From contig VBWE01000008.1 of NCBI GenBank assembly GCA_006218065.1, positions 1 through 64,000 on the forward strand: a stretch of DNA of 64,000 nucleotides, in the 5' to 3' direction. Below, piece after piece: positions 1 through 64,000 of the stretch. Under the pieces are notes generated by a model. That model did not search any database. It saw only the letters and a list, made by a program, of their open reading frames with translations, and was not told the origin of the DNA. Made by a program: the position numbers and the translations under genes. The stretch is from Bacteroidota bacterium (GTDB lineage Bacteria > Bacteroidota > Bacteroidia > Palsa-965). Position 1 is the first letter of the stretch. Each line of letters begins with the position of its first letter.

Positions 1-9
1 TGCAGCAGC

Positions 10-222
10 AGATATGAGATGTGAGACTTGAGATATGAGACAGACAGACTTGTCGGGTCTCGGCTACCCAGCCTCCTCCGCCTCTGGCGGATACGGCGGG
101 CAGACGCTCGATCTGACAAATAAGAGATTGTTCAAAAAAATAAATTTTGAACAATCTAAATGTAAAGTCGGTCGGTAAGTAAGTGAAGAGGTCTCATATC
201 TCAAGTCTCATATCTCATATCT
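10..222. repeat. 213-bp segment bounded by a 32-bp inverted repeat
   Basis: Bases 10-41 and 191-222 are reverse complements with one mismatch. They are built from the reiterated words ATGAGA and TTGAGA. The interior holds a second, perfect 13-bp inverted repeat (125-137 with 145-157, arm AGATTGTTCAAAA) that has no T-run behind it. No convincing gene lies in positions 1-331. It could be a small non-autonomous mobile element or a large cruciform-forming intergenic repeat. Confidence 0.6.
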
Positions 223-331
223 GGCATCCCATCCCCCCAATGGGGCAGATTCCAGATTCCCCCCATGGGGTCATGTTCCGTGCCTTTTCCCGGGTGATTT
301 TTGTAACAATCATAGGGAGAAACCGACGACC

Positions 332-1255
332 ATGAAAAGTAAAAAAATTACCCTCGCGCTTTTCCTTGCAGGGTTGTGCGTTCCCGTTTTTTCGCAGAAG
401 ACCATCAGTAAAAGCAATGCGCTTTTCGGTCCGATGTTCAAAACGATATACACGATCCAGGAAGTAAAAATCGCCCCGCGCATTACGCTCCAGACTTCCG
501 TGAAAACCAGACCCGCATCCAATTTCAAATTTTTCGGACTGGGCGCGGTGAACGTGGAAGGCAAGGACTACCAGCCTTTTGGTGAAACCAAACTCAGCGC
601 GGTCGGCAATGTTACCGAAATGCGCGTGTTCGGAAAAGAGAAAGGTGCGTACCATGGTTTTTATTTCGGGCCGTATCTCACGTACATGCATTACAAATTG
701 CAATCGGCTGCTGTGCGTGCGGAATTTAAAGATGCCGCCGGTACGTCCTATTTCGGCGACATCAGCCAGGTCGTTAAGCTGAACATGTCCGGTGTCGGTT
801 TCCAGATCGGGACACAGGGCATGTATCTCAAAAATCACCTGGCTATCGACTGGACGATATTGGGCGTCGGCCTGGGCCTGCTCGGTTTCGAGGGTGGTAT
901 TGAAGCGGAGAATACGTCCGAAAATTTTGATTTCAGGAATTACCCGGACGATATCGACGATGTTAAAATGGGCATCGAGAAAGTATTTAAGTTCAAACGC
1001 ACGGTTGACCCGACGAGTATGACCATCGGCGCCAAAATTCCCTGGCCGCTGATGCGGATGGGCGTTTTATTCGGTTTCGGTTACGGCGGTATGAAAGTTC
1101 CCGGCATGGGTAAGGGTGACAAAAAGGACAGCGGTGCACCCGGCGGCATGCCCGGAAGCGGTTCGCAGAAACTCCCGATGCCCGACGATAAAGTACCGGG
1201 TACTGATGCCAGGCCCGGAAATCTTCCGAAAGAAGAACCGGTTAAACCGAAATAA
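332..1255 (+). CDS. Exported outer-membrane beta-barrel-like protein with a Pro/Gly-rich tail
   Basis: A 307-residue protein starting with a clear signal peptide (Lys-rich start, hydrophobic core, cleavage after VFSQ near residue 22). The middle alternates aromatic and polar residues with repeated G-x-G and F-G-F stretches, as expected of beta strands in an outer-membrane barrel. The last ~55 residues are low-complexity, rich in Gly, Pro, Lys and Met, and probably extended in the periplasm or at the surface. The family was not recognised and the function is unknown. It stands alone, with a strong terminator about 200 bases downstream. Confidence 0.7.
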   Translation: MKSKKITLALFLAGLCVPVFSQKTISKSNALFGPMFKTIYTIQEVKIAPRITLQTSVKTRPASNFKFFGLGAVNVEGKDYQPFGETKLSAVGNVTEMRVFGKEKGAYHGFYFGPYLTYMHYKLQSAAVRAEFKDAAGTSYFGDISQVVKLNMSGVGFQIGTQGMYLKNHLAIDWTILGVGLGLLGFEGGIEAENTSENFDFRNYPDDIDDVKMGIEKVFKFKRTVDPTSMTIGAKIPWPLMRMGVLFGFGYGGMKVPGMGKGDKKDSGAPGGMPGSGSQKLPMPDDKVPGTDARPGNLPKEEPVKPK

Positions 1256-1455
1256 TCAAATCCGTTTTAAACGTAAGCAATATGAATAAGATCATGGGAT
1301 TCTTCAACCCGATCACGCGCTGTACGAGTATGGTCGCGGCCTGGTGAGCAATAGAATTATTCCTGTTTGTTTTTTGTTGATTATTACTTCAGTGCCCGGG
1401 AACTTTCCGATTCCTTCGTCGGTTAATCAGACAAAAGTTTCCTGCACTGCAAGAT

Positions 1456-1490
1456 GCGAAGCGCTCCGAGACAGGCGCTTCGCTTTTTTT
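1456..1490 (+). terminator. Rho-independent terminator after the barrel-protein gene
   Basis: A perfect 8-bp stem GCGAAGCG/CGCTTCGC encloses a 12-base loop and is followed by seven T. It lies in the 399-base gap 1256-1654, where no other gene is convincing; the short reading frames there run through this hairpin. Confidence 0.85.
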
Positions 1491-1654
1491 ATTTCTGCAC
1501 CCGGAGAATTATCAAAAAAGAGCAGGACAAAAACGGCAAATCCGGAGTCCGTTGATATTTTTTTGTCACCCCCGCGGGTTTTCTCCGTATATCGGTCATG
1601 GAAGCGCTTCTTTTCATATATTTACTATTATAAATTCCGGTAGAAACCCGATTT

Positions 1655-4600
1655 ATGAATTTACGCTGTAAGATCAGCCTGCTCTTTATAATAGCCTCCT
1701 TCACCGGGATGAGCGGCGCTCTTGCGAATTGCCCCAATGTGAATGCCGCATTCACGACATCGGTTATCAATATCTGCGGCCCCGGACCGGTTACCGTAAA
1801 TTTTACAAATACAAGTACCGGTGCCAATGCCGGCGCAGCAAATTATGCCTGGTACCTGAACAGCGTTTTGTTTGCCAATACCGCCGGGCTGGCCGCTCCT
1901 CCCGGCTCGCCGATTTCCGCCGCCGGTACTTATACGTATATGCTGATCGCTGCCGATGCCTCGGTACCCTGCACGGATACGGCATTTGTAACAGTTACTA
2001 TTCACCCGTTGCCGAATGCTTCATTCACGTTCAGTCCGAATAACCAGTGCGCAGGAACAAGCGTAGCTTTTACGAATACCTCCACCGGAACAACGACCGG
2101 GACAACGTATCAATGGAACTTTGGTGATGCAGGCACCTCCGCACTGGCCAATCCTTCACATACGTATGGTGCGGGCGGCACGTACACGGTAACGCTGGTA
2201 GTTACCAATTTCCCGGGATGTACGAGTACGTTTACAACCACGGTAACGGCTTTGGCTATTCCCGCCGTCAGTATTTCAGGCAATGATGGCGACGGTGATA
2301 CGCAGTATTGCCTGCTGCCCGGCGACCCGAATACAAGCGAGGTCGTTGTCTTTTCGAATTTCACTACCGGGGCAACGAGCTATACCTGGGACTTTGGCGA
2401 CGGAAGCCCGTTATACACTACAGCATCCAATGCGAACATCCCGCATACTTATAATGTGTACGGAACATTTACAGTAACCATGACGGCTACCGGTCCTAAC
2501 GGATGTACGGCGACAGCTACCTTAACCGTCATCTTCGAACGTTATGTGGGCGCGTCGTTCAGTGTTCCGATCGTGCAGATGTCGGGTTGCCTTCCGCTCA
2601 CCGTAACACCGGTAAACGCTTCCCAGAATGCAACGACCTATGTCTGGAATTTCGGCGACGGTTCTCCGCCTGTAACGACGACGAGTCCTGTTCCACCGAC
2701 ACATATATATACCGTTGCAGGAACATACACGATAACGCTGGTCGCATCCAACAGCTGCAACTCCTCTACGTCCACGGTAAGCCCGATCGTCGTGGTCGGT
2801 GCGCCGATCGTGAATTTCTTTGCAAACCCTTCGCCGGGATGTTCACCGCAGGTGGTAACATTTACAAATGCATCCACCGGGGTTTCGCCGGCAAATAATT
2901 ACAGCTGGAATTTCGGAAACGGAAATACACTCACCGGGACAGGAAACCCGCCGCCGCAAACGTACCTGCAGGGCAGTTATACCATTACGCTCATCGCGGG
3001 AAGCGCCTGCGGAACGGATACGCTGACACGCGTAATCATTGTGGATACTATCCCGGATGTCAACCTCACCGTTAACCCGACCAACGGCTGCACACCGCTC
3101 ACCGTAACGTCGAATAACACGTCGACCGGCGGCGCGCTTTCGTACCAGTGGTATATCGACAACGTGTATTATTCCAATGCGGTGAATATTCCGCCGCAGG
3201 TTTTCACCGCACCCCCGGGAAATGCGATTGCCAACCACAATATTCACCTGTACGTCACCAACCATTGCGGTACGCGCGATTCGCTTGTGAACATACAGGT
3301 GCATCCCGCCGTGCAGGCTGTGTTTGCGCCGCTGAATTCCACGATCTGCCAGGGACAAAGCATTACGTTTACACAATCTTCCTTCGGCGACAGTCTCACT
3401 TATGCCTGGGATTTCGGAAACGGAAATACGGCAACTACGGCCGGACCACATACGCAAACCTATAATACCGCGGGAACGTTTACCGTGCAGCTTATCGTCG
3501 ACGGGTACTGCGGGACGGATACGCTTACGGCAACCGTTGTGGTTAACCCGATGCCGAATGCAGTCATCACACCCAATATCGTCACCGGTTGCGAAGATCT
3601 GCTGGTCAATTTTACAAACGGTTCAACCGTCGGCGGAACGTACAACTGGAATTTCGGTTTGTCGGCAACTCCTACCGGTTCAACCGCTTTCACACCACCG
3701 CCCGTCACATTCACCACGCCGGGAAACCAGATGGTAACACTGACTGTAAACCTGCTCGGTTGCATCAGCTATGATACGGTTTACATCAACGTCCTGCCCG
3801 AACCGGTTCCCGGCTTCACCGTTGTTCCTCCTGCCGGGTGCTCGCCGCTTGCCGTAAGTTTCAATAATACGACTACGGCTGATCCGGGAAACAGCTACAC
3901 CTGGGATTTCGGAAATGGGAATACATCTTCCCAGCAGAATCCGCCCGGGCAAAACTACCTGGCCGCCGCAAACGATTCGGTATACACCGTTGAACTCGTG
4001 GTTACCAACAGCAGCGGCTGTTCCGACAGCGTCAGTATTCCCGTTACCGTTCACCCGCTCCCGGTTGCTTCGTTTACCATGAGTGCGGATACGGTTTGCG
4101 CATTAGACAATATTATTTTCACCAATACATCGACCGGGATCAATGTGTACAGCTGGAATTTCGGAGACCTCGGAACAAGCACGACAACCAACCCGGTGCA
4201 TGCCTATGGAAGCGCAGGCAATTACACCGTTCAGCTCATCGCAACAACAGCATACGGTTGTGCAGATACGGCAACGGGTCTTGTCGTCGTGGATTCCATT
4301 CCAACTGCATCGTTCACGGCAAGCGTAGAATGTGTCGGCGACTCTACCGTTTTTGTAAACGCCACTACGGGAAATATTTCATCGTGGACCTGGAACTTCG
4401 GTGATGCTTCATCCGGCACACTGCAGTCGCCGTCGCACCTGTACGGAACGGCAGGAACGTACACGGTTACGCTTACTGCGACAAATCTGGCCGGGTGCAG
4501 TCATTTTATTACGCAGCCCGTGCTCGTCAATATTATTCCTGTTGCGGGCTTTGTCAGCAGCACGGTTTGCGTGGGTCAGTCCACCGCATTCACCGACCAG

Positions 4601-7600
4601 ACCACGGGTACACCGATCAACTGGACCTGGGATTTCGGCGACGGCAGCCCGGCGGGAAGTACGCAGAATCCTTCGCACGTTTATGGTACCGCGGGAACAT
4701 ATACCGTAACGCTGATTTCCGCAGCAGGAAGCGGGTGCGCAGATACCGTTGCGACAACCGTTACGGTGAACCCGGTTCCGGCGGCCGCCTTCTCTTTTGT
4801 TTCGGTTTGCGCCAGCGATACTGTTTTTTTTACGGACGCCTCACTTGGAAACCCCACGACATTTTCCTGGGATTTCGGCGACGGGAATACCGACAATACG
4901 AATAACCCGAACCCATCGCACGTTTACCCGAACAGCGGATCATATAATGTTACGCTGACGGCAGGATATGCAACAGGCTGCACGAACAGTATTATTATTC
5001 CCGTAACGATTTATCCGCGTACCGTGCCGGCATTCACCAGCAATATTCCGTGCCTCGGCGGAGCCACCGCGTTCAGCGATCTCACGACCAACGCACCGGT
5101 AAGCTGGCAATGGAATTTCGGCGACGGTAGCCCGGTAAATACTTCGCAGAACCCGTCGCATGTTTACGGAAATGCGGGAACGTATCCTGTTACCCTGGTC
5201 ACGCAAAACACCTTCGGCTGCATCGATTCCATCACAACAAATGTCCAGGTGTATCCGCTGCCGCTTGCTGACTTTGCTGCGGATACGGTTTGCGAAGGAT
5301 TTTTCTCCGCCTTCACCGACAGTTCGCTTTCCGCGGCTTCGTGGAGCTGGGATTTCGGTGACGGAAGTCCGCTGGACATTACGCAAAATCCGTCGCACAC
5401 GTATCTTCTGCAGGGGACTTATAACGTAACGCTGATCGTTACCAACCCGCAGGGATGCCCCGACACGATCACGCAGCCGGTTATCGTAAGGCCCAACCCG
5501 GTTTCTGCATTTGCGGGTACGATCGCCTGCCATACGTACAATACGATTTACACGGACAACTCTACTTCCGCTGTCGGCTGGGAATGGAATTTCGGCGACG
5601 GCAGCCCGGTGAACAATACACAGTCTCCCGCTTACGTTTTTGCAAACCCGGGAACGTATACCACGTCGCTCGTGGTTTTCAATATTTTCGGCTGCACCGA
5701 TACATCCACGCAACAGGTAACGGTTCTTCCGCAGCCCCAGGCCGGGTTTGTATCGGCCACCGTTTGCGCAAGCCAGGCGGTTATATTTAATGACACGACT
5801 ACCGGTTTGCCCACAAACTGGCAATGGGATTTCGGCGACGGCAGCCCGGCTGATCTGAACCAGAGTCCGGCGCATATTTATGCCGTGGGAGGCAATTACC
5901 AGGTTACATTAATTGCAGGCAACGGCGCAGGATGTATCGATACGCTGCAGACGACGATCACGGTAAACACTGTTCCCGTTCCGGCGTTCACGGCAACATC
6001 CGTTTGTCTCGGTAACATTACATCATTCACCGACCTCTCCGTCGATCCGACTCCGCTCGTCAACTGGTTCTGGGATTTCGGCGACGGGAATAATTCACTC
6101 GCTGCGAATCCGAATTACATTTATCAGAACCCCGGAACCTATACCGTAACACTGACGGTAACCAATGCCAGCGGCTGCAACGATTCGATCACAGGCACAG
6201 TAACCGTTACGGGAGTTCCTGTTGCGGCGTTCTCTTCCGATACCGTTTGTGTCGGAAGTGCAACAACCTTCACCGACCTTTCCACCAACTCACCGAATTC
6301 CTGGAACTGGGATTTCGGCGACGGCAATACCAGTACCACGGGACCCGTTACAACGCATACCTACAGCTCGGCCGGAACGTACCTCGTTTCACTTATTGTT
6401 TCCGGCGGCAGCGGCTGTACCGACCAGGTTTTCCAGGTGGTAACCGTGAGTAATTCCGTGCAGGCGGCGATGACGGTGAACAGTTCCGTTTGCGCGAACG
6501 CACCGGTGACCTTTACGGACAATTCCGTTTCTGTCGGCGGAAATATCAGCAGCTGGCAATGGGATTTCGGCGACGGCAGCCCGCTTGATTCGAACCAGAA
6601 CACAATACACGTTTACCCGGTTCCCGGTAATTACGTCATTACACTGACGGTTTCCGCCACCAGCGGCTGCGTGAGTATCACGACACAAAACGTAACTGTA
6701 AATGCAGTTCCCATCTCCGCATTTTTATCTTCCATGGCCTGCGCCAACCAGCAAACCAATTTCACGGATGCTTCGCAGGGCAATATCACCGGCTGGCAAT
6801 GGGATTTCGGCGACGGTAATACATCCACGCAGCAGCACCCGTCGAATCAATACGCCAGTAACGGAAGTTATAATGTTACCCTGATCGTAACCACCGCAGC
6901 CGGCTGTTCCGATACGATCATAACCCCGGTCCCGGTTTATTCGCAGCCGGTGGCGGCGTTTTCTGCAGATACCGTTTGTTACGGCGACAGCACGTCGTTC
7001 CTCGATCTTTCGACCACGACGGACGGATTTATCACTTCGTGGAACTGGGATTTCAGCGATGGAAATACGTCTGCGCAGCAAAACCCGGTGAATGCCTTTG
7101 CGCTGGTGAATGACAGTTTCCTGGTAACGCTGGTGGTGCAAACTACATACGGCTGTACGGATACGATTACGCAACTGGTGGTTACTTACCCGATTCCCGA
7201 TCTGAATTTCGGACCGGTTGCGGCCAGCGGCTGCGAAGATTTTACCGCGCAGTTTTATGACAGTTCGCTGGTGAACGGCGGGAATGTCATAAACTGGTTG
7301 TGGGATTTCGGCGACGGCAATTTTTCGTACGCGCAGAACCCGGTGCATACGTATAATGATCCCGGATCTTTTTATGTGAGTCTTACTGTAACCACTACCT
7401 ACGGTTGTGTGCTTTCCGATTCGCTGAATTACCCGGTAGTCGTTTACCCAAAACCCGTGGCCCAGTTCGACCCGGTGCCGAATACGGTTTCCATCCTGCA
7501 GCCTGAAATCAGCTTCATCGATTTGTCGCAGGGCGCTTCTTACTGGCAATGGGATTTCGATGATGCGGAAGGCAGTATTCTTCAGAATCCTTCGCACGTG

Positions 7601-7972
7601 TATGGCGATACCGGTCATTTTGATGTGACGCAGGTGGTCATCAATTCCTACGGATGCAGCGATACAGTGACGCACCCGGTAACGGTTGAAGCGGAATTCA
7701 CCTATTTCATCCCGAACGCATTTACGCCGAACAGCGACGGGGAGAACGATGTTTTCTTCGGCAAAGGAATTGGTATCCGCACATTCGAAATGCTGATTTT
7801 CGACAGGTGGGGAAACATGATCTTTAAATCGACCGATCCTGCAAAAGGCTGGGACGGCAAACTGGCGAGCGGAACCAAAGCGGAAATCGATGCTTACGTA
7901 TATCGTGTTTACATCATCGACGTACTGGATGAAGAGCATCGCTATATGGGTCATGTGAGCCTGATCAGGTAA
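1655..7972 (+). CDS. Giant secreted PKD-repeat protein with T9SS type B sorting domain
   Basis: A 2105-residue protein with an N-terminal signal peptide ending near ALA-NC. About 24 consecutive modules of roughly 80-85 residues follow. Each carries the PKD core (W-x-W-[DN]-F-G-[DN]-G, then NPSHxY, then GTYTVTL), and most have a Cys before the core. PKD modules adopt Ig-like beta sandwiches and usually form extended surface stalks or adhesins. The last ~90 residues (beginning FIPNAFTPNSDGENDVF and containing FDRWGNMIF and GWDGK) match the gliding-associated type B C-terminal domain exported by T9SS. No catalytic domain is visible. Adhesion or matrix building is the likely role, by inference. 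The repeated DNA (TGGGATTTCGGCGACGG) makes assembly collapse or recombination plausible. Confidence 0.92.
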   Translation: MNLRCKISLLFIIASFTGMSGALANCPNVNAAFTTSVINICGPGPVTVNFTNTSTGANAGAANYAWYLNSVLFANTAGLAAPPGSPISAAGTYTYMLIAADASVPCTDTAFVTVTIHPLPNASFTFSPNNQCAGTSVAFTNTSTGTTTGTTYQWNFGDAGTSALANPSHTYGAGGTYTVTLVVTNFPGCTSTFTTTVTALAIPAVSISGNDGDGDTQYCLLPGDPNTSEVVVFSNFTTGATSYTWDFGDGSPLYTTASNANIPHTYNVYGTFTVTMTATGPNGCTATATLTVIFERYVGASFSVPIVQMSGCLPLTVTPVNASQNATTYVWNFGDGSPPVTTTSPVPPTHIYTVAGTYTITLVASNSCNSSTSTVSPIVVVGAPIVNFFANPSPGCSPQVVTFTNASTGVSPANNYSWNFGNGNTLTGTGNPPPQTYLQGSYTITLIAGSACGTDTLTRVIIVDTIPDVNLTVNPTNGCTPLTVTSNNTSTGGALSYQWYIDNVYYSNAVNIPPQVFTAPPGNAIANHNIHLYVTNHCGTRDSLVNIQVHPAVQAVFAPLNSTICQGQSITFTQSSFGDSLTYAWDFGNGNTATTAGPHTQTYNTAGTFTVQLIVDGYCGTDTLTATVVVNPMPNAVITPNIVTGCEDLLVNFTNGSTVGGTYNWNFGLSATPTGSTAFTPPPVTFTTPGNQMVTLTVNLLGCISYDTVYINVLPEPVPGFTVVPPAGCSPLAVSFNNTTTADPGNSYTWDFGNGNTSSQQNPPGQNYLAAANDSVYTVELVVTNSSGCSDSVSIPVTVHPLPVASFTMSADTVCALDNIIFTNTSTGINVYSWNFGDLGTSTTTNPVHAYGSAGNYTVQLIATTAYGCADTATGLVVVDSIPTASFTASVECVGDSTVFVNATTGNISSWTWNFGDASSGTLQSPSHLYGTAGTYTVTLTATNLAGCSHFITQPVLVNIIPVAGFVSSTVCVGQSTAFTDQTTGTPINWTWDFGDGSPAGSTQNPSHVYGTAGTYTVTLISAAGSGCADTVATTVTVNPVPAAAFSFVSVCASDTVFFTDASLGNPTTFSWDFGDGNTDNTNNPNPSHVYPNSGSYNVTLTAGYATGCTNSIIIPVTIYPRTVPAFTSNIPCLGGATAFSDLTTNAPVSWQWNFGDGSPVNTSQNPSHVYGNAGTYPVTLVTQNTFGCIDSITTNVQVYPLPLADFAADTVCEGFFSAFTDSSLSAASWSWDFGDGSPLDITQNPSHTYLLQGTYNVTLIVTNPQGCPDTITQPVIVRPNPVSAFAGTIACHTYNTIYTDNSTSAVGWEWNFGDGSPVNNTQSPAYVFANPGTYTTSLVVFNIFGCTDTSTQQVTVLPQPQAGFVSATVCASQAVIFNDTTTGLPTNWQWDFGDGSPADLNQSPAHIYAVGGNYQVTLIAGNGAGCIDTLQTTITVNTVPVPAFTATSVCLGNITSFTDLSVDPTPLVNWFWDFGDGNNSLAANPNYIYQNPGTYTVTLTVTNASGCNDSITGTVTVTGVPVAAFSSDTVCVGSATTFTDLSTNSPNSWNWDFGDGNTSTTGPVTTHTYSSAGTYLVSLIVSGGSGCTDQVFQVVTVSNSVQAAMTVNSSVCANAPVTFTDNSVSVGGNISSWQWDFGDGSPLDSNQNTIHVYPVPGNYVITLTVSATSGCVSITTQNVTVNAVPISAFLSSMACANQQTNFTDASQGNITGWQWDFGDGNTSTQQHPSNQYASNGSYNVTLIVTTAAGCSDTIITPVPVYSQPVAAFSADTVCYGDSTSFLDLSTTTDGFITSWNWDFSDGNTSAQQNPVNAFALVNDSFLVTLVVQTTYGCTDTITQLVVTYPIPDLNFGPVAASGCEDFTAQFYDSSLVNGGNVINWLWDFGDGNFSYAQNPVHTYNDPGSFYVSLTVTTTYGCVLSDSLNYPVVVYPKPVAQFDPVPNTVSILQPEISFIDLSQGASYWQWDFDDAEGSILQNPSHVYGDTGHFDVTQVVINSYGCSDTVTHPVTVEAEFTYFIPNAFTPNSDGENDVFFGKGIGIRTFEMLIFDRWGNMIFKSTDPAKGWDGKLASGTKAEIDAYVYRVYIIDVLDEEHRYMGHVSLIR

Positions 7973-8139
7973 ATTTCTCCGCAATCTCTTTTCTCAAATC
8001 TGCATGGCTTTCTTTCCGCCGGATTTCCCGCGACATCAGCACGGCTTTTATTTTCTGGGACCTGCGATGCCTTGTTTTTGTTCGTCGAAGCCCTGTCGAT
8101 AAAAACCGGGATAGAATTTCGCGGGTTACTCTAAAAAAT

Positions 8140-8147
8140 TATCTTTG
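8140..8147 (+). promoter_or_regulatory. Bacteroidota -7 box for the multicopper oxidase
   Basis: TATCTTTG matches the Bacteroidota -7 consensus TAnnTTTG exactly and lies about 104 bases before the chosen ATG at 8252. No clear -33 TTTG is seen. The 279-base gap 7973-8251 holds nothing else. Confidence 0.5.
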
Positions 8148-8251
8148 ATACGCAAAACCCGGATAGTTTATTAAATTATGGAATGAACTATCTGAAAATA
8201 ATTAATCCACCGGAATCCTGTTTTTCAAACCATCACTCAAAAGCCGAAATC

Positions 8252-10180
8252 ATGAATCAAAAACTTTTACAAAAATCTGTTGCCTGTATTGGCCTCTCCC
8301 TGATTACCGCAGGGTATGCTGAGGCGCAACCATTCGTTAACGCGCTCCCGGTTCCTCCCACGATCAGCGGCCCGGTTATTAATATAGAAGTGGACAGCGC
8401 AATGCACAATTTTAACCCGGGCATGCCGGGCGATACGTTCAATGTCGCGATCAAAAGCTATTGCTACAACCAGACCGGCCAGTCCACCGTTTCCTACCTC
8501 GGGCCCACGCAGATCTGGACAACAGGGCAGACTACGACGATCAACGTAACCAACAACCTGAACACGTCCACCACCACGCACTGGCACGGCGCCAACCTGC
8601 CGGCTGATGATGACGGTGGGCCGCACGAAATCATTCCTGGTTCGGGCGGCACGTTCAACCCGAACTTCACGATTATGGAAGGTCCGACAACGCTCTGGTA
8701 TCATTCCCACCTGATGGATCATACCACCACGCAGGTGGCGATGGGTCTTGCGGGAATAATCATCGTGCAGGACCCGATGAACGATCCGCTTTATCCCCAG
8801 CTTCCGCATAACTACGGTGTAAACGACTTTCCTGTCGTGATCCAGGAAAAAGGATTTGTGATCGATACGGCTAATATGATCGCCACAGGGATAGATACGG
8901 GAACCGGTATGCCCGCACATCCGACGAACCAGTTTTACACGACAGTAAACGGTATCATGCACGGGTATCTGCATGTACCGCAGCAAGTGGTACGCTTCAG
9001 GGTGCTCAACGGCTCCATCCGTAAATCATTCCAGTTCGGTATGAGCCCGACGCTCGTCAATCCTTCATCCGGATCTTTTGCCGATATGACGCTCATCGCC
9101 ATGGATGGCGGATATACCGATCAGCCTTACACGCTCGACTCCGTTCTTTTTATGCCCGGCGAACGCAGGGAACTCCTGTTGGATTTCAGTGCATTCGCAA
9201 ACGGCGATACCGTTTACCTGAGCAACCTGGAACGGTCTATTCCTGCAGAAATCATTACGCACAGCGGCAACGGCAATCCCAACCAGCAGCAGCCCACAAC
9301 CGCTGATGCTTTCTGCGCGTTTGTGGTTGATAATACGATCGTGCCTGCGAACCCGGTATTCTCTGTCCCGACCTGGACAGCGCCGCCGCCGCCCGATACC
9401 AGCAATGTGTTCCAGCATCGTACAAAACGGCTGTACGGCGGAGCCGGTACCGGCGGAGCCTGGCTGATCGACAGTATTCCGATGGATATGAATACGATCA
9501 ACGACGTTATACTCGTGGACAGCAAGGAAATATGGTCGATCATCAACAAAACAAACGTAGCGCACCCGTTCCATATTCATAAAGTGGAATTCCGCGTACT
9601 TGATATTACCGACACCGTTACCATGACCAACGTGCCGCTCACGCCCGATATGATGGGACCGAAAGACGTAGTGATGGTTATGCCCAACTGGAAACTCCGC
9701 TTTGTCGCTACGTTCGACAGTTTCCCGGCCATGTACGACCCGATGAACGGCTTCATGTACCATTGCCATATCCTTACACACGAAGACTCGAGCATGATGC
9801 ATCAGTTCGTGGTGGTGGATTCGATGACCTATAATTCCGTTATTACCGGTACGAATCCTTCCGCCGTCACCGATCCGTTCACGCTTTACCCGAATCCTGC
9901 AAATGATATTATTTTCATGAAAGGAAATTCTTCCGCTCCCGGAAGACTGCGTTTCATGGATGCCCTGGGGCGCGTGGTCCGCGAAGAAAAACTGGCGGCC
10001 TTCAACGATGTGGTCGGTTTCAAAGTCGGCGATTTGCCGAGAGGAGTCCTCTTTGTAGAATGGACTTCCGGAAACGATTTTTGCCGTAAATGTAAGCGAC
10101 GATTGCTAAAAAACAGGCCCGGTCAGAGCGCTGCTATAATTGCCGCCAGTTCTTCTTTCGTTTTGCCGAGTTTAATTTGA
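8252..10180 (+). CDS. Secreted multicopper oxidase with T9SS type A tail (3' end altered)
   Basis: Three cupredoxin domains carry all four copper-binding motifs: T-HWHG and WYHSHL in the N-terminal half, and HPFHIH and [14 protein letters not shown] near residues 430-520. This is a laccase/CotA/CueO-like oxidase that reduces O2 to water. The start at 8252 is preferred over the in-frame ATG at 8183 because a signal peptide (ending AEAQ) begins there. A type A sorting domain (YPNP, then [10 protein letters not shown]) targets it to T9SS. After GNDF the reading frame loses the usual ending and runs about 30 residues through unrelated sequence, including 58 bases antisense to the CsbD-like gene, before stopping. 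A second copy of the sorting-domain DNA lies at 15109-15221, so the native 3' end was probably displaced. Confidence 0.9.
9971..10083 (+). repeat. Direct repeat, copy 1: 3' end of the oxidase sorting domain
   Basis: A 113-bp direct repeat of 15109-15221 with three mismatches and no gaps (two silent changes and one Ala/Thr change). This copy is joined to the oxidase gene body; sequence identity with the second copy stops abruptly at 10083. Confidence 0.93.
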
Positions 10181-10311
10181 ATTCTCCCCAGCATTTCGTC
10201 CTTTTTACCTTCTGCAAACAACATATCATTGTCGGTTAAGAGCGCAAATTTTTGTTTCAACTTCCCTTTTGTTTCAATCCAGTTCCCTTCTAATTCCGTC
10301 AGGTTTTTCAT
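10123..10311 (-). CDS. CsbD-like small stress protein
   Basis: A 62-residue, charged, helical protein. The pattern L-x-G-N-W-x-x-x-K-G-K-L-K-Q, a D/E-rich middle with LFAEGKKDE, and an ending LGKTKEEL fits the CsbD family (short stress-induced proteins of unclear biochemical role). The internal Met at 10311 is chosen because it gives the family's usual length and starts; an upstream in-frame Met would add 24 untypical residues and cross the promoter. It is transcribed from the promoter at 10348-10414, one of three matching promoters in this cassette. Its 3' end overlaps the antisense tail of the multicopper oxidase reading frame. Confidence 0.82.
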
Positions 10312-10347
10312 ACGTTGTTTTTTGAGTGTGAATGAATTTTCACTAAG

Positions 10348-10414
10348 CAAAGGTGAGGAACTAAAGACCGGTATCGATTGCAAAACTTCAGAAAGAACTT
10401 ACATCATTCACACA
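10348..10414 (-). promoter_or_regulatory. Two-part regulon promoter A (CsbD-like gene)
   Basis: Read on the minus strand: TGTGTGAATGATGTAA (10399-10414), exactly 43 bases, then CACCTTTG (10348-10355), then 36 bases to the ATG. CACCTTTG matches the Bacteroidota -7 box TAnnTTTG at seven of eight positions. The same arrangement with identical spacing precedes two further genes (11002-11068 and 14876-14942). Confidence 0.82.
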
Positions 10415-10467
10415 TTTGAAAAAGCTGCAAGGGTATAACAGGAGCGGCTTTCGTAGTCCGGTGTGGT

Positions 10468-10959
10468 TTAAGGAATGAATTTCAATGCTAAACAAACTGC
10501 GACTCCCATCAGCACGAAGGTGATCAGGAACATGGCAATGTATTTGCTGATTCCGAACTCTCTTACCAGTATCCGTACCGGGTAAGTAATGATTCCGTAA
10601 ACAAGAGAAGTTATTTTTTTCCATGATTTTTCTCCTTTAACCACATAATCGGTTGCGCCATTGCGGAAAGCATCAATCGCTATCCCGATATTTTCGTTGG
10701 AGGAAAACATGATCACTTCTGTTTTTGGGTTGATTTTTTTGATGGACTTTAGCACCTCGTTTCCATTTTCGCCTTCCAGGTAATAATCCAGGATGACAAT
10801 GTTGGTGTCCTGGTCCACTTTTTCCAGGGCGCTTTCACCGGTATAAAAAATGGAAATATTGAGGTCGAGCCCGAACCTCTTGTCGAGGTAACCCCGTAAT
10901 GCCGTTACCATAAACTCATTGTCATCAACAATAAATAGGTTAAGCCCTTGCGTCTTCAT
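10468..10959 (-). CDS. Receiver-domain protein with a C-terminal membrane anchor
   Basis: A 163-residue protein. Residues 1-125 form a CheY-like receiver: acidic pair VDDNE, phospho-acceptor Asp in NIVILDYYLEG, switch Ser in MFSSNE, and Lys in DYVVKGE. There is no DNA-binding or enzymatic output domain. Instead, residues about 137-163 form a single strong hydrophobic segment (YIAMFLITFVLMGVAVCLAL), so the receiver is probably tethered to the inner membrane as a tail-anchored protein. Its receiver resembles that of the single-domain protein at 11250-11684 (LDYYLxG, INP, DYVVK). It has its own copy of the cassette promoter 43 bases downstream of the operator-like element. It is a likely phospho-acceptor of the neighbouring hybrid kinase, by inference. 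Confidence 0.85.
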   Translation of the reverse strand: MKTQGLNLFIVDDNEFMVTALRGYLDKRFGLDLNISIFYTGESALEKVDQDTNIVILDYYLEGENGNEVLKSIKKINPKTEVIMFSSNENIGIAIDAFRNGATDYVVKGEKSWKKITSLVYGIITYPVRILVREFGISKYIAMFLITFVLMGVAVCLALKFIP

Positions 10960-11001
10960 TCATATGCCGTTTTACATTGCGAATAAATTTTCACAACATA
11001 A

Positions 11002-11068
11002 CAAAGGTGGCCGGCTTTACATGCGAAAGCGTTGCACAAGGCCGGGAAAGAGTTATATCATTCACATA
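11002..11068 (-). promoter_or_regulatory. Two-part regulon promoter B (membrane-tailed receiver)
   Basis: Minus strand: TATGTGAATGATATAA (11053-11068), exactly 43 bases, then CACCTTTG (11002-11009), then 42 bases to the ATG at 10959. The 16-bp element differs from promoter A at two positions. Confidence 0.82.
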
Positions 11069-11183
11069 TTTCCGCGTGTAATTGTATCAAGCCTGAGATG
11101 GATCACTTTAAGTAAAATAAATTGTTTGTCTTTTTCGCGTGAAATTTCCTGGAACTTCCGGTTATAGATCCGTCAATATAACA

Positions 11184-11202
11184 CCCGGAAAATAATTCCG
11201 GG
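11184..11202 (-). terminator. Hairpin after the AraC-kinase-receiver operon
   Basis: CCCGGAA-AATAA-TTCCGGG forms a perfect 7-bp stem 48 bases past the stop codon at 11250. There is no clear T-run, so terminator activity is uncertain; it could be an mRNA-stabilising hairpin. Confidence 0.45.
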
Positions 11203-11249
11203 AAGGAAACTGTTTGTGCATTACAGGGCAGGAAGCGGGGTGGAATGGT

Positions 11250-11684
11250 TTACATCCGTTCCATATACCAGCGCAGTTCTTTTTCCATTTTTTTATAACG
11301 GAAAATGGTCGTGATGATTTTCTGCAGGCGTACAAAAGCGGTTTCACTTTTTACTACATAATCAAAAGCCCGGTGGTGCATGCAGTTTATCGCAACGTCA
11401 ATTTTATCCTGGGAAGACAGCATCACGACAGGAATATCGGGGTTGACTGCCTTTATCCGGTCTAGTGTTGCTATTCCGTTCATCGCACGTTTATCAATAC
11501 CATCGAGGTAATAATCCAAAATGATTACATCCGGGAAGTGGGATAAGTTTTCCATGCAAAGTTCGCCCGTTGCAAATGTTTCGATGATAAAATCGGCATG
11601 CTGAAGGAACTCAATTTCCAGGGATTTTAAAAACACGGCATCGTCATCTACGAGGAAAAGTTTTACTTTATGATCATTATTCAT
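11250..11684 (-). CDS. Single-domain response regulator (CheY-like)
   Basis: A 144-residue receiver with LVDDDA, phospho-Asp in DVIILDYYLDG, SS in VVMLSSQDK, and Lys in FDYVVKSE. It ends with a short helix rich in charged residues and has no output domain. The start at 11684 is chosen because it begins the family's normal N-terminus and overlaps the stop of the upstream kinase gene (ATGAATAA, an 8-base overlap), indicating translational coupling. It is the last gene of the AraC-kinase-receiver operon and very likely a phosphotransfer target of that kinase's HPt domain. Confidence 0.88.
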   Translation of the reverse strand: MNNDHKVKLFLVDDDAVFLKSLEIEFLQHADFIIETFATGELCMENLSHFPDVIILDYYLDGIDKRAMNGIATLDRIKAVNPDIPVVMLSSQDKIDVAINCMHHRAFDYVVKSETAFVRLQKIITTIFRYKKMEKELRWYMERM

Positions 11685-14202
11685 GTTTTGTGTTTTTAAT
11701 AGTATTGAATTCTGCTTCCAGTTCCCTGCATGCCTGTGCACAAACGTTTTCCAGTTGCAGAACCATATCCTGTATTCCGTCGTTCTGGTTCTGGGAGTTT
11801 GCATATTCCTGGACTTTTTTCGCCATGTTTTCAAAATCCGCGTGGATTCCCATGATCGAAAAGGAGGGAATCATTTTATGCACTGCTGCGCCTAAGGAAT
11901 GCCAGTCTTTATCCCGGAAACTTTGCTTCATTGTGCTGATTAATGGCGGAGTGTGTTCGAGGTAGAGGGAGATCATTTCCATCATCAGTTTCGGGTCGGA
12001 CTTTGTGCGAAGGCTTAAATACGCCAGGTCGATGCATTTTAATTTTTCACCCCGGCCGTTTCCGGGCTCAACCGGTTCATTGATTTTTATCACAGGTTTT
12101 TTGACCAGGCCGACTATTTTGTTGTACAATAATTTTTCGTCAACAGGTTTTGCGATATAGTCATTCATCCCGACGGCTTTACACTTTGCCAGGTCAACGG
12201 TGGTTACATCGGCAGTTAAAGCGATAATCGGTATTTTAGAATGCATGGTATTGCGGATATATTCTGTGGTTTCAAACCCGTTCATTTCAGGCATTTGAAG
12301 ATCCATCAGGATAATATCGTACGATTTAGTTTGTAATTTTTCTATGGCTATTTTCCCGTTGCCGGCAATATCACGTTCAAATCCAAAATCATCCAAAAGC
12401 GTTTTCATCAGCAATTGATTGAGTGCGATGTCTTCCACTACCAGGACTTTTATATTTTTAATTTCCTCGTCCAGTTCCACGAATCCCATATCGGGTTCCG
12501 CTTCATCAGTTGTTTTTTGAAAATTCAATACAAAACCGAAAGTAGAACCCACTCCCATCTGGCTTTTTACCTCAATGCTTCCTCCCTGCGCTTCTACTAA
12601 TTGCTTGACAATGGCAAGTCCCAGCCCTGTTCCCCCGTATAACCTGGAAGTACCGCTCGATGCCTGCTGAAAATTTTCAAAAATCTTTTCTATCTTATTT
12701 TCCGGTATACCGATCCCGGTGTCCGTAACTGAAAACTCAATGGTTACTTTTTCGGGGTCTTCCTGCAGCAGACGAACGGAAATCGTTATTTTCCCTTTTG
12801 TCGTAAATTTTACTGCGTTGCTCACAAGGTTTAAAATAATCTGGTGCAAACGTACCGGGTCTCCAACCAAAACCCCGGGAATCCTGTTGTCATATTGCTT
12901 GACCAGTTCCAGATTTTTCTCCTGGATTTTTGTCTCGAACAAATGAAGCATGGCTGATAAAGACAAGGCCATTTTGAAAGGCGTTTGCTCAAATGTCATT
13001 TTTCCGGCATCTACTTTGGCCAGGTCCAGTATGTCATTTATGAGTACGATCAATGCATCCCCGCTCATTTTTATCGCGGTCAGGTATTCTTTTTGTTTTC
13101 CCGATAAATTTGTTTTCAGGACCACTTTTGTAAACCCGATAATCGCATTCATCGGGGTGCGGATTTCATGACTCATGTTTGACAGGAACTGCTGTTTTGC
13201 TTTCACGGCATCCTCCGCCATGCGTGTGGAACTTTCAGCTTTGCTTTTTGCTTCTTCCGCTAAGCCGGTTGCCAGCTCGGCAAACACCCTGGCTTCGATC
13301 AGTTCGTTTTCAATTCGTTTTTGGTCGGTAATATCTCTTGCCACGACGACTACGCCAAGTACGCTTCCCTCATCGTCTTTATAAACCGAACCGTTGAATA
13401 ATACATCCGTTAATTTATGATCCTTCATGGTCAGGGGATAATCCGCTACGAAACCATTTGCAAAAACCTGCTGGTAAACTTCCCGCGCTTTGTCCGGATC
13501 GGTGAAGTAATCGAAAAAATTCGTGCCTGTTAAATGCTCACGCGATACGCCTGTGATGTCCACCGAAGCCTTATTCATGTCGGTAATTTTTCCTTCCGGG
13601 CTGATGGTAAACAGCGGATCGAGACTCGCTTCAATAAGACTGCGGGCATAATTGGCAATAACGAACTCTGCCGCCCGTTTTTCTTTCTCCCCGATTTGAA
13701 ATACAAGTTCTTTGTTGGCAATGAATAACTCTGCTGCCCGTTTTTCCTTTTCTTCGTTTTGAAAAGCAAGTTCTTTGTTGGCGATGCCTAATTCAGCGGC
13801 TCTTTTTTCTTTTTCACTGTTTTGAAACAGCAGTTCTTTGTTCGCAATGGTTAATTCCGCCGCCCGTTTTTCTTTCTCCTCGTTTTGAAATACAAGCTCT
13901 TTGTTGGCAATGCTTAACTCTTCTGCCCGCTTCCCTTTTTCTTCATCCTGGAAGGCAAGTTCTTTATTGGCAATACCCAGCTCACTGGCCCGTTTACCTT
14001 TCTCATCGCCCTGGAAGGCAAGTTCTATATTGGCAATACCCAACTCTGCCGCCCGTTTTTCTTTCTCTTCTTTTTGAAAAGCGATTTCTTTACGAAAAAC
14101 GTCCAGCTCAGCCAGCAGCTTTTCCTTTTCTTTTTTTTGAACCGAGAGCTCTTCGCGGACAAAAACCAGTTCCTCCTGGTCTGATTTTATTTTCTTAGCC
14201 AT
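11677..14202 (-). CDS. Soluble hybrid histidine kinase: repeat coiled coil-PAS-HisKA-HATPase-REC-HPt
   Basis: An 841-residue protein with no membrane segment. Residues 1-45 are a coiled coil; 46-171 are six near-identical 21-residue repeats (EKEKRAAELxIANKELxFQ). A PAS domain spans about 188-300 and a second helical linker follows. HisKA has its phospho-His at about residue 345 (NMSHEIRTPMN). HATPase_c shows the N box (HQIILNLVSNAVKF), DTGIGIP and GGTGLGLAIVK. The receiver has its Asp in YDIILMDLQMPEMNG, and a C-terminal HPt domain has a candidate His in AAVHKMIPSF. This is a complete His-Asp-His relay able to pass phosphate to separate receivers. It lies 17 bases after the AraC gene and overlaps the receiver gene downstream. 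The stimulus is unknown. Confidence 0.93.
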   Translation of the reverse strand: MAKKIKSDQEELVFVREELSVQKKEKEKLLAELDVFRKEIAFQKEEKEKRAAELGIANIELAFQGDEKGKRASELGIANKELAFQDEEKGKRAEELSIANKELVFQNEEKEKRAAELTIANKELLFQNSEKEKRAAELGIANKELAFQNEEKEKRAAELFIANKELVFQIGEKEKRAAEFVIANYARSLIEASLDPLFTISPEGKITDMNKASVDITGVSREHLTGTNFFDYFTDPDKAREVYQQVFANGFVADYPLTMKDHKLTDVLFNGSVYKDDEGSVLGVVVVARDITDQKRIENELIEARVFAELATGLAEEAKSKAESSTRMAEDAVKAKQQFLSNMSHEIRTPMNAIIGFTKVVLKTNLSGKQKEYLTAIKMSGDALIVLINDILDLAKVDAGKMTFEQTPFKMALSLSAMLHLFETKIQEKNLELVKQYDNRIPGVLVGDPVRLHQIILNLVSNAVKFTTKGKITISVRLLQEDPEKVTIEFSVTDTGIGIPENKIEKIFENFQQASSGTSRLYGGTGLGLAIVKQLVEAQGGSIEVKSQMGVGSTFGFVLNFQKTTDEAEPDMGFVELDEEIKNIKVLVVEDIALNQLLMKTLLDDFGFERDIAGNGKIAIEKLQTKSYDIILMDLQMPEMNGFETTEYIRNTMHSKIPIIALTADVTTVDLAKCKAVGMNDYIAKPVDEKLLYNKIVGLVKKPVIKINEPVEPGNGRGEKLKCIDLAYLSLRTKSDPKLMMEMISLYLEHTPPLISTMKQSFRDKDWHSLGAAVHKMIPSFSIMGIHADFENMAKKVQEYANSQNQNDGIQDMVLQLENVCAQACRELEAEFNTIKNTKHE
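13690..14067 (-). repeat. Six tandem 63-bp repeats inside the kinase gene
   Basis: They encode six consecutive 21-residue units (three heptads each); a seventh, degenerate unit occupies 14068-14130 and a partial one leads into the PAS domain. Unit length is constant, so copy-number change would lengthen or shorten the coiled coil without a frameshift. Confidence 0.9.
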
Positions 14203-14219
14203 CTGCTGTTTCGATAAAA

Positions 14220-14846
14220 TTATTTCGCGTTTGCTTTATTTGTTTCATTGGAGCCATTTGTTTCCTGGTAACTATTGGGAACTGCCCCGATTTCCTCGAG
14301 CGGATTCCGTTTCTTGTTTTTCAATTGTTTAAAATGAGAAGGGGAAAGCCCGGTGACTTTTTTGAATTGATTGGATAAATGTGCAACGCTGCTGTAATTC
14401 ATCTTCCACGCAATCTCCGTAATATTCAACTCGTCATAAATAATCAGTTCTTTTATGCGTTCGACTTTGTGCATGATCATGAATTGCGCGATCGTGGTTC
14501 CCTGCACTTCTGAAAATAAATTGGCCAGGTAAGTATAATCGTGATTTAATTTTTCGCTTAAAAAGTCAGAGAAATTCGTTTTGATCGCTTCCTCCGTATG
14601 ATGAACCATTTCGATGATGGTGTTTTTAATCTTCTCGATCAGCACGGCTCTTTTGTCGTCCATCAATTCAAGCCCCGAACGGAGTAAAACAACTTTCAAT
14701 TGCTCCCGCTGCGCTAAAGAAATATTTTCCATGATTTCCACTTCACCCAGGTCAACAACGATGAAATGCAGGCCCAGTTTTTTCAGTTCTTTTTTCACCG
14801 CCATCTTACAGCGGTTGCTAACCATATATTTGATATATATTTTCAA
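14220..14846 (-). CDS. AraC-family regulator with a TTG start
   Basis: A 208-residue protein. The C-terminal ~100 residues form an AraC-type double helix-turn-helix (DYTYLANLFSEVQGTTI, then LNITEIAWKMNYSSVAHLSNQFKKVTG). The N-terminal ~90 residues (YMVSNRCKM, then VDLGEVEIMEN) resemble a domain I recall from similar Bacteroidota regulators and contain no sugar-binding cupin. TTG at 14846 is chosen because a strong AAAGGAG ribosome-binding site (14855-14861) is spaced correctly for it; the first ATG (14825) would lose conserved-looking residues. It is first in the operon with the hybrid kinase and receiver. Its promoter carries the cassette motif, so it is the best candidate for the factor binding that motif and would then regulate itself (inference). 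Confidence 0.87.
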   Translation of the reverse strand: MKIYIKYMVSNRCKMAVKKELKKLGLHFIVVDLGEVEIMENISLAQREQLKVVLLRSGLELMDDKRAVLIEKIKNTIIEMVHHTEEAIKTNFSDFLSEKLNHDYTYLANLFSEVQGTTIAQFMIMHKVERIKELIIYDELNITEIAWKMNYSSVAHLSNQFKKVTGLSPSHFKQLKNKKRNPLEEIGAVPNSYQETNGSNETNKANAK

Positions 14847-14875
14847 ACAAAGTCTCCTTTAAAAACGGGTTCGAA

Positions 14876-14942
14876 CAAAGGTGTTCGCTTCCATGTCAGA
14901 AATTGTTGTGTAAGTCTTGAAATAAGTTACATAATTCACACA
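14876..14942 (-). promoter_or_regulatory. Two-part regulon promoter C (AraC-kinase-receiver operon)
   Basis: Minus strand: TGTGTGAATTATGTAA (14927-14942), exactly 43 bases, then CACCTTTG (14876-14883), then 29 bases to the TTG start. In all three promoters the 43-base spacer also keeps TT at spacer positions 14-15 and CAA at 19-21. Confidence 0.82.
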
Positions 14943-15108
14943 TACCCCGTGTGTGATATGCTTGTTGCAATGGAAATGCCTGAGGAAGGATTTAAACGCG
15001 TAACTCCTGAAAATGTACTACTCCGGGTGAGTCCCCTTTTCTGTAAGGTACGGATAAAGCACGATATAGTGTGGATTGAAAGGGAAAGAGGGTCTGGCCG
15101 CACTGCGA

Positions 15109-15221
15109 CGCGTGGTCCGCGAAGAAAAACTGGCGACCTTCAACGATGTGGTCGGCTTCAAAGTCGGCGATTTGCCGAGAGGAGTCCTCTTTGTAGAATG
15201 GACTTCCGGAAACGACTTTTG
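15109..15221 (+). repeat. Direct repeat, copy 2: orphan 3' end of the oxidase sorting domain
   Basis: 97% identical over 113 bp to 9971-10083. It keeps the reading frame of a T9SS tail up to GNDF and then meets TGA. Adding one T to the run of T at 15217-15220 would continue it as LKNRLIMQ, which resembles a normal type A ending; this suggests it is the original oxidase 3' end, now decayed (inference). The rest of the 477-base gap 14847-15323 holds promoter C and no gene that I can support. Confidence 0.9.
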
Positions 15222-15323
15222 AAAAATCGCTTAATCATGCAGGATGTTTTCCTCGCTGATTAACTGTTTTTGCCCGGGAATAAAAGCAAAGACCACCTCC
15301 GTTTTCCTCTTATTGTGTATTAT

Positions 15324-15719
15324 TCAGCTGTAAATTTTCGCACTCCCATTACGATTGGCTTTATGCAGGTGTTCAATTTCTTCCTCCCAGAAGCTATAAA
15401 CTGTGATTTGTTGCACTGGTTTGCCTAAAAGGTATTCCCGGAGTTCCTGAACATCTATAGGTCCTTCGTGGCTGCGTTCAAATTCAATCAGTTTCGTGAG
15501 GTAGTGGGATTCCAGTTCTTTAAGTCTTGCACTTAAAGTTTTGAATGCAGGATGTGTTTTATTGATGATGTTTTTCTTTCCATCCCATTCAGTGTTTTGA
15601 ATAGAATATCCTGTATGAATATCTCTTGTTACAGTGTTGTGATTTATTCGAAAAACAAGAGGAAATGAACCATCTTTCTTTTCTCTTCGCTTGTCTAAAA
15701 CAAGCTTAATTGTTGCCAT
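15324..15719 (-). pseudogene. Truncated tyrosine integrase (N-terminal part only)
   Basis: A 131-residue fragment starting MATIKLVLDKRREKKDGSF. This is the Arm-type DNA-binding region followed by the start of the SAM-like core-binding region of Bacteroidota phage/ICE tyrosine recombinases, normally about 400 residues. The whole catalytic domain (Arg...His-x-x-Arg...Tyr) is missing: the frame stops right after GSAKIYS, where full-length relatives as I recall them continue. It lies 155 bases beyond the 3' end of tRNA-Ser, a classic integration target, and is probably the relic of an island or prophage. It cannot recombine on its own. Confidence 0.8.
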
Positions 15720-15874
15720 AGCTACTCTAGGATAGTAGCTTTCACTGTGCTCAAAATTTGCAGGTAATTTGCAGGTAAACCAGCCTAAAAAGCCTCATTT
15801 TCTATAAATCCACTCCACTTGCTCTAAAAACACAAAACCCCGCCAATCGTATGATTAGCAGGGCTTTGTTAGAG

Positions 15875-15959
15875 CGGAAAGGGAGGGATTCGAACCCCCG
15901 GTACCTTGCGGTACATCTGATTTCGAATCAGATACATTCGACCACTCTGACACCTTTCC
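15875..15959 (-). tRNA. tRNA-Ser (anticodon CGA)
   Basis: The 85-nt class II tRNA has the acceptor stem GGAAAGG/CCTTTCC with discriminator G, the anticodon loop TTCGAAA within CTGA...TCAG giving anticodon CGA (reads UCG), a long variable arm, and the T-loop GGTTCGAATCC. CCA is not encoded. The integrase remnant lies on its 3' side. Confidence 0.95.
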
Positions 15960-16023
15960 GGGGCAAAATTACGCAGAGGAAACGAAAGTGCAAAGTAAAT
16001 CGGGGGTGAAGTATATTTGAGCT

Positions 16024-16866
16024 GTGTCAGGCAAAACCACATTTTCATTCCTGATCCCCGGCTCCGGCGGCGGGATGATGCCCTGCGATTTCCGCTTGCC
16101 GGAAGCGGGGAGCAAAGTTCCCGTGGTCGTTTTTTCGCACGGATTGAAGGGGTTTAAAGACTGGGGACATTTCAACCTGCTGGCCGGTGCATTATGCAGG
16201 GCCGGGCTGGCGGTGCTGAAATTCAGTTTTTCGCATAGCGGAACAACGCCGGATCACCCGGAAGATTTCGTGGACCTTGAAGCCTTCGGAATGAATACGT
16301 TCAGCAAAGAACTGGACGATCTCGGCATAGTGCTCGACTGGTTACATCGTGATCACGATCAGCGCAGCAGAATTGACCCGGAGAAAATTTACCTCATCGG
16401 GCACAGCCGGGGAGGAGGAATATCCATATTGAAAGCGGCCGAAGATCCGCGCGTGAAAAAAATAGTCACCTGGGCCGCAGTCTCCGATTTCGAACCGCGC
16501 GTCAATCCGCCCGACCTGGAAAGCTGGCGCGAAGCAGGCGTAAGCTGGACGCTGAATACGCGCACCGGGCAAAACATGCCGATGTACTATTCGCTGCGCG
16601 AAGATTTTTATGCCAACAAAAACCGCCTCGATATTCCCGCTGCTGCTGCGCGGATCCGGGTTCCCTTCCTGATCATTCACGGGACAGCGGATACTTCGGT
16701 AAATTTCCGGGAAGCCGAAAAACTGAAATCATGCAACCCCGCCGCCGAACTGCTCGCGATCGAAAACGCCGATCATACATTCGGGGGAAAACATCCGTTC
16801 ACTTCGGATGAGTTGCCGGAACACAGCAAACGGTTGATTATGGAAACTGCGGAGTATTTACTTTAA
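16024..16866 (+). CDS. Alpha/beta hydrolase (dienelactone-hydrolase-like esterase)
   Basis: A 280-residue cytosolic protein with no signal peptide. VVVFSHGLKGFKDW gives the oxyanion-hole region, and GHSRGG near residue 127 is the nucleophile elbow with catalytic Ser. HGTADTSVN supplies the Asp region and ENADHTFGG the His, so the triad is complete. It probably hydrolyses small esters or acyl conjugates; the substrate is unknown. The start is GTG at 16024; the first in-frame ATGs (MM near residue 18) would remove the first beta strand. It converges with the channel gene downstream across a long hairpin. Confidence 0.82.
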   Translation: MSGKTTFSFLIPGSGGGMMPCDFRLPEAGSKVPVVVFSHGLKGFKDWGHFNLLAGALCRAGLAVLKFSFSHSGTTPDHPEDFVDLEAFGMNTFSKELDDLGIVLDWLHRDHDQRSRIDPEKIYLIGHSRGGGISILKAAEDPRVKKIVTWAAVSDFEPRVNPPDLESWREAGVSWTLNTRTGQNMPMYYSLREDFYANKNRLDIPAAAARIRVPFLIIHGTADTSVNFREAEKLKSCNPAAELLAIENADHTFGGKHPFTSDELPEHSKRLIMETAEYLL

Positions 16867-16867
16867 C

Positions 16868-16927
16868 GTCTCAAGTTTCAAGTTTAATGTTTGATCGCTC
16901 AAAAACATTAAACCTGAAACTTGAGAC
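16868..16927. repeat. Hairpin of the TTTCAAGTTT word family between convergent genes
   Basis: Arms 16868-16892 and 16903-16927 (25 bp, one mismatch) enclose a 10-base loop. It fills almost the entire space between two convergent stop codons and may act as a two-way terminator. Confidence 0.8.
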
Positions 16928-16938
16928 ATGAAACGTTT

Positions 16939-18843
16939 TTAATCTTCAGCGAGCACAATAATTTTATCCTCCGGCGAAAACGTGACTTTCTGATTCTTGT
17001 CCGGGTTGACCACAACACCGTAGGCTTTGTCCGGGTCCGATGCGTTGGCCTGGATGCGGTAACCGATCGCGGTTTGTCCCCGGTCGGCAGCGGCTTCCAC
17101 CAGCGTGTAAAAATTCACCGCGCGCGTGGTGAGTACATAATCTTTGACCGGCTTCAGGTAAATTTCCGAACCTTCGGGACTGAACAGGTCTTTAAATACT
17201 TTATCGAGATGTTTGTTTTCCGAAACCTGCGAAAGCATCAGGCTGATAAGTTTGTCGCTCACGATGAAATCGTCGGCCTTGGCTACTTCGGCCAGCGCAC
17301 GGTTGCGCATATCCAGCATTTCGCTGACGATACTGAAATCACGCCCGGCTTTTTCGGATAAGTTGCGCAGGTGCAGCAGCGTGATCAGCGTTTTCGCATC
17401 GGCTTCCTGCATCGGGAGACTGCTGTAGCAGAGTACAATGATGTGGTTGAACGAAGGCGTATCGATCTGCTCGAGCGTGGCGCGGTCCGTCGTATTTCCG
17501 GTCACGAATTTCAGCGATTGCCTGTTTAAATTTTTCGCCAGTTCGTCGATTTCCGATTTCGTTCCTTCTTCGGAACAAAGCACCACCACTTCGGAACCTT
17601 CGCCCACGTAACCGTCGAGTTCGCGGATGATGTTCCGTCCTTTTTTATTCCAGCCGATGATCAGCGTACGTTCTTTTCCCGGCGGCGGGGAAACGTCGTG
17701 ACGGATCGCGTCCATGTCGGGTGCGTGACCGTGCCTGCCGGTTTTGATGCTCGTATTATCCTCCGCGATAAAAATCAGCCGGTCGCTTTCTTCGATAATA
17801 TGTTCCATCGGCGCGTTCAGCAGTACGCGTTCGTCCTTGGTCATCACGCCGATCAGGCAGGAGGTCTGGAACGACGACATGGCGAAACGGAATGCCTGGC
17901 CCACGACTTCAGGTTCCTGCTTGAAATAAATTTCCACACCGTCGAAATCGAGCAGCTCGGTGTATACCACGCTCAGGCCCGACTGCCGGCAGGTTTGCGC
18001 GGTTACGCGTGCGATGAGGTCGCCGGCAAGCACGAGCACCGCTTCGTCGTTACTTACTAATTCGGCGGCTTCCATATTTTGTTCTTCGCGGATCTCGGCT
18101 ACGATGTGATACGATTCTTTTCTCCGGTTCGGGTTATTGGTGATCGCGAGTATCGATTTGATGACGTGCGTATCCGGGTTTTCCGATTCGGGCGAAAGAA
18201 TGATCACCGCTTTGCTTTCGTGCAGGTTCACCACTTCCAGGTCGTCGAGATCGAGCGGGCTGCCGGTGCGGCAGATGACGCGCATGTTTTTCAGGTCGGA
18301 AATTTTGGCGCGGATTTCATCTTCCATTTCTACCTTGTCCATGTCGGCCATGATCACGATGCGCGGTTTTCGTTCGCTGGCATTGGCAATGGCGAGTTCG
18401 GAAACGATCGAGAAAATTTTCGCCGACCAGCCGAGGATCAGCGTATGGTTGTGTTCAATCACTTTGGACCGGCCTTTGCGCATTTCTTCAATTTTCGATT
18501 CCATGCCGGAAGTGATCGTACCGATGAGCGTGCTCACGATAAAAATACCGCCGATGGTCACCGTCAGCATCAACATGCGGATGCCCCAGCCCGGACCGTC
18601 GCCGGCCACGTTGCCCGCATCCATCGCACGCATCATGCTCCGCCAGGCGGCTTCTACGAAACCCGTTTCTGTATCGTTGTTGTCCATCGAAACGCCTGCG
18701 ATGGCCACGATCCCCGCCGCAATTACGATAATCAGCAGCGAAAGCACGGCCAGCCAGCCGATAACGGCAATAGGTCCCGCAGAGAGCGTATTCTCAAAAC
18801 GATAGCGAAGTTTGTCGCGGAAAGTGATCGGTTGACGTTTCAT
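16939..18843 (-). CDS. CASTOR/POLLUX-like ion channel with RCK/TrkA-N domains
   Basis: A 634-residue protein. Two membrane segments (about residues 27-50 and 90-112) flank a pore loop containing DAGNVAGD, which resembles the ADAGNHA filter of plant CASTOR/POLLUX channels. Two NAD-binding-like RCK modules follow: LILGWSAKIFSIVSELAIAN near 135 and TLIIGWNKKGRNIIREL near 420. Family members are gated cation channels, permeable to K+ or Ca2+. Start 18843 (MKRQPITF) is preferred; an upstream frame would add 54 residues that overlap the YCII gene. It follows the YCII gene by 10 bases in one operon. The physiological ion is not determinable here. Confidence 0.85.
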   Translation of the reverse strand: MKRQPITFRDKLRYRFENTLSAGPIAVIGWLAVLSLLIIVIAAGIVAIAGVSMDNNDTETGFVEAAWRSMMRAMDAGNVAGDGPGWGIRMLMLTVTIGGIFIVSTLIGTITSGMESKIEEMRKGRSKVIEHNHTLILGWSAKIFSIVSELAIANASERKPRIVIMADMDKVEMEDEIRAKISDLKNMRVICRTGSPLDLDDLEVVNLHESKAVIILSPESENPDTHVIKSILAITNNPNRRKESYHIVAEIREEQNMEAAELVSNDEAVLVLAGDLIARVTAQTCRQSGLSVVYTELLDFDGVEIYFKQEPEVVGQAFRFAMSSFQTSCLIGVMTKDERVLLNAPMEHIIEESDRLIFIAEDNTSIKTGRHGHAPDMDAIRHDVSPPPGKERTLIIGWNKKGRNIIRELDGYVGEGSEVVVLCSEEGTKSEIDELAKNLNRQSLKFVTGNTTDRATLEQIDTPSFNHIIVLCYSSLPMQEADAKTLITLLHLRNLSEKAGRDFSIVSEMLDMRNRALAEVAKADDFIVSDKLISLMLSQVSENKHLDKVFKDLFSPEGSEIYLKPVKDYVLTTRAVNFYTLVEAAADRGQTAIGYRIQANASDPDKAYGVVVNPDKNQKVTFSPEDKIIVLAED

Positions 18844-18853
18844 GGAAAGTGAA

Positions 18854-19159
18854 TTATGTTTCGGGAATCGGGTTATGTAAAGCAAGCCGGTATGCTTTGA
18901 CCGTTCCCCTGAAAATGCCGGCACGGATCGCCGGATCGGCATCGAGCAGGTTTTGCGCTTCCGCTGAATTACCGGCGCGGATGAGTGCGATGCCGAGACT
19001 CGCATCTTCGGTCCGCCCCACGAGGTAAGCGATCTGCTTCGCGGTGAGTTCCTGCATGTAGGCGAAATGCGCTTTTATAATGGCGGACTCGTCTGCCGTT
19101 GCAGTTTCGGCGAAATTTTCGCGGGAAGGAAAAAGCTGGATCAGGAACCAGGACATCAT
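18854..19159 (-). CDS. YCII-family protein
   Basis: A 101-residue protein with a ferredoxin-like YciI pattern: an N-terminal strand WFLIQLFPSR, conserved His in KAHFAYMQEL, and Asp in LLDADPAIRAGIF. YCII proteins bind small molecules and some catalyse ring chemistry; the specific role is unknown. It is the first gene of a two-gene operon with the ion channel, 10 bases apart, which could mean a regulatory ligand-binding role (inference). A second Met follows the first directly, so the exact start is open by one codon. Confidence 0.72.
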   Translation of the reverse strand: MMSWFLIQLFPSRENFAETATADESAIIKAHFAYMQELTAKQIAYLVGRTEDASLGIALIRAGNSAEAQNLLDADPAIRAGIFRGTVKAYRLALHNPIPET

Positions 19160-19310
19160 GCGCTTAACAACTAATGGTATGACGAATATAGCGGATTTCG
19201 GTTTCCTGCATTTTGCCAGTTAAGGCTAAAAAATAACCGCCTGTCAACATGTACAGCATTCCCGGCATTACTGCTTTGGAATCCAGTCGGAATCGGCTTA
19301 TCCTTGTATT

Positions 19311-19988
19311 ATGATAAAACGCTGCGTTATCAGTCTTTTCCTTGCGGGATCGGCATTTTCCGCGACCGCCCAGGTAAATACGTCCAAACTTTGTCTCGGT
19401 GCGGCTTTCGATTATTCCGTGATCAATAACCGCAAGGAAGTCCGCGGGCAGTACAAGCCGGGGATCAACCTGCGCATGATGTACCTGACGCGCAGCTTTT
19501 TCGGAATTTCGGCAGAATACACGCATCACGTAAAACATAATACGGTGCCGGCCCTTCGGAATATTACCTCCTGGAATGCCGACCTGAACGGGCATTTTAT
19601 CTGCAATATCGGCGAAAGCGATTTGAAATTCACCGCGCTTTTTGGTGTGGATTATCTCCGCTGGGAAGGCACGTATGTGGGACCTTCGCTCAACGACAAC
19701 AACAAATATTACTACGGCATGATCCTGCGCAACCGCTGGATAGGCGCGAACATGGGCTGCGGATTCAGCCATGATATCACCAAAAGGGTCCACGGTTTCG
19801 GCGAATTCAAAGTGCGGATGGCCACCGAAGGCAAAGACGATCTTTTCGGCGTGGCCGATGCCAGTTTCAATTTCGGGGTACGTGTGAATATCCTGGAAAT
19901 CGGCGAGAAGGATGAAAATTCCGAAAAGTCGCACCGCGAACGCCGCCACACCAACCCGAACCGGAAGTACAAATGGCTTCCGAAGTGA
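19311..19988 (+). CDS. Exported outer-membrane beta-barrel protein
   Basis: A 225-residue protein with signal peptide ending ATAQ. The body shows alternating hydrophobic/aromatic patterns (FGISAEYTHH, FTALFGVDYLRW, GMILRNRWIGANMGCGF) and ends with a barrel-like strand FNFGVRVNILEIG before a basic tail (HRERRHTNPNRKYKW). It is probably a small eight- to ten-stranded barrel. The basic 30-residue C-terminal tail is unusual, because barrels normally end on the last strand. No pathway is indicated by its neighbours. Confidence 0.72.
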   Translation: MIKRCVISLFLAGSAFSATAQVNTSKLCLGAAFDYSVINNRKEVRGQYKPGINLRMMYLTRSFFGISAEYTHHVKHNTVPALRNITSWNADLNGHFICNIGESDLKFTALFGVDYLRWEGTYVGPSLNDNNKYYYGMILRNRWIGANMGCGFSHDITKRVHGFGEFKVRMATEGKDDLFGVADASFNFGVRVNILEIGEKDENSEKSHRERRHTNPNRKYKWLPK

Positions 19989-20000
19989 TTTTCGAATGGC

Positions 20001-20117
20001 GATTTGCGATTGACGATTGCGGATTTGCGATTGACCCGCAAAGCCATCGCATCTGTTACATCAAAAATGCGGGAAGATTGTGTGCAATCGCAAATCCGCA
20101 ATCGTCAATCGCAAATC
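20001..20117. repeat. Perfect 33-bp inverted repeat of GATTnnn heptamers
   Basis: Bases 20001-20033 and 20085-20117 are exact reverse complements. Each arm is five tandem heptamers beginning GATT (TGC, GAC, GCG, TGC, GA). The 51-base loop has no gene. It sits exactly between two convergent genes. Confidence 0.9.
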
Positions 20118-20120
20118 GTT

Positions 20121-20537
20121 TTACCCCGGCGGTTTATAATATCCCGCAACATCATCCGCTTCATCTTTGCTGTAAAATTCGATCAGCGCTTCGGCGAGTT
20201 CGGCGTACACGATAAACTTATTGAGCCTGAGCCAGGCCAGCGCTTTTTTATCCTTGTTCACCGCGTTGGCTGTGGCCGCCCAGAAAACAGCTTTATGCTG
20301 CATCAGCCAGCGGAAGGCGGTTTTGTCGCCGCGCGCAGCATTGGCAAAGGCCGCCAGCGACAAATGTTTATTGTCCATCAGCCATTTGAACGAATCCGGT
20401 TTCCCGGTTTTGATATACGTAACGGTTTCGATCAGCTCGCGCAGGTTCATCTCCATCATCTGGTTGTACGTGCGTGTGCTGTTCGTCAGTACTAAATTCG
20501 TCATGAGGCGGATCGACTCGCCATTATATTGTCTCAT
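20121..20537 (-). CDS. Conserved-looking helical protein in the SPFH operon, function unknown
   Basis: A 138-residue soluble, all-helical protein. Two related motifs (PDSFKWLMDNKHLSLAAFAN and TAFRWLMQHKAVFWAATAN) form an internal repeat of about 35 residues, and a third (KALAWLRLNKFIVYAELAE) is similar. The family was not recognised. It starts 2 bases after the stop of the zinc-ribbon protein, so it is the third gene of the SPFH operon and probably acts with it. Confidence 0.68.
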   Translation of the reverse strand: MRQYNGESIRLMTNLVLTNSTRTYNQMMEMNLRELIETVTYIKTGKPDSFKWLMDNKHLSLAAFANAARGDKTAFRWLMQHKAVFWAATANAVNKDKKALAWLRLNKFIVYAELAEALIEFYSKDEADDVAGYYKPPG

Positions 20538-20539
20538 AA

Positions 20540-21664
20540 TTAAAGCTGCCCCGAATCGTACAAATAATAAACATAAATTCCTCCGCCGATCACCGCCAGT
20601 GTAGTAACAATGGCAAAGAAAATTTTCCAGAAACTGTACGGACGCTCGCCCTGCACTTCGCCGGTACGGCCGTTGATCATGAAGCGGTAAATTTTGGATT
20701 TGTATTTATACGCGCTTAACCAGATCGGGAGCAGGATATGTTTGAACGTTACGTTCGAATGATTCGTGTTCAGGGAAAGAATCTGCTGCACGTCGCCGCC
20801 GATATCGCGCCGGCAGGATACGCGGATGGCTTCATCCATGCGTCCCTTGGCTTTTTCAAAACCTTCTTTCACATCCAGCTGGTACTGTTCCGAACGGAAG
20901 CCGCTCAGGAATTGTTCGTTGAAATTCGCCAGGTTGGAAAGATCCCAGGGCTCCAGCGCATTGACATATTCGTGCGGAAGCGAATGACTCGCGGCAACCA
21001 GCACGTCGTCGAAGGCTTCGAAAACAGTGCCGCTTACCGGGGTCCAGCGGGTGCGCTGTTCCTGGCGCGTGCTGGAACGTCCGTTCGAATCGGTGTAACT
21101 TACCGTAACGTAATAATGATCGCCGCGCATGCCGCTGTAATGGCTGGTGGTGCTGCTGTCGTATGTCCAGTAGGGAATGTACATGCCGTTCAGCTTGTCG
21201 TTCTCGGCGAATTTTTTCAGGTCGTTCGGCGCCCACCAGAGTTTTTTCAGCCAGGTTTTGAACTCGTCGAAAGCTTTTTTCCGGTCGATGGCGAAAGGCA
21301 GCAGGTATTTCGGCTTGATGATGCTGCAGGTGGAACCGCTGCGCAGCACGAGCGGCGTACTGCAGAAAGGACAGGAATCCGAAGTTACGTTCGGCTTGAG
21401 CGTGGAGGATGCGCCGCAACTGTCGCACTTGACCACGGAGACTTCCATTTTCTCGCTGCTTTCTACCTGCGAGCTGATGAAGACTTCGAAGTCAATTTCT
21501 TCGGCGGCGACCGGAACGGCAGCGTCGGCAATTTCATTCATGGACCCGCAATACTGGCAGGACATGCTCATTTTGCCCGGCTCGAAGGTGAGGTTCGCGC
21601 CGCAGTCTTTGCACTTTATTTTTTTGTGCTCGACTTCCTGTGTGCTTTCGGAAAAATCTTCCAT
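20540..21664 (-). CDS. Double zinc-ribbon membrane protein of the SPFH operon
   Basis: A 374-residue protein. Two zinc ribbons lie in the first ~105 residues (CKDCGANL...CQYCGS and CDSCGAS...CPFCST). A long soluble domain with repeated Trp/Tyr follows (NGMYIPYWTYDSSTTSHYSG). A single C-terminal membrane helix (FFAIVTTLAVIGGGIYVYYL) is followed by a short tail. It resembles DNA-binding-like zinc-ribbon proteins found next to SPFH proteins, and recalls B. subtilis YdjG, which works with the SPFH protein YdjI. It sits between the SPFH gene and the 138-residue gene, all in one direction. A membrane-stress platform role is inference. Confidence 0.76.
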   Translation of the reverse strand: MEDFSESTQEVEHKKIKCKDCGANLTFEPGKMSMSCQYCGSMNEIADAAVPVAAEEIDFEVFISSQVESSEKMEVSVVKCDSCGASSTLKPNVTSDSCPFCSTPLVLRSGSTCSIIKPKYLLPFAIDRKKAFDEFKTWLKKLWWAPNDLKKFAENDKLNGMYIPYWTYDSSTTSHYSGMRGDHYYVTVSYTDSNGRSSTRQEQRTRWTPVSGTVFEAFDDVLVAASHSLPHEYVNALEPWDLSNLANFNEQFLSGFRSEQYQLDVKEGFEKAKGRMDEAIRVSCRRDIGGDVQQILSLNTNHSNVTFKHILLPIWLSAYKYKSKIYRFMINGRTGEVQGERPYSFWKIFFAIVTTLAVIGGGIYVYYLYDSGQL

Positions 21665-21699
21665 GCGGATGGATTTGCAGTTTTATACTTGAAATGGAA

Positions 21700-21732
21700 C
21701 ACCCTCCCGCAGGCCGAAGCAGGGGGAGGGTG
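21700..21732 (-). terminator. Hairpin between the SPFH and zinc-ribbon genes
   Basis: CACCCTCCC (21700-21708) pairs with GGGAGGGTG (21724-21732). Only a weak T-rich stretch follows on the minus strand, so it may be a partial terminator or a processing site that sets different levels for the two genes. Confidence 0.5.
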
Positions 21733-21751
21733 CATCAATATTCGTCATTTT

Positions 21752-22888
21752 TTACGGAACCGGCGGCGGAACCGGTGGCGGCGTGTTCATGAACAAAGCT
21801 GCCAGTTCGGGAACCTGTCCTGCCGGGAGCCAGTTGGCCATGCCGTTTTTCCAGACCAATGTTTGGGGAGTCAGCTGACCCGCCTGCGCCATCTGCTGTA
21901 AAACAGGCTCGGTGAACGGTCCGCTTTGCGTGCCATTTACCGCTGTGAAATATTGTACGACCGGCGGCGGGGGCGGAGGCGTATTCTGGTTGCCGCCCGT
22001 GAGGCCCGTTTGCGGGTTGAACTGGTTCGGCTGGAACATATTGCCCATCTGGTTACCCATGGCCATGCCCATGCCCATGCCCATCCCTGCGCCGGCCATG
22101 CCGCCGCCGTTGGGGTTGTTGGCTGCCGCTTCCATGGAATTGGCCGCCTGGAACTGGGAAAATGCGCCGAGGTTCCCGACAATACCCATGCTGCTGCGCT
22201 TGTCGAGCATTTCTTCCACGTTCGGAGGAAGCGAAATATTTTCCACGAGCAGTTTGGTCAGCTCGATGCCGTATTCATCAAACTCGCCTTTGATTTTTTC
22301 GAGGATGAATTTGGAAAACTCGTCTAAGTTCGACGCCATATCGAGTACCGGGATCTTGCTTCCGGCGATAGCATCAGTAGAACGGGTCACCACGATATTG
22401 CGGAGCTGGTCGGTGATCTCTTCCGTAGTGAAATGACCGTCGGTGCCCGCTACTTCTTTCAGGAATTTGCCGGCATCACTCACGCGCATGGCATAGGTTC
22501 CGAAAGTGCGGATACGGATCGGGCCGAATTCGGCGTCGCGCAGCATCACGGGATTTTTCGTACCCCATTTCAGGTTGGTGAACTGCTTGGTATTAACAAA
22601 ATATACTTCCGCCTTGAAAGGACTGTCGAACCCGTATTTCCAGCCTTTCAGCGTGGAAAGAATCGGCAGGTTCTGCGTGGTCAGGTTGTGCATGCCCGGC
22701 TTGAACACATCGGCCAGTTTGCCTTCGTTGATGAAGACGGCCTGCTGCGATTCGCGGACGGTGAGTTTTGCGTTATTCTTGATTTCATTGTCGTGACGGG
22801 GGAAACGCCAGACCATTGTATCGTTCGAACTATCGGTCCATTCGATGATGTCGATAAATTCACCCCGGATGCTGTCAAATAATCCCAT
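21752..22888 (-). CDS. SPFH (YdjI-type) protein with C-terminal GYF_2 domain
   Basis: A 378-residue protein. Residues 1-245 form an SPFH/band-7 domain of the virion-core/YdjI type (start MGLFDSIRGEFIDIIEW, later QAVFINEGKLADVFKPG and GIELTKLLVENISLPPNVEEML). A low-complexity linker rich in Gly, Met and Asn follows (GAGMGMGMGMAMGNQMGN), then poly-Pro, then a GYF_2 domain (YFTAVNGTQSGPFTEPVLQQM...TLVWKNGMANWLPAGQV) near residues 315-370. It ends in Pro-Val repeats. SPFH proteins scaffold membrane microdomains, and GYF_2 binds proline-rich partners. It is first gene of an apparent three-gene operon with the zinc-ribbon protein. Confidence 0.86.
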   Translation of the reverse strand: MGLFDSIRGEFIDIIEWTDSSNDTMVWRFPRHDNEIKNNAKLTVRESQQAVFINEGKLADVFKPGMHNLTTQNLPILSTLKGWKYGFDSPFKAEVYFVNTKQFTNLKWGTKNPVMLRDAEFGPIRIRTFGTYAMRVSDAGKFLKEVAGTDGHFTTEEITDQLRNIVVTRSTDAIAGSKIPVLDMASNLDEFSKFILEKIKGEFDEYGIELTKLLVENISLPPNVEEMLDKRSSMGIVGNLGAFSQFQAANSMEAAANNPNGGGMAGAGMGMGMGMAMGNQMGNMFQPNQFNPQTGLTGGNQNTPPPPPPVVQYFTAVNGTQSGPFTEPVLQQMAQAGQLTPQTLVWKNGMANWLPAGQVPELAALFMNTPPPVPPPVP

Positions 22889-23015
22889 GTTGCGTACGTG
22901 TGTTTTTAATGTGAATCGTTAAAACGAATATAGCTGGTGTATTGTTTCAAATATAGAGAGAAAAATGGTACGGATGTCCCCGGAAAACCGGGCTTCCGGC
23001 GGTTCGTTTTTTCGC

Positions 23016-23023
23016 TAACTTTG
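23016..23023 (+). promoter_or_regulatory. Bacteroidota -7 box for the MCE gene
   Basis: TAACTTTG matches TAnnTTTG exactly and lies 11 bases before the ATG at 23035, implying a very short leader. It is in the 146-base divergent gap with the SPFH operon. Confidence 0.55.
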
Positions 23024-23034
23024 TCCTTATCCTT

Positions 23035-24057
23035 ATGAAACTGACCAGAGAGGTTAAAACCGGTATCGTGGTGGTGGTTGCCATCGCGCTTTTTATTTAC
23101 GGGTATAATTTTCTGAAAGGAAGGGACCTGTTCTCCACGAGTACGGATCTGTTCGCCCGGTATGAAAGAGTGGAAGGCATGACTGCCAACAGCGCGGTAT
23201 GGCTCAACGGCTTTAAAGTGGGCCAGGTTCGCGATATCCGGCTCGATCCGAAAACGAACGACCTGATCGTTCACTTCACCATCAGCAATTCCGACGCCCG
23301 CATCCCGCTCAATGCCATCGCACGTATTGCCAGCGACGGGCTGCTCGGGACAAAAGTGGTCCAGCTGGTCATTCCTGAAGGGACGAATACCGCGCTGCTC
23401 GATGATAAAAGTTTCGCCGCCGACGGTGATACGCTCGTGGGCGACGTAGCCAAAGGCCTGCAGGATGCCGTAACGGCTGAAGTAAAACCGCTGAAGGATA
23501 AAGTGCAGGGCCTGGTGGCTTCTATCGATTCGGTGGTTACCATCATCCAGGTGATCCTGAACAAAGACGCCCGCGAAAACCTGGTCAAGAGTTTCGAAAG
23601 CATCAAAAACGCACTCGCCACGTTCGAACATACTGCGCAGCAGCTCGACACGCTTGTGGCCAGCGAACGCACACGCCTCAGCGATATCTTCGTGAAAATC
23701 CAGTCGATCGCCACCAACCTGGCCAACAACAACGAGAAGCTTTCCAAAATCATGAGCAATACGGAAGCCATCACCGACAGCCTCGCGAAATCAAACCTCA
23801 CGCAAACCATCGACCGGGTAAATAAAACGATGGGCGAAGTGGCGGTGATCATGGAAAAGATCAACAAAGGCGAAGGTTCGATGGGCCTGCTGGTGAACGA
23901 TAAAAAACTCTACAACAACCTCGATTCCGCCAGCGCCGCGCTCAGCAGGCTGATCACCGACCTGAATGAACACCCGAAACGCTACGTACATTTCTCCGTC
24001 TTCGGCAAAAGCGACAAGAAGAAAACCGCTACGCCGCCGAAGAAGACGCCAAATTAA
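23035..24057 (+). CDS. MCE-domain (MlaD-like) lipid-transport protein
   Basis: A 340-residue protein. One N-terminal membrane anchor (GIVVVVAIALFIYGYNFLKG) is followed by a single MCE domain (residues ~38-115: YERVEGMTANSAVWLNGFKV, then a strand with GLLGTKVVQL). Then comes about 200 residues of helix with Asn/Ser/Thr-rich heptads. MCE proteins such as MlaD form hexameric rings that shuttle phospholipids between the membranes with an ABC transporter, but no permease or ATPase gene is adjacent here. It is transcribed just ahead of the Fe-S oxidoreductase, 50 bases apart. Confidence 0.87.
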   Translation: MKLTREVKTGIVVVVAIALFIYGYNFLKGRDLFSTSTDLFARYERVEGMTANSAVWLNGFKVGQVRDIRLDPKTNDLIVHFTISNSDARIPLNAIARIASDGLLGTKVVQLVIPEGTNTALLDDKSFAADGDTLVGDVAKGLQDAVTAEVKPLKDKVQGLVASIDSVVTIIQVILNKDARENLVKSFESIKNALATFEHTAQQLDTLVASERTRLSDIFVKIQSIATNLANNNEKLSKIMSNTEAITDSLAKSNLTQTIDRVNKTMGEVAVIMEKINKGEGSMGLLVNDKKLYNNLDSASAALSRLITDLNEHPKRYVHFSVFGKSDKKKTATPPKKTPN

Positions 24058-24107
24058 AGCGGCCGCGGACCTGTTCTTTTTCGTTTGACCGGTTATGTTT
24101 TGCACTC

Positions 24108-25415
24108 ATGCAGTATATCGATAACATCCTCTTCGTCCTTCTTCTTATCGCGGGATCAGCCCTGTTCTGGTACAACGCCCGCAAGATCATCCGCAATATT
24201 CGTATCGGCAAAGCCCTCGACCGCACGGACAATAAAGCCATGCGCTGGCGCACGATGATCCGCGTAGCCCTCGGCCAGTCGAAAATGGTGACGCGGCCCG
24301 TGGCGGGCATCATGCACATTTTCGTTTACGTGGGTTTTGTGATCATCAACATCGAGCTGATCGAAATCGTGATCGACGGTATTTTCGGTACGCACCGGTC
24401 GCTTTCTTTTCTCGGCGGATTTTACACGTTCCTGATCGCATCGTTCGAGATACTCGGCGCTTTGGTCATACTCGGCTGCGCGGTATTCCTGCTGCGCCGC
24501 AACGTGGTCCGTGTAAAACGTTTCCTGAACAAGGAACTTGACGGCTGGCCGCGTTCGGATGCGAACCTGATCCTGGTGATCGAAATCACGCTGATGCTCG
24601 CGTTCCTGTTTATGAATGCGGCCGATTTCCGCGTGATACAAATTACAGGAAGCACGGAAGTCTCGCAGGCGGCGTTCCCGGTGAGCGCCTGGCTGGCGAA
24701 GCTTTACGGCGATGCGGGAGTTCACGGGCTTCACCTGGCGGAAATGTCCTGCTGGTGGTATCATATCGTCGGCATTTTCTTTTTCCTGAATTACCTGCCG
24801 TATTCCAAGCACCTGCACATCATACTCGCGTTTCCGAATACCTATTTCTCGAACCTGGAAGCGAAAGGCCGTTTTACGAACGACGCCGTAGTTACCCGCG
24901 AAGTGAAACTGATGCTCGATCCCGCCGCGGCCGTGCCGCCCGCAAGCGACCAGCCCACGCGTTTCGGCGCGAAAGACGTAACCGACCTCAGCTGGAAACA
25001 GTTGCTCGATGCCTATTCATGCACCGAATGCGGCCGCTGCACCTCGTCCTGTCCCGCGAATATCACCGGCAAACAATTATCGCCGCGCAAGATCATGATG
25101 GACACGCGCGACCGCCTGGAAGAAGTCGGAAAGAGTATCGACAAAAAAGGGAAGCTGGAAGATGACGGGAAAAACCTGCTCGGCGATTACATCACGCCGG
25201 AAGAACTCTGGGCCTGTACTTCGTGCAACGCCTGCGTGCAGGAATGTCCCGTGAACATCGATCCGCTTGCCATCATCATCGACCTGCGCCGTTACTTAGT
25301 GATGGAACAAAGCGCCGCACCGAACGAACTGAACATGACGTTTACGAATATCGAGAACAACGGCGCGCCCTGGCAGTTTTCACCGGCCGACCGGCTGAAC
25401 TGGAAAAACGAATGA
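24108..25415 (+). CDS. Membrane-bound Fe-S oxidoreductase (heterodisulfide-reductase-like)
   Basis: A 435-residue protein. About five membrane segments fill the first 245 residues, with His residues placed as in NarI/HdrE-type b-haem subunits. Two [4Fe-4S] cluster motifs follow: CTECGRCTSSCP (about residue 305) and CTSCNACVQECP (about 370). The layout fits an HdrDE/GlpC-like membrane electron-transfer subunit linking quinones to a soluble partner. The CCG-domain protein at 26467-27261 is the obvious partner, so the pair would together resemble a split HdrD. They are separated here by a HAD gene and a GxxExxY element. Confidence 0.84.
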   Translation: MQYIDNILFVLLLIAGSALFWYNARKIIRNIRIGKALDRTDNKAMRWRTMIRVALGQSKMVTRPVAGIMHIFVYVGFVIINIELIEIVIDGIFGTHRSLSFLGGFYTFLIASFEILGALVILGCAVFLLRRNVVRVKRFLNKELDGWPRSDANLILVIEITLMLAFLFMNAADFRVIQITGSTEVSQAAFPVSAWLAKLYGDAGVHGLHLAEMSCWWYHIVGIFFFLNYLPYSKHLHIILAFPNTYFSNLEAKGRFTNDAVVTREVKLMLDPAAAVPPASDQPTRFGAKDVTDLSWKQLLDAYSCTECGRCTSSCPANITGKQLSPRKIMMDTRDRLEEVGKSIDKKGKLEDDGKNLLGDYITPEELWACTSCNACVQECPVNIDPLAIIIDLRRYLVMEQSAAPNELNMTFTNIENNGAPWQFSPADRLNWKNE

Positions 25416-25420
25416 GGGGC

Positions 25421-25489
25421 ATTTCGAATGCCGAACTCCGAATGCCGAATGCCGAATGATGAAGGCCTTCGCAATCCGGCATTCGAAAT
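25421..25489. repeat. Hairpin of the GAATGCCGAAT word family
   Basis: Arms 25421-25433 and 25477-25489 are perfect 13-bp complements. The interior reiterates CCGAATG and holds a perfect palindrome GAAGGCCTTC (25461-25470). It lies directly after the stop codon of the oxidoreductase gene. Confidence 0.75.
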
Positions 25490-25531
25490 TCGCAATTAGT
25501 AAAAGGATCCTGATTTTGAAATAAAGACAAT

Positions 25532-25960
25532 ATGACTATCAACGAACATACTTTACTCGAACTCGAAGAGAACGGAAAAAAGCTCAGCCCGATTCTGCCG
25601 GAGCATGTTAAGAATTACCTGATCGATATCGACGGGACCGTTTGCGAAGACATCCCGAACGAAGAAGCCTGGCGCATGGCCGATGCGGAAGTATACCCGG
25701 ATGCGCTGGTTACGGTGAACAAATGGTTCGAAGAAGGACACCTCATTACGTTTTTCACTTCACGCACCGAAGAGCACCGCGAGGTCACGGAATTGTGGCT
25801 GAAGAAAAACGGTTTCAACTGGCACGGTCTGCTGATGGGAAAACCCCGCGGCGGAAATTATCACTGGATCGATAATCACATGGTGCGCGCGACACGTTAC
25901 ACGGGCAGGTTCACCGACCTGGTGGAGAAAACGCATACGATACAAGTGTTTGAGTCCTAG
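25532..25960 (+). CDS. HAD-superfamily phosphatase-like protein
   Basis: A 142-residue protein with the HAD nucleophile motif DIDGT near residue 35, motif II-like TFFTSRTEEHREVTELWL, and a late acidic pair around HWIDNH. The small cap-less size suits an LNS2/polynucleotide-kinase-phosphatase-like HAD fold. Relatives, as I recall, are sometimes labelled phosphoheptose isomerase, but no SIS domain is visible. The substrate is unknown. Its stop codon TAG touches the left inverted repeat of the next element. Confidence 0.75.
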   Translation: MTINEHTLLELEENGKKLSPILPEHVKNYLIDIDGTVCEDIPNEEAWRMADAEVYPDALVTVNKWFEEGHLITFFTSRTEEHREVTELWLKKNGFNWHGLLMGKPRGGNYHWIDNHMVRATRYTGRFTDLVEKTHTIQVFES

Positions 25961-26463
25961 CCGCAGATTTCGCAGATTAACGCAGATTAAATATGTCCTA
26001 TTCCATAAAAAGTGAACCGTGGATTGTAGCTGAACCTGAGCAGCCTGTTTATGGCAAGCAGGAATATCCGCTTCAAAAAGAAACGTATGAGATAATCGGA
26101 ATTTGCATGGAGGTCCACAAGGAACTTGGATACGGTTTCCAGGAAGTTGTGTATAAAGATGCATTGGAACAGGAGTTCAAATGGAGGAACATCCCGTTTG
26201 AGCGCGAAAAAAAGTATGAAATCAACTACAAGGGAATAATATTACCCCACTATTATTTTGCGGATTTTGTAGTGAGAGATAATATTATTCTTGAAGTAAA
26301 AGCACAACAGGGCGTTATCGAAGATCATTATTGTCAAGTGATAAATTATCTTGCTGCTTCGAAATGCCCGGTAGGTTTATTGGTCAATTTCGGAGAACAA
26401 TCGCTTCGATATAAAAGATTGATTTTATCCAAATAATCTGCGTTTAATCTGCGAAATCTGCGG
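25961..26463. mobile_element. GxxExxY cassette bounded by terminal inverted repeats
   Basis: Left end 25961-25988 and right end 26435-26463 are reverse complements over 28/29 bases with one single-base gap. Both are built from CGCAGATT words. They enclose one gene (25993-26436). The left end abuts the HAD stop codon and the right end stops 3 bases before the next start codon. No target-site duplication is visible and no transposase is encoded, so mobility is inference. Confidence 0.6.
25993..26436 (+). CDS. GxxExxY protein (PD-(D/E)XK-like nuclease fold)
   Basis: A 147-residue protein with the family signature GFQEVVY near residue 50. Nuclease-fold-like elements are Glu in the signature, Asp in YYFADFVV, and IILEVKA (E-x-K) near residue 94; then QVINYLAASKCPVGLLVNFG. 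It fits the PDDEXK_3/GxxExxY family, whose biochemical activity is undefined. It is richer in AT than its neighbours. It interrupts an otherwise continuous run of housekeeping-type genes and is framed by CGCAGATT inverted repeats. Confidence 0.88.
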   Translation: MSYSIKSEPWIVAEPEQPVYGKQEYPLQKETYEIIGICMEVHKELGYGFQEVVYKDALEQEFKWRNIPFEREKKYEINYKGIILPHYYFADFVVRDNIILEVKAQQGVIEDHYCQVINYLAASKCPVGLLVNFGEQSLRYKRLILSK

Positions 26464-26466
26464 CAA

Positions 26467-27261
26467 ATGAGCAACGACAACATGAAAATAGAAACCATGG
26501 CCGATTATATGGCCCGCGGCGAGTCCCCGGAAATTCTTTTCTGGGTGGGCTGCGCCGGCAGTTTCGATGATCGCGCGAAGAAGATCACGAAAGCCATCGT
26601 GCGTATCCTGAATCATGTGGGGATGAAGTTCGCCGTACTCGGTACTGAAGAATCCTGCACCGGCGATCCCGCCAAGCGCGCCGGGAACGAGTTCCTGTTC
26701 CAGATGCAGGCGATGAACAACATTACCGTGCTCAACGGCTACGAAGTGAAAAAAATAGTGACCGGCTGCCCGCATTGTTTCAATACGCTGAAGAACGAGT
26801 ATCCCGAACTCGGCGGACAATACGAAGTGATCCATCATACGCAATTAGTCCAGCAGCTGATCGACAGCGGAAAACTGAAAGTGCCCGGCGGAACGTTCAA
26901 AGGGAAAAAGATCACGTACCACGATCCCTGTTACCTCGGCCGCGCCAACGATGTATATGAAGCGCCCCGCGAAGTGTTGCAGAAACTCGACGCCGAACTG
27001 GCCGAAATGAAACGCAGCCGCGCCAAAGGATTGTGCTGCGGCGCCGGTGGTTCTCAAATGTTCAAGGAAGCGGAAAAAGGAAACAAGGAAGTGAACGTGG
27101 AGCGCAGCGAAGAAGCGCTCGCTCTGCAGCCCGACGTGATCGCGGTCGGTTGTCCTTTCTGTATGACCATGATGACCGACGGCGTAAAACATTTCGAAAA
27201 AGAGAACCAGGTCAAAGTGCTGGATGTAGCCGAACTCATCGCGCAGGCGAATGATTTGTGA
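26467..27261 (+). CDS. CCG-domain Fe-S protein (HdrB/LutA-like)
   Basis: A 264-residue soluble protein with two cysteine-rich CCG modules. The first has WVGCAGSFD, EESCTGDPAKR and GCPHCFNT; the second has DPCYLGR, LCCGAGG and GCPFCMTMM. CCG domains hold unusual [4Fe-4S] clusters in heterodisulfide reductase, lactate and glycerol-phosphate oxidoreductases. It probably receives or gives electrons to the membrane Fe-S protein at 24108-25415. The start at 26467 lies 3 bases beyond the right repeat of the GxxExxY element, so its leader was remade by that element. Confidence 0.85.
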   Translation: MSNDNMKIETMADYMARGESPEILFWVGCAGSFDDRAKKITKAIVRILNHVGMKFAVLGTEESCTGDPAKRAGNEFLFQMQAMNNITVLNGYEVKKIVTGCPHCFNTLKNEYPELGGQYEVIHHTQLVQQLIDSGKLKVPGGTFKGKKITYHDPCYLGRANDVYEAPREVLQKLDAELAEMKRSRAKGLCCGAGGSQMFKEAEKGNKEVNVERSEEALALQPDVIAVGCPFCMTMMTDGVKHFEKENQVKVLDVAELIAQANDL

Positions 27262-27280
27262 TCCACCCGGGAATAAATAT

Positions 27281-27370
27281 CAAATGCAAAATTTCAAATG
27301 AAAAATGTAAAAGTGATCGCCCGAACACTTTTACATTTTTCATTCAGCGTTTGACATTTTTCATTTGAAC
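27281..27370. repeat. Hairpin of the CAAATGnnAAATG word family
   Basis: A perfect 19-bp stem (27297-27315 with 27326-27344) has a 10-base loop, inside weaker outer arms that reiterate CAAATG. It lies between the CCG-protein stop and the next gene, and could also terminate transcription. Confidence 0.8.
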
Positions 27371-27417
27371 CTATAATATAACCAACTTCTCATTTTCATT
27401 ATACCCTGCAATCTTCC

Positions 27418-27425
27418 TACCTTTG
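27418..27425 (+). promoter_or_regulatory. -7 box four bases before a start codon
   Basis: TACCTTTG matches TAnnTTTG exactly and ends only four bases before the ATG at 27430. If used, the transcript would start at or next to the ATG (leaderless). Confidence 0.45.
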
Positions 27426-27429
27426 CATT

Positions 27430-27921
27430 ATGTTAACATTTGCAGACATGCCGGGGCATTCCCGGGTTTGGATTTACCAGGGCGACCGCGAACTCACCGA
27501 AACGGAAATCGGCGAGATCAAACGCAAGGTTGCGGTATTTCTTATTGACTGGACTTCACACGGCGAATGGATGAAAGCGGCGATTGACGTTTTGTACAAC
27601 CGTTTCATCGTCGTGCTGGTGGATGAAGATCATACGCATGCCAGCGGTTGCGGTATCGACAAGTCGGTACAGTTTATCCGGCAGGTGGAAGCCGATTACA
27701 AAATTTCGCTTTTCGATCGTTTGCTTACGGCATACCGCGACGAAAGCGGCACGATAAAAACAGTCCGTCTTCCCGAATTCGAGGCGCTGGCCGAAAAGAA
27801 TAAAGTGAACGCGAATACCATCGTGTTCAACAACCTGGTTTCAACCAAAGAAGACATGGAAACCAAATGGGAAGTGCCGATGGCGAAAAGCTGGCACAAG
27901 CGGATGCTGGTTACTGTTTGA
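27430..27921 (+). CDS. Conserved Bacteroidota-type protein of unknown function
   Basis: A 163-residue soluble alpha/beta protein beginning FADMPGHSRVWIYQGDRELT. It contains GIDKSVQFIRQVEADYKISLFDR, suggesting a thioredoxin-like or regulatory fold. Similar proteins are, to my recollection, common in Bacteroidota and are often mislabelled ABC transporter ATPase, but there is no Walker A or signature motif here. The promoter-like box close to its ATG suggests it is transcribed separately from the Fe-S genes upstream. Confidence 0.72.
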   Translation: MLTFADMPGHSRVWIYQGDRELTETEIGEIKRKVAVFLIDWTSHGEWMKAAIDVLYNRFIVVLVDEDHTHASGCGIDKSVQFIRQVEADYKISLFDRLLTAYRDESGTIKTVRLPEFEALAEKNKVNANTIVFNNLVSTKEDMETKWEVPMAKSWHKRMLVTV

Positions 27922-28008
27922 TCGATCCGATCCCGTATTCTTTAACTGCGCTAAAGTCACAAACGTGCTTGCATAGTGTTATGCCTGTGTTTTTCTTAAT
28001 TTTCAGAA

Positions 28009-29025
28009 ATGTACCGCCCGTGTTTCATATTGATTTTTTCGCTTTCAGCAGCTACGGTTTCTGCGCAGAAAGATGCGTCGCCCGCTGGCTGGAAATACAA
28101 TGACCCGCAAAACGGGGGCTTTCAAAAAGTCGTAAACAAGCAGGAGACTCCGCCCGGCATGATCGCTGTTCCCGGCGGGGAGTATCATCTTCCCGGCGAT
28201 ACGACAAAGGTGTCGGTCCATTCTTTTTTCATCGGGCAGTACGAAGAAACGAACAAACAGTACCGCGCTTTTCTCAGCTTCCTGCAATGTTACAGCAAGA
28301 TGCCGTATTTCGACAGCCTGCTGCATACCGCATACCCGGATACGTCCATCTGGCACGACGCCCCGCTGTCGAAAGAAGACCGCGGCTGGCTGGCGAAAAA
28401 TTATTTATCGGATCCGCGGTACGATGATTATCCCGTACTCGGACTTTCACCCCTGCAGGCCAAAGCATACGCCGCCTGGAAAACAAACCGGCTGAACGAA
28501 CTGATTATGATCCGCGAAGGCATTTTGGATTACCAGCTTTGCGGCGCGGAATACGGGGAGCCTTTTTCTACGGACAGGTATTTAAACGCAAGTTTCACGA
28601 ACCCTTCGTTGCCCGAGGGTTTGCCCGTCCTCCATGACACCCGGCGAGTGCGCATGGAAGACGGTATCCTCATGCCGCGGCTTCGTCCGCTCACCAGTTC
28701 CGAGAACATCGCCGTAACCGAAGCGCAATGGAACACCCGTACGACAGTCAACCTATGGAAGCCCTATAAACAAAGGAAGTTCGATGAAAAAAACGTCATG
28801 CCTTACCTGTTTCCGAAAACGAAAAAGTGGAAACCGGATTCGCTGCAAACGCGTTTACAGAAAACCGGGCTTGTCCCCGTGTACGCCGGCAAACCGGATG
28901 TGAATAAAATTTTCCATCTGAGCGATAACGCCGGCGAATGGATGCACGACAGCCTGACTTCCTGCGGAGCCGGCGAAGCCTGGAAAAATAACGGCCTGCG
29001 GCTGGCGATGGATATTGTGTGGTAA
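28009..29025 (+). CDS. Exported FGE-fold protein (GldK/GldJ-like), shortened C-terminus
   Basis: A 338-residue protein with signal peptide ending TVSAQ. The body follows the formylglycine-generating-enzyme fold: MIAVPGGEYHLPGD, VHSFFIGQYEETNKQYRAFL, and the late motif FHLSDNAGEWMHD. The usual GGSW region and catalytic Cys pair are not seen; the last ~20 residues (GLRLAMDIVW) join on early, so a segment appears lost. It is probably a non-catalytic structural protein like GldJ/GldK of the gliding/T9SS machinery, but no other gld genes are nearby. The function is inference. Confidence 0.72.
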   Translation: MYRPCFILIFSLSAATVSAQKDASPAGWKYNDPQNGGFQKVVNKQETPPGMIAVPGGEYHLPGDTTKVSVHSFFIGQYEETNKQYRAFLSFLQCYSKMPYFDSLLHTAYPDTSIWHDAPLSKEDRGWLAKNYLSDPRYDDYPVLGLSPLQAKAYAAWKTNRLNELIMIREGILDYQLCGAEYGEPFSTDRYLNASFTNPSLPEGLPVLHDTRRVRMEDGILMPRLRPLTSSENIAVTEAQWNTRTTVNLWKPYKQRKFDEKNVMPYLFPKTKKWKPDSLQTRLQKTGLVPVYAGKPDVNKIFHLSDNAGEWMHDSLTSCGAGEAWKNNGLRLAMDIVW

Positions 29026-29137
29026 GTGAAATGGAGCGGTGTACCGGCGATCTTTATGGTTTTCGCCACCAGGACAGGAAGTCACGAAGAAACACAAAAA
29101 AAAACGACGGTGGTCGGAAAGAAAAATATCACGATCT

Positions 29138-29195
29138 CGTCATTTCGAGCGCCTGCCCGCCGTATAACTTTGGGAGGCGGGGCAGTCGAGAAATG
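29138..29195. repeat. GTCATTTCGAG-type intergenic inverted repeat
   Basis: The left arm starts CGTCATTTCGAGCGCCTGCC (29138) and pairs imperfectly with the right arm GGCGGGGCAGTCGAGAAATG (29176-29195). It lies in the 183-base gap 29026-29208, which holds no gene. A stretch at 29075-29100 (CACGAAGAAACACAAA) resembles another repeat word family. Confidence 0.65.
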
Positions 29196-29208
29196 GCAGT
29201 ACCACTAA

Positions 29209-30804
29209 CTACTCCACAAAAATATCCGCCTTCTTCGCCGGCCGTTCTTTCCCGCGCCAGCGGAAATCTTTCAGCAAAGCTTCACGTGGTGATAAATCGA
29301 TGGGCGGATAAAGCGTCGCATCGGGTTTATTGAAAAACGTAATTTTTTTGATCTCATCTTCGGCTACAAAAATACTGAGCTTGCTGCAGTCCACTTTATT
29401 CACACCGATGATTTCATTTTTGTCTTTCACGAAATACAAAGTCTGCCCGTTGCCTTCCACGTCCACGCGGTACAATTCGCTCTTCCGGAAATAGCCGGTC
29501 ATTTTTCTTCCCTTGATCTGGTTGTAACGCGTACTGTCTTCCTGCGAAGCGATGAAAGCCGTGTTTTCCAGGAGCATCTGTTTGATCTCGTCGTTTGTCA
29601 TTAAGATCGAAATTTTTTCCGCGGTGAGTTGACTTTGCTCATTCCACAAAACGGGTTTCCCGAACAGGCGCATCGTACTGTCCGACGAAGTGAAGATCAT
29701 CGAATCGCATTTGCCCTGCATATCGCTTTTGAAAAACTTCACGTTCCGGTAGCCGTACACCGTGCGCAGCGTATCGAAGCGCGGGGCTTCGGGATCGCTG
29801 CCTTTTACCGTATCGTAGCGCGTGAACGCCTGCAGCGTATCGGCATGCAGGAAAAGGGAATCTTTATCGTAAATCTGCGTGTACATGGCGCGGCCGGTAA
29901 CCAGCGAATGTTCCGTTTTTTCGTGGTGTATGCCGAGATCGCCGGTAATGATCATTTTGCGCGCCGTGTCGAGCAGCGTCACATTTCCTTTGGCCATGCC
30001 GGTTCGTGTTTTCCGGTCGTAAAAAAGACTGTCGCCCATCAGCGCACGCTTGTTGCTCACCAGCGCCGCTTTTTTGCTGAAGCGCCCGCGGTCGAGGTTC
30101 GTATCATAATACCCGTCCTCGCAGTACATGGCATTGTCCGGGTTCCACATCGTGGTCGGTCCCATGAAGTATGCGATTTTGGTCCCCGGCACGTAGCGAA
30201 GTGTATCGCAGTTCATCGTGTATTCGGGTGTGAACAATTCGACATCTTTGCGGAAGGTGAGCGTTCTCGATTCGGAAGAATAATAACCCAGCTTGCTTTT
30301 CAGCGTATTGCCCTTGCTCGTGATCGTGCCGCCGGTATTGTAACTCGCTACTTTATTTTTCAGATCGTAAACCAGGTAATCCGTCACGAGAATCATGTCG
30401 CCGTCCGACATCGAAATGTTTTTGAAAAGTTCCGCTTTCCGTTCGTTGCCGTCGTACTTCAGCGTTTCGCCGTACATATGCAGCGAATCGCCGTGCTGGA
30501 TATGCACGTGACCGAATGCTTCGAGTGAATTCGTTTCGTTGTAGAGGTATGCGCTGTCGCAGTACATCACCGCACCCTGGTGTTCGAATTCCACGTGACC
30601 GATCAGGCGCTGCGTTTTGGCTTCTTTGCTTCCCTTCAGTTTATCGGCGTGGCGGAGATTGATTTTTTTGCCGCCTTGTGCGGATAAAGGTGTGATGCAT
30701 GTACAGCACAAAAAAACAACCACGGAGACACGGAGCGCACGGAGAACCGCGGAAGCTCCCGTTTTCTTATCGCAACTCAATACCTTCCTGGAGAATGCCT
30801 GCAT
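29209..30804 (-). CDS. OstA-like (LptA/LptD N-domain type) exported protein
   Basis: A 531-residue protein. A signal peptide (h-region VSVVVFLCC, cleavage near PLSAQ, residue ~43) is followed by serial OstA beta-jellyroll repeats. These have the typical alternation of VMYCDSAYLYNETNSLEAFGHV, YGETLKYDGNERKAELFKNI and MNCDTLRYVPGTKIAYFMG. It belongs to the family handling lipopolysaccharide across the periplasm; the Bacteroidota OstA-like protein is longer than LptA. The N-terminal region encoding the signal peptide overlaps a CCACGGAGACACGGAG repeat (30720-30752), so this part of the protein is repeat-derived. It follows purA by 51 bases. Confidence 0.82.
   Translation of the reverse strand: MQAFSRKVLSCDKKTGASAVLRALRVSVVVFLCCTCITPLSAQGGKKINLRHADKLKGSKEAKTQRLIGHVEFEHQGAVMYCDSAYLYNETNSLEAFGHVHIQHGDSLHMYGETLKYDGNERKAELFKNISMSDGDMILVTDYLVYDLKNKVASYNTGGTITSKGNTLKSKLGYYSSESRTLTFRKDVELFTPEYTMNCDTLRYVPGTKIAYFMGPTTMWNPDNAMYCEDGYYDTNLDRGRFSKKAALVSNKRALMGDSLFYDRKTRTGMAKGNVTLLDTARKMIITGDLGIHHEKTEHSLVTGRAMYTQIYDKDSLFLHADTLQAFTRYDTVKGSDPEAPRFDTLRTVYGYRNVKFFKSDMQGKCDSMIFTSSDSTMRLFGKPVLWNEQSQLTAEKISILMTNDEIKQMLLENTAFIASQEDSTRYNQIKGRKMTGYFRKSELYRVDVEGNGQTLYFVKDKNEIIGVNKVDCSKLSIFVAEDEIKKITFFNKPDATLYPPIDLSPREALLKDFRWRGKERPAKKADIFVE
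30720..30752. repeat. CCACGGAGACACGGAG-type repeat inside a signal-peptide coding region
   Basis: Three reiterated CACGGAG units here encode ASAVLRALRVSVVV on the minus strand, part of the OstA-like signal peptide. A related hairpin with the same word lies at 48836-48896. Confidence 0.7.
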
Positions 30805-30855
30805 AATGATAATTACGAATACTGCGAATTACGCGAATGCAACCGGCAACAAGAA

Positions 30856-32145
30856 CTATGCCCAGACAGCGCTTCTTAACAAAGTTTGGGTGCGGTCGGG
30901 TCCTACGGAAACGATACTCACCGGTACGCCGCACTGCTTCTCGATAAAGCCGATGTACTGCTGAAGCGCAACGGGCATGTTTTCCGCATCGTTCAGGCCG
31001 GTAAGATCGCTGCGCCAGCCTTTCAGTTCGGTGTACACCGGTTCGATCACCGCGTCGCAGAGATCGTAGGGCAGGAACTCGGTGAGTTTTCCGTCCACTT
31101 TGTAATGTGTGCAGATTTTGATCGTATCGAACGGGCTGAGCACGTCGGCTTTCATCATCATCAGTTCGGTAACGCCGTTCACCATCACGGCAAAACGCAG
31201 CGCAGGAATATCGAGCCAGCCGCAGCGGCGCGGTCTCCCGGTTGTCGATCCGAACTCGCGGCCCACCTGGCGCATCTGTTCGCCGGCATCGTCGAGCAGT
31301 TCGGTCGGGAAAGGTCCGCTGCCCACGCGCGTGCAGTACGCTTTGAAAATACCGATCACGTTGCCGATGCGGTTCGGTGCAACACCGAGTCCTGTGCAGG
31401 CGCCGGCGCAAACGGTATTCGAAGAAGTAACGAAAGGATAAGTCCCGAAATCGATATCGAGCATCGATCCCTGTGCGCCTTCGGCAAGAATTGTTTTTCC
31501 CTGCGCGAGCGCCTGGTTGATATATTGTTCGCTGTCGATATGCGTGAGTTTGCGCAGCGTTTCGATGCCTTCGAACCAGGGACCTTCGAGTTCCCCGAGC
31601 ACAGCATCCGCATCGAAGTCCATGAACTTCAGCAACTGTTTATGTTTGGCGACGAGCGCATCGTATTTTTCGCGGAACTTCGGCGTGCTGATATCGCCCA
31701 CGCGCAGGCCGTTGCGCCCGGTTTTATCCATGTACGTCGGGCCGATTCCTTTTTGGGTCGATCCGATTTTCCCGCTGCCTTTCGATGCTTCCGACGCTTT
31801 GTCGAGCAGTGTATGTGTGGGCAGGATGAGGTGCGCGCGTTTGGAAACGAGGAGTCGCTGCTGCACGTCCACGCCCATGGGCAGGAGTTTGTCGATTTCT
31901 TTTTTGAGAATGGCAGGGTCGATCACCACGCCGTTGCCGATCACGTTCACGGTGTTCCCGTGGAATATTCCCGAAGGAATGGTATGCAGCACATGCTTGA
32001 TCCCGTTGAACTCCAGCGTATGTCCCGCGTTGGGGCCGCCCTGGAAACGCGCGATGATGTCGTACTTCGGCGTCAGCACATCGACGATCTTGCCTTTCCC
32101 TTCATCGCCCCATTGGAGCCCCAGGAGAACGTCAGCCTTCCTCAT
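30856..32145 (-). CDS. purA: Adenylosuccinate synthetase
   Basis: A 429-residue protein of the usual family length. It joins IMP and aspartate with GTP in AMP synthesis. Motifs are the P-loop-like GLQWGDEGKGKIVD at the N-terminus, RFQGGPNAGHT, GTQKGIGPTY-like STQKGIGPTYMDK, ILAEGAQGSMLDIDFGTYPFVTSSN, and GRPRRCGWLD; the C-terminus is SVGPDRTQTLLR. It lies downstream of the Fur-type and STAS genes (27 bases after STAS) and upstream of the OstA-like gene. This grouping mixes purine synthesis with regulation. Confidence 0.97.
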   Translation of the reverse strand: MRKADVLLGLQWGDEGKGKIVDVLTPKYDIIARFQGGPNAGHTLEFNGIKHVLHTIPSGIFHGNTVNVIGNGVVIDPAILKKEIDKLLPMGVDVQQRLLVSKRAHLILPTHTLLDKASEASKGSGKIGSTQKGIGPTYMDKTGRNGLRVGDISTPKFREKYDALVAKHKQLLKFMDFDADAVLGELEGPWFEGIETLRKLTHIDSEQYINQALAQGKTILAEGAQGSMLDIDFGTYPFVTSSNTVCAGACTGLGVAPNRIGNVIGIFKAYCTRVGSGPFPTELLDDAGEQMRQVGREFGSTTGRPRRCGWLDIPALRFAVMVNGVTELMMMKADVLSPFDTIKICTHYKVDGKLTEFLPYDLCDAVIEPVYTELKGWRSDLTGLNDAENMPVALQQYIGFIEKQCGVPVSIVSVGPDRTQTLLRSAVWA

Positions 32146-32172
32146 TGTATTGCAGGTATGAAAAATGGATAA

Positions 32173-32517
32173 TTAATTGAGTTTGGAAATGGCGGAATCA
32201 ACCGAATCGGCGATGATGAAAACGGTGTTCAGCTTGGTGATCAGCAGTAGTTCGTCCACTTTTTTCGAGACGTTGGCGATCACCACGTCACCGCCGGCCT
32301 TGCGGGCGCGCGTGAGCAGCGTGATGAGTACGTTGAGCCCGCTGCTGTTGATATACTTCAGGTTGGTCATATCAAGCGCGTACTTCACGTAACCCGCTTC
32401 ACGAAGTTCTTCGGCTTCAGCCAGCAGATCATTCGCCTGGTTGCGGTCGATAAGTTCCCCGCTGAGCCAGAGCACAACGACCTTGTCTTTTTTCTCGGAT
32501 TTGTATTCGAAAGTCAT
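32173..32517 (-). CDS. STAS-domain anti-sigma-factor-antagonist-like protein
   Basis: A 114-residue protein with the single STAS fold: [19 protein letters not shown], then the phosphorylatable-Ser motif [14 protein letters not shown] near residues 56-69, then [19 protein letters not shown]. Such proteins switch partner-binding by Ser phosphorylation (SpoIIAA type). No anti-sigma kinase is nearby. It starts 4 bases inside the end of the Fur-type gene (ATGA overlap), so the two are translationally coupled. Confidence 0.85.
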
Positions 32518-33005
32518 GCCTTTTTGGATTTATGATTTCGGAAATGTTCGCATTGTCCGGTTGATGCCAGTTTACGGCAGCGCCCGAAAAAGTTCAGCGA
32601 GTGACTGCTGATGTCAAAATTAAGAATATCGGCGGCAGTTTTCTGGATTTGCTGGATCCGGGGATCACAAAATTCCAGTACGCGGTCGCAATCCTGGCAA
32701 ATCAGGTGGTCGTGCTGCTTGTACGCATACGCCCGTTCGAACTGGGCCTGGTTTTTTCCGAACTGGTGCCGCGTAACCAGCCCGCATTCCAGGAGTATTT
32801 CAATGGTATTGTAAAGCGTGGCCCGGCTCACCCGGTACTTTTTATTTTTCATATGCACGTAAAGCGATTCGATATCGAAATGACCGCCGTGCGAATAAAT
32901 TTCATCGAGTATGGTGAAGCGCTCAGGCGTCTTGCGGTGGCCCTGCTTTTCGAGATGCTCTGAAAAGAGTTTTTTAACCGTTTCGCGGATATCCATATCG
33001 GCCAT
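32514..33005 (-). CDS. Fur-family metal-dependent transcriptional regulator
   Basis: A 163-residue protein. A winged helix occupies the N-terminus ([40 protein letters not shown]). The C-terminal dimer domain has [18 protein letters not shown] (metal site with Cys pair) and a later Cys pair ([10 protein letters not shown]), so a structural zinc is likely. Whether it senses iron, zinc or peroxide cannot be told. It is the first gene of the run with STAS, purA and the OstA-like gene. A -7-like TACCTTTA lies about 25 bases upstream of the start. Confidence 0.9.
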
Positions 33006-33089
33006 TGGAATGCTTCTGTAAAGGCGGATAAAGGTAGCTATTTTATGGACTTGGGCTTATATTTTGTGTGTGGTGCCGGGCGGGATTAA

Positions 33090-33170
33090 ATGACAAATTT
33101 CAAATGTCAAATGCAAAATGTCAAAGGGATTTGCCTTTGGAGTTTATCATTTTAAATTTGGCATTTTAAA
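33090..33170. repeat. Hairpin of the CAAATGnnAAATG word family overlapping a gene end
   Basis: The left arm reiterates CAAATGTCAAATGCAAAATG and the right arm TCATTTTAAATTTGGCATTT; the centre CAAAGGGATTTGCCTTTG is a hairpin. The right arm contains the last codons of the GluQ-like gene. Confidence 0.75.
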
Positions 33171-34064
33171 TTTCTCCGCCGGATCAAAATCCCCGAAACT
33201 TTCCAGGAGTTCTTCCATGGTTTCTGCCCCGGTTTCCGGCAGGCCGACGGATATGGCAAATTTCCGGTAAATGTCTTTGGGTTTCGCGCCTTCATTCCGC
33301 ATCGTTTTCAAAGCGAGCGCGCCTTCCGATTTCGAAAGTTTATTCCCGTCGGAATCGGTGAGCAGCGGGTGATGAATAAAGACATTGTTGCGGAAATCCG
33401 TCCAGCCCAGCGCATCGGCCAGTACGATCTGCGCAGCAGTGGAGGGAATAAGATCGCTTCCGCGCACGATAAAATTAATGCCGAAGTCGCGGTCATCCGT
33501 CAGCGAAGCGACGTGGTACGCCGGAATTCCGTCGCGGCGGCGGATCACGAAACTCCCGGTGCGCCGGCCGAGCGGTACGGAAATTTTCCCGAGCGCGGAG
33601 TCGGTAAAAGTCACGTCGGGCGATTCGGGAATATGAAAACGTTCGGCCGTATCGGGCTGATCGAAAGGCAGGTTTTTCGGAAGGCAGATATCCGGGTAAC
33701 GGCTGCCGGGACTGAGGTTCGCGAGCTGGCTGCGCGTGCAGGAGCAGGCGAATACCTTACCGGTTTTGTGGAGCGCGTGCAAGGTTTCGTTGTATTTATT
33801 CACGCGCAGGCGCTGGCTCCAATGTTGTTCAAAATCATCCGGGTTCAGTGGGCCTTCATCGTACGTAATACCGAGCCAGGAAAGACTTTCGAAAATATCG
33901 GCGACGTATTCCGGGCGTTTGCGTTCCGCGTCGAGGTCGTCGATCCGGAGCAGGAGCTTGCCGCGGGAGCGGCGTACCAGGAGCCAGGTCAGCAAAAAAG
34001 AAAAGGCATTGCCGAGATGCAGGTAACCGCTGGGCGTGGGAGCGAGACGGGAATGAAAAACCAT
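33147..34064 (-). CDS. Glutamyl-Q tRNA(Asp) synthetase-like protein
   Basis: A 305-residue protein that has only the catalytic half of glutamyl-tRNA synthetase. The HIGH-type motif is in RLAPTPSGYLHLGNA and the KMSKS-type motif in KLSKSEG near residue 245. A zinc site CSC...YPDIC (residues ~101-123) is the pattern of GluQ/YadB enzymes, which charge Glu onto queuosine of tRNA-Asp. It lacks the anticodon-binding domain. The final residues (KFKMPNLK) are encoded by an intergenic repeat and are probably not native. Confidence 0.85.
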   Translation of the reverse strand: MVFHSRLAPTPSGYLHLGNAFSFLLTWLLVRRSRGKLLLRIDDLDAERKRPEYVADIFESLSWLGITYDEGPLNPDDFEQHWSQRLRVNKYNETLHALHKTGKVFACSCTRSQLANLSPGSRYPDICLPKNLPFDQPDTAERFHIPESPDVTFTDSALGKISVPLGRRTGSFVIRRRDGIPAYHVASLTDDRDFGINFIVRGSDLIPSTAAQIVLADALGWTDFRNNVFIHHPLLTDSDGNKLSKSEGALALKTMRNEGAKPKDIYRKFAISVGLPETGAETMEELLESFGDFDPAEKFKMPNLK

Positions 34065-34111
34065 CGTTCGAAACAGGAATCAAAAACGAATCATACGGAT
34101 TTTATCGTGCG

Positions 34112-34768
34112 CTATTTTTTCACGGCAGTTACAACCACGTTTTCCATTTTCATGATTTCCCCGTTCATGTCGAAATCGGGTTCGCTGTTCTCCGCAGCAT
34201 CCGTAACGGTGAAGCCGTTACCGGACAGTAATTTGATTACGTCTTCTTTGGAGAACTGGTTGAAACCGTATTTGATGAACGGATATTTTTCGGTGTAATG
34301 TTTCGGGCGGAACGCGATCATCAGTTTGCCGCCCGGTTTCAGTACGCGTTTTATTTCCTGCAGCACCGCGTTTTCGTTTTCCCAGAAATAAATGGTGTTG
34401 ATGGTGAATATTTTGTTGAACGTATTATCCTCCAGAGGGAGTGAAGCAACATCGGCAAGCATGAATTTCGCCTGTCCTTTGGAGATCCATCCGGCGTTTA
34501 TCTTTTCCGATTCCTGCACCATCAGCGCTGAAAAATCGCAGCCGGTATACTGTATCTGCGGCGACTTCGCTAAAATATCCTTCACAAAAAAACCATTCCC
34601 CATGCCTATTTCAAGGATATTGTCGCCGGCTTCTGCATGCAAAACGGCAAGCGTGCTGTGATGCATATGCAGGTTGCCCCTGTTCATCATTTCAGCCGTT
34701 TTGATTCCATCTTCACCGCTGGGTTTGCGAAGTTGCGCTGCTATTTGCTGCAATACCTGTTCGTCCAT
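34112..34768 (-). CDS. Class I SAM-dependent methyltransferase
   Basis: A 218-residue protein with motif I EIGMGNGFFV, acidic residue in YTGCDFSALMV, motif at LADVASLPLEDNTFNKIFTINTIYFW, and LKPGGKLMIAFRPKHY. This is the Methyltransf_11 pattern. It is similar to small-molecule or lipid methyltransferases; the substrate is unknown. It sits between the GluQ-like gene and a peptide transporter, with no clear link to either. Confidence 0.82.
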   Translation of the reverse strand: MDEQVLQQIAAQLRKPSGEDGIKTAEMMNRGNLHMHHSTLAVLHAEAGDNILEIGMGNGFFVKDILAKSPQIQYTGCDFSALMVQESEKINAGWISKGQAKFMLADVASLPLEDNTFNKIFTINTIYFWENENAVLQEIKRVLKPGGKLMIAFRPKHYTEKYPFIKYGFNQFSKEDVIKLLSGNGFTVTDAAENSEPDFDMNGEIMKMENVVVTAVKK

Positions 34769-34812
34769 TTTTTATTCCCGGTTATTTGTGTTCCATGAAA
34801 AACGAAATACGT

Positions 34813-36480
34813 TTACCCTCCATACTCTTTAAACACCCTGTTCAGCCAACGCAGCATCAGGAAAATCATAACCGCCGCGCCACCCAGCAAAGCAAAATTG
34901 ACGATGAAGAAAACCGCTTTGTTTTCGTAGCCGTCCCACATGGTGGCGAGGATGCCGGAGAATTTATTGCCGAGCGAAGTAGCCAGGAACCAGCCGCCCA
35001 TCATGAGCGAAGTGATACGCGCAGGACTCATTTTCGAAACCAGGCTGAGCCCCATCGGGCTGAGGCAAAGTTCGCCGATGGTAATTACACCGTACGAAGC
35101 GATGAGCCACATGGTACTTACTTTGATCTCGCCGTTGTTTCCCGCATACACCGCACCGGCCATCACCAGCGTGGAAAGTGCGCTGATCACCAGTCCCCAG
35201 GCGATTTTACTCGGCGTGGTCGGCTCCCGGCCGCGTCGTCGCATAAAGGCGAAAAACAAAACCACCAGCGGCGTCAGTGCGACGACCCAGCCCGGGTTTA
35301 CGGATTGAAAAATACTCGTGTTTACCAGGTTGACATTTGCCCCATCGGCCGGAAGTTTTTCCGGCGGAATGTTTTTAAAATAATCGGGATAACCGACGAC
35401 TTTATAGTTTTCTTTTTTGTCGTTCTTGAGTTTCCTGAAATGATGATCCGTAGCGAGGACGGAATCTTTTTTATACGTGCTGTGTTCAACGAGGCTGATA
35501 TTGTCTGCCGCAGGAACGATGGCTGCCGGCAATTCGCGATCGGTATAATATTTAGCCCAGGTAGTGAGCGCTGTACCATTCTGTTTGAACACGGCCCAGA
35601 AAATCACGACCACGGCGAACACGGCCAGCATGGCGCCGATCGGTTTTTTCTCGTCCGGTTTTGCGCGGTGCCAGAGCAGGTAATAGAAAATAACAACCGG
35701 TATGGCGCCGAATAAAAATGCATCCGTAGAATCGCTGCCGAAAATATTTCCCGGTATAATCCAGCCCACAATACCCATACCGACAGCCGGGAGCAGGGTG
35801 AGCGAAAGAATGGACGACAATTTCGCGTCGCCTTCGCGCACCGGTTTAAGCACGTCTGCATGTTTATAGTGTTTCATGCCGATCCAGAAAACACCCACGC
35901 CGATAAACATACCTACGCCAGCCATCAGGAAAGCCGCGCCCCAGCCGAACGCATTGAGCATCGCCGCACCGAAAAAATTACAGATGAACGCGCCGATATT
36001 GATCCCGCTGTAAAAAATATTGTAGCCGGAATCTTTCAGTGTGCGGTACCGGTCTTCGTTATAAAGGTTACCCAGCAGCGTGGAAATATTCGGTTTGAAA
36101 AACCCGTTGCCGAGAATGATCAGGAAAAGCGCGAAATAAAAAATAACCGGTCCCTGGAAATAAAGCAGGCTGTAACCGGTACCCATCAGCAGTCCGCCGA
36201 TGGTGATCGAAAGCCGGTAGCCCATGATCCGGTCGGCCAGCAGCCCGCCGAGGAAAGGTGTGAGGAATACCAGCGCAATAAACGTTCCGTACACGTCGGC
36301 CGATTCGTTCCGGTCCATACCGAAACCGCCTTCCGAAGCCGGGGCTTCCAGGTAAAGCGTAAAAATGCCGATCATCAGGTAGTAACCGAATCGCTCCCAC
36401 ATTTCCGAAAAGAAAAGAAAGGGGAGGCCGGCAGGGTGTTTTAATTTTTGGCTCATGCTCAAATTTAAGTTTTTATTCAT
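34813..36480 (-). CDS. POT-family peptide/MFS transporter
   Basis: A 555-residue protein with about 12-14 membrane segments. The signature FFSEMWERFGYYLMIGIFTLYL at the start and GNGFFKPNISTLLGNLY near residue 125 (PTR2 motif FxPNIS) identify a proton-coupled di/tripeptide transporter of the inner membrane. A long loop with Lys-rich segments lies between helices in the second half. An alternative start eight codons downstream (MSQKLKHP, 36456) looks more like the family. It is divergently placed from the membrane protein at 36606. Confidence 0.9.
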   Translation of the reverse strand: MNKNLNLSMSQKLKHPAGLPFLFFSEMWERFGYYLMIGIFTLYLEAPASEGGFGMDRNESADVYGTFIALVFLTPFLGGLLADRIMGYRLSITIGGLLMGTGYSLLYFQGPVIFYFALFLIILGNGFFKPNISTLLGNLYNEDRYRTLKDSGYNIFYSGINIGAFICNFFGAAMLNAFGWGAAFLMAGVGMFIGVGVFWIGMKHYKHADVLKPVREGDAKLSSILSLTLLPAVGMGIVGWIIPGNIFGSDSTDAFLFGAIPVVIFYYLLWHRAKPDEKKPIGAMLAVFAVVVIFWAVFKQNGTALTTWAKYYTDRELPAAIVPAADNISLVEHSTYKKDSVLATDHHFRKLKNDKKENYKVVGYPDYFKNIPPEKLPADGANVNLVNTSIFQSVNPGWVVALTPLVVLFFAFMRRRGREPTTPSKIAWGLVISALSTLVMAGAVYAGNNGEIKVSTMWLIASYGVITIGELCLSPMGLSLVSKMSPARITSLMMGGWFLATSLGNKFSGILATMWDGYENKAVFFIVNFALLGGAAVMIFLMLRWLNRVFKEYGG

Positions 36481-36605
36481 GCGCGGCTTGTTTCGGGAGG
36501 ATTTTCCGCGGCATATTTCAAAGACGCTGTTTTTTGGAGAAGAACCTTGTGACTGCAGGCAGCAGGCGTATCATTTTTCAGATTATTTTTACGCAACCGC
36601 CCGAT

Positions 36606-37229
36606 ATGAAAAACCTCATCCGGAAAAAGTGGAAGGACTTTCTGAATCCCGTTTACAGCCCGGCTACCTCGCTGCTGTTCTTCGCCATTCTTGTTTTTCA
36701 TAATTACTATTTTCATCACAGCAGCGCCATTCACAGTTTTCTCCGCCGGGATGAACAGGTACTGTGGCTGGTTTATATATATGCGCCGATTGTCCTGCTG
36801 TATAATTTCGTGCGTATTCCCGGGTTCTTTGCCGGTTTCGCTTCGTTCGTCGCTTTTGCCTGCACGGTTTTCGGCATTGTTTTTCTTGAAGTGGCTATGA
36901 TGAAGTCGGTGAGAAGACCGGATGTATTCGATATTATTTTCCAGTTTTTTTTCCTGCTCCAGGCTTCGGTACTCACCTTCCGGCTGGTGCGTTATATGCG
37001 TTCGCTGAATACGATATTCTCCGCGCCGAAAGAAATGGAACTGGAGCCCGTACCGTTATTGTCGCTCGGTATTCTTGCACTGGTCCCGGGATTGACTTTA
37101 CTCTGTGATAAAGTATTTGAACTTTCCCCGAACCAGGTAACCAACGTGGTGGCTGTTACGGGAACGATCGTCATTTATCTTTTCAAGCTCCTGGCCCGCC
37201 CGGCAGCGGCAAACCCGGGTCACAAATAA
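36606..37229 (+). CDS. Polytopic inner-membrane protein, function unknown
   Basis: A 207-residue protein with four or five hydrophobic helices (for example ATSLLFFAILVFHNYYF and LVYIYAPIVLLYNFV). The family was not recognised. The start at 36606 (MKNLIRKKW) is preferred to the in-frame ATG at 36534, which would add a non-conserved extension overlapping the divergent promoter region. It is followed 48 bases later by the class III cyclase, which suggests co-transcription and perhaps a shared signalling role (inference). Confidence 0.7.
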   Translation: MKNLIRKKWKDFLNPVYSPATSLLFFAILVFHNYYFHHSSAIHSFLRRDEQVLWLVYIYAPIVLLYNFVRIPGFFAGFASFVAFACTVFGIVFLEVAMMKSVRRPDVFDIIFQFFFLLQASVLTFRLVRYMRSLNTIFSAPKEMELEPVPLLSLGILALVPGLTLLCDKVFELSPNQVTNVVAVTGTIVIYLFKLLARPAAANPGHK

Positions 37230-37277
37230 CTTCAGAATAAATACCGATATTGTTCCTGGCAGACCACAGACCGCAAG

Positions 37278-39428
37278 ATGTTCACACGGTTTATTCATAA
37301 AATATCCCGCTTATCAGCGAAAGAAATTTTTTCGCTGACTATTATCTTATTGCCGGTCATTATTCTCGTGTATGCGCTGCTCACACAGGTACAGGTTCTG
37401 AACAAGCCCAGGGCAAAGAACGGCGTGATGAACCTGCAGGATTGGGATCCCGCGAAACAGGGCAATGTAAACCTGAACGGCGCATGGACGTTTTACTGGA
37501 ATCAACTGTTGTCCCCGGCCGATTTCCGTGCGTCGGTTCAGCCGCTTCCTTCCGGCTTCATCCAGGTGCCGGGCATCTGGAACGGGTATGCTTTGAAAGA
37601 CAAGTCCCTGCCTGCCCCGGGTTTCGCGACATATATGCTGGATGTGATGCTTCCGGATTCCGCCGCAACGTACATGTTAAGCATCCGCACGGTAAGCAAT
37701 GCGTACACGATGTACATCAACGATAAACCCGTTGCTTCAAACGGCGCGGTAGGGCGCGATGAAAAAAGCAGCGTACCCGAATATCGCCCGCAACTGGTTA
37801 CGATTACGCCCGGTACTTCGCAGGTCAGGATCATCGTACAGGTTTCGAATTTCGCGCATTGCAAAGGAGGATTCTGGCTGCCGGTGGAAATCGGTTTGCC
37901 GGTGCAGATCCAGCGCGAGCGCGATTCGCGGGTGCTGCTGGATATGTTCCTGTTCGGATGCCTGTTCATCATGGCGTTTTATCATTTCGGTTTGTATTTC
38001 CTGCGCCGCTCCGATCCCACTACGTTATACTTCGGGCTGATGTGCGCGGCCATCGGCTTACGCAGCCTGCTCACCGGTGAAAATCTCATCAACAATATCT
38101 GGCCCGGTCTCGACTGGTTCCTCGCGCGAAAAATCGAATACCTGCTCACTTTCGTCAGCGTGCCGGTTTACGTAACATTCGCACGGACGCTTTTCCCGAA
38201 AGAGTGGAACAAAACCGTTTACCGGGTTATTCTCGTTTTCGGCGCGGGCCTGTTTCTTTTCGTGCTGTTTACACCGACGCGGATATTTACCGTGACCTCG
38301 TATGTGTTCACCGGTTACGCCTGGCTGACGAGCATGTACACGATTTTTGTTTTTGCGCGCGCCGTTTTCCGCAGGCAGGAAGGCGCGGCTATTTTTCTCG
38401 CCACCTCTTTGTTTTTCCTGCTCACCATCGTCAACGATACGCTGAACCAGTTGGAAATCGTGCATACGGGTCTCTATCTTTCTTTCGGATTGTTCGTCGT
38501 TACCTTTGCGCAATCGTATATTCTTTCTTCCCGTTTTGCCAACGCGTTCCGCACCACGGAAATTTATGCCAGTACCTTCCGGAAATTCGTACCCGCGCAG
38601 TTCATGGATAAAATCGCGAAAGACGGAATCGAATCCATCAAAGCCGGGAACGCGGAAAAAGGAGAAGTCACCGTCATGTTCAGCGACATCCGTTCGTTCA
38701 CCGGACTTTCCGAATCCATGTCGCCGGACGAAGTATTCCGCATGCTGAACGAATACCTTTCTTATGTGGAGCCGCCCATCCGCACGAATAACGGTTTTGT
38801 GGACAAGTACATGGGCGACGGCATCATGGCTTTGTTCGAGGACGGGAACCACAGGAGCAGCGGTTATCATGCCGTGATGGCTGCGCTGGCCATGCAGGAT
38901 GCGATGAAATTATTTAACGCGCGGCGTGAATCGGCATCACTGCCCGTATTACAAACCGGCATCGGCCTGCATACCGGGCAGGTGATCATGGGCACGCTCG
39001 GCGGAAACGAACGGATGGATTCCACCGCGATCGGCGATGCGGTGAACCTCGCTTCGCGGATCGAAGGCATGACGAAAATGTACGGCGCCAGTTTGCTCGC
39101 AAGCGAAATCACCGTAAAAATGTTCGGCGAAAATCACGGACTGTACATCCGTTTTGTGGATAACGTAATCGCCAAAGGAAAAACGGAACCGGTCGGCATC
39201 TGGCAGATCATCGGCCGGAAAACGGATCCCGCTCTTGCCGTGTATGCCGCGCTGGTTCCCGCTTTCGAAGAAGCCCTGCAGGAGTTCAGGAAGAAAAATT
39301 TCGATTCCGCAAAACGGAAATTCGAATCGTGCCTGGTGATTTTACCCGGCGATACGGTTTCGCAGATCTATCTCGAACGGTGCGGCAATGAATCGACGGA
39401 TGATGTTACGCGGTTGATGGGGAAATAA
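37278..39428 (+). CDS. 7TMR-DISM-type receptor with class III nucleotidyl cyclase
   Basis: A 716-residue protein. An N-terminal membrane anchor (about 15-40) is followed by an extracytoplasmic jelly-roll sensor domain (LNGAWTFYWNQLL, GFWLPVEIGL). Seven helices (about 225-430) follow, then a catalytic class III cyclase domain at about 465-660. Metal and nucleotide residues are visible in VTVMFSDIRSFTGLSESM, VDKYMGDGIMALFEDG and STAIGDAVNLASRIEG. Most likely it makes cAMP in response to an external ligand. After the cyclase comes a helical tail of about 60 residues. Cyclases of this kind are not frequent in Bacteroidota; that is my recollection, not checked. Confidence 0.86.
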   Translation: MFTRFIHKISRLSAKEIFSLTIILLPVIILVYALLTQVQVLNKPRAKNGVMNLQDWDPAKQGNVNLNGAWTFYWNQLLSPADFRASVQPLPSGFIQVPGIWNGYALKDKSLPAPGFATYMLDVMLPDSAATYMLSIRTVSNAYTMYINDKPVASNGAVGRDEKSSVPEYRPQLVTITPGTSQVRIIVQVSNFAHCKGGFWLPVEIGLPVQIQRERDSRVLLDMFLFGCLFIMAFYHFGLYFLRRSDPTTLYFGLMCAAIGLRSLLTGENLINNIWPGLDWFLARKIEYLLTFVSVPVYVTFARTLFPKEWNKTVYRVILVFGAGLFLFVLFTPTRIFTVTSYVFTGYAWLTSMYTIFVFARAVFRRQEGAAIFLATSLFFLLTIVNDTLNQLEIVHTGLYLSFGLFVVTFAQSYILSSRFANAFRTTEIYASTFRKFVPAQFMDKIAKDGIESIKAGNAEKGEVTVMFSDIRSFTGLSESMSPDEVFRMLNEYLSYVEPPIRTNNGFVDKYMGDGIMALFEDGNHRSSGYHAVMAALAMQDAMKLFNARRESASLPVLQTGIGLHTGQVIMGTLGGNERMDSTAIGDAVNLASRIEGMTKMYGASLLASEITVKMFGENHGLYIRFVDNVIAKGKTEPVGIWQIIGRKTDPALAVYAALVPAFEEALQEFRKKNFDSAKRKFESCLVILPGDTVSQIYLERCGNESTDDVTRLMGK

Positions 39429-39432
39429 AAAT

Positions 39433-39510
39433 AATTGCGAATGCCGAACTCCGAATTACGAAGTGCATTGTTTCAAGAGATATAAAGTTCGGCGTTCGCA
39501 ATTCGGAGTT
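39433..39510. repeat. Hairpin of the GAATGCCGAACTCCGAATT word family
   Basis: AACTCCGAATT (39447-39457) pairs perfectly with 39500-39510. Alternatively GCGAATGCCGAAC (39437-39449) pairs with 39487-39499 with one mismatch. Two overlapping foldings share the arms. Confidence 0.65.
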
Positions 39511-39552
39511 CAATTCCAGCAACTTTCCCGAAGGGACAAACGAAGACAGGAA

Positions 39553-40905
39553 TTACGGAAATTTCACCCCAACACAATCAAAGCAATTCAGCGTCGGAAT
39601 CGTGGCCCCGAATTTCAGGTTAATCGCCTTGATGAATTCGTTGGCGATGAGTGCGTAGCCTTTCTGGTGCGGATGATAACCGTCGAGCGAATAAAAACCG
39701 CCGCTCACGAAAGTCGCGTCGTGTGTAACGCCATCCCAGACCACGCCCGCAGTAACCTGTTCGAAATAGTTGTGCATGTCTGCAAACGCAAGTCCGTACT
39801 GTGCGGCTTTCTGTGCGATCACCTGGTTGTAGGCCGCAATCGTCGCATCGATAAAGGCTACTTCGCCGCTGTCGAGTACATAACGATCGGGAATAGTGGA
39901 AAAAAGAATACCCATGTAATGGCATTTCATCGAATCGAGCGGAACGGTCAGCGTGATATATTCTCCCGCGTGAAGTTGCCGAACATCATAAGGCGCCGTG
40001 GTATCATCGATCACGAAACCGTTGTCGCCGGCTTCAAATACGATATGCGTCAGCCCGCTTACTTCGTAAATATCGTTCAGTGAATCGGCTTTGTTCTGCG
40101 TCAGGTCCGCGCCGTCCCAGGGGATGAGCGTATAATACGGGAACGAACGGAAACCCGGCAGGTTGGCGATTACGCCTTTCGCGCCTGCAGCGGTAAGCGG
40201 TGCAAGCAGCGAGTCGAGATGGTCGGCAAAAACTGCGGCGGGAACGGGTGGCGGACCGGTTGCCCCGTTACGCGCGTATGCGTATATATTTTCCATGCCG
40301 GCCCACGCGGTAAAAAAAGTAGCGTTGCCCGCCCGCACATCGCCCGCAAAGGTTGAAACGCCCGGCTGCGAAGCGATACGATGATAAAACGGCGGCTGGT
40401 TGGTGGAAAACGGATTGCTTCCCGCAGCCGGGTTGAACCACTGGTCGGTAGTTAAAAACGGAACGGCGAAATCGCCCAGGCCCGGAACGTTCTGCGGAGC
40501 GAGAACCTGCTGCGCATTCGCCAGCGGCAAAAACTGTTTCACTGGTCCCATAGAAACCACGCCCTCGCAATCCGTACGGTCGCCGAGCTGCGAAGCGGTA
40601 ACGTACCAGCTTTCCCAGGGCTTGCCGTACCAGCCGGCCGAAGCATCCGCCGGAAGCAGTGCCTGGGTAAATTCATTTCCGCCGGCCAGCATAAACTGGC
40701 GATTCAGTAAAGCGGGTACGCTGTGCTGCTGACCATCTGCAGAAAATGCGCCGTCCTGGTAACCGGAAAGAAAATTATCGCCCACCGCAATCGTGCGCGA
40801 AAAATCGGCCGTTCCCGGTGAAGGACGTATCTCATCGAAATCCGGCTTGCAGGTAACGGCAAACGCGGATATCGCGACAAGCAGCGGTAAAGCAAAACGT
40901 TTCAT
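39553..40905 (-). CDS. SGNH/GDSL-type lipolytic outer-membrane protein
   Basis: A 450-residue exported protein (hydrophobic start ending AFAVTC, a weak lipobox). Block I-like IAVGDNFLSGYQDG, block III-like LPGFRSFPYY, and block V DGYHPHQKGYALIANEF near the C-terminus give an SGNH-hydrolase pattern, in which the catalytic Asp-x-x-His corresponds to DGYH. The nucleophile in block I is not Ser but Asn/Asp (GDN), so the enzyme may be altered. It is the last of a three-gene lipid cluster with an esterase and a FadL-type channel. Confidence 0.75.
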   Translation of the reverse strand: MKRFALPLLVAISAFAVTCKPDFDEIRPSPGTADFSRTIAVGDNFLSGYQDGAFSADGQQHSVPALLNRQFMLAGGNEFTQALLPADASAGWYGKPWESWYVTASQLGDRTDCEGVVSMGPVKQFLPLANAQQVLAPQNVPGLGDFAVPFLTTDQWFNPAAGSNPFSTNQPPFYHRIASQPGVSTFAGDVRAGNATFFTAWAGMENIYAYARNGATGPPPVPAAVFADHLDSLLAPLTAAGAKGVIANLPGFRSFPYYTLIPWDGADLTQNKADSLNDIYEVSGLTHIVFEAGDNGFVIDDTTAPYDVRQLHAGEYITLTVPLDSMKCHYMGILFSTIPDRYVLDSGEVAFIDATIAAYNQVIAQKAAQYGLAFADMHNYFEQVTAGVVWDGVTHDATFVSGGFYSLDGYHPHQKGYALIANEFIKAINLKFGATIPTLNCFDCVGVKFP

Positions 40906-40934
40906 CGCTTTTTAATTAAGAACACTCATTTTTC

Positions 40935-42218
40935 TCAGTGCGTCACCTGCAGCGGCGACGAATAATAATAATTTTCGCCGTTGATGACGAACATGTACAA
41001 ACCCGAAGGCAGACCGGCAGTGGAAATATCGTACTGCATCGACGTATTATCGGTGAGTGTGCGGACCAGCCTGCCCGAAGCGTCGAACAAACGAACCTGC
41101 TGCGGAGCCGAAGCCAGTCGCGACAGATCCAGGCGCACGCTGGTGGACGCGGGATTCGGGTAAACGCGGACGAGGTCCGAAACGGCCGCATGTTCTTCCA
41201 TGCCGATCGGGTTATTGTAGGAACAGTTCAGCGGATCGCCGCAGATGTAATGCACGAGAAAGTTCCGCGAAATATTCAGCGTCGTGTCAAAATACAGCGT
41301 GTTGCCTACATGCGGAACGTGATCCTGGCCTTCGTGCGTTTCGAAACAGTTTTCGATGCCGAGCTGGTCCAGCTTCGCATTTACGGAATACGATCCGTCC
41401 ACGTAAAGCAAAGGATACGATCCGAGCAGTACGATGATCGCAGAACCGTACGGAACGGTATTGTCCTGGTCGCCGTGGAGCAGGCAGGCCGGTTCGTCGC
41501 CGGGTTTGATCCAGGCCGTGTCGCCAAGCGCGCCGCAGATGTTGATCACCGCGCGCACATTCGAAGGATAACCGGGATTCCCGCTGTTGCCTTCGATGCC
41601 GCCGGTGAGTCCCGGGCGGTTGATCGTATCGGCCCAGGAAGGAAATTCCGCGATATCGTCGAGGTACGCCAGGTGCAGCGCCATAAATCCGCCGGCAGAA
41701 ACGCCCGCGAAGAAAATATTGCTCGTGTCGATGCGGTATGTATTGGTCGTCGCAAAATCCTTGCGGAAAAAACGAACGGCCGCACGCGCATCATGCACGC
41801 CGCGCAAAACGGCTTCCGTTGCGTCGGAACTGTCCGGGCCCGGGAACGGGAAGTTCGTCATGCCCACGCGGTAGTCGATGGAGGCGACCACGTAACCCAT
41901 CTTCGCCCAGCTGTTCGCAAGTCCGAGTACGTCGCCGCCGGTTTTCGAACCGCCGAGAAAGTTTCCGCCGTGTGCGAGCACGATGAGCGGGCGCGCCGAA
42001 GCGGTATCGCCCTGCGGCATGTGCACGTCGAGTTTCAGCGTGGTGGTCTGGTTATTCGACGAAACGTTGGAACCGTACGTGATGTTCGACGCAATCGAAT
42101 CCGTGAAAATGTAGTCGCGGTAACGCAAACCGCTGCATTGCGCATCCAGTTCGGCCTGTGCGAACAGGAAGGAAGCGGCGAGTGTAACGAGGTAAAGGTT
42201 CTTTTTCATCGTGTGCAT
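40935..42218 (-). CDS. Secreted alpha/beta-hydrolase esterase with T9SS type A tail
   Basis: A 427-residue protein. A signal peptide (ending DAQC) precedes a hydrolase domain with oxyanion HGGNFLGGS (about residue 86) and nucleophile GVSAGGFMALHLA (about residue 170). A His in EGQDHVPH completes the likely triad. The last ~75 residues (VYPNPASTSVRLDL...GLYMFVI) form a Por-type sorting domain, so the enzyme is probably cell-surface or secreted by T9SS. It follows the FadL gene by 2 bases and precedes the SGNH gene. It probably releases fatty acids for uptake (inference). Confidence 0.88.
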   Translation of the reverse strand: MHTMKKNLYLVTLAASFLFAQAELDAQCSGLRYRDYIFTDSIASNITYGSNVSSNNQTTTLKLDVHMPQGDTASARPLIVLAHGGNFLGGSKTGGDVLGLANSWAKMGYVVASIDYRVGMTNFPFPGPDSSDATEAVLRGVHDARAAVRFFRKDFATTNTYRIDTSNIFFAGVSAGGFMALHLAYLDDIAEFPSWADTINRPGLTGGIEGNSGNPGYPSNVRAVINICGALGDTAWIKPGDEPACLLHGDQDNTVPYGSAIIVLLGSYPLLYVDGSYSVNAKLDQLGIENCFETHEGQDHVPHVGNTLYFDTTLNISRNFLVHYICGDPLNCSYNNPIGMEEHAAVSDLVRVYPNPASTSVRLDLSRLASAPQQVRLFDASGRLVRTLTDNTSMQYDISTAGLPSGLYMFVINGENYYYSSPLQVTH

Positions 42219-42220
42219 TT

Positions 42221-43459
42221 TTAAAACATGATGCCGAAGCCGATTCCTGCGGCTAAGGCTTTGGTGGAAAATGTGCCGGAAAAACCGGTTTCAAGATTGG
42301 TGTCCGTTCGTTTTTTGCCCTGCGAATAAAGCCCGGTGGCGTGAACGGCGATGCGCGGCGTGATTTTATATGATGCGCCCGCGGTCAGGCCGATGCGGTT
42401 CATATCCGGTGTTTCCGGCGTCAGGTAGCCGTCCTGCACAGGCGTCTGGTCATAATATACGCCGCCGCGGAAAAGCATTTTTTCATGCTGCGCATATTCG
42501 GCACCGAAGCGGAATGTGAACACATCTTTATACATGCGTGCCGAGTGTACATCGTCGAGCTTCTCCGTATTTTGCGCGAAGTCGATGCGCAGTGAATCGT
42601 ACGACGACCAGCCGGTGCGGTTTATATCGAGCGCGAATTTCCATTTTTCATTCGCGTAACCTGCGCCGGCGGAAATGGTGGAAGGCAAACCGAGTTTGGT
42701 GGAAAATCCGCCGTCGGGAAAATATTCTTCCAGCGAAGAAGGAACGGTGAAATCCGCTTTGCCGCCGGCAACTTCCACATCAACGCCCGAGCGCATGGAA
42801 ATTCCCGCGGACCAGTTTTCGCCGAATTTCGCCAGCAGTCCCGCGTTCCAGCCGAAGCCCGACGCGTCGCCTTCCAGCACGGCCGAACCGTATTCGCCCT
42901 GCATGTCCTGCACGGGCACGCCTTTTTCCAGGCTGAATGAACCGGTGGCGTAAACAAAACCCGCGCCCGCGCTCAGCCAGTCGGTGATTTTTACTGCGGC
43001 TGTGGGCTGTATGTAAAATGTTTTCAGGCTGATGCTGCGGATGATGAATTGTCCTTTCCAGCCGGAAGGCCATTCGGCGCGGCTTCCATAAGGCGTATAA
43101 ACACCGAGTCCGAAACCGAGACGATCCGTTTTTTTCGGATGATAGGTGCAATAGAAATTGAGCGGGGTGCCGGTATTCGGTTCCATGTACACATGATAAA
43201 TACCCGGCGCCGGTTCTTCGTAAAGCGAGCGCGGCATGATGAGGGAAAAGCCGCCGGTAAACTGCCAGCCCGAATCGAGGAAAACGATTCCGCCCGGGTT
43301 AAAAAACAAAGTCGCGCCGTCGGTGATCAATCCTGTACCGGTATGCCCCATGCCGAACTGCCGCATGCCGTGCGTGTTCAATTGGAATCCGCCGGCGCAT
43401 AAATCGGCCGTGTGCAGGATGAACAGGAAGAAAAATACGTTTCGTAAAGCTCGAATCAT
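42221..43459 (-). CDS. FadL/TodX-type outer-membrane transport protein
   Basis: A 412-residue protein with signal peptide (FFFLFILHTADLCAG) and the FadL N-terminal hatch pattern: QLNTHGMRQFGMGHTGTGL with FFNPGGIVFL. The remainder alternates as barrel strands and ends with an aromatic-rich strand GIGFGIMF. It allows hydrophobic molecules such as fatty acids to enter through the outer membrane. The start at 43459 is chosen as the first Met that begins a signal peptide. It is first of an operon with the esterase and SGNH genes (gaps 2 and 29 bases). Confidence 0.86.
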   Translation of the reverse strand: MIRALRNVFFFLFILHTADLCAGGFQLNTHGMRQFGMGHTGTGLITDGATLFFNPGGIVFLDSGWQFTGGFSLIMPRSLYEEPAPGIYHVYMEPNTGTPLNFYCTYHPKKTDRLGFGLGVYTPYGSRAEWPSGWKGQFIIRSISLKTFYIQPTAAVKITDWLSAGAGFVYATGSFSLEKGVPVQDMQGEYGSAVLEGDASGFGWNAGLLAKFGENWSAGISMRSGVDVEVAGGKADFTVPSSLEEYFPDGGFSTKLGLPSTISAGAGYANEKWKFALDINRTGWSSYDSLRIDFAQNTEKLDDVHSARMYKDVFTFRFGAEYAQHEKMLFRGGVYYDQTPVQDGYLTPETPDMNRIGLTAGASYKITPRIAVHATGLYSQGKKRTDTNLETGFSGTFSTKALAAGIGFGIMF

Positions 43460-43571
43460 CGGGTTCTCCGGGCGATGGACAGCCCACTCCTGAACCAAGA
43501 TACGGGTTTTGAAGAAAAGATCAAGTTTTTGGTAATGTCTCGGTTTAACAGAGACACTACTCGTGGTTCAA

Positions 43572-44882
43572 CTACTTCTTCCCCTGCTCCTCCGCCATCG
43601 CCCGCGCCGTGCGGTTCAGCACCGAGTCAACGGAAATTTTTTCTTCCTGCGCTATCCGCTGAAGCGTCAGGAACCAGCCTTTGTCCTTCATGATCATCAC
43701 TTTGTTTTTCTTGATCACCGGGTCGGGGAGCTGCGTATTGCGGTTGCAGAAATAGTCGTGCGCTTCATCCAGGAAATTCCAGAACATGCCGCCGTAGTTG
43801 GCTTCGGTGGCCATGAGCACGACAACCTGGTTTTTTAATATCTCGTCGCCGGCGGAAATATTTTCTGTGGAGATATGCGGACTTCCGTCGGAATAATACA
43901 CGATTTCATTATACGACCAGAAATCGATCCGGTCGAAACAGGCGGGACTGATTTTCGTATTGCGCATCATCACGTCGAAATAACTGTCGCCGGCGCCGAT
44001 CATGCGGAGATGCGTTTTGTTCGCCGGCTGCCGGTATTCCCATTCCGGGTACGCTACGCGCTGTTTGACGAAAGGCGACCACAAATTTGCCGTGGCGTAA
44101 ATATCATTGTCCGGCAAATGCGGTTCATCGGTCAGCACCATCTTTCGTATGTAGAGCGACGGCATCGCGATGTTTCTTTTTTTACCGACGTAGCGCACCA
44201 GGCTGTCGGCGGCAAGCGCTACGCCATAGCAGCTCCAGTGCGTTCCCGAAAGCGTGATGAGCGGATGTTTCGCCGTCGGTTTCATCTGCCGGAACCAGGC
44301 GTTGAAATCGAGCAGGTTGACGGAGTTCGCGGTCATTTCGCGAACCATGCTTTTGTAAATCGTTTTTTCTCCTTCGCGCCCGTATTTTTCCGGGAGATAT
44401 TCCGGGAAATACGAAGCCGGTCCGGGCGCGAGGACCACGACCAGCGTAATGCCCCGCTTTTCCAGCGAATCCTGCAGGTTTTTGATTTTCCCGGTGGCGC
44501 TGCGGATGTATTCTTCGCCCATATAATCCTGACCGGTATAGGCGCGGATATAATTTCCGTAAAACAGGTAGCCTTCTTTCCCGACAACCATATCGAAAAC
44601 CTGTGACGTGTCGTAGAGCGAAAAAAGGAGCTGGTTGTTCAGCCGGACGAACGAATTCCGGAACCCGAAATTTTCGTTGTACCAGGCTTCGTAGTTCTCC
44701 TGGAATTCTCCTTTGAACCAGGCTTTTTTGCTGAATGCTGCTTCGGGTTTGTGCTGCTGGTATCCGCCGAGCCATTCTTCTTTTACAAAATTCAAACTGA
44801 ACTGCAGCGCGGGAAACAGGAGCAGCACGCAGATCGTTCCGAAAATCCGTCTTTTGATTTTATATGGATTGAGGCCTGCCAT
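43572..44882 (-). CDS. AlgX/AlgJ-like SGNH-type O-acetylation protein
   Basis: A 436-residue protein. An N-terminal membrane anchor (FGTICVLLLFPALQF) precedes an AlgX/AlgJ-type SGNH-hydrolase-like domain with EAWYNENFGFRNSFVRLNNQ, GKEGYLFYG, LAPGPASYFPEYLP and the GTHWSCYG motif near residue 222. Later GAGDSYFDVMMR supplies the Ser-type GDS element. These proteins transfer acetyl groups, with an MBOAT partner, to exported polysaccharide. The gene overlaps the end of the MBOAT gene by one base (TGATG), so the two proteins form a coupled system. Confidence 0.85.
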   Translation of the reverse strand: MAGLNPYKIKRRIFGTICVLLLFPALQFSLNFVKEEWLGGYQQHKPEAAFSKKAWFKGEFQENYEAWYNENFGFRNSFVRLNNQLLFSLYDTSQVFDMVVGKEGYLFYGNYIRAYTGQDYMGEEYIRSATGKIKNLQDSLEKRGITLVVVLAPGPASYFPEYLPEKYGREGEKTIYKSMVREMTANSVNLLDFNAWFRQMKPTAKHPLITLSGTHWSCYGVALAADSLVRYVGKKRNIAMPSLYIRKMVLTDEPHLPDNDIYATANLWSPFVKQRVAYPEWEYRQPANKTHLRMIGAGDSYFDVMMRNTKISPACFDRIDFWSYNEIVYYSDGSPHISTENISAGDEILKNQVVVLMATEANYGGMFWNFLDEAHDYFCNRNTQLPDPVIKKNKVMIMKDKGWFLTLQRIAQEEKISVDSVLNRTARAMAEEQGKK

Positions 44883-46336
44883 CAGAAACGGAAATAGATA
44901 AACGAGTTAAAACCGGAACCGGAAAGCGCCGCGAGTGAAACCATGAACAGGAGTACACAAACCGGCGCGAGCCAGTAATGCTCCCGCAGTTTCAGTTCGC
45001 GGTTAAAAAAATAATCCTGGAATTTTTCCAGCTTGCCCGGGATGCAGAACCAGCTGAATATGAGGGCGGCAATGCCGATGATGATCTGCTGTTTTGAAAG
45101 CGGGTAGCCGATCTTACTGTTGTTCACGCCGAACATCGCGCCGATGTATTGTATCGCTTTGTTCACGTTCTCCACGCGGAACATCACCCAGCCGAGCACG
45201 ACGATAAAAAACGTAAACAGGATCCGCGGCATGCGCCCGATCCGCGCCGTGAGGCGAAGCAGGAATATGCGTTCCAGCACGAGGAACAGGCCGTGCCACA
45301 GTCCCCAGAGAATAAAATTCCAGGAAGCGCCGTGCCAGAATCCCGACAAAACAAAAACAAGGCAGAGGTTGAAATACAGGCGCGATTTTTTACTGACGCG
45401 GTTTCCGCCGAGCGGGATGTAGAGGTAATTCTTCATCCAGTTGCCCAGCGTGATATGCCAGCGCCGCCAGAAATCGGTGATGCTTTCGGCGATATACGGA
45501 CTGTTGAAGTTTTCAGGAAAAACGAACCCGAAAATTTTCGCGAGACCGATGGCCATGTTCGAGTATCCCGAAAAATCGAAATAGATCTGGAAGGTGTACG
45601 CCATGGCCGCGATCCAGGCCGCCGAAGTCGTTAAATCGAGCGCATACACGGCGCCTTCACCCGTTTCCATATGGCCGTAAATAGCGTTGGAAATGGCGCC
45701 CATCGTGTCGGCGATAAGTACTTTTTTGGCGAGGCCGGTACAGAAAATATAAAATCCCGACAGTTTCATATCCACCGTATCGTTCTTGTCGCGGTTGGAA
45801 ATCTGGTCGGAAATCTCGTGGTACCGGATAATCGGTCCGGCGATCAGTTTCGGGAAACAGATGATGTATAAAAGATAGTCCGTGAATTTCGTCAGCGGTT
45901 TGTGCACGCGGCGGTACACGTCAACTACGTACGTGATCGTTTCGAAAGTGTAAAAAGAAATGCCGATCGGGAAAATAAGTTTCGGCCAGTTGATCTGCGT
46001 TTCCCCGCCGAAAACTTTGACGAGGTCGTTGAAGTTTTCGACAAAAAATCCGCAGTATTTAAAATAGAACAGCAGGCCGAGATTCACGGAAACAGAAAGC
46101 AGGAGCAGCAACCGCCGTTTCTTTTTTCCCTCCGCAGCATCCATGGTGCGGACGAGAAAAAAATCGAGCAGGGTGGTGCCGAGGATGACGAAAATGAATT
46201 GCGGCGCGCCCCAGGCGTAAAAAAAACAACTGAAAACCAGCAGCAGGTAATTCCTGTACTTCTTATCGGCCAGCAGGTACAGGACGATAAAAACCGGGAG
46301 GATAAGCGTCAGGAAAAAACTGCTCGAAAAAACCAT
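44882..46336 (-). CDS. MBOAT-family O-acyltransferase (AlgI-like)
   Basis: A 484-residue membrane protein with about 11-12 helices. The MBOAT region shows FWRRWHITLGNWMKNYLYIPLGGN and the catalytic-His area SGFWHGASWNFILWGLWHG. It matches AlgI/DltB-like acetyl donors that pass acyl groups across the membrane to a periplasmic acetyltransferase. The partner is the AlgX/AlgJ-like gene directly downstream. The polysaccharide substrate is unknown, since no capsule genes lie near by. Confidence 0.9.
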   Translation of the reverse strand: MVFSSSFFLTLILPVFIVLYLLADKKYRNYLLLVFSCFFYAWGAPQFIFVILGTTLLDFFLVRTMDAAEGKKKRRLLLLLSVSVNLGLLFYFKYCGFFVENFNDLVKVFGGETQINWPKLIFPIGISFYTFETITYVVDVYRRVHKPLTKFTDYLLYIICFPKLIAGPIIRYHEISDQISNRDKNDTVDMKLSGFYIFCTGLAKKVLIADTMGAISNAIYGHMETGEGAVYALDLTTSAAWIAAMAYTFQIYFDFSGYSNMAIGLAKIFGFVFPENFNSPYIAESITDFWRRWHITLGNWMKNYLYIPLGGNRVSKKSRLYFNLCLVFVLSGFWHGASWNFILWGLWHGLFLVLERIFLLRLTARIGRMPRILFTFFIVVLGWVMFRVENVNKAIQYIGAMFGVNNSKIGYPLSKQQIIIGIAALIFSWFCIPGKLEKFQDYFFNRELKLREHYWLAPVCVLLFMVSLAALSGSGFNSFIYFRF

Positions 46337-46424
46337 GCGCTTCTATCGGAGGATGCTAAAGACAAGCTGTGAACAATTTTTCTGCACGGATTCAAAAATA
46401 GGGAAAATAGGCAGGTAATTCGCC

Positions 46425-46964
46425 TCAGTGAAAACGCATAGCCTGCTCGACTTCCCGCTCGGTTTTAACGAAAGTAATTGTGCCGGTAAGTGTTGTGTCC
46501 TGCGTGACGATCCGATATTTCAATTTCAGTTTTTCGGGAAGTTCGGCTAAGGGAATATCATACCTGCGGAGCGAAACGATTGAAACCTGCCCGGAATCGG
46601 GTTTCATTCCCGGTTTCATCGCATCGGGCAAAATGTTTGCAAGACCGGCTCCGCGGAAATAATAACGCCCGGAACCGATCACTTCACTGTAGCGGAAATC
46701 CATGCTGTCCTGCCGGAAACCTTCGAAGCTGACATCGACTTCTTTATAATAAGACAGTTTTTCGAAATCGCAATAAAACACGGCATTCGCCGCAGGCTTG
46801 TCGTTCAGCATATCGATGAACAAACCGAAATCGGCCAGCGTGTCTTTATCCGCGTGAATCCAGATCGTGCCGTTTTCATTTTTGTCCCCGGGTTCATACG
46901 CAGGAACCATCACGGTGCAGGATTGCAGCAGGAAGAGCAGGGAAGCGAAGAAGAATAAACGCAT
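46425..46964 (-). CDS. Lipoprotein of unknown function
   Basis: A 179-residue protein. A short signal ends in lipobox LLQSC (Cys at residue 16), so it is probably lipid-anchored. The rest shows beta-rich segments (YYKEVDVSFEGFRQDSMDF, YDIPLAELPEKLKLKYRIV) but no known domain. The start at 46964 (MRLFFFAS) is chosen because it begins the signal peptide; a longer frame would add 22 residues. It follows the MBOAT gene by nothing recognisable. Confidence 0.7.
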   Translation of the reverse strand: MRLFFFASLLFLLQSCTVMVPAYEPGDKNENGTIWIHADKDTLADFGLFIDMLNDKPAANAVFYCDFEKLSYYKEVDVSFEGFRQDSMDFRYSEVIGSGRYYFRGAGLANILPDAMKPGMKPDSGQVSIVSLRRYDIPLAELPEKLKLKYRIVTQDTTLTGTITFVKTEREVEQAMRFH

Positions 46965-47081
46965 AGCCAAAAAGGTTAATTCCGGTTCCAAGTTAATGCG
47001 AAAAACGAAAGGACTCCGGATCGGAATCATTTATGACTCTTGCCACAATGACACCGGGGTACAAAGAAACACAAAGCAAAA

Positions 47082-47141
47082 AATGAAACGGTTTCATTCT
47101 TGTATTCAAAATACAAAGCGCTTCTTTATTGCGTAATTTTG
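47082..47141 (+). promoter_or_regulatory. Two palindromes and a -7 box ahead of the rhodanese-thioredoxin gene
   Basis: AATGAAACGGTTTCATT (47082-47098) and TTGTATTCAAAATACAA (47100-47116) are near-perfect dyads side by side. A perfect -7 box TAATTTTG lies at 47134-47141, 19 bases before the ATG. The dyads cover the area where a -33 box would be, so a dimeric repressor site is plausible. Confidence 0.5.
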
Positions 47142-47160
47142 CAGTATTCCAAGAAAGCCA

Positions 47161-47910
47161 ATGACCATGAAGACGATCCTTTTTTCCTTTTCGCTGATTA
47201 TCGCGCTTGCGCAATACTCCTGCAATTCCGCATCCACCGGCAAATCCGGGCAGGAAGGACAGGCGACGGTAAATACCAGCCTGAAGACCGATGAATTTGA
47301 AAAGAAACTGCTGGCGACCGAAGGCGGACAACTGATCGACGTGCGTACGCCGGAAGAGTTTGCCGTGAACCACCTGGCCAATGCAACGAATATGGATTTC
47401 AACGGTGATGACTTCGCGGAAAAAATAAAAACGCTCGACAGGAACAAACCGGTATTCGTGTATTGTCTTTCCGGCGGCAGAAGCAGCTCCGCTGCAAGCC
47501 AGCTGGCCGAGGCCGGTTTCAAAGAAGTGTACAATATGGCCGGCGGAATGCTGAACTGGCAGAGCGAAGGCAAAGCAGTGGTAACCGGCGAAGCCCCGCA
47601 AAAAACATCCGGCATGACTGCGGCGGATTTCAGCAAGCTCACGTCCAGCAAGGAATACGTGCTGGTGGATTTCAACGCCACCTGGTGCGGGCCCTGCAAA
47701 GCCATCGCGCCCATGCTCGAGTCTTTTGCCTCGAAAAGAAAAGACAAACTGCTGCTCGCCAAAATCGATGTGGATATGAATTCCGAACTGGCCCAGGCGA
47801 AAGGCATCAATTCTATTCCGTACCTCGAACTTTATAAAAACGGCAAACTGGTTTGGAAACGCGTCGGTTCGCTGGATGAGGAAACGCTGCTGCGGGAAAC
47901 AGGGTTGTAA
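47161..47910 (+). CDS. Exported rhodanese-thioredoxin fusion protein
   Basis: A 249-residue protein. The N-terminal hydrophobic segment has a candidate lipid-attachment Cys (AQYSC). A rhodanese domain spans residues ~38-135 (LIDVRTPEEF; active-site loop CLSGGRSS with catalytic Cys). A thioredoxin domain spans about 145-249 (VDFNATWCGPCKAIAPML; cis-Pro in SIPYLELYKNGK). Both active sites are intact. It would handle sulfur transfer and thiol-disulfide exchange in the periplasm. Its last 48 bases are duplicated exactly behind the HigBA module at 48762-48809. Confidence 0.9.
   Translation: MTMKTILFSFSLIIALAQYSCNSASTGKSGQEGQATVNTSLKTDEFEKKLLATEGGQLIDVRTPEEFAVNHLANATNMDFNGDDFAEKIKTLDRNKPVFVYCLSGGRSSSAASQLAEAGFKEVYNMAGGMLNWQSEGKAVVTGEAPQKTSGMTAADFSKLTSSKEYVLVDFNATWCGPCKAIAPMLESFASKRKDKLLLAKIDVDMNSELAQAKGINSIPYLELYKNGKLVWKRVGSLDEETLLRETGL
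47862..47909 (+). repeat. Direct repeat, copy 1: 3' end of the rhodanese-thioredoxin gene
   Basis: 48 bp identical to 48762-48809, exactly 900 bases apart; with one mismatch the similarity extends to 53 bp from 47857. It ends at the stop codon: copy 1 has TAA, copy 2 has TAG. Confidence 0.95.
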
Positions 47911-47963
47911 AAACGACCTGCTTTTGCAGGGCATCTCAAAATCATTCGAAGATATTTTAATAT

Positions 47964-47998
47964 AAAAGTAACCAATTTGGTTACTTTTTGTATATTTG
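47964..47998 (+). promoter_or_regulatory. HigBA operator and -7 box
   Basis: AAAAGTAACCA and TGGTTACTTTT are perfect 11-bp inverted arms (47964-47974 and 47978-47988) with a 3-base spacer. The box TATATTTG (47991-47998), a perfect TAnnTTTG, follows 2 bases later. This is the arrangement for repression by the antitoxin, 33 bases before the higB start. Confidence 0.75.
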
Positions 47999-48031
47999 TA
48001 TGGCCTAACCAATTCTTAACAATGATGAAAG

Positions 48032-48379
48032 ATGAACATTTACAACAAAAGCACTTTGATCCAATTCTGGCTTAAACATGCGATCGCTAAAAAACATCTG
48101 GAATTGTGGTACAATGATGTAGCTGCCCAAAAATGGAAAGGGCCGAATGAAGTAAAAAAAGATTACGTAACGGCCAGTATTATTAATAATTCACGTGTTG
48201 TTTTTAATATCAAAGGGAATGATTTCCGTCTTGTTGCGGACATTAATTATCAAAGAGGATGGTTGTTCGTCAAGTTTATAGGCACACATGCCGAGTATGA
48301 TCGCATCAATGTGGCTTCAGTAAACTTATACGAAAAGAAAAAGAAGAAAAAGCCGGCAAAGCCGAAGAAGAAAAAATGA
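48032..48379 (+). CDS. higB: HigB-type mRNA interferase toxin
   Basis: A 115-residue basic protein. Pattern WLKHAIAKKHLELWYNDV, WKGPNEVKKDYVTASIINNSRVVFNIKGNDFRLVADINYQRGWLFVKFIGTHAEYD in parts matches HigB toxins (the RelE-like fold, with late Phe, Arg and His as typical). It cleaves ribosome-bound mRNA. The C-terminal 14 residues are a Lys/Pro tail, richer in Lys than usual, and its last codons overlap the antitoxin start. The gene order toxin first, antitoxin second is characteristic of higBA. Confidence 0.88.
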   Translation: MNIYNKSTLIQFWLKHAIAKKHLELWYNDVAAQKWKGPNEVKKDYVTASIINNSRVVFNIKGNDFRLVADINYQRGWLFVKFIGTHAEYDRINVASVNLYEKKKKKKPAKPKKKK

Positions 48380-48726
48380 CGTACAAAAAAATTAAGACCA
48401 AGAAAGACTATCAAAGCGCTCTGGTGCGCTTTGAGCAGGTTTTTCATGCCAAACCCGGTACAAAAGAAGGTGATGAAGCGGAAGTTCTTGCCGTACTGAT
48501 CAAAGATTACGAGGATCGTACATTCATTATCGAGGCTCCTGATGCACTTGATGCCATTCGTTACCGGATGGAGCAGGAAGGCATGACCAATAAAGACCTG
48601 GCCAAAATCCTGGGCTACAAAAGCCGTGTCAGCGATATTTTCAATGGCCGGAGAAAACTGAACCTTGCCATGATCAGGAACCTGCATCTCAAAATGCATA
48701 TTCCGCTGGAAGCATTGGTTAAATAG
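48376..48726 (+). CDS. higA: HigA-type antitoxin with HTH
   Basis: A 116-residue protein. The C-terminal half has a helix-turn-helix (MTNKDLAKILGYKSRVSDIFNGRRKLNLAMI), and the N-terminal half is a charged helix pair likely to bind the toxin. It overlaps the toxin gene by four bases (ATGA). It would bind the inverted repeat at 47964-47988 with HigB to repress the pair. Confidence 0.87.
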   Translation: MTYKKIKTKKDYQSALVRFEQVFHAKPGTKEGDEAEVLAVLIKDYEDRTFIIEAPDALDAIRYRMEQEGMTNKDLAKILGYKSRVSDIFNGRRKLNLAMIRNLHLKMHIPLEALVK

Positions 48727-48761
48727 AAAGATTTAGTGAATAAAAGTATCTCAATTAAACA

Positions 48762-48809
48762 CGTCGGTTCGCTGGATGAGGAAACGCTGCTGCGGGAAAC
48801 AGGGTTGTA
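48762..48809 (+). repeat. Direct repeat, copy 2: orphan 3' end of the rhodanese gene
   Basis: An exact 48-bp copy of 47862-47909 starting 36 bases after the higA stop. It is not part of any gene and still ends in an in-frame stop (TAG). Confidence 0.95.
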
Positions 48810-48835
48810 GATACTCCATGACGAAGACAAAACAA

Positions 48836-48896
48836 CCACAGAGGCACGGAGAGCACAGAGAACCACGGAGACTCTGTGTTCTCTGTGCCTCCGTGG
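48836..48896. repeat. CCACAGAGGCACGGAG-type hairpin
   Basis: Arms 48836-48860 and 48872-48896 (25 bp, three mismatches) are separated by an 11-base loop. It lies 26 bases after the orphan gene tail and before lysS, and is related in wording to 30720-30752. Confidence 0.8.
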
Positions 48897-48953
48897 TAAA
48901 TAGCCGGTACTTGTTTTGCGAAATAGTTCCTGCCTGATTACCCTGCTATTCCG

Positions 48954-48961
48954 TATCTTTG
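48954..48961 (+). promoter_or_regulatory. -7 box for lysS
   Basis: TATCTTTG is a perfect TAnnTTTG, ending 19 bases before the ATG at 48981. Confidence 0.6.
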
Positions 48962-48980
48962 CGCCCATCTTATACCGACT

Positions 48981-50504
48981 ATGTCTACGCTAACGCATAC
49001 ACTTTCCGAACAGGAAACCATCCGACGCCAGAAACTGGAAGAAATCCGCCGGCTCGGCATCGATCCTTATCCCGCTGAAATGTTCCCGGTGAACGTTACA
49101 GCCGCCGATATCCACGAAAATTACGAGCGCGATAAGACGAATTATAAAGACATCAGCATTGCCGGAAGGCTTCGCGAGATCCGCATCATGGGCAACGCCT
49201 CGTTCGCCCGCCTGCAGGACGCCAGCGGAAGCATCCAGATTTACCTGCGCCGCGACGACCTCTGCCCGGGCGAAGACAAAACGCTGTACAATACCGTTTT
49301 CAAAAAACTGATCGACCTCGGCGATATTATCGGCGTACGCGGCTACGTGTTTACCACGCAGGTCGGTGAAATTTCAATCCACGTCACGGAATTCAAACTG
49401 CTCTGCAAATCGCTGCGGCCGCTGCCGGTTGTAAAAACCGACGCTTCCGGCGAAGCCCATGATGCCGTGAGCGATCCCGAATTCCGCTACCGCCAGCGTT
49501 ACGCCGATCTCGTGATCAACCCGGCGGTGAAAGAAGCGTTCATCAAGCGCACGAAAATGGTGAACACCATCCGCGATCACCTGAACGATCTCGGTTTGCT
49601 CGAAGTGGATACGCCCGTACTGCAAAGCATTCCCGGCGGCGCCGCTGCACGCCCTTTCGCCACGCACCACAACGCACTCGACATTCCTTTTTACATGCGC
49701 ATCGCGAACGAACTTTACCTGAAACGCCTGATCGTAGGCGGTTTCGACGGGGTGTACGAGTTCTCGCGCAACTTCCGCAACGAAGGCATGGACCGGACGC
49801 ATAACCCGGAATTTACGGTACTCGAATTTTACGTGGCGTACAAGGATTACGAATGGATGATGAACGTTACGGAAGTGATGTTCGAAAAAATCGCGCTGGC
49901 GCTTCATGGGACTACGGACGTGCAGGTGGGCGATAAAACGATCAGCTTCGCCGCGCCGTTCAAACGCATCACCATTTACGACGCGATCAAAGAGCATACG
50001 GGCGTGGATGTTTCGCAGATGAATGAAGACCAACTGCGCGACGCCTGCAACAGCCTGCATGTGCACGTGGATAAAACGATGGGCCACGGGAAATTGGTGG
50101 ACGCGCTTTTCGGAGAGAAATGCGAAGGCAACTACATCCAGCCCACATTCATCATCGATTATCCCGTGGAAATGAGTCCGCTCACCAAGAAACACCGCAG
50201 TAAAGCGGGCCTGGTAGAGCGCTTCGAGCTGATGGTGAACGGCAAAGAACTGGCGAACGCCTACAGCGAGCTGAACGACCCGATCGACCAGCGCGAGCGT
50301 TTTGAAGAGCAGGTGAAACTCAAAGAGCGCGGCGACGACGAAGCGATGTTTATCGATTACGATTTTCTGCGCGCGCTGGAATACGGCATGCCGCCGACCG
50401 CCGGCATCGGCATCGGCATCGACCGCCTGGCTATGACCATGCTCAACCAGCCTTCGATCCAAGACGTGCTTTTCTTCCCGCAGATGCGCCCGGAAAAACA
50501 GTAG
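48981..50504 (+). CDS. lysS: Lysyl-tRNA synthetase, class II
   Basis: A 507-residue protein of normal length. An N-terminal OB-fold anticodon-binding domain (GRLREIRIMGNASFARLQDASGS) precedes the class II core. Motif 2 is FRNEGMDRTHNPEFTVLEFY. Motif 3 is GIGIGIDRLAM near the C-terminus, and ATP/Lys-site residues are in TKKHRSKAGLVERFELMVNG. It charges tRNA-Lys. It is transcribed from its own -7 box and followed by the glycosyltransferase 27 bases later. Confidence 0.97.
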   Translation: MSTLTHTLSEQETIRRQKLEEIRRLGIDPYPAEMFPVNVTAADIHENYERDKTNYKDISIAGRLREIRIMGNASFARLQDASGSIQIYLRRDDLCPGEDKTLYNTVFKKLIDLGDIIGVRGYVFTTQVGEISIHVTEFKLLCKSLRPLPVVKTDASGEAHDAVSDPEFRYRQRYADLVINPAVKEAFIKRTKMVNTIRDHLNDLGLLEVDTPVLQSIPGGAAARPFATHHNALDIPFYMRIANELYLKRLIVGGFDGVYEFSRNFRNEGMDRTHNPEFTVLEFYVAYKDYEWMMNVTEVMFEKIALALHGTTDVQVGDKTISFAAPFKRITIYDAIKEHTGVDVSQMNEDQLRDACNSLHVHVDKTMGHGKLVDALFGEKCEGNYIQPTFIIDYPVEMSPLTKKHRSKAGLVERFELMVNGKELANAYSELNDPIDQRERFEEQVKLKERGDDEAMFIDYDFLRALEYGMPPTAGIGIGIDRLAMTMLNQPSIQDVLFFPQMRPEKQ

Positions 50505-50531
50505 CATACCCGTAATAAAATCCCTTTACAC

Positions 50532-52475
50532 ATGCTCCGGCGCAGCCGATACTATTTTCTTTTAGGTACCATCATCGCAGCCGGGGCGTTCATGCGTTTT
50601 TACGATCTCGGTTCGGTATCGATGACCGCCGATGAACTGAGCGCGCTCGACCGGCTCGATTTTTCCTCGCTCGGCGAGATGATCGACAAAGGCGTGCGTC
50701 CCGACGGGCACCCGGCTTTCGTGCAGGTGCTGCTCTGGTTCTGGATCAAAATTTTCGGTCACTCCGCACTGGCGATCCGTTTCCCTTTTGCACTGGTATC
50801 TGTTTTTTCCATCTGGCTCGCTGCTGCGATCGCGCGCCGCTGGTTCGGCGACGCCTGCGCGCTGATGACGGCAGCCATAATCGCTTTCTGCGAATTCCCG
50901 ATCATGTACGGACAACTTGCGCGGCCGTACGCGTTCGGGTTATTTTTCTCGCTGGCTTTCGCGAGCATGTGGACGCGTGTTTTGTTCGACGAAGCGCGCG
51001 GGCGAAAACTGCACGTGCTGGCTTTGCTGGTGCTGGCGGCGGCGGGCGCGATGTATACGCATTATTTCAGTTTTCTTTTCGTGCTCATCGGCGGATGTAC
51101 CGGTTTGTTTTTCCTCGGGAAAAAAACCTGGCTGCCTTACCTGCTCTCCGGGCTGGCGGCGGGATTGCTGTACATTCCGCATCTCGGTATTTTCCGCAGC
51201 CAGCTTTCCACCGGTGGCGTGGGCGGTCCGGGCGGCTGGCTGGCGAAACCCACGCCGGGATTTATTACCGATCATTTCGCTTTTGTTTTTAATAACTCCT
51301 GGATCGTGGGCGGAGCGGTGATGGCCGCGGCGGCGTTATCCTTCGGGCTTTGCTTTAAAAATAAAAGCTGGAACAAATTCCAGGTCATCGCTTTCGTTTG
51401 GTTCCTGCTTCCGCTCGTTACCGGGTACATTTATTCCGTTCAGCGAAACCCCGTGCTCCAGCATTCGGTACTGCTGTTCACTATGCCTTTCCTGGTGATG
51501 CTGCTTTTCTCCGGGCTGCGCGAAGTGCATAATGTGGCCGGGCTTACCGCCATCGTGTTCTGTATCATCCCGGCGACGAGCACCGTCCTTGAAAAAAAAT
51601 ACGAGCTCACCAATCATTTCGGCCGCGTAAAAGATCTCGTGGTGAGCATGCACGGCTGGTCGCAAAAATACGGGAGCGGGAACATTACCTTTACCGGGAA
51701 TTTCGACGGCGAATCGTTCACGGGATATTATTTCGACCGGGTGAACTGGAAACCGGCGATGGCTTGCACCTTTAACGACGGGGCTGCGCAGCTTTATGAT
51801 TTCAGGCAGATCGTGCAGAACAGTAAAACGGATTATTTCGCTTATGTGTGGAGTACGCGCGCGCCGTCGATGGAAATCCTCTGGCTGATCCGCGAAAAAT
51901 ATCCGCATCTCGCGGAGCGTAACCTGTATTTTAATTCCGAATCCTGGCTCTTCTCTCGCAAACCTCAGCCCGAATCCAACCCCAACGATACGATTTTCAC
52001 GACGTTCGAAAATTTCGATCAGCCCGGGAAACGTTTTGCAGGAAATGAGAAAGCGATACTGGATTCCTGCGGACAAAAAAACAGCCGCGGACTGAAATTG
52101 TCCAAAAGCAGTTCTGTTTTCGGACCGGTCTTCGCCGGCAAAGTCGGGGAGGAAATCAAATCGCCGGACGATTTTATTTCCATCGAAGCGAACATACTCG
52201 CCGATTCCGGTTCCGCCGCGGTTGCCGTGATCGAATTCCGCCGCGGCGACAGCCTCCTGCTCTGGACCGGCCGTAATTATGCCGATATGCACCACAGCTT
52301 CGGTACCTGGGAGAAATTTTTCTATGCCGTGCGCATGTTCAAAGAGATCCGCAAAGGCGACGAAGTGCGCGTCTATCTTTTCAACGACCGGGATGCGGCG
52401 GCATACGCCGACGATCTGCACATCCGCGTGATCCGCGGCAGCGAAGTGATTTACGGGAAGCAGGAGAAATACTGA
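50532..52475 (+). CDS. GT39-like (PMT/ArnT type) membrane glycosyltransferase
   Basis: A 647-residue protein. About 10-11 helices fill the first ~340 residues, with the GT-C acidic loop MTADELSALDR near residue 31 and the GVRPDGHPAF loop near 57, as in dolichyl- or undecaprenyl-phosphate sugar:protein or lipid transferases. The C-terminal ~270 residues form a soluble extracytoplasmic part rich in Asp and aromatic residues. It likely transfers a sugar from a polyprenyl-phosphate donor to protein or lipid. It is separated by just three bases from the convergent gene on the minus strand. Confidence 0.82.
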   Translation: MLRRSRYYFLLGTIIAAGAFMRFYDLGSVSMTADELSALDRLDFSSLGEMIDKGVRPDGHPAFVQVLLWFWIKIFGHSALAIRFPFALVSVFSIWLAAAIARRWFGDACALMTAAIIAFCEFPIMYGQLARPYAFGLFFSLAFASMWTRVLFDEARGRKLHVLALLVLAAAGAMYTHYFSFLFVLIGGCTGLFFLGKKTWLPYLLSGLAAGLLYIPHLGIFRSQLSTGGVGGPGGWLAKPTPGFITDHFAFVFNNSWIVGGAVMAAAALSFGLCFKNKSWNKFQVIAFVWFLLPLVTGYIYSVQRNPVLQHSVLLFTMPFLVMLLFSGLREVHNVAGLTAIVFCIIPATSTVLEKKYELTNHFGRVKDLVVSMHGWSQKYGSGNITFTGNFDGESFTGYYFDRVNWKPAMACTFNDGAAQLYDFRQIVQNSKTDYFAYVWSTRAPSMEILWLIREKYPHLAERNLYFNSESWLFSRKPQPESNPNDTIFTTFENFDQPGKRFAGNEKAILDSCGQKNSRGLKLSKSSSVFGPVFAGKVGEEIKSPDDFISIEANILADSGSAAVAVIEFRRGDSLLLWTGRNYADMHHSFGTWEKFFYAVRMFKEIRKGDEVRVYLFNDRDAAAYADDLHIRVIRGSEVIYGKQEKY

Positions 52476-52478
52476 TCG

Positions 52479-54026
52479 TTACCTGTTTTTCTGCAGCGCG
52501 GTTTCTTTCTCCCGGGTGCGCGCCATTTTTGCATCGAGCCATTCGAAATAATCGAAATGTTCCAGCTGGCGGTACGTTTCTTTATCTGTCGTCATTTCCG
52601 TGAGTTCCTTGTGCAAAGCTTCCAGCAGGATCTGCCTGCCTGCTTTGTCGAAACACAGGGCGAGTTTTTTCAGGTACTGCAAAACAAGCTGTTTCGGGCC
52701 GGTGAGCATTTCTTTCCGTTCGAGCGCGCGCCTGGTGGACCGGATCAGGGAATCCAGCAGTTCATAATTCTTGAGCTCATAATGCACAAGCAGGAAAAGC
52801 ATGCGCGCAGCAGCTCTTACTGAAATATATTGTTCGGCATCCACGTGTATGATCTTATTCAGCCAGTGCAGTGCTTCCCGGTATTTTTTCGCGCGGAACA
52901 GCATCACGGCGAGCAGGTAAACCGGTATCATGGCGCGTTCCATGGTCAGTTTCGTTTTGAACCGGCGAAGACCGTCTTCAAACTGTGCGGCGATCTGCGT
53001 CGCTTTATTCCAGTCTTTTTTATCCTCCAGCCGGAGCAGGCCGTATTCGATGTCGACCATGAAAATCAGAACCTGGAAATGCGTGGAATTGATCACACGC
53101 GGCAGGTTCCGCAGCAATCGCCGGTAGCCCATGAAGACCTTTTCACTTTCGTCGCCGTATTCTTCAATAAAATGTTTTGCGAAATTATTATTGAACACGA
53201 TGCTGTAGTATGCGGTTGCGTGTTCTTCGATCATGTGCGGCTCGGCAAGAAAAAGATTCAGCAGTTCTTTCTGGTAACGGTATGCGATATCATATCGGTT
53301 CCGGATCATATAATACCGCATGAGCGTAATGTAGAACGTGAACCGGGCAAGAAACGAAGAGGTGAATGTTACACTGCCGTATTTGCCGGGAGTCAGTATT
53401 TCCTGGCAAAGCTCAATATCATGGGCTATTTCATGTTCTGCGGCGCTCCATTTCCGCTGCACGAAGAAAACCCGGTGATGATCGAGCAGGTAATCGTCCG
53501 AATTTTTCATCCGCGCTATCGTTGCTTTCTTTTCTAAAAACAAACGGGCCATTTCGGTTTCCTGCTCCGGCGAATTCGGTTGCCGCGCCACCAGCCGGAT
53601 TTCCCAGGCGAAAATTTCGGTGAGCAGGTAAAATTTTTCATAACGGGTAGCGATTTTTTTTGCTTTGGCGAGCGTTTTCGCACACTGCGCGTAAAGCGCT
53701 TTGTCGAATAAAATTTCGACATGCTGCAGCAATTCCATCACCTGGCTGTTGATGTATTTGTCCTCGTAGTAACGGTTGAGACTCCGGAGAATCATCCGGT
53801 GCAGGTAATTTTTATACACATGCCAGTGTACGGCAAGATTGCTTTTACCGAATTTTTTGACCAGGCTTTTCTCGTCGTAAACAGGCTGCTTGTCGATGGC
53901 GTCAAACATCCTGACATAATTACTTTGCTCGGCCGGGCCGTGGATCGAGCAGTACTTTCGGAAATAGCCTTTCTCCGATTTGGATAACGATTTGATCAGA
54001 TCAAATAACTCCGCAGATGGTTTCAT
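52479..54026 (-). CDS. Large all-helical protein, function unknown
   Basis: A 515-residue soluble protein composed of helical pairs resembling degenerate TPR-like repeats (for example ALYAQCAKTLAKAKKIATRYEKF, and YREALHWLNKIIHVDAEQYI). It starts with LFDLIKSLSKSEKGYFRKYCSIHG. No catalytic or membrane motif is visible. I recall similar large helical proteins in Bacteroidota without an assigned function. The start at 54026 is the first Met. It is divergent from the T9SS gene at 54306. Confidence 0.7.
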   Translation of the reverse strand: MKPSAELFDLIKSLSKSEKGYFRKYCSIHGPAEQSNYVRMFDAIDKQPVYDEKSLVKKFGKSNLAVHWHVYKNYLHRMILRSLNRYYEDKYINSQVMELLQHVEILFDKALYAQCAKTLAKAKKIATRYEKFYLLTEIFAWEIRLVARQPNSPEQETEMARLFLEKKATIARMKNSDDYLLDHHRVFFVQRKWSAAEHEIAHDIELCQEILTPGKYGSVTFTSSFLARFTFYITLMRYYMIRNRYDIAYRYQKELLNLFLAEPHMIEEHATAYYSIVFNNNFAKHFIEEYGDESEKVFMGYRRLLRNLPRVINSTHFQVLIFMVDIEYGLLRLEDKKDWNKATQIAAQFEDGLRRFKTKLTMERAMIPVYLLAVMLFRAKKYREALHWLNKIIHVDAEQYISVRAAARMLFLLVHYELKNYELLDSLIRSTRRALERKEMLTGPKQLVLQYLKKLALCFDKAGRQILLEALHKELTEMTTDKETYRQLEHFDYFEWLDAKMARTREKETALQKNR

Positions 54027-54305
54027 CCGGAAAAAATTAATAGTACAGACAGCAGAAACACAACCAGCGCGGGACCGAGTAAATCAGTGTAGGGAAGGAC
54101 GTTTGTCCGCGCGGGTATAATTACGGGTACAAATTTCAGCAAAAAATCGCGACGGCAAACGTTTCTCTGAAAAAACCGGAAACCGCTTTTGCACGGGCTT
54201 TCCAGGCCTTCCGGAAGGAGGATCGACTTTTAAAGTTAGCGGATTATTTGTTTTTCTTACCGGGTGCCGCATGGCTATCATTGCGCAAAAAACAGGACAA
54301 AAACT

Positions 54306-56762
54306 ATGCGCAATAACCGGTCCGGCGGATTTCTCCGCAGTTGTTTCCTGGTGGCCGCCATGTTCCCGGCAGTTACCCCGGCGTCTGCCATCGCGTACAC
54401 CTGGCTTGGCGCGACGAGCAGCTGGACCAGTCCCGCGAACTGGTCGCCCGCAGGCGTTCCCGGTCCCGGCGACGTGGTGACCATATCCGCAGCCACGCCG
54501 AATGATCCCGCTATTTCGGCCAATACGAACATTTCGGGGCTGACGATGAACAATAACCATACGATCGTCCTGAACGGATTTAACCTCGGTATTACTTCAG
54601 TCGCAACGGTCAGCCTCACAAACGCCTCGCTCGGCCTGTTCGCTTCGGGCGGAGGTTCGGTGGATATCACGGCGCCGGCTTTCAGCTTTTCCAACGTGAT
54701 TTTCGATGCAGCGCTCACCGTTACCAAAAACGGGGCGGCAATCGCCACAAGTTCCGGGTGCTATTATAATGGGATAACCGTTTTTAATAATACGACCAAT
54801 TCGTTTCTCCGGCTGGGCGCCGGGGCGCTGCCCGATTATTTCAACGATGACCTCACCCTGAACAACAGCAGCACCGGCTGGATCAATGCTTCGTACAATT
54901 CGGCGGGCAACAGCTATGCACGCAATGTTTACGTGAACAGTTCCAGCGGCGGCGGCATTACGTTCGGAACGGCCGGCGGCACTTCGACGCTCGCAGCGGG
55001 TTTTGTACTGGCCGAAGGCGTAACTGGATTTACAAGAGGTACGCTCGACATCCGGAATTTTGTACAGCTGGGCGGCGCTGCACAAGCGCTGGATCTTTCC
55101 TGGCCGGGGCCGTTGTCGGCATCGTCGCTGGTACTGACGCTCGGACCGAATGTGGTATTCAACGGCAGCGCGACATTCGTCGCCTCCAATCTTTTGCTTA
55201 ACGGCGTAACATTCAACGGGGCTTCGACTGCGCTGACCAAAGTGGTGAACGGCGGAAGCCTGAATACCTGGACCGGCGGAAATACGTTCAACAGCAATTC
55301 GACGACCATTACGAATGCTACCGGCACGTCCGAGATGCGTATCGGCGCCGGTACCCCGGATACGTATAACGGCAACGTAACCTTCCACCGGGTGACCGGT
55401 GGCGCGATACTGAATCCTGCTTACGACGGGATCAATAATTTTTTCGGAAACGTAACCGTGAGTACCGGCTACATGATCGGTGGCGGCACAGCGGTTACGT
55501 TCGGCGCGGGCAGCGGCACAGCGCGTTTTGCAGGAAACAACCCGCAAACCATTTCCAAAACGGTAGCGATCATGTCTGCGCCGGTTTTCCACCGCATGGA
55601 CGTAGATAAAACATTGAACGATGTTACGCTGAACAGCCCCGTCGCGATCATGCAAACGATGGCATTCACCACGGGGCTGGTTCATTCCGCCGCGGCGAAC
55701 CGCATCACGCTGCAGCCGGGCGCGATAACGAATATGGGTAATGCGGCGAGTTACAACAACGGGCCGATCAACTGTATTGTTGCGGCTGCGGGAAATTCGT
55801 CGCTTATTTTTCCTGTCGGAAAATCCGGCGCCTGGAGACCGGCTGTTTTGAATACAACGCATTCCGATGCCAGTGCTGTGACCTATAACGGGGAAGTCAT
55901 CGCATCATCGGCGGCAGCGTTATCCTATACGCTGCCGTTTACCATCAGCAACGTTTCATCCGTGCGCTACTGGCAGATCGACCGGCAGGCCGTCGCGAAT
56001 TTTATTTCGGCGAACGTTACGCTGTATTATGATCTGGACGATGGCGTAACGAATTACCCGAACCTGACCGTCGCAAAAACGATCGGAACCGGAACCGCCT
56101 GGTTCGATGTCGGCGGCACGGCCACGGCAAACGGAACCGGCAGCATTAGTTCCGGTGTTTTTGCAAGCTTCAGCAAATTCGTGCTGGCGAATGCGACCGG
56201 CGGAAGCAACCCGCTGCCGGTGGAACTGCTTTCGTTCACGGCCGGTCCCGGGACAGGGCAGGTGGACCTGGACTGGGTGACAGCGACGGAAGTAAACAAC
56301 GACTTTTTTACTGTCGAGCGAAGCAACGGCATGGCTCTGTTCGAAGCAATCGCGACTGTTGACGGAGCGGGGAACAGTTCGGCAAGTATTCATTACGCGA
56401 TTGCGGATTATGCGCCGCTGGAAGGCGACAGTTATTACCGGCTCAGGCAAACGGATTTCGACGGGCATTTTTCGTATTCGCAGCCGGTGCACGTGCGTTT
56501 TGAACCTGCTTCCGCAACGGCATTCCTGTTGTATCCGAATCCTTCCTGCGGCCCGGTTTTGCTGGCTTTTCCCGGTACAGGAAACAGCTGGCATGCTGCG
56601 CTGCATATTTCCGACCCGGCCGGAAAAATAATTTTCAAAACACCGGTTCTTCCGCCGGAGCAGCACGACATGATCCTGCCTGCACTTGCACCCGGCATAT
56701 ACGTCGTAACCATCGAAACCGCATCGTCGCGGCAAAGTCAGAAACTTATTATAACGAGATAA
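54306..56762 (+). CDS. Secreted repetitive protein with T9SS type A sorting domain
   Basis: An 818-residue protein. A signal peptide (AAMFPAVTPASA) is followed by W-S-P-A-G-V-P-G-P-G-D-V-V-T-I-type sequence, then long Asn/Thr/Gly-rich strands resembling a beta-helix (residues ~35-480). A linker segment (PLPVELLSFTAGPGTGQVDL) and a fibronectin-like segment follow. The C-terminus (YPNPSCGPVLLAFPG, GIYVVTIETASSRQSQKLII) is a Por-type sorting domain. The start at 54306 (MRNN) is chosen because it begins the signal peptide; an upstream frame adds 14 residues. It is probably a surface or matrix protein, function unknown. Confidence 0.85.
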   Translation: MRNNRSGGFLRSCFLVAAMFPAVTPASAIAYTWLGATSSWTSPANWSPAGVPGPGDVVTISAATPNDPAISANTNISGLTMNNNHTIVLNGFNLGITSVATVSLTNASLGLFASGGGSVDITAPAFSFSNVIFDAALTVTKNGAAIATSSGCYYNGITVFNNTTNSFLRLGAGALPDYFNDDLTLNNSSTGWINASYNSAGNSYARNVYVNSSSGGGITFGTAGGTSTLAAGFVLAEGVTGFTRGTLDIRNFVQLGGAAQALDLSWPGPLSASSLVLTLGPNVVFNGSATFVASNLLLNGVTFNGASTALTKVVNGGSLNTWTGGNTFNSNSTTITNATGTSEMRIGAGTPDTYNGNVTFHRVTGGAILNPAYDGINNFFGNVTVSTGYMIGGGTAVTFGAGSGTARFAGNNPQTISKTVAIMSAPVFHRMDVDKTLNDVTLNSPVAIMQTMAFTTGLVHSAAANRITLQPGAITNMGNAASYNNGPINCIVAAAGNSSLIFPVGKSGAWRPAVLNTTHSDASAVTYNGEVIASSAAALSYTLPFTISNVSSVRYWQIDRQAVANFISANVTLYYDLDDGVTNYPNLTVAKTIGTGTAWFDVGGTATANGTGSISSGVFASFSKFVLANATGGSNPLPVELLSFTAGPGTGQVDLDWVTATEVNNDFFTVERSNGMALFEAIATVDGAGNSSASIHYAIADYAPLEGDSYYRLRQTDFDGHFSYSQPVHVRFEPASATAFLLYPNPSCGPVLLAFPGTGNSWHAALHISDPAGKIIFKTPVLPPEQHDMILPALAPGIYVVTIETASSRQSQKLIITR

Positions 56763-56767
56763 ACAGT

Positions 56768-56866
56768 ATGAAAGAAACCCGCCAGGAAAATCCGTACAAG
56801 GTCCTCCTGTTTATCAGTATTTCGATTCTTTCTGTGACCGCTTCTATGTTTTTTATAAACTCCTGA
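56768..56866 (+). CDS. Small single-helix membrane peptide (candidate)
   Basis: A 32-codon reading frame with ATG and TGA, six bases after the preceding stop. A basic start (KETRQENPYK) is followed by one hydrophobic stretch (VLLFISISILSVTASMFFI). Six bases separate it from the receiver-like gene. It could be a tiny membrane protein or an unrelated reading frame. Confidence 0.4.
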   Translation: MKETRQENPYKVLLFISISILSVTASMFFINS

Positions 56867-56872
56867 TTTTTT

Positions 56873-57241
56873 ATGCGCATCATCGTTATCGAGCGACAGG
56901 CCATTCCCCGGTTTTCGCTCTGCCGCCTGCTTCGGAAACTGGGCTATGATATCGCCTGGGAAGGAAATTCCTGGGACGAAGTCCTGCCTGTTCTTCTTCC
57001 CGGGGAACTGGACGCGGATTTGGTTATCTGTGAAATCAGCGGCACACCGGAAAATTTTTTTGCTTCCGCGTTATTCGGACTCGTGCAAAAACAGAAATTA
57101 CCCGTGATCTGCGCAACGACCTGCCACCCGGAAATATTGAAAGACTATCCTGCGAAACTCGCCTGGTTTGTCTCAAAACCTTACGGAATGCCGGAAATTA
57201 TGCGTGCGATAAAACAAATCCCCGCGAAAAAAGTACACTGA
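56873..57241 (+). CDS. Degenerate receiver-domain protein (phosphomimetic type)
   Basis: A 122-residue protein with the receiver pattern IIVIERQAIPRFSLCRLLRKLG and a conserved Lys in FVSKPYGMPEI. The acidic pair is reduced to ER. The position of the phospho-Asp reads VICEISG, so Glu replaces Asp. Such substitutions suggest an always-on or phosphorylation-independent signal protein. No output domain follows. It is preceded by a small membrane peptide frame. Confidence 0.68.
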   Translation: MRIIVIERQAIPRFSLCRLLRKLGYDIAWEGNSWDEVLPVLLPGELDADLVICEISGTPENFFASALFGLVQKQKLPVICATTCHPEILKDYPAKLAWFVSKPYGMPEIMRAIKQIPAKKVH

Positions 57242-57248
57242 ACCGGGG

Positions 57249-57350
57249 GAATGCCGAATTGCGATTGCCGGATTTTTCTGTGTAAACTCAACGTCTCTGT
57301 TATAACGAAGGCACAATACGCTAAAGGTTAATCCGGCATTCGGCATTCGT
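57249..57350. repeat. Inverted pair of the GAATGCCGAAT word family
   Basis: The left arm starts GAATGCCGAATTGCGATTGC (57249) and the right arm is AATCCGGCATTCGGCATTCG (57330-57349), complementary apart from a six-base insertion in the left arm. A spacer of about 55 bases separates them. It is in the 192-base gap before gpsA. Confidence 0.65.
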
Positions 57351-57433
57351 AAAAGGAACGTACTGCAACACCAACTCCTGTTTTCCGAAAACATAGTTTA
57401 ATACAAAGCCGTAAAGCCGTATTTTCGCAAATC

Positions 57434-58432
57434 ATGAGCGGCGAAAAGAAAATCGGTGTGATCGGCGGCGGAAGCTGGGCCACGGCTATCATCAAAATGC
57501 TTTGCAGCAATGCCGGCAGCGTGTACTGGTGGATCCGTAAAACCGAAACGATCGAGTATATCCGGAAATACAGGCATAACCCGAGCTATCTCAGTTCCGT
57601 GGAACTGCACACGGACAAGCTGCACATCGACAGCGACCTTAAAAAAGTAATCGCTTCCTGCGATGTGCTCATCATGGCTGTTCCCGCCGCATTCCTGGCC
57701 GAAACGCTGAAAGAAACAAGCCCGGAAGATTTTCGCGACAAGATCGTTTACTCCGCCATCAAAGGAATTGTTCCCGGTCCGAACCTGATCGTCGGCGAAT
57801 ACTTTCACCAGCATTTCGGCTTGCCTTACGAAAACATCGGCGTGATTGCCGGTCCCTGCCATGCCGAAGAAGTGGCTATGGAAAAACTGTCGTACCTCAC
57901 CGTCGCTTCACAGGGAGCCGGACATGCGAAAATTGTAGCCGATGCGATCAGCTGCCGCTACATCCGCACCACCGTATCCGATGATATTTACGGCACGGAA
58001 TATTCCGCCGTGCTGAAAAACGTTTTTGCGCTCGCTTCCGGGATTTGTCACGGCCTGGGCTACGGCGATAATTTCCAGGCGGTGCTCATTTCGAATTCCA
58101 TCCAGGAAATCGAACGTTTCGTGGGCGCCGTTCACCCGATCGGCCGCGACATCAACAGTTCCGCTTACCTCGGCGACCTGCTGGTTACGGCCTATTCCCA
58201 GTTCAGCCGAAACCGCATGTTCGGCGCGATGATCGGCAAAGGCTATTCGGTTAAAATGGCGCAGCTCGAAATGAATATGGTCGCCGAAGGATATTATGCC
58301 GTGAAATGTATTTACGAAATCAATACGCGGTATAAAGTGGATATGCCGATCACGGATGCCGTTTACAATATCCTCTACGAAAAAATTTCGCCGGCCATCG
58401 AGATCAAATTACTTACGGACAAATTATCCTGA
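57434..58432 (+). CDS. gpsA: Glycerol-3-phosphate dehydrogenase [NAD(P)+]
   Basis: A 332-residue cytosolic enzyme. The N-terminal dinucleotide fold shows GVIGGGSWATAI (GxGxxA type). Catalytic and substrate residues lie in AIKGIVPG (Lys), IAGPCHAEEVA and TEYSAVLKNVFALASGICHGLGYGDN, with the Lys in LKN. It makes sn-glycerol 3-phosphate for phospholipid synthesis. Start MSGEKKIG fits the family's length. It stands with the membrane protein behind it, 21 bases apart. Confidence 0.92.
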   Translation: MSGEKKIGVIGGGSWATAIIKMLCSNAGSVYWWIRKTETIEYIRKYRHNPSYLSSVELHTDKLHIDSDLKKVIASCDVLIMAVPAAFLAETLKETSPEDFRDKIVYSAIKGIVPGPNLIVGEYFHQHFGLPYENIGVIAGPCHAEEVAMEKLSYLTVASQGAGHAKIVADAISCRYIRTTVSDDIYGTEYSAVLKNVFALASGICHGLGYGDNFQAVLISNSIQEIERFVGAVHPIGRDINSSAYLGDLLVTAYSQFSRNRMFGAMIGKGYSVKMAQLEMNMVAEGYYAVKCIYEINTRYKVDMPITDAVYNILYEKISPAIEIKLLTDKLS

Positions 58433-58453
58433 CCCCGGCACCGCCTTCTCTGC

Positions 58454-59860
58454 ATGGATAAAATTCGCCGCGACAAAATCGTTTTTTTAACCGGTACGCA
58501 CCTGTACTTCCTGGTAACGGCGATTATGGCCGTGATTTTTTTCCGCGAACGGATTGCTGCGGATGCCGCGTATTACCTGCTCCAGGTGGTGGACAGCGAA
58601 AATTTCCGGATCGAGCACCAGCGTTTTATCCTCGGCGCTTCGCAGGCGCTGCCGCTGCTCGGTGTGAAAATCGGGCTTTCGCTGAAAGCGGTGATGATCC
58701 TGAACTCGCTGAACCCGGTGATCTTTTTTTACGGACTGTTTTTGTACGCCGTTTTTTTTCTCCGCGATAAAACGGCAGGTGTTGCATTGATTCTTGTACA
58801 AACACTCGGCGTGCTGCACATGTATTTCTGCCCGATGTATGAAATCTGGTACGGCACCGCGCTGCTCGTTCTGATTTACAGTCACCTCCGGCAGAACCGG
58901 CACCGGCGCTGGCTCGATATCGTGCTTTTGCTTTTGCTGATGATCACCGCCCTGTTCAGTCACCCGCTTGTTTTTATCCCGCTGCTCTTCCTCATCCTGT
59001 TCGATGCTTTTGAAAAATGGTGGGTGATCTGGCGGCAACTGCTGCTTTACGCTTTGCTTTTCTGCGGCTGGTACATCGCGAAAAAAATGCTGCTCACGGA
59101 TTACGAAACCGGCAAAATGAGCCTGCTGAATATCGGGGAGAACAAGAGTTACGAAAATCTTTTTCATTTCAGCTACCTCTGGATGCTGGCGAAATACCTG
59201 ATGACGTATTATACCGTTCCGCTGCTGCTGTTTCTCTTCACCGTTTCTTTCTGCATCGTGAGAAAAACCTGGATACGCGCAAGTTTGCTTACGGCGTTCT
59301 TCTTCGGGATTATCGTCCTGATCAACGTTACGCACGAAAGCGGCAGTTTCCAGACGCTGTATTTCGAGCGCATGTACATGCCGCTGGTTACTATTGCCCT
59401 GCTTCCGTTCATGTACGATATTTTCACGCAACTGACTTTGCGGAACATAACGGGCGGTATCCTGGTTGCGCTGATCGTGTGCTGGCGCCTCTGGCTTTTT
59501 GTAGATACCGGGAAAACATACACGGCCGACGCTGCGCTGAAAACGAAATTGATCAACACCGCACAGCAGGAAGGCGGAAGTAAATTCATGATGGCGGATG
59601 CCGATTTCGCCGCTTGTTTTAAATATGCGGACTGGTCGCTGCCGATGGAAACGCTTTTATGTTCGGCGCTGGACGGGAAAGACAAATGTGTGACCATCGT
59701 AACGCGCGAGGATCTCGATTCGGAAAACAACAGGCAGAAACTGAACGAAACCAATTTCCTTTTCCGCCGCTGGGACCTGCGGATGAACGAAGAAGTGAAC
59801 CCGGAATATTTCCTGGTGAAGCCGGGGAATTATGTGGAGCTGGGAGCTGTGTGTAAATGA
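58454..59860 (+). CDS. Polytopic membrane protein, possibly GT-C-like, function unknown
   Basis: A 468-residue protein with roughly 10-11 hydrophobic segments in residues 10-360 and a soluble C-terminal tail of about 100 residues. An early loop after the first helix reads FFRERIAADAAYYLLQVVDSENF, with acidic residues that would suit a GT-C glycosyltransferase, but no firm signature is seen. The C-terminal portion (DKCVTIVTREDLDSENN) is periplasmic or cytoplasmic. It follows gpsA closely (21 bases), which suggests an operon. Confidence 0.65.
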   Translation: MDKIRRDKIVFLTGTHLYFLVTAIMAVIFFRERIAADAAYYLLQVVDSENFRIEHQRFILGASQALPLLGVKIGLSLKAVMILNSLNPVIFFYGLFLYAVFFLRDKTAGVALILVQTLGVLHMYFCPMYEIWYGTALLVLIYSHLRQNRHRRWLDIVLLLLLMITALFSHPLVFIPLLFLILFDAFEKWWVIWRQLLLYALLFCGWYIAKKMLLTDYETGKMSLLNIGENKSYENLFHFSYLWMLAKYLMTYYTVPLLLFLFTVSFCIVRKTWIRASLLTAFFFGIIVLINVTHESGSFQTLYFERMYMPLVTIALLPFMYDIFTQLTLRNITGGILVALIVCWRLWLFVDTGKTYTADAALKTKLINTAQQEGGSKFMMADADFAACFKYADWSLPMETLLCSALDGKDKCVTIVTREDLDSENNRQKLNETNFLFRRWDLRMNEEVNPEYFLVKPGNYVELGAVCK

Positions 59861-59930
59861 TGCGTTTGACATAAGTTTCGATCGAAGAGAAGTGGATTTA
59901 AAATCTTAAAAAAACAATCCTTCTTCAGAA

Positions 59931-60051
59931 ATGAACTTCTAAAAACAAAGAAGTTCGAGGCGGTCTTCTGCTGAAAAGCGGAGTTTGCTTGTGTAAATGA
60001 ACATTTTTAGCAGAAGGCCAACGAAGAAATTCGCCGTTTTTGGAAGTTCAT
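59931..60051. repeat. Nested inverted repeats forming a ~120-base stem
   Basis: Outer arms ATGAACTTCTAAAAAC (59931-59946) and GTTTTTGGAAGTTCAT (60036-60051) match with one mismatch. Inner arms GGTCTTCTGCTGAAAA (59962-59977) and TTTTAGCAGAAGGCC (60005-60019) also match. The gap 59861-60293 has no convincing gene; short antisense frames overlap this structure. Confidence 0.75.
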
Positions 60052-60064
60052 TATTATAAAGCAA

Positions 60065-60110
60065 CCGGCCCCGCAGTATACCAAAGGAGGCTATGGTGCT
60101 GCAGGGCCGG
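60065..60110 (-). terminator. GC-rich hairpin downstream of the GH64-like gene
   Basis: CCGGCCCCGCAG (60065-60076) pairs with CTGCAGGGCCGG (60099-60110) with one mismatch. It is 184 bases past the stop of the minus-strand gene and has no clear T-run; a role in ending transcription is possible. Confidence 0.4.
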
Positions 60111-60293
60111 AAAGCAAAAGGTATCTCCCGGTACAAAGGTTAGTTACTTCATTGGTCTTCGCTAATGAATCGGGATTTATACTTACTCGTTCAATTCATG
60201 GTTTTTTTGTAATACCATGATTTATCAAGGGAATTCAGGCCAAAAACATTACGTATCCAGGTAGAAATCTGCACCCTGTTTTCTGGCATTTTA

Positions 60294-61547
60294 TCAGCTT
60301 AAAACCACCTTCTCGATCGAAGTAAGGGCAATGGTGATCGCTTGTCCCGAATTGAAGAACACCGAGGAATTCTGCCCGTAAACATCATCATAGGAAAGCG
60401 TATAGGCAGCTCCGCCCGGGGCATTCGCGTGCAGAATCTTCGAATAATATTCGATCGGCTGATTTTCTGTGCTCTTGCCGGCGTCGCCCTGGTAGAAGCC
60501 GGATGTTTTCACCCATTCTGTACAGCCGTCGTCGAGATGCGCTACACCCCGGCAGATGGAAACCAGGATGGCCATGGCCGCAGGATCGCTTCCCCAGTCT
60601 GCCGCAAGCCCGGTTCCCGCAACGTTGCCCAGCAGCAGGAAGCCCCAGTCGACCTGGTTGTTTTCCGTGCCCGAAGTATTATGAAAATACTGCGGATCAT
60701 TTTTGAAATCAGGTTTTCCGAAACCATTCATCGGGCGGTTCAGCGTCAGGTAAAGGTTTTTCCGGGCCGAATCCGTATATAACGACATCGTCGTGCCGTC
60801 GCTGCTGATCTGTCCGTAATACGTGTTCTTCGGGTTTGGATAAAACTTGTCGTAAAATGAAAACTGCCGGTTGGGCACGAATACTTTGTTGCGGATATAA
60901 TCGTCGAGATAATGCGTGAACTCCTGGCTGTAGCTGCCCCAGTCGGTCAGCGCAGCTGCTTTGGGCGCAATATACCGGACCACGTTTTTTTTGGAATCCG
61001 TGACGAAGAGCTGCTGGTAGATTTCCGTATTCCCCGGGTTTTTCCCGGCGTTCGCAACCGGAATTTTGCTCATTGCCGTAAGGATTTCTGTCCTGGTCGA
61101 GCTAAGGCCGACGGAAACGTTATCGCCGGACTGGTTCTGCAGCGACATGGTGTATGAAAGCGCATAGAAATCTACGTTCGTGGAGTTGATATTAAAGTTG
61201 CCCGCACTGGACGTGTCGAACTCCACTTTGTCGAACATAACCGTTTGGTTTTTGCTCGAAGAAGGTCCCGACTGCGCGGGGAACGTGGTTGTATCGAAAT
61301 CGGTTCCGACGGCAAAATAGATTCGTGCACTTTTCATCGCCGGGATGCCGACCGGCATTTTCAGCGACGACAACAACTGGGAGGTGGTGAGCGATTTGTA
61401 GCTGGAATAGGCTACCAGCTTACCGGTAGTAAAATCGAGGTAAGAAAAAGTACCTGTTGTGGGGTCTGTTCCCAGGATGGATACAAACACATCACCGGAA
61501 CCTGCGGGTTGGGTAACGGTGAGATTGGCAGTTGGCTGCAATGACAT
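60294..61547 (-). CDS. GH64-like beta-1,3-glucanase-family protein without signal peptide
   Basis: A 417-residue protein. Segments such as RIYFAVGTDFD, VMFDKVEFDTS, INSTNVDFYALSY, FSFYDKFYPNPKNTYYGQI and FYQGDAGKSTENQPIEYYSKILHANAPGG fit the GH64/thaumatin-like beta-glucanase fold, in which Glu/Asp catalyse hydrolysis. Unlike usual family members, no signal peptide is seen: it starts MSLQPTANLTVTQPAG. It could be cytoplasmic, non-classically exported, or mis-started. It lies between two unrelated regions with hairpins on both sides. Confidence 0.7.
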   Translation of the reverse strand: MSLQPTANLTVTQPAGSGDVFVSILGTDPTTGTFSYLDFTTGKLVAYSSYKSLTTSQLLSSLKMPVGIPAMKSARIYFAVGTDFDTTTFPAQSGPSSSKNQTVMFDKVEFDTSSAGNFNINSTNVDFYALSYTMSLQNQSGDNVSVGLSSTRTEILTAMSKIPVANAGKNPGNTEIYQQLFVTDSKKNVVRYIAPKAAALTDWGSYSQEFTHYLDDYIRNKVFVPNRQFSFYDKFYPNPKNTYYGQISSDGTTMSLYTDSARKNLYLTLNRPMNGFGKPDFKNDPQYFHNTSGTENNQVDWGFLLLGNVAGTGLAADWGSDPAAMAILVSICRGVAHLDDGCTEWVKTSGFYQGDAGKSTENQPIEYYSKILHANAPGGAAYTLSYDDVYGQNSSVFFNSGQAITIALTSIEKVVLS

Positions 61548-61636
61548 ACGATTGTTTTTAGTTATTCCACAACGTTAAAATAATTACCATCTCCATCCCA
61601 GCATTCGTTGATAAAATTACCGGGCGGATAAAAAAC

Positions 61637-61670
61637 AAAAAAGCCCCCGATTTTCATCAGGAGCTTTTTT
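61637..61670 (-). terminator. Rho-independent terminator after atpG
   Basis: On the minus strand, AAAAAAGCTCCTGAT pairs with ATCGGGGGCTTTTTT around a GAAA tetraloop, with two G-T pairs. It ends in T6 19 bases past the atpG stop. Confidence 0.9.
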
Positions 61671-61688
61671 AAGTATGTTTTTTTTGGA

Positions 61689-62564
61689 TTATCCGTTCAG
61701 CGCTTCCGCTCCGCCCACGATCTCCAGGATTTCGTTGGTGATGGCAGCCTGGCGCGCTTTGTTGTAGCTGATGCGCAGGTCGCGGAGCAGGTCTTTCGCG
61801 TTGTCGGTGGCTTTGTGCATAGCCGTCATGCGTGCGCCGTGTTCCGAAGCATGTGAATCGAGCAGGGCCTTGTAAAGTTGTGTTTTCAGCGAACGCGGAA
61901 TGAGGTCGAGCACGATCTGTTCGCGTGAAGGTTCGAATACATAATCCGTTTTCGAAGTTTTTCCTTCCGTTTTTTTCGGATCAACCGGCAGGAACTGTTC
62001 GGCATTCACGATCTGAACAGCGGCGTTTTTGAACTGGTTATAAACCAGTATGATTTTATCGTACTCGCCGTCGGCGAACGATTTCATCAGGCGTTCGGCA
62101 ACCGGGGCGACGTTCTCGAACTTCAGGTTTTCGAACAGCGTATTCAGGTTCCCGAGATCGGGTAAGGCTTCGGTGTATTTGAACTTGCGCAGTGCATCAC
62201 CGCCTTTTTTGCCGATGAACAAAAGACTGACGGCGGCGTTTTTATATTCTTCACGCGCCAGGATCAGCGAGCGCTTCACGATATTCGAATTGAATCCGCC
62301 GCAAAGACCGCGGTTGGAGGTAATCGCAACCAGCAGCACTTTTTTCACTTCACGCTGCTTCGAATAAACACCTTCGCTGCTTTCGAGGCTGGCGCTGAGG
62401 TTTTCGAGAATCTCACGCAGTTTGGTTGCGTAAGGGCGCATCTGTGTGATCGCATCCTGCGCCCGGCGCAGCTTGGCCGCGGACACCATTTTCATGGCGC
62501 TGGTGATCTGCTGCGTCGAGTTGACTGACGTAATCCGGCTGCGGACTTCTTTTAGGTTCGCCAT
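61689..62564 (-). CDS. atpG: ATP synthase F1 subunit gamma
   Basis: A 291-residue protein of usual length. The N-terminal helix is NLKEVRSRITSVNSTQQITSAMKMV, the conserved SNRGLCGGFNSNIVK is near residue 80, and the C-terminal helix is ASEHGARMTAMHKATDNAKDLL with the ending QAAITNEILEIVGGAEAL. It forms the rotor shaft of F-type ATPase. The start at 62564 is chosen (MANLKEVRS); a longer frame adds 33 untypical residues. It follows atpA after a 55-base gap that holds a palindrome. Confidence 0.96.
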   Translation of the reverse strand: MANLKEVRSRITSVNSTQQITSAMKMVSAAKLRRAQDAITQMRPYATKLREILENLSASLESSEGVYSKQREVKKVLLVAITSNRGLCGGFNSNIVKRSLILAREEYKNAAVSLLFIGKKGGDALRKFKYTEALPDLGNLNTLFENLKFENVAPVAERLMKSFADGEYDKIILVYNQFKNAAVQIVNAEQFLPVDPKKTEGKTSKTDYVFEPSREQIVLDLIPRSLKTQLYKALLDSHASEHGARMTAMHKATDNAKDLLRDLRISYNKARQAAITNEILEIVGGAEALNG

Positions 62565-62577
62565 TTGTTTGTAGTAT

Positions 62578-62606
62578 GTATGGGCGATGCAATGCATCGC
62601 CCATAC
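62578..62606. repeat. 29-bp near-perfect palindrome between atpA and atpG
   Basis: GTATGGGCGATGCA (62578-62591) and TGCATCGCCCATAC (62593-62606) are perfect 14-bp complements around a single A. It could fold to a strong RNA hairpin in the atpAG transcript. Confidence 0.85.
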
Positions 62607-62619
62607 TGGTAACGAGTAC

Positions 62620-64000
<1,381 letters not shown>

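Follow-up and report, generated by a model that had tools for sequence, protein, structure and literature searches.

The window analysed here, a stretch of DNA of 64,000 nucleotides, contains a small gene of the GxxExxY family that is enclosed by inverted repeats and fitted into a narrow gap between two genes of a host operon. This arrangement raises two questions: whether the gene and its repeats form an inserted unit, and whether the encoded protein itself acts on the ends. The features of the locus are as follows.

24108..25415, + strand: 4Fe-4S protein gene of the host operon, two genes upstream of the element.
25532..25960, + strand: upstream host gene of the HAD-like phosphatase family (profile match); gene order the same in seven relatives.
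25960..26464, + strand: whole element, 505 bp, with inverted arms; missing at the corresponding site of 10 relatives.
25960..25989, + strand: left arm, GC-CGCAGATT-T-CGCAGATT-AA-CGCAGATT-A; position 25960, where it begins, is also the G of the HAD gene's TAG stop codon.
25993..26436, + strand: GxxExxY gene, 147 aa, of the TIGR04256/PF13366 PD-(D/E)XK nuclease family; E51, D91, E101-x-K103, and Q115-xxx-Y119 intact.
26434..26464, - strand: right arm, the reverse complement of the left arm plus one extra A; it supplies the TAA stop codon of the GxxExxY gene (26434-26436).
26467..27261, + strand: downstream host gene with a CCG domain (heterodisulfide-reductase-like; profile match); gene order the same in relatives.

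The arms consist of a 21-nt inverted repeat (25960-25980 and 26444-26464; 100% complementary) that is continued inward by a second one of 11 nt (25979-25989 and 26434-26444; 100%). Each arm holds three CGCAGATT words in the form GC-CGCAGATT-n-CGCAGATT-nn(n)-CGCAGATT, and the right arm carries one A more than the left. As RNA, the 505-nt element would be closed by pairing of its two arms into a stem of about 30 bp. The original prediction had described inverted ends at 25961-25988 and 26435-26463, beginning at the base after a stop codon, ending three bases before the next start codon, and separating two Fe-S genes. The inverted repeat is real, but its limits are 25960-25989 and 26434-26464; the left arm overlaps the HAD stop codon by one base, and only two bases separate the right arm from the ATG at 26467. 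The actual neighbors are the HAD-like and CCG-domain genes, with the 4Fe-4S gene one further upstream. The absence of a transposase was borne out, as a profile search of the element returned only PF13366 in its protein and no DDE transposase.

Gene-less palindromic arrays were also observed in gaps close by in this operon region, at 25418-25502 (CGAATGCCGAA) and 27275-27369 (TTCAAATGAAAAATG); the gap holding the former measures 8 to 51 nt in six relatives. Elsewhere in the window, arrays of CACGGAG/CACAGAG, the second kind of GxxExxY word, are located at 30721-30744 and 48837-48895, the latter being an inverted pair.

For the recognition of an inserted unit, the same place in relatives is informative. 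The CCG gene was found beside the operon's 4Fe-4S gene in 10 of the 11 family relatives searched, and none of these 10 carried the element. The HAD gene lies between the two in seven of them, with a HAD-CCG gap of 8 to 58 nt, and the distance from the 4Fe-4S gene to the CCG gene is 40 to 127 nt in the remaining three. The DNA of these relatives is 69 to 78% identical, at which the exact insertion joint is unreadable. Judged by this comparison, the window element is a unit inserted into an intercistronic gap, as had been predicted.

A close genus, represented by eight genomes, provided a finer view. At one site, the element is present in G037 and G065 and absent from G049 and G174, with flanks 94 to 95% identical; the empty joint reads CATATTAA-AAGGAATTTAAGA-ATG and the filled one CATATTAA-ATTTAAAT-[element]-AATATAATT-ATG. 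Empty sites, to which the original prediction had looked for exact ends and a target duplication, were thus found both among the ten relatives and in the close genus, while no clear duplication was seen at the close-genus empty site or around the arm pairs of the window's own genome. In the search for empty sites of near-identical sequence, plasmids and phages were dropped, as GxxExxY occurred on 8 of 72,556 plasmid records and was found in no phage.

At a second site of the close genus, four species carry a palindrome, the gene, and a third arm, and G065 carries an 86-bp palindrome only. This gene-less form could have arisen by recombination between two like-oriented arms, a direction of change that we infer. 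At a third site, the arms are kept around a decayed gene in one species. Resident GxxExxY orthologues showed dN/dS values of 0.00 to 0.13, indicating purifying selection, and the copies within one genome were only 28 to 68% identical, so that each is single copy; near-identical dispersed copies of the gene were not found. From these values, the gene looks to be inherited vertically in single copy. At one intercistronic site (L277-L281), the words in species without the gene are quite different and form palindromes or tandem arrays, an appearance like that of a hot spot.

The words recur throughout the window's genome. The pattern CGCAGATT-n-CGCAGATT with up to two mismatches had 53 matches there, as against none for the reversed control pattern, so the words are far beyond chance. 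Among the 39 clear matches, 22 fall into 11 pairs with under 1 kb between partners, and 17 stand alone. All 11 pairs run + then -, that is, inward, and none outward; 10 of the 11 are gene-less, with a spacing of 10 to 134 bp. Each of 25 arms has a sharp outer edge, GC|CGCAGATT, in which the G and C never vary, and the arm consensus is [A/T]GC-(CGCAGATT)x3. The DNA outside these 25 arms and the loops inside the gene-less copies are unconserved; the loops indicate that the gene-less copies did not simply arise by recent copying of a single master. Of 28 matches examined for position, 3 fall within called genes and the others are intergenic, and the gene-less units sit between genes of all relative orientations. 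In this genome, gene-less copies outnumber gene-bearing ones, and they look like nonautonomous derivatives. Different words stand at its other three GxxExxY genes: CACAGAG and CGCAGAG arms and, in one case, an upstream CGCAATG array only.

Repeats commonly standing without a gene had been named in advance as evidence against a gene-repeat link. They are indeed common in this genome, but they depend statistically on the presence of a GxxExxY gene and so support the link; the reading that gene-less copies disprove it was rejected on this ground. GxxExxY genes occur in about half of the sampled genomes of the phylum (151/296). Triple arrays of CRCRGAG were found in 32 of the 296 genomes, 30 of which have GxxExxY (P = 7e-8), and triple arrays of CRCRGATT in 27, of which 22 have it (P = 0.001). 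When both array types were combined, the gene was present in 48/54 genomes versus 151/296 (P = 1.4e-10), in a sample where some genera recur and a few array matches are low-complexity repeats. No GxxExxY gene was detected in six genomes with arrays. Two genomes (G160 and G167) hold many word arrays and no detected gene, for which a recent gene loss or an assembly gap is possible. REPs have likewise been reported to persist after the loss of RAYT (PMC3686654).

The association was then considered across phyla, using 80 fetched GxxExxY loci (many-phyla set) and a phylum sample. The flank-to-flank inverted-repeat score was at least 20 at 51/77 many-phyla loci and 21/34 phylum-sample loci; control ORFs from these loci reached it in 3/92 cases and cross pairs in 2/145. 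Words of the class C[AG]CN[AG]AG, C[AG]C[AGT]GAT, C[AG]C[GT]AAT, or ACAGGAT were scored as tandem pairs. Such pairs stood on both flanks at 59 of 114 GxxExxY loci, at 0/211 control ORFs, and at 0/34 PF05635 loci; one flank or both had them at 83/114 GxxExxY loci and 11/211 control ORFs. Words at GxxExxY loci pointed inward 277 times and outward 62 times, and about one-quarter of the loci had no clear arms by the inverted-repeat and word tests. Loci from 18 named phyla passed the one-side test, in a count that treats the window and the phylum sample as Bacteroidota, their presumed phylum. Arms at one locus were more alike than same-word arms elsewhere (median 22 versus 13 for the AG type; P = 2.5e-23). 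Thus, the expectation that end repeats frame other GxxExxY genes holds generally and in many phyla, but not with one fixed sequence: the word varies by protein clade, the kinds being CACAGAG, CGCAGATT, CACGAATT, and ACAGGATT. One common arm sequence was rejected, since words vary by clade and PF05635 loci use others.

On a tree of the 114 GxxExxY proteins (119 columns, with many weak forks), the four word types need 8 changes, whereas 300 shuffles of the labels within phyla needed 23.8 on average and never fewer than 17. After thinning to below 60% identity (38 rows), 7 changes were needed versus 11.2 within phylum, a value as low being reached in 1 of 300 trials. On this tree, word type tracks protein lineage beyond host phylum, with a signal that is weaker after strict thinning. 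The ACAGGATT-word clade covers Verrucomicrobiota, Myxococcota, and Pseudomonadota, and the CACGAATT-word clade covers Fusobacteriota, Pseudomonadota, Cloacimonadota, and Fidelibacterota. The generality of end repeats at GxxExxY genes, together with the tie between word type and protein lineage, favors the protein itself as the factor acting on the ends. A role of the nuclease in its own movement, as originally suggested, would fit this; its binding and cutting of the arms and the movement itself are what we infer.

The protein matched TIGR04256 of NCBIfam (7.8e-40; 135.9 bits versus a cut-off of 35) and PF13366 of Pfam (2.7e-36; 124.9 bits versus a cut-off of 22). Residues E51, D91, E101, K103, Q115, and Y119 are invariant in an alignment of 40 sequences. 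The AlphaFold model has a mean pLDDT of 86, with a core above 90 and residues 1 to 22 disordered. Its best PDB fold match is SSO0001, a Cas4 protein, followed by lambda exonuclease, LHK-Exo, and RecE at TM scores of about 0.5; AddAB is also among the matches, and tRNA-splicing endonucleases appear at weaker scores only. A PDB sequence search with the protein gave no match, and the PADLOC Cas4 profile weakly matched a GxxExxY relative (8.1e-05). The protein is predicted from the model and profiles to be a compact RecB/Cas4-type PD-(D/E)XK nuclease with an intact active site.

The genomic position of the gene is also regular. With neighbors called as simple open reading frames and not by a trained gene finder, 81 of 104 GxxExxY genes lie in sense between two same-direction genes, against 6 that lie between such genes in antisense; the median gaps flanking these operon genes are 84 and 90 bp. 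Stricter neighbor rules gave 59 sense versus 1 antisense. In five genomes of one genus, the GxxExxY domain is fused in frame to the N terminus of a RecQ-like helicase; two of the fusions read through, and the former right arm apparently encodes the linker.

A similar framing was observed at genes of another family, PF05635 (S23/IVP four-helix bundle). These genes (L035-L038 in the window's own genome and L163-L192) are framed by inverted arrays of short near-repeats whose words are locus specific (GCAAAAGGC, GCAGTAGC, GCAGTCGGCAG, and CGATTTGGGATTT) and none of which belongs to the GxxExxY class. The inverted-repeat score was at least 20 at 15 of 34 loci, and 24 genes were in sense versus 4 in antisense. 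Two loci (L169 and L178) apparently represent the same site in two species of one genus, the flanks having been matched by eye; their words differ, yet the arms at each are still inverted copies of each other. In another (L036), the gene has an internal TGA and the arms are still recognizable. The PF05635 framing looks like a parallel system. Since these genes, with an unrelated fold, also have arms of other words, arms alone are no proof of a nuclease mechanism.

We propose, at a probability of roughly 0.5, that the element is a REPtron-like selfish unit in which a PD-(D/E)XK nuclease is bounded by arrays of its cognate word and acts on its own arms. A nuclease gene enclosed by inverted arrays of its own word would be the autonomous unit, and gene-less arm pairs would be its nonautonomous offspring, comparable to REPINs. 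The protein probably recognizes the word array, through its 8- to 10-nt period, a single-strand hairpin, or the paired ends. Cutting or resection at the array may then let arm-bounded units be copied into intergenic gaps. The gene itself would move rarely and be inherited vertically in single copy. Its sense placement in operons would allow expression from the host transcript, from which the arms may fold as a long stem.

That stem is the starting point of the main rival, which acts at the RNA level and which we consider unlikely. The unit would resemble the intervening sequences of 23S rRNA, its transcript stem being cut by RNase III or insulating the neighboring cistrons; selection or insertion by an RNA route would keep the gene in sense, and the protein would target RNA or an RNA-DNA intermediate. 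The 81:6 sense bias inside operons and the stem of about 30 bp closing the element fit this reading, as does the same style of framing at the PF05635 genes of the window's genome. In Coxiella, a 23S intervening sequence with an S23 ORF has a 28-bp terminal stem that is cleaved by RNase III (PMC4990558). However, in the fold search the protein came closest to DNA nucleases (Cas4, lambda exonuclease, RecE, and AddAB), with tRNA-splicing endonucleases weaker, and gene-less units are placed between genes of every relative orientation. The sense bias can be accounted for by the need for expression from a host promoter.

It is rather improbable that another enzyme, such as a Y1/HUH transposase, moves the arrays as a MITE or REP family of their own, with GxxExxY as repeatedly captured cargo. 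The excess of gene-less copies and two weak Y1_Tnp matches in the genome would suit such a passenger gene, but this class of words is specific to GxxExxY (0/34 PF05635 loci and 0/211 controls), its types follow the branches of the GxxExxY tree within phyla, and genomes lacking the gene rarely contain arrays. Slightly less credence still is given to homing or addiction, in which the nuclease would cut empty alleles or harm cells that lose the gene and the arms would merely protect or close the insert. A small PD-(D/E)XK nuclease that is kept by purifying selection at fixed sites, with neither a transposase nor a visible target duplication, agrees with this; insertion sites sharing no obvious sequence beyond their intercistronic position do not, and neither clade-specific end words nor scattered gene-less copies are predicted by it. 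Local inverted duplication around an ordinary gene, or chance, without any mobility, is hardly tenable: the words are short and simple, but empty sites, genome-wide copies, recurrence across phyla, and zero control matches contradict it.

The REPtron-like reading can be extended, tentatively and with some doubt, to GxxExxY nucleases as a whole. They might be the enzymes of an unrecognized class of mobile repeats in about 18 phyla, each lineage cutting and spreading its own tandem-word hairpin without a transposase, and PF05635 (S23/Avd-like) genes might head a parallel class with other words. In the open literature searched, which held few subscription papers and preprints, no published account of these words or of their association with GxxExxY was found. 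The gene, present in about half of the phylum's sampled genomes, is hardly mentioned in the literature searched, and the word pairing gives it a testable role. One explanation would also serve for several widespread short repeats, the arrays of CACAGAG, CGCAGATT, CACGAATT, and ACAGGATT.

Compared with known systems, GxxExxY shares with Cas4 and lambda exonuclease (RecB type) the predicted fold and the E, D, E-x-K, and Q-xxx-Y residues. It differs from them in being a stand-alone protein of about 120 residues framed by its own repeats, and from Cas4 in having no cysteine among its invariant columns and operon genes, with no CRISPR genes here, as neighbors. The MITEs of DDE insertion sequences are likewise short gene-less inverted-repeat units that depend on a gene elsewhere, whereas GxxExxY units show no DDE transposase or target duplication and have word-array ends and unconserved loops. 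The 23S rRNA intervening sequence with a PF05635 ORF is also a small ORF within inverted arms in a transcribed region, with a stem of about 30 bp (PMC4990558), but the GxxExxY element has another fold and other words and lies between protein genes, not in rRNA.

The closest anatomy is that of RAYT/REP, in which a single-copy, vertically kept gene is flanked by inverted copies of a repeat, gene-less inverted doublets occur, each lineage has its cognate repeat, and the number of repeats depends on whether the gene is present, except in some cases of its loss (PMC3686654, PMC3116915). The GxxExxY gene is similarly flanked by inverted copies of its repeat, with 10 inward gene-less pairs and no outward ones in the host genome; the repeat class follows the enzyme lineage, more weakly after thinning; and the copies are mostly extragenic, with array abundance tied to the gene. 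In contrast, the enzyme is of the Cas4-like PD-(D/E)XK type and not HUH/Y1, only PF13366 having been found, the repeat consists of tandem 7- to 8-nt words instead of one GTAG/GTGG-tagged hairpin, and the units lie in sense in operons and are found in about 18 phyla. Because both enzyme and repeat are unrelated, the element is not a member of the REPtron/REPIN family despite the feature-by-feature match in anatomy. If the proposed reading holds, genome parasites of the REP/RAYT style would gain a second type of enzyme.
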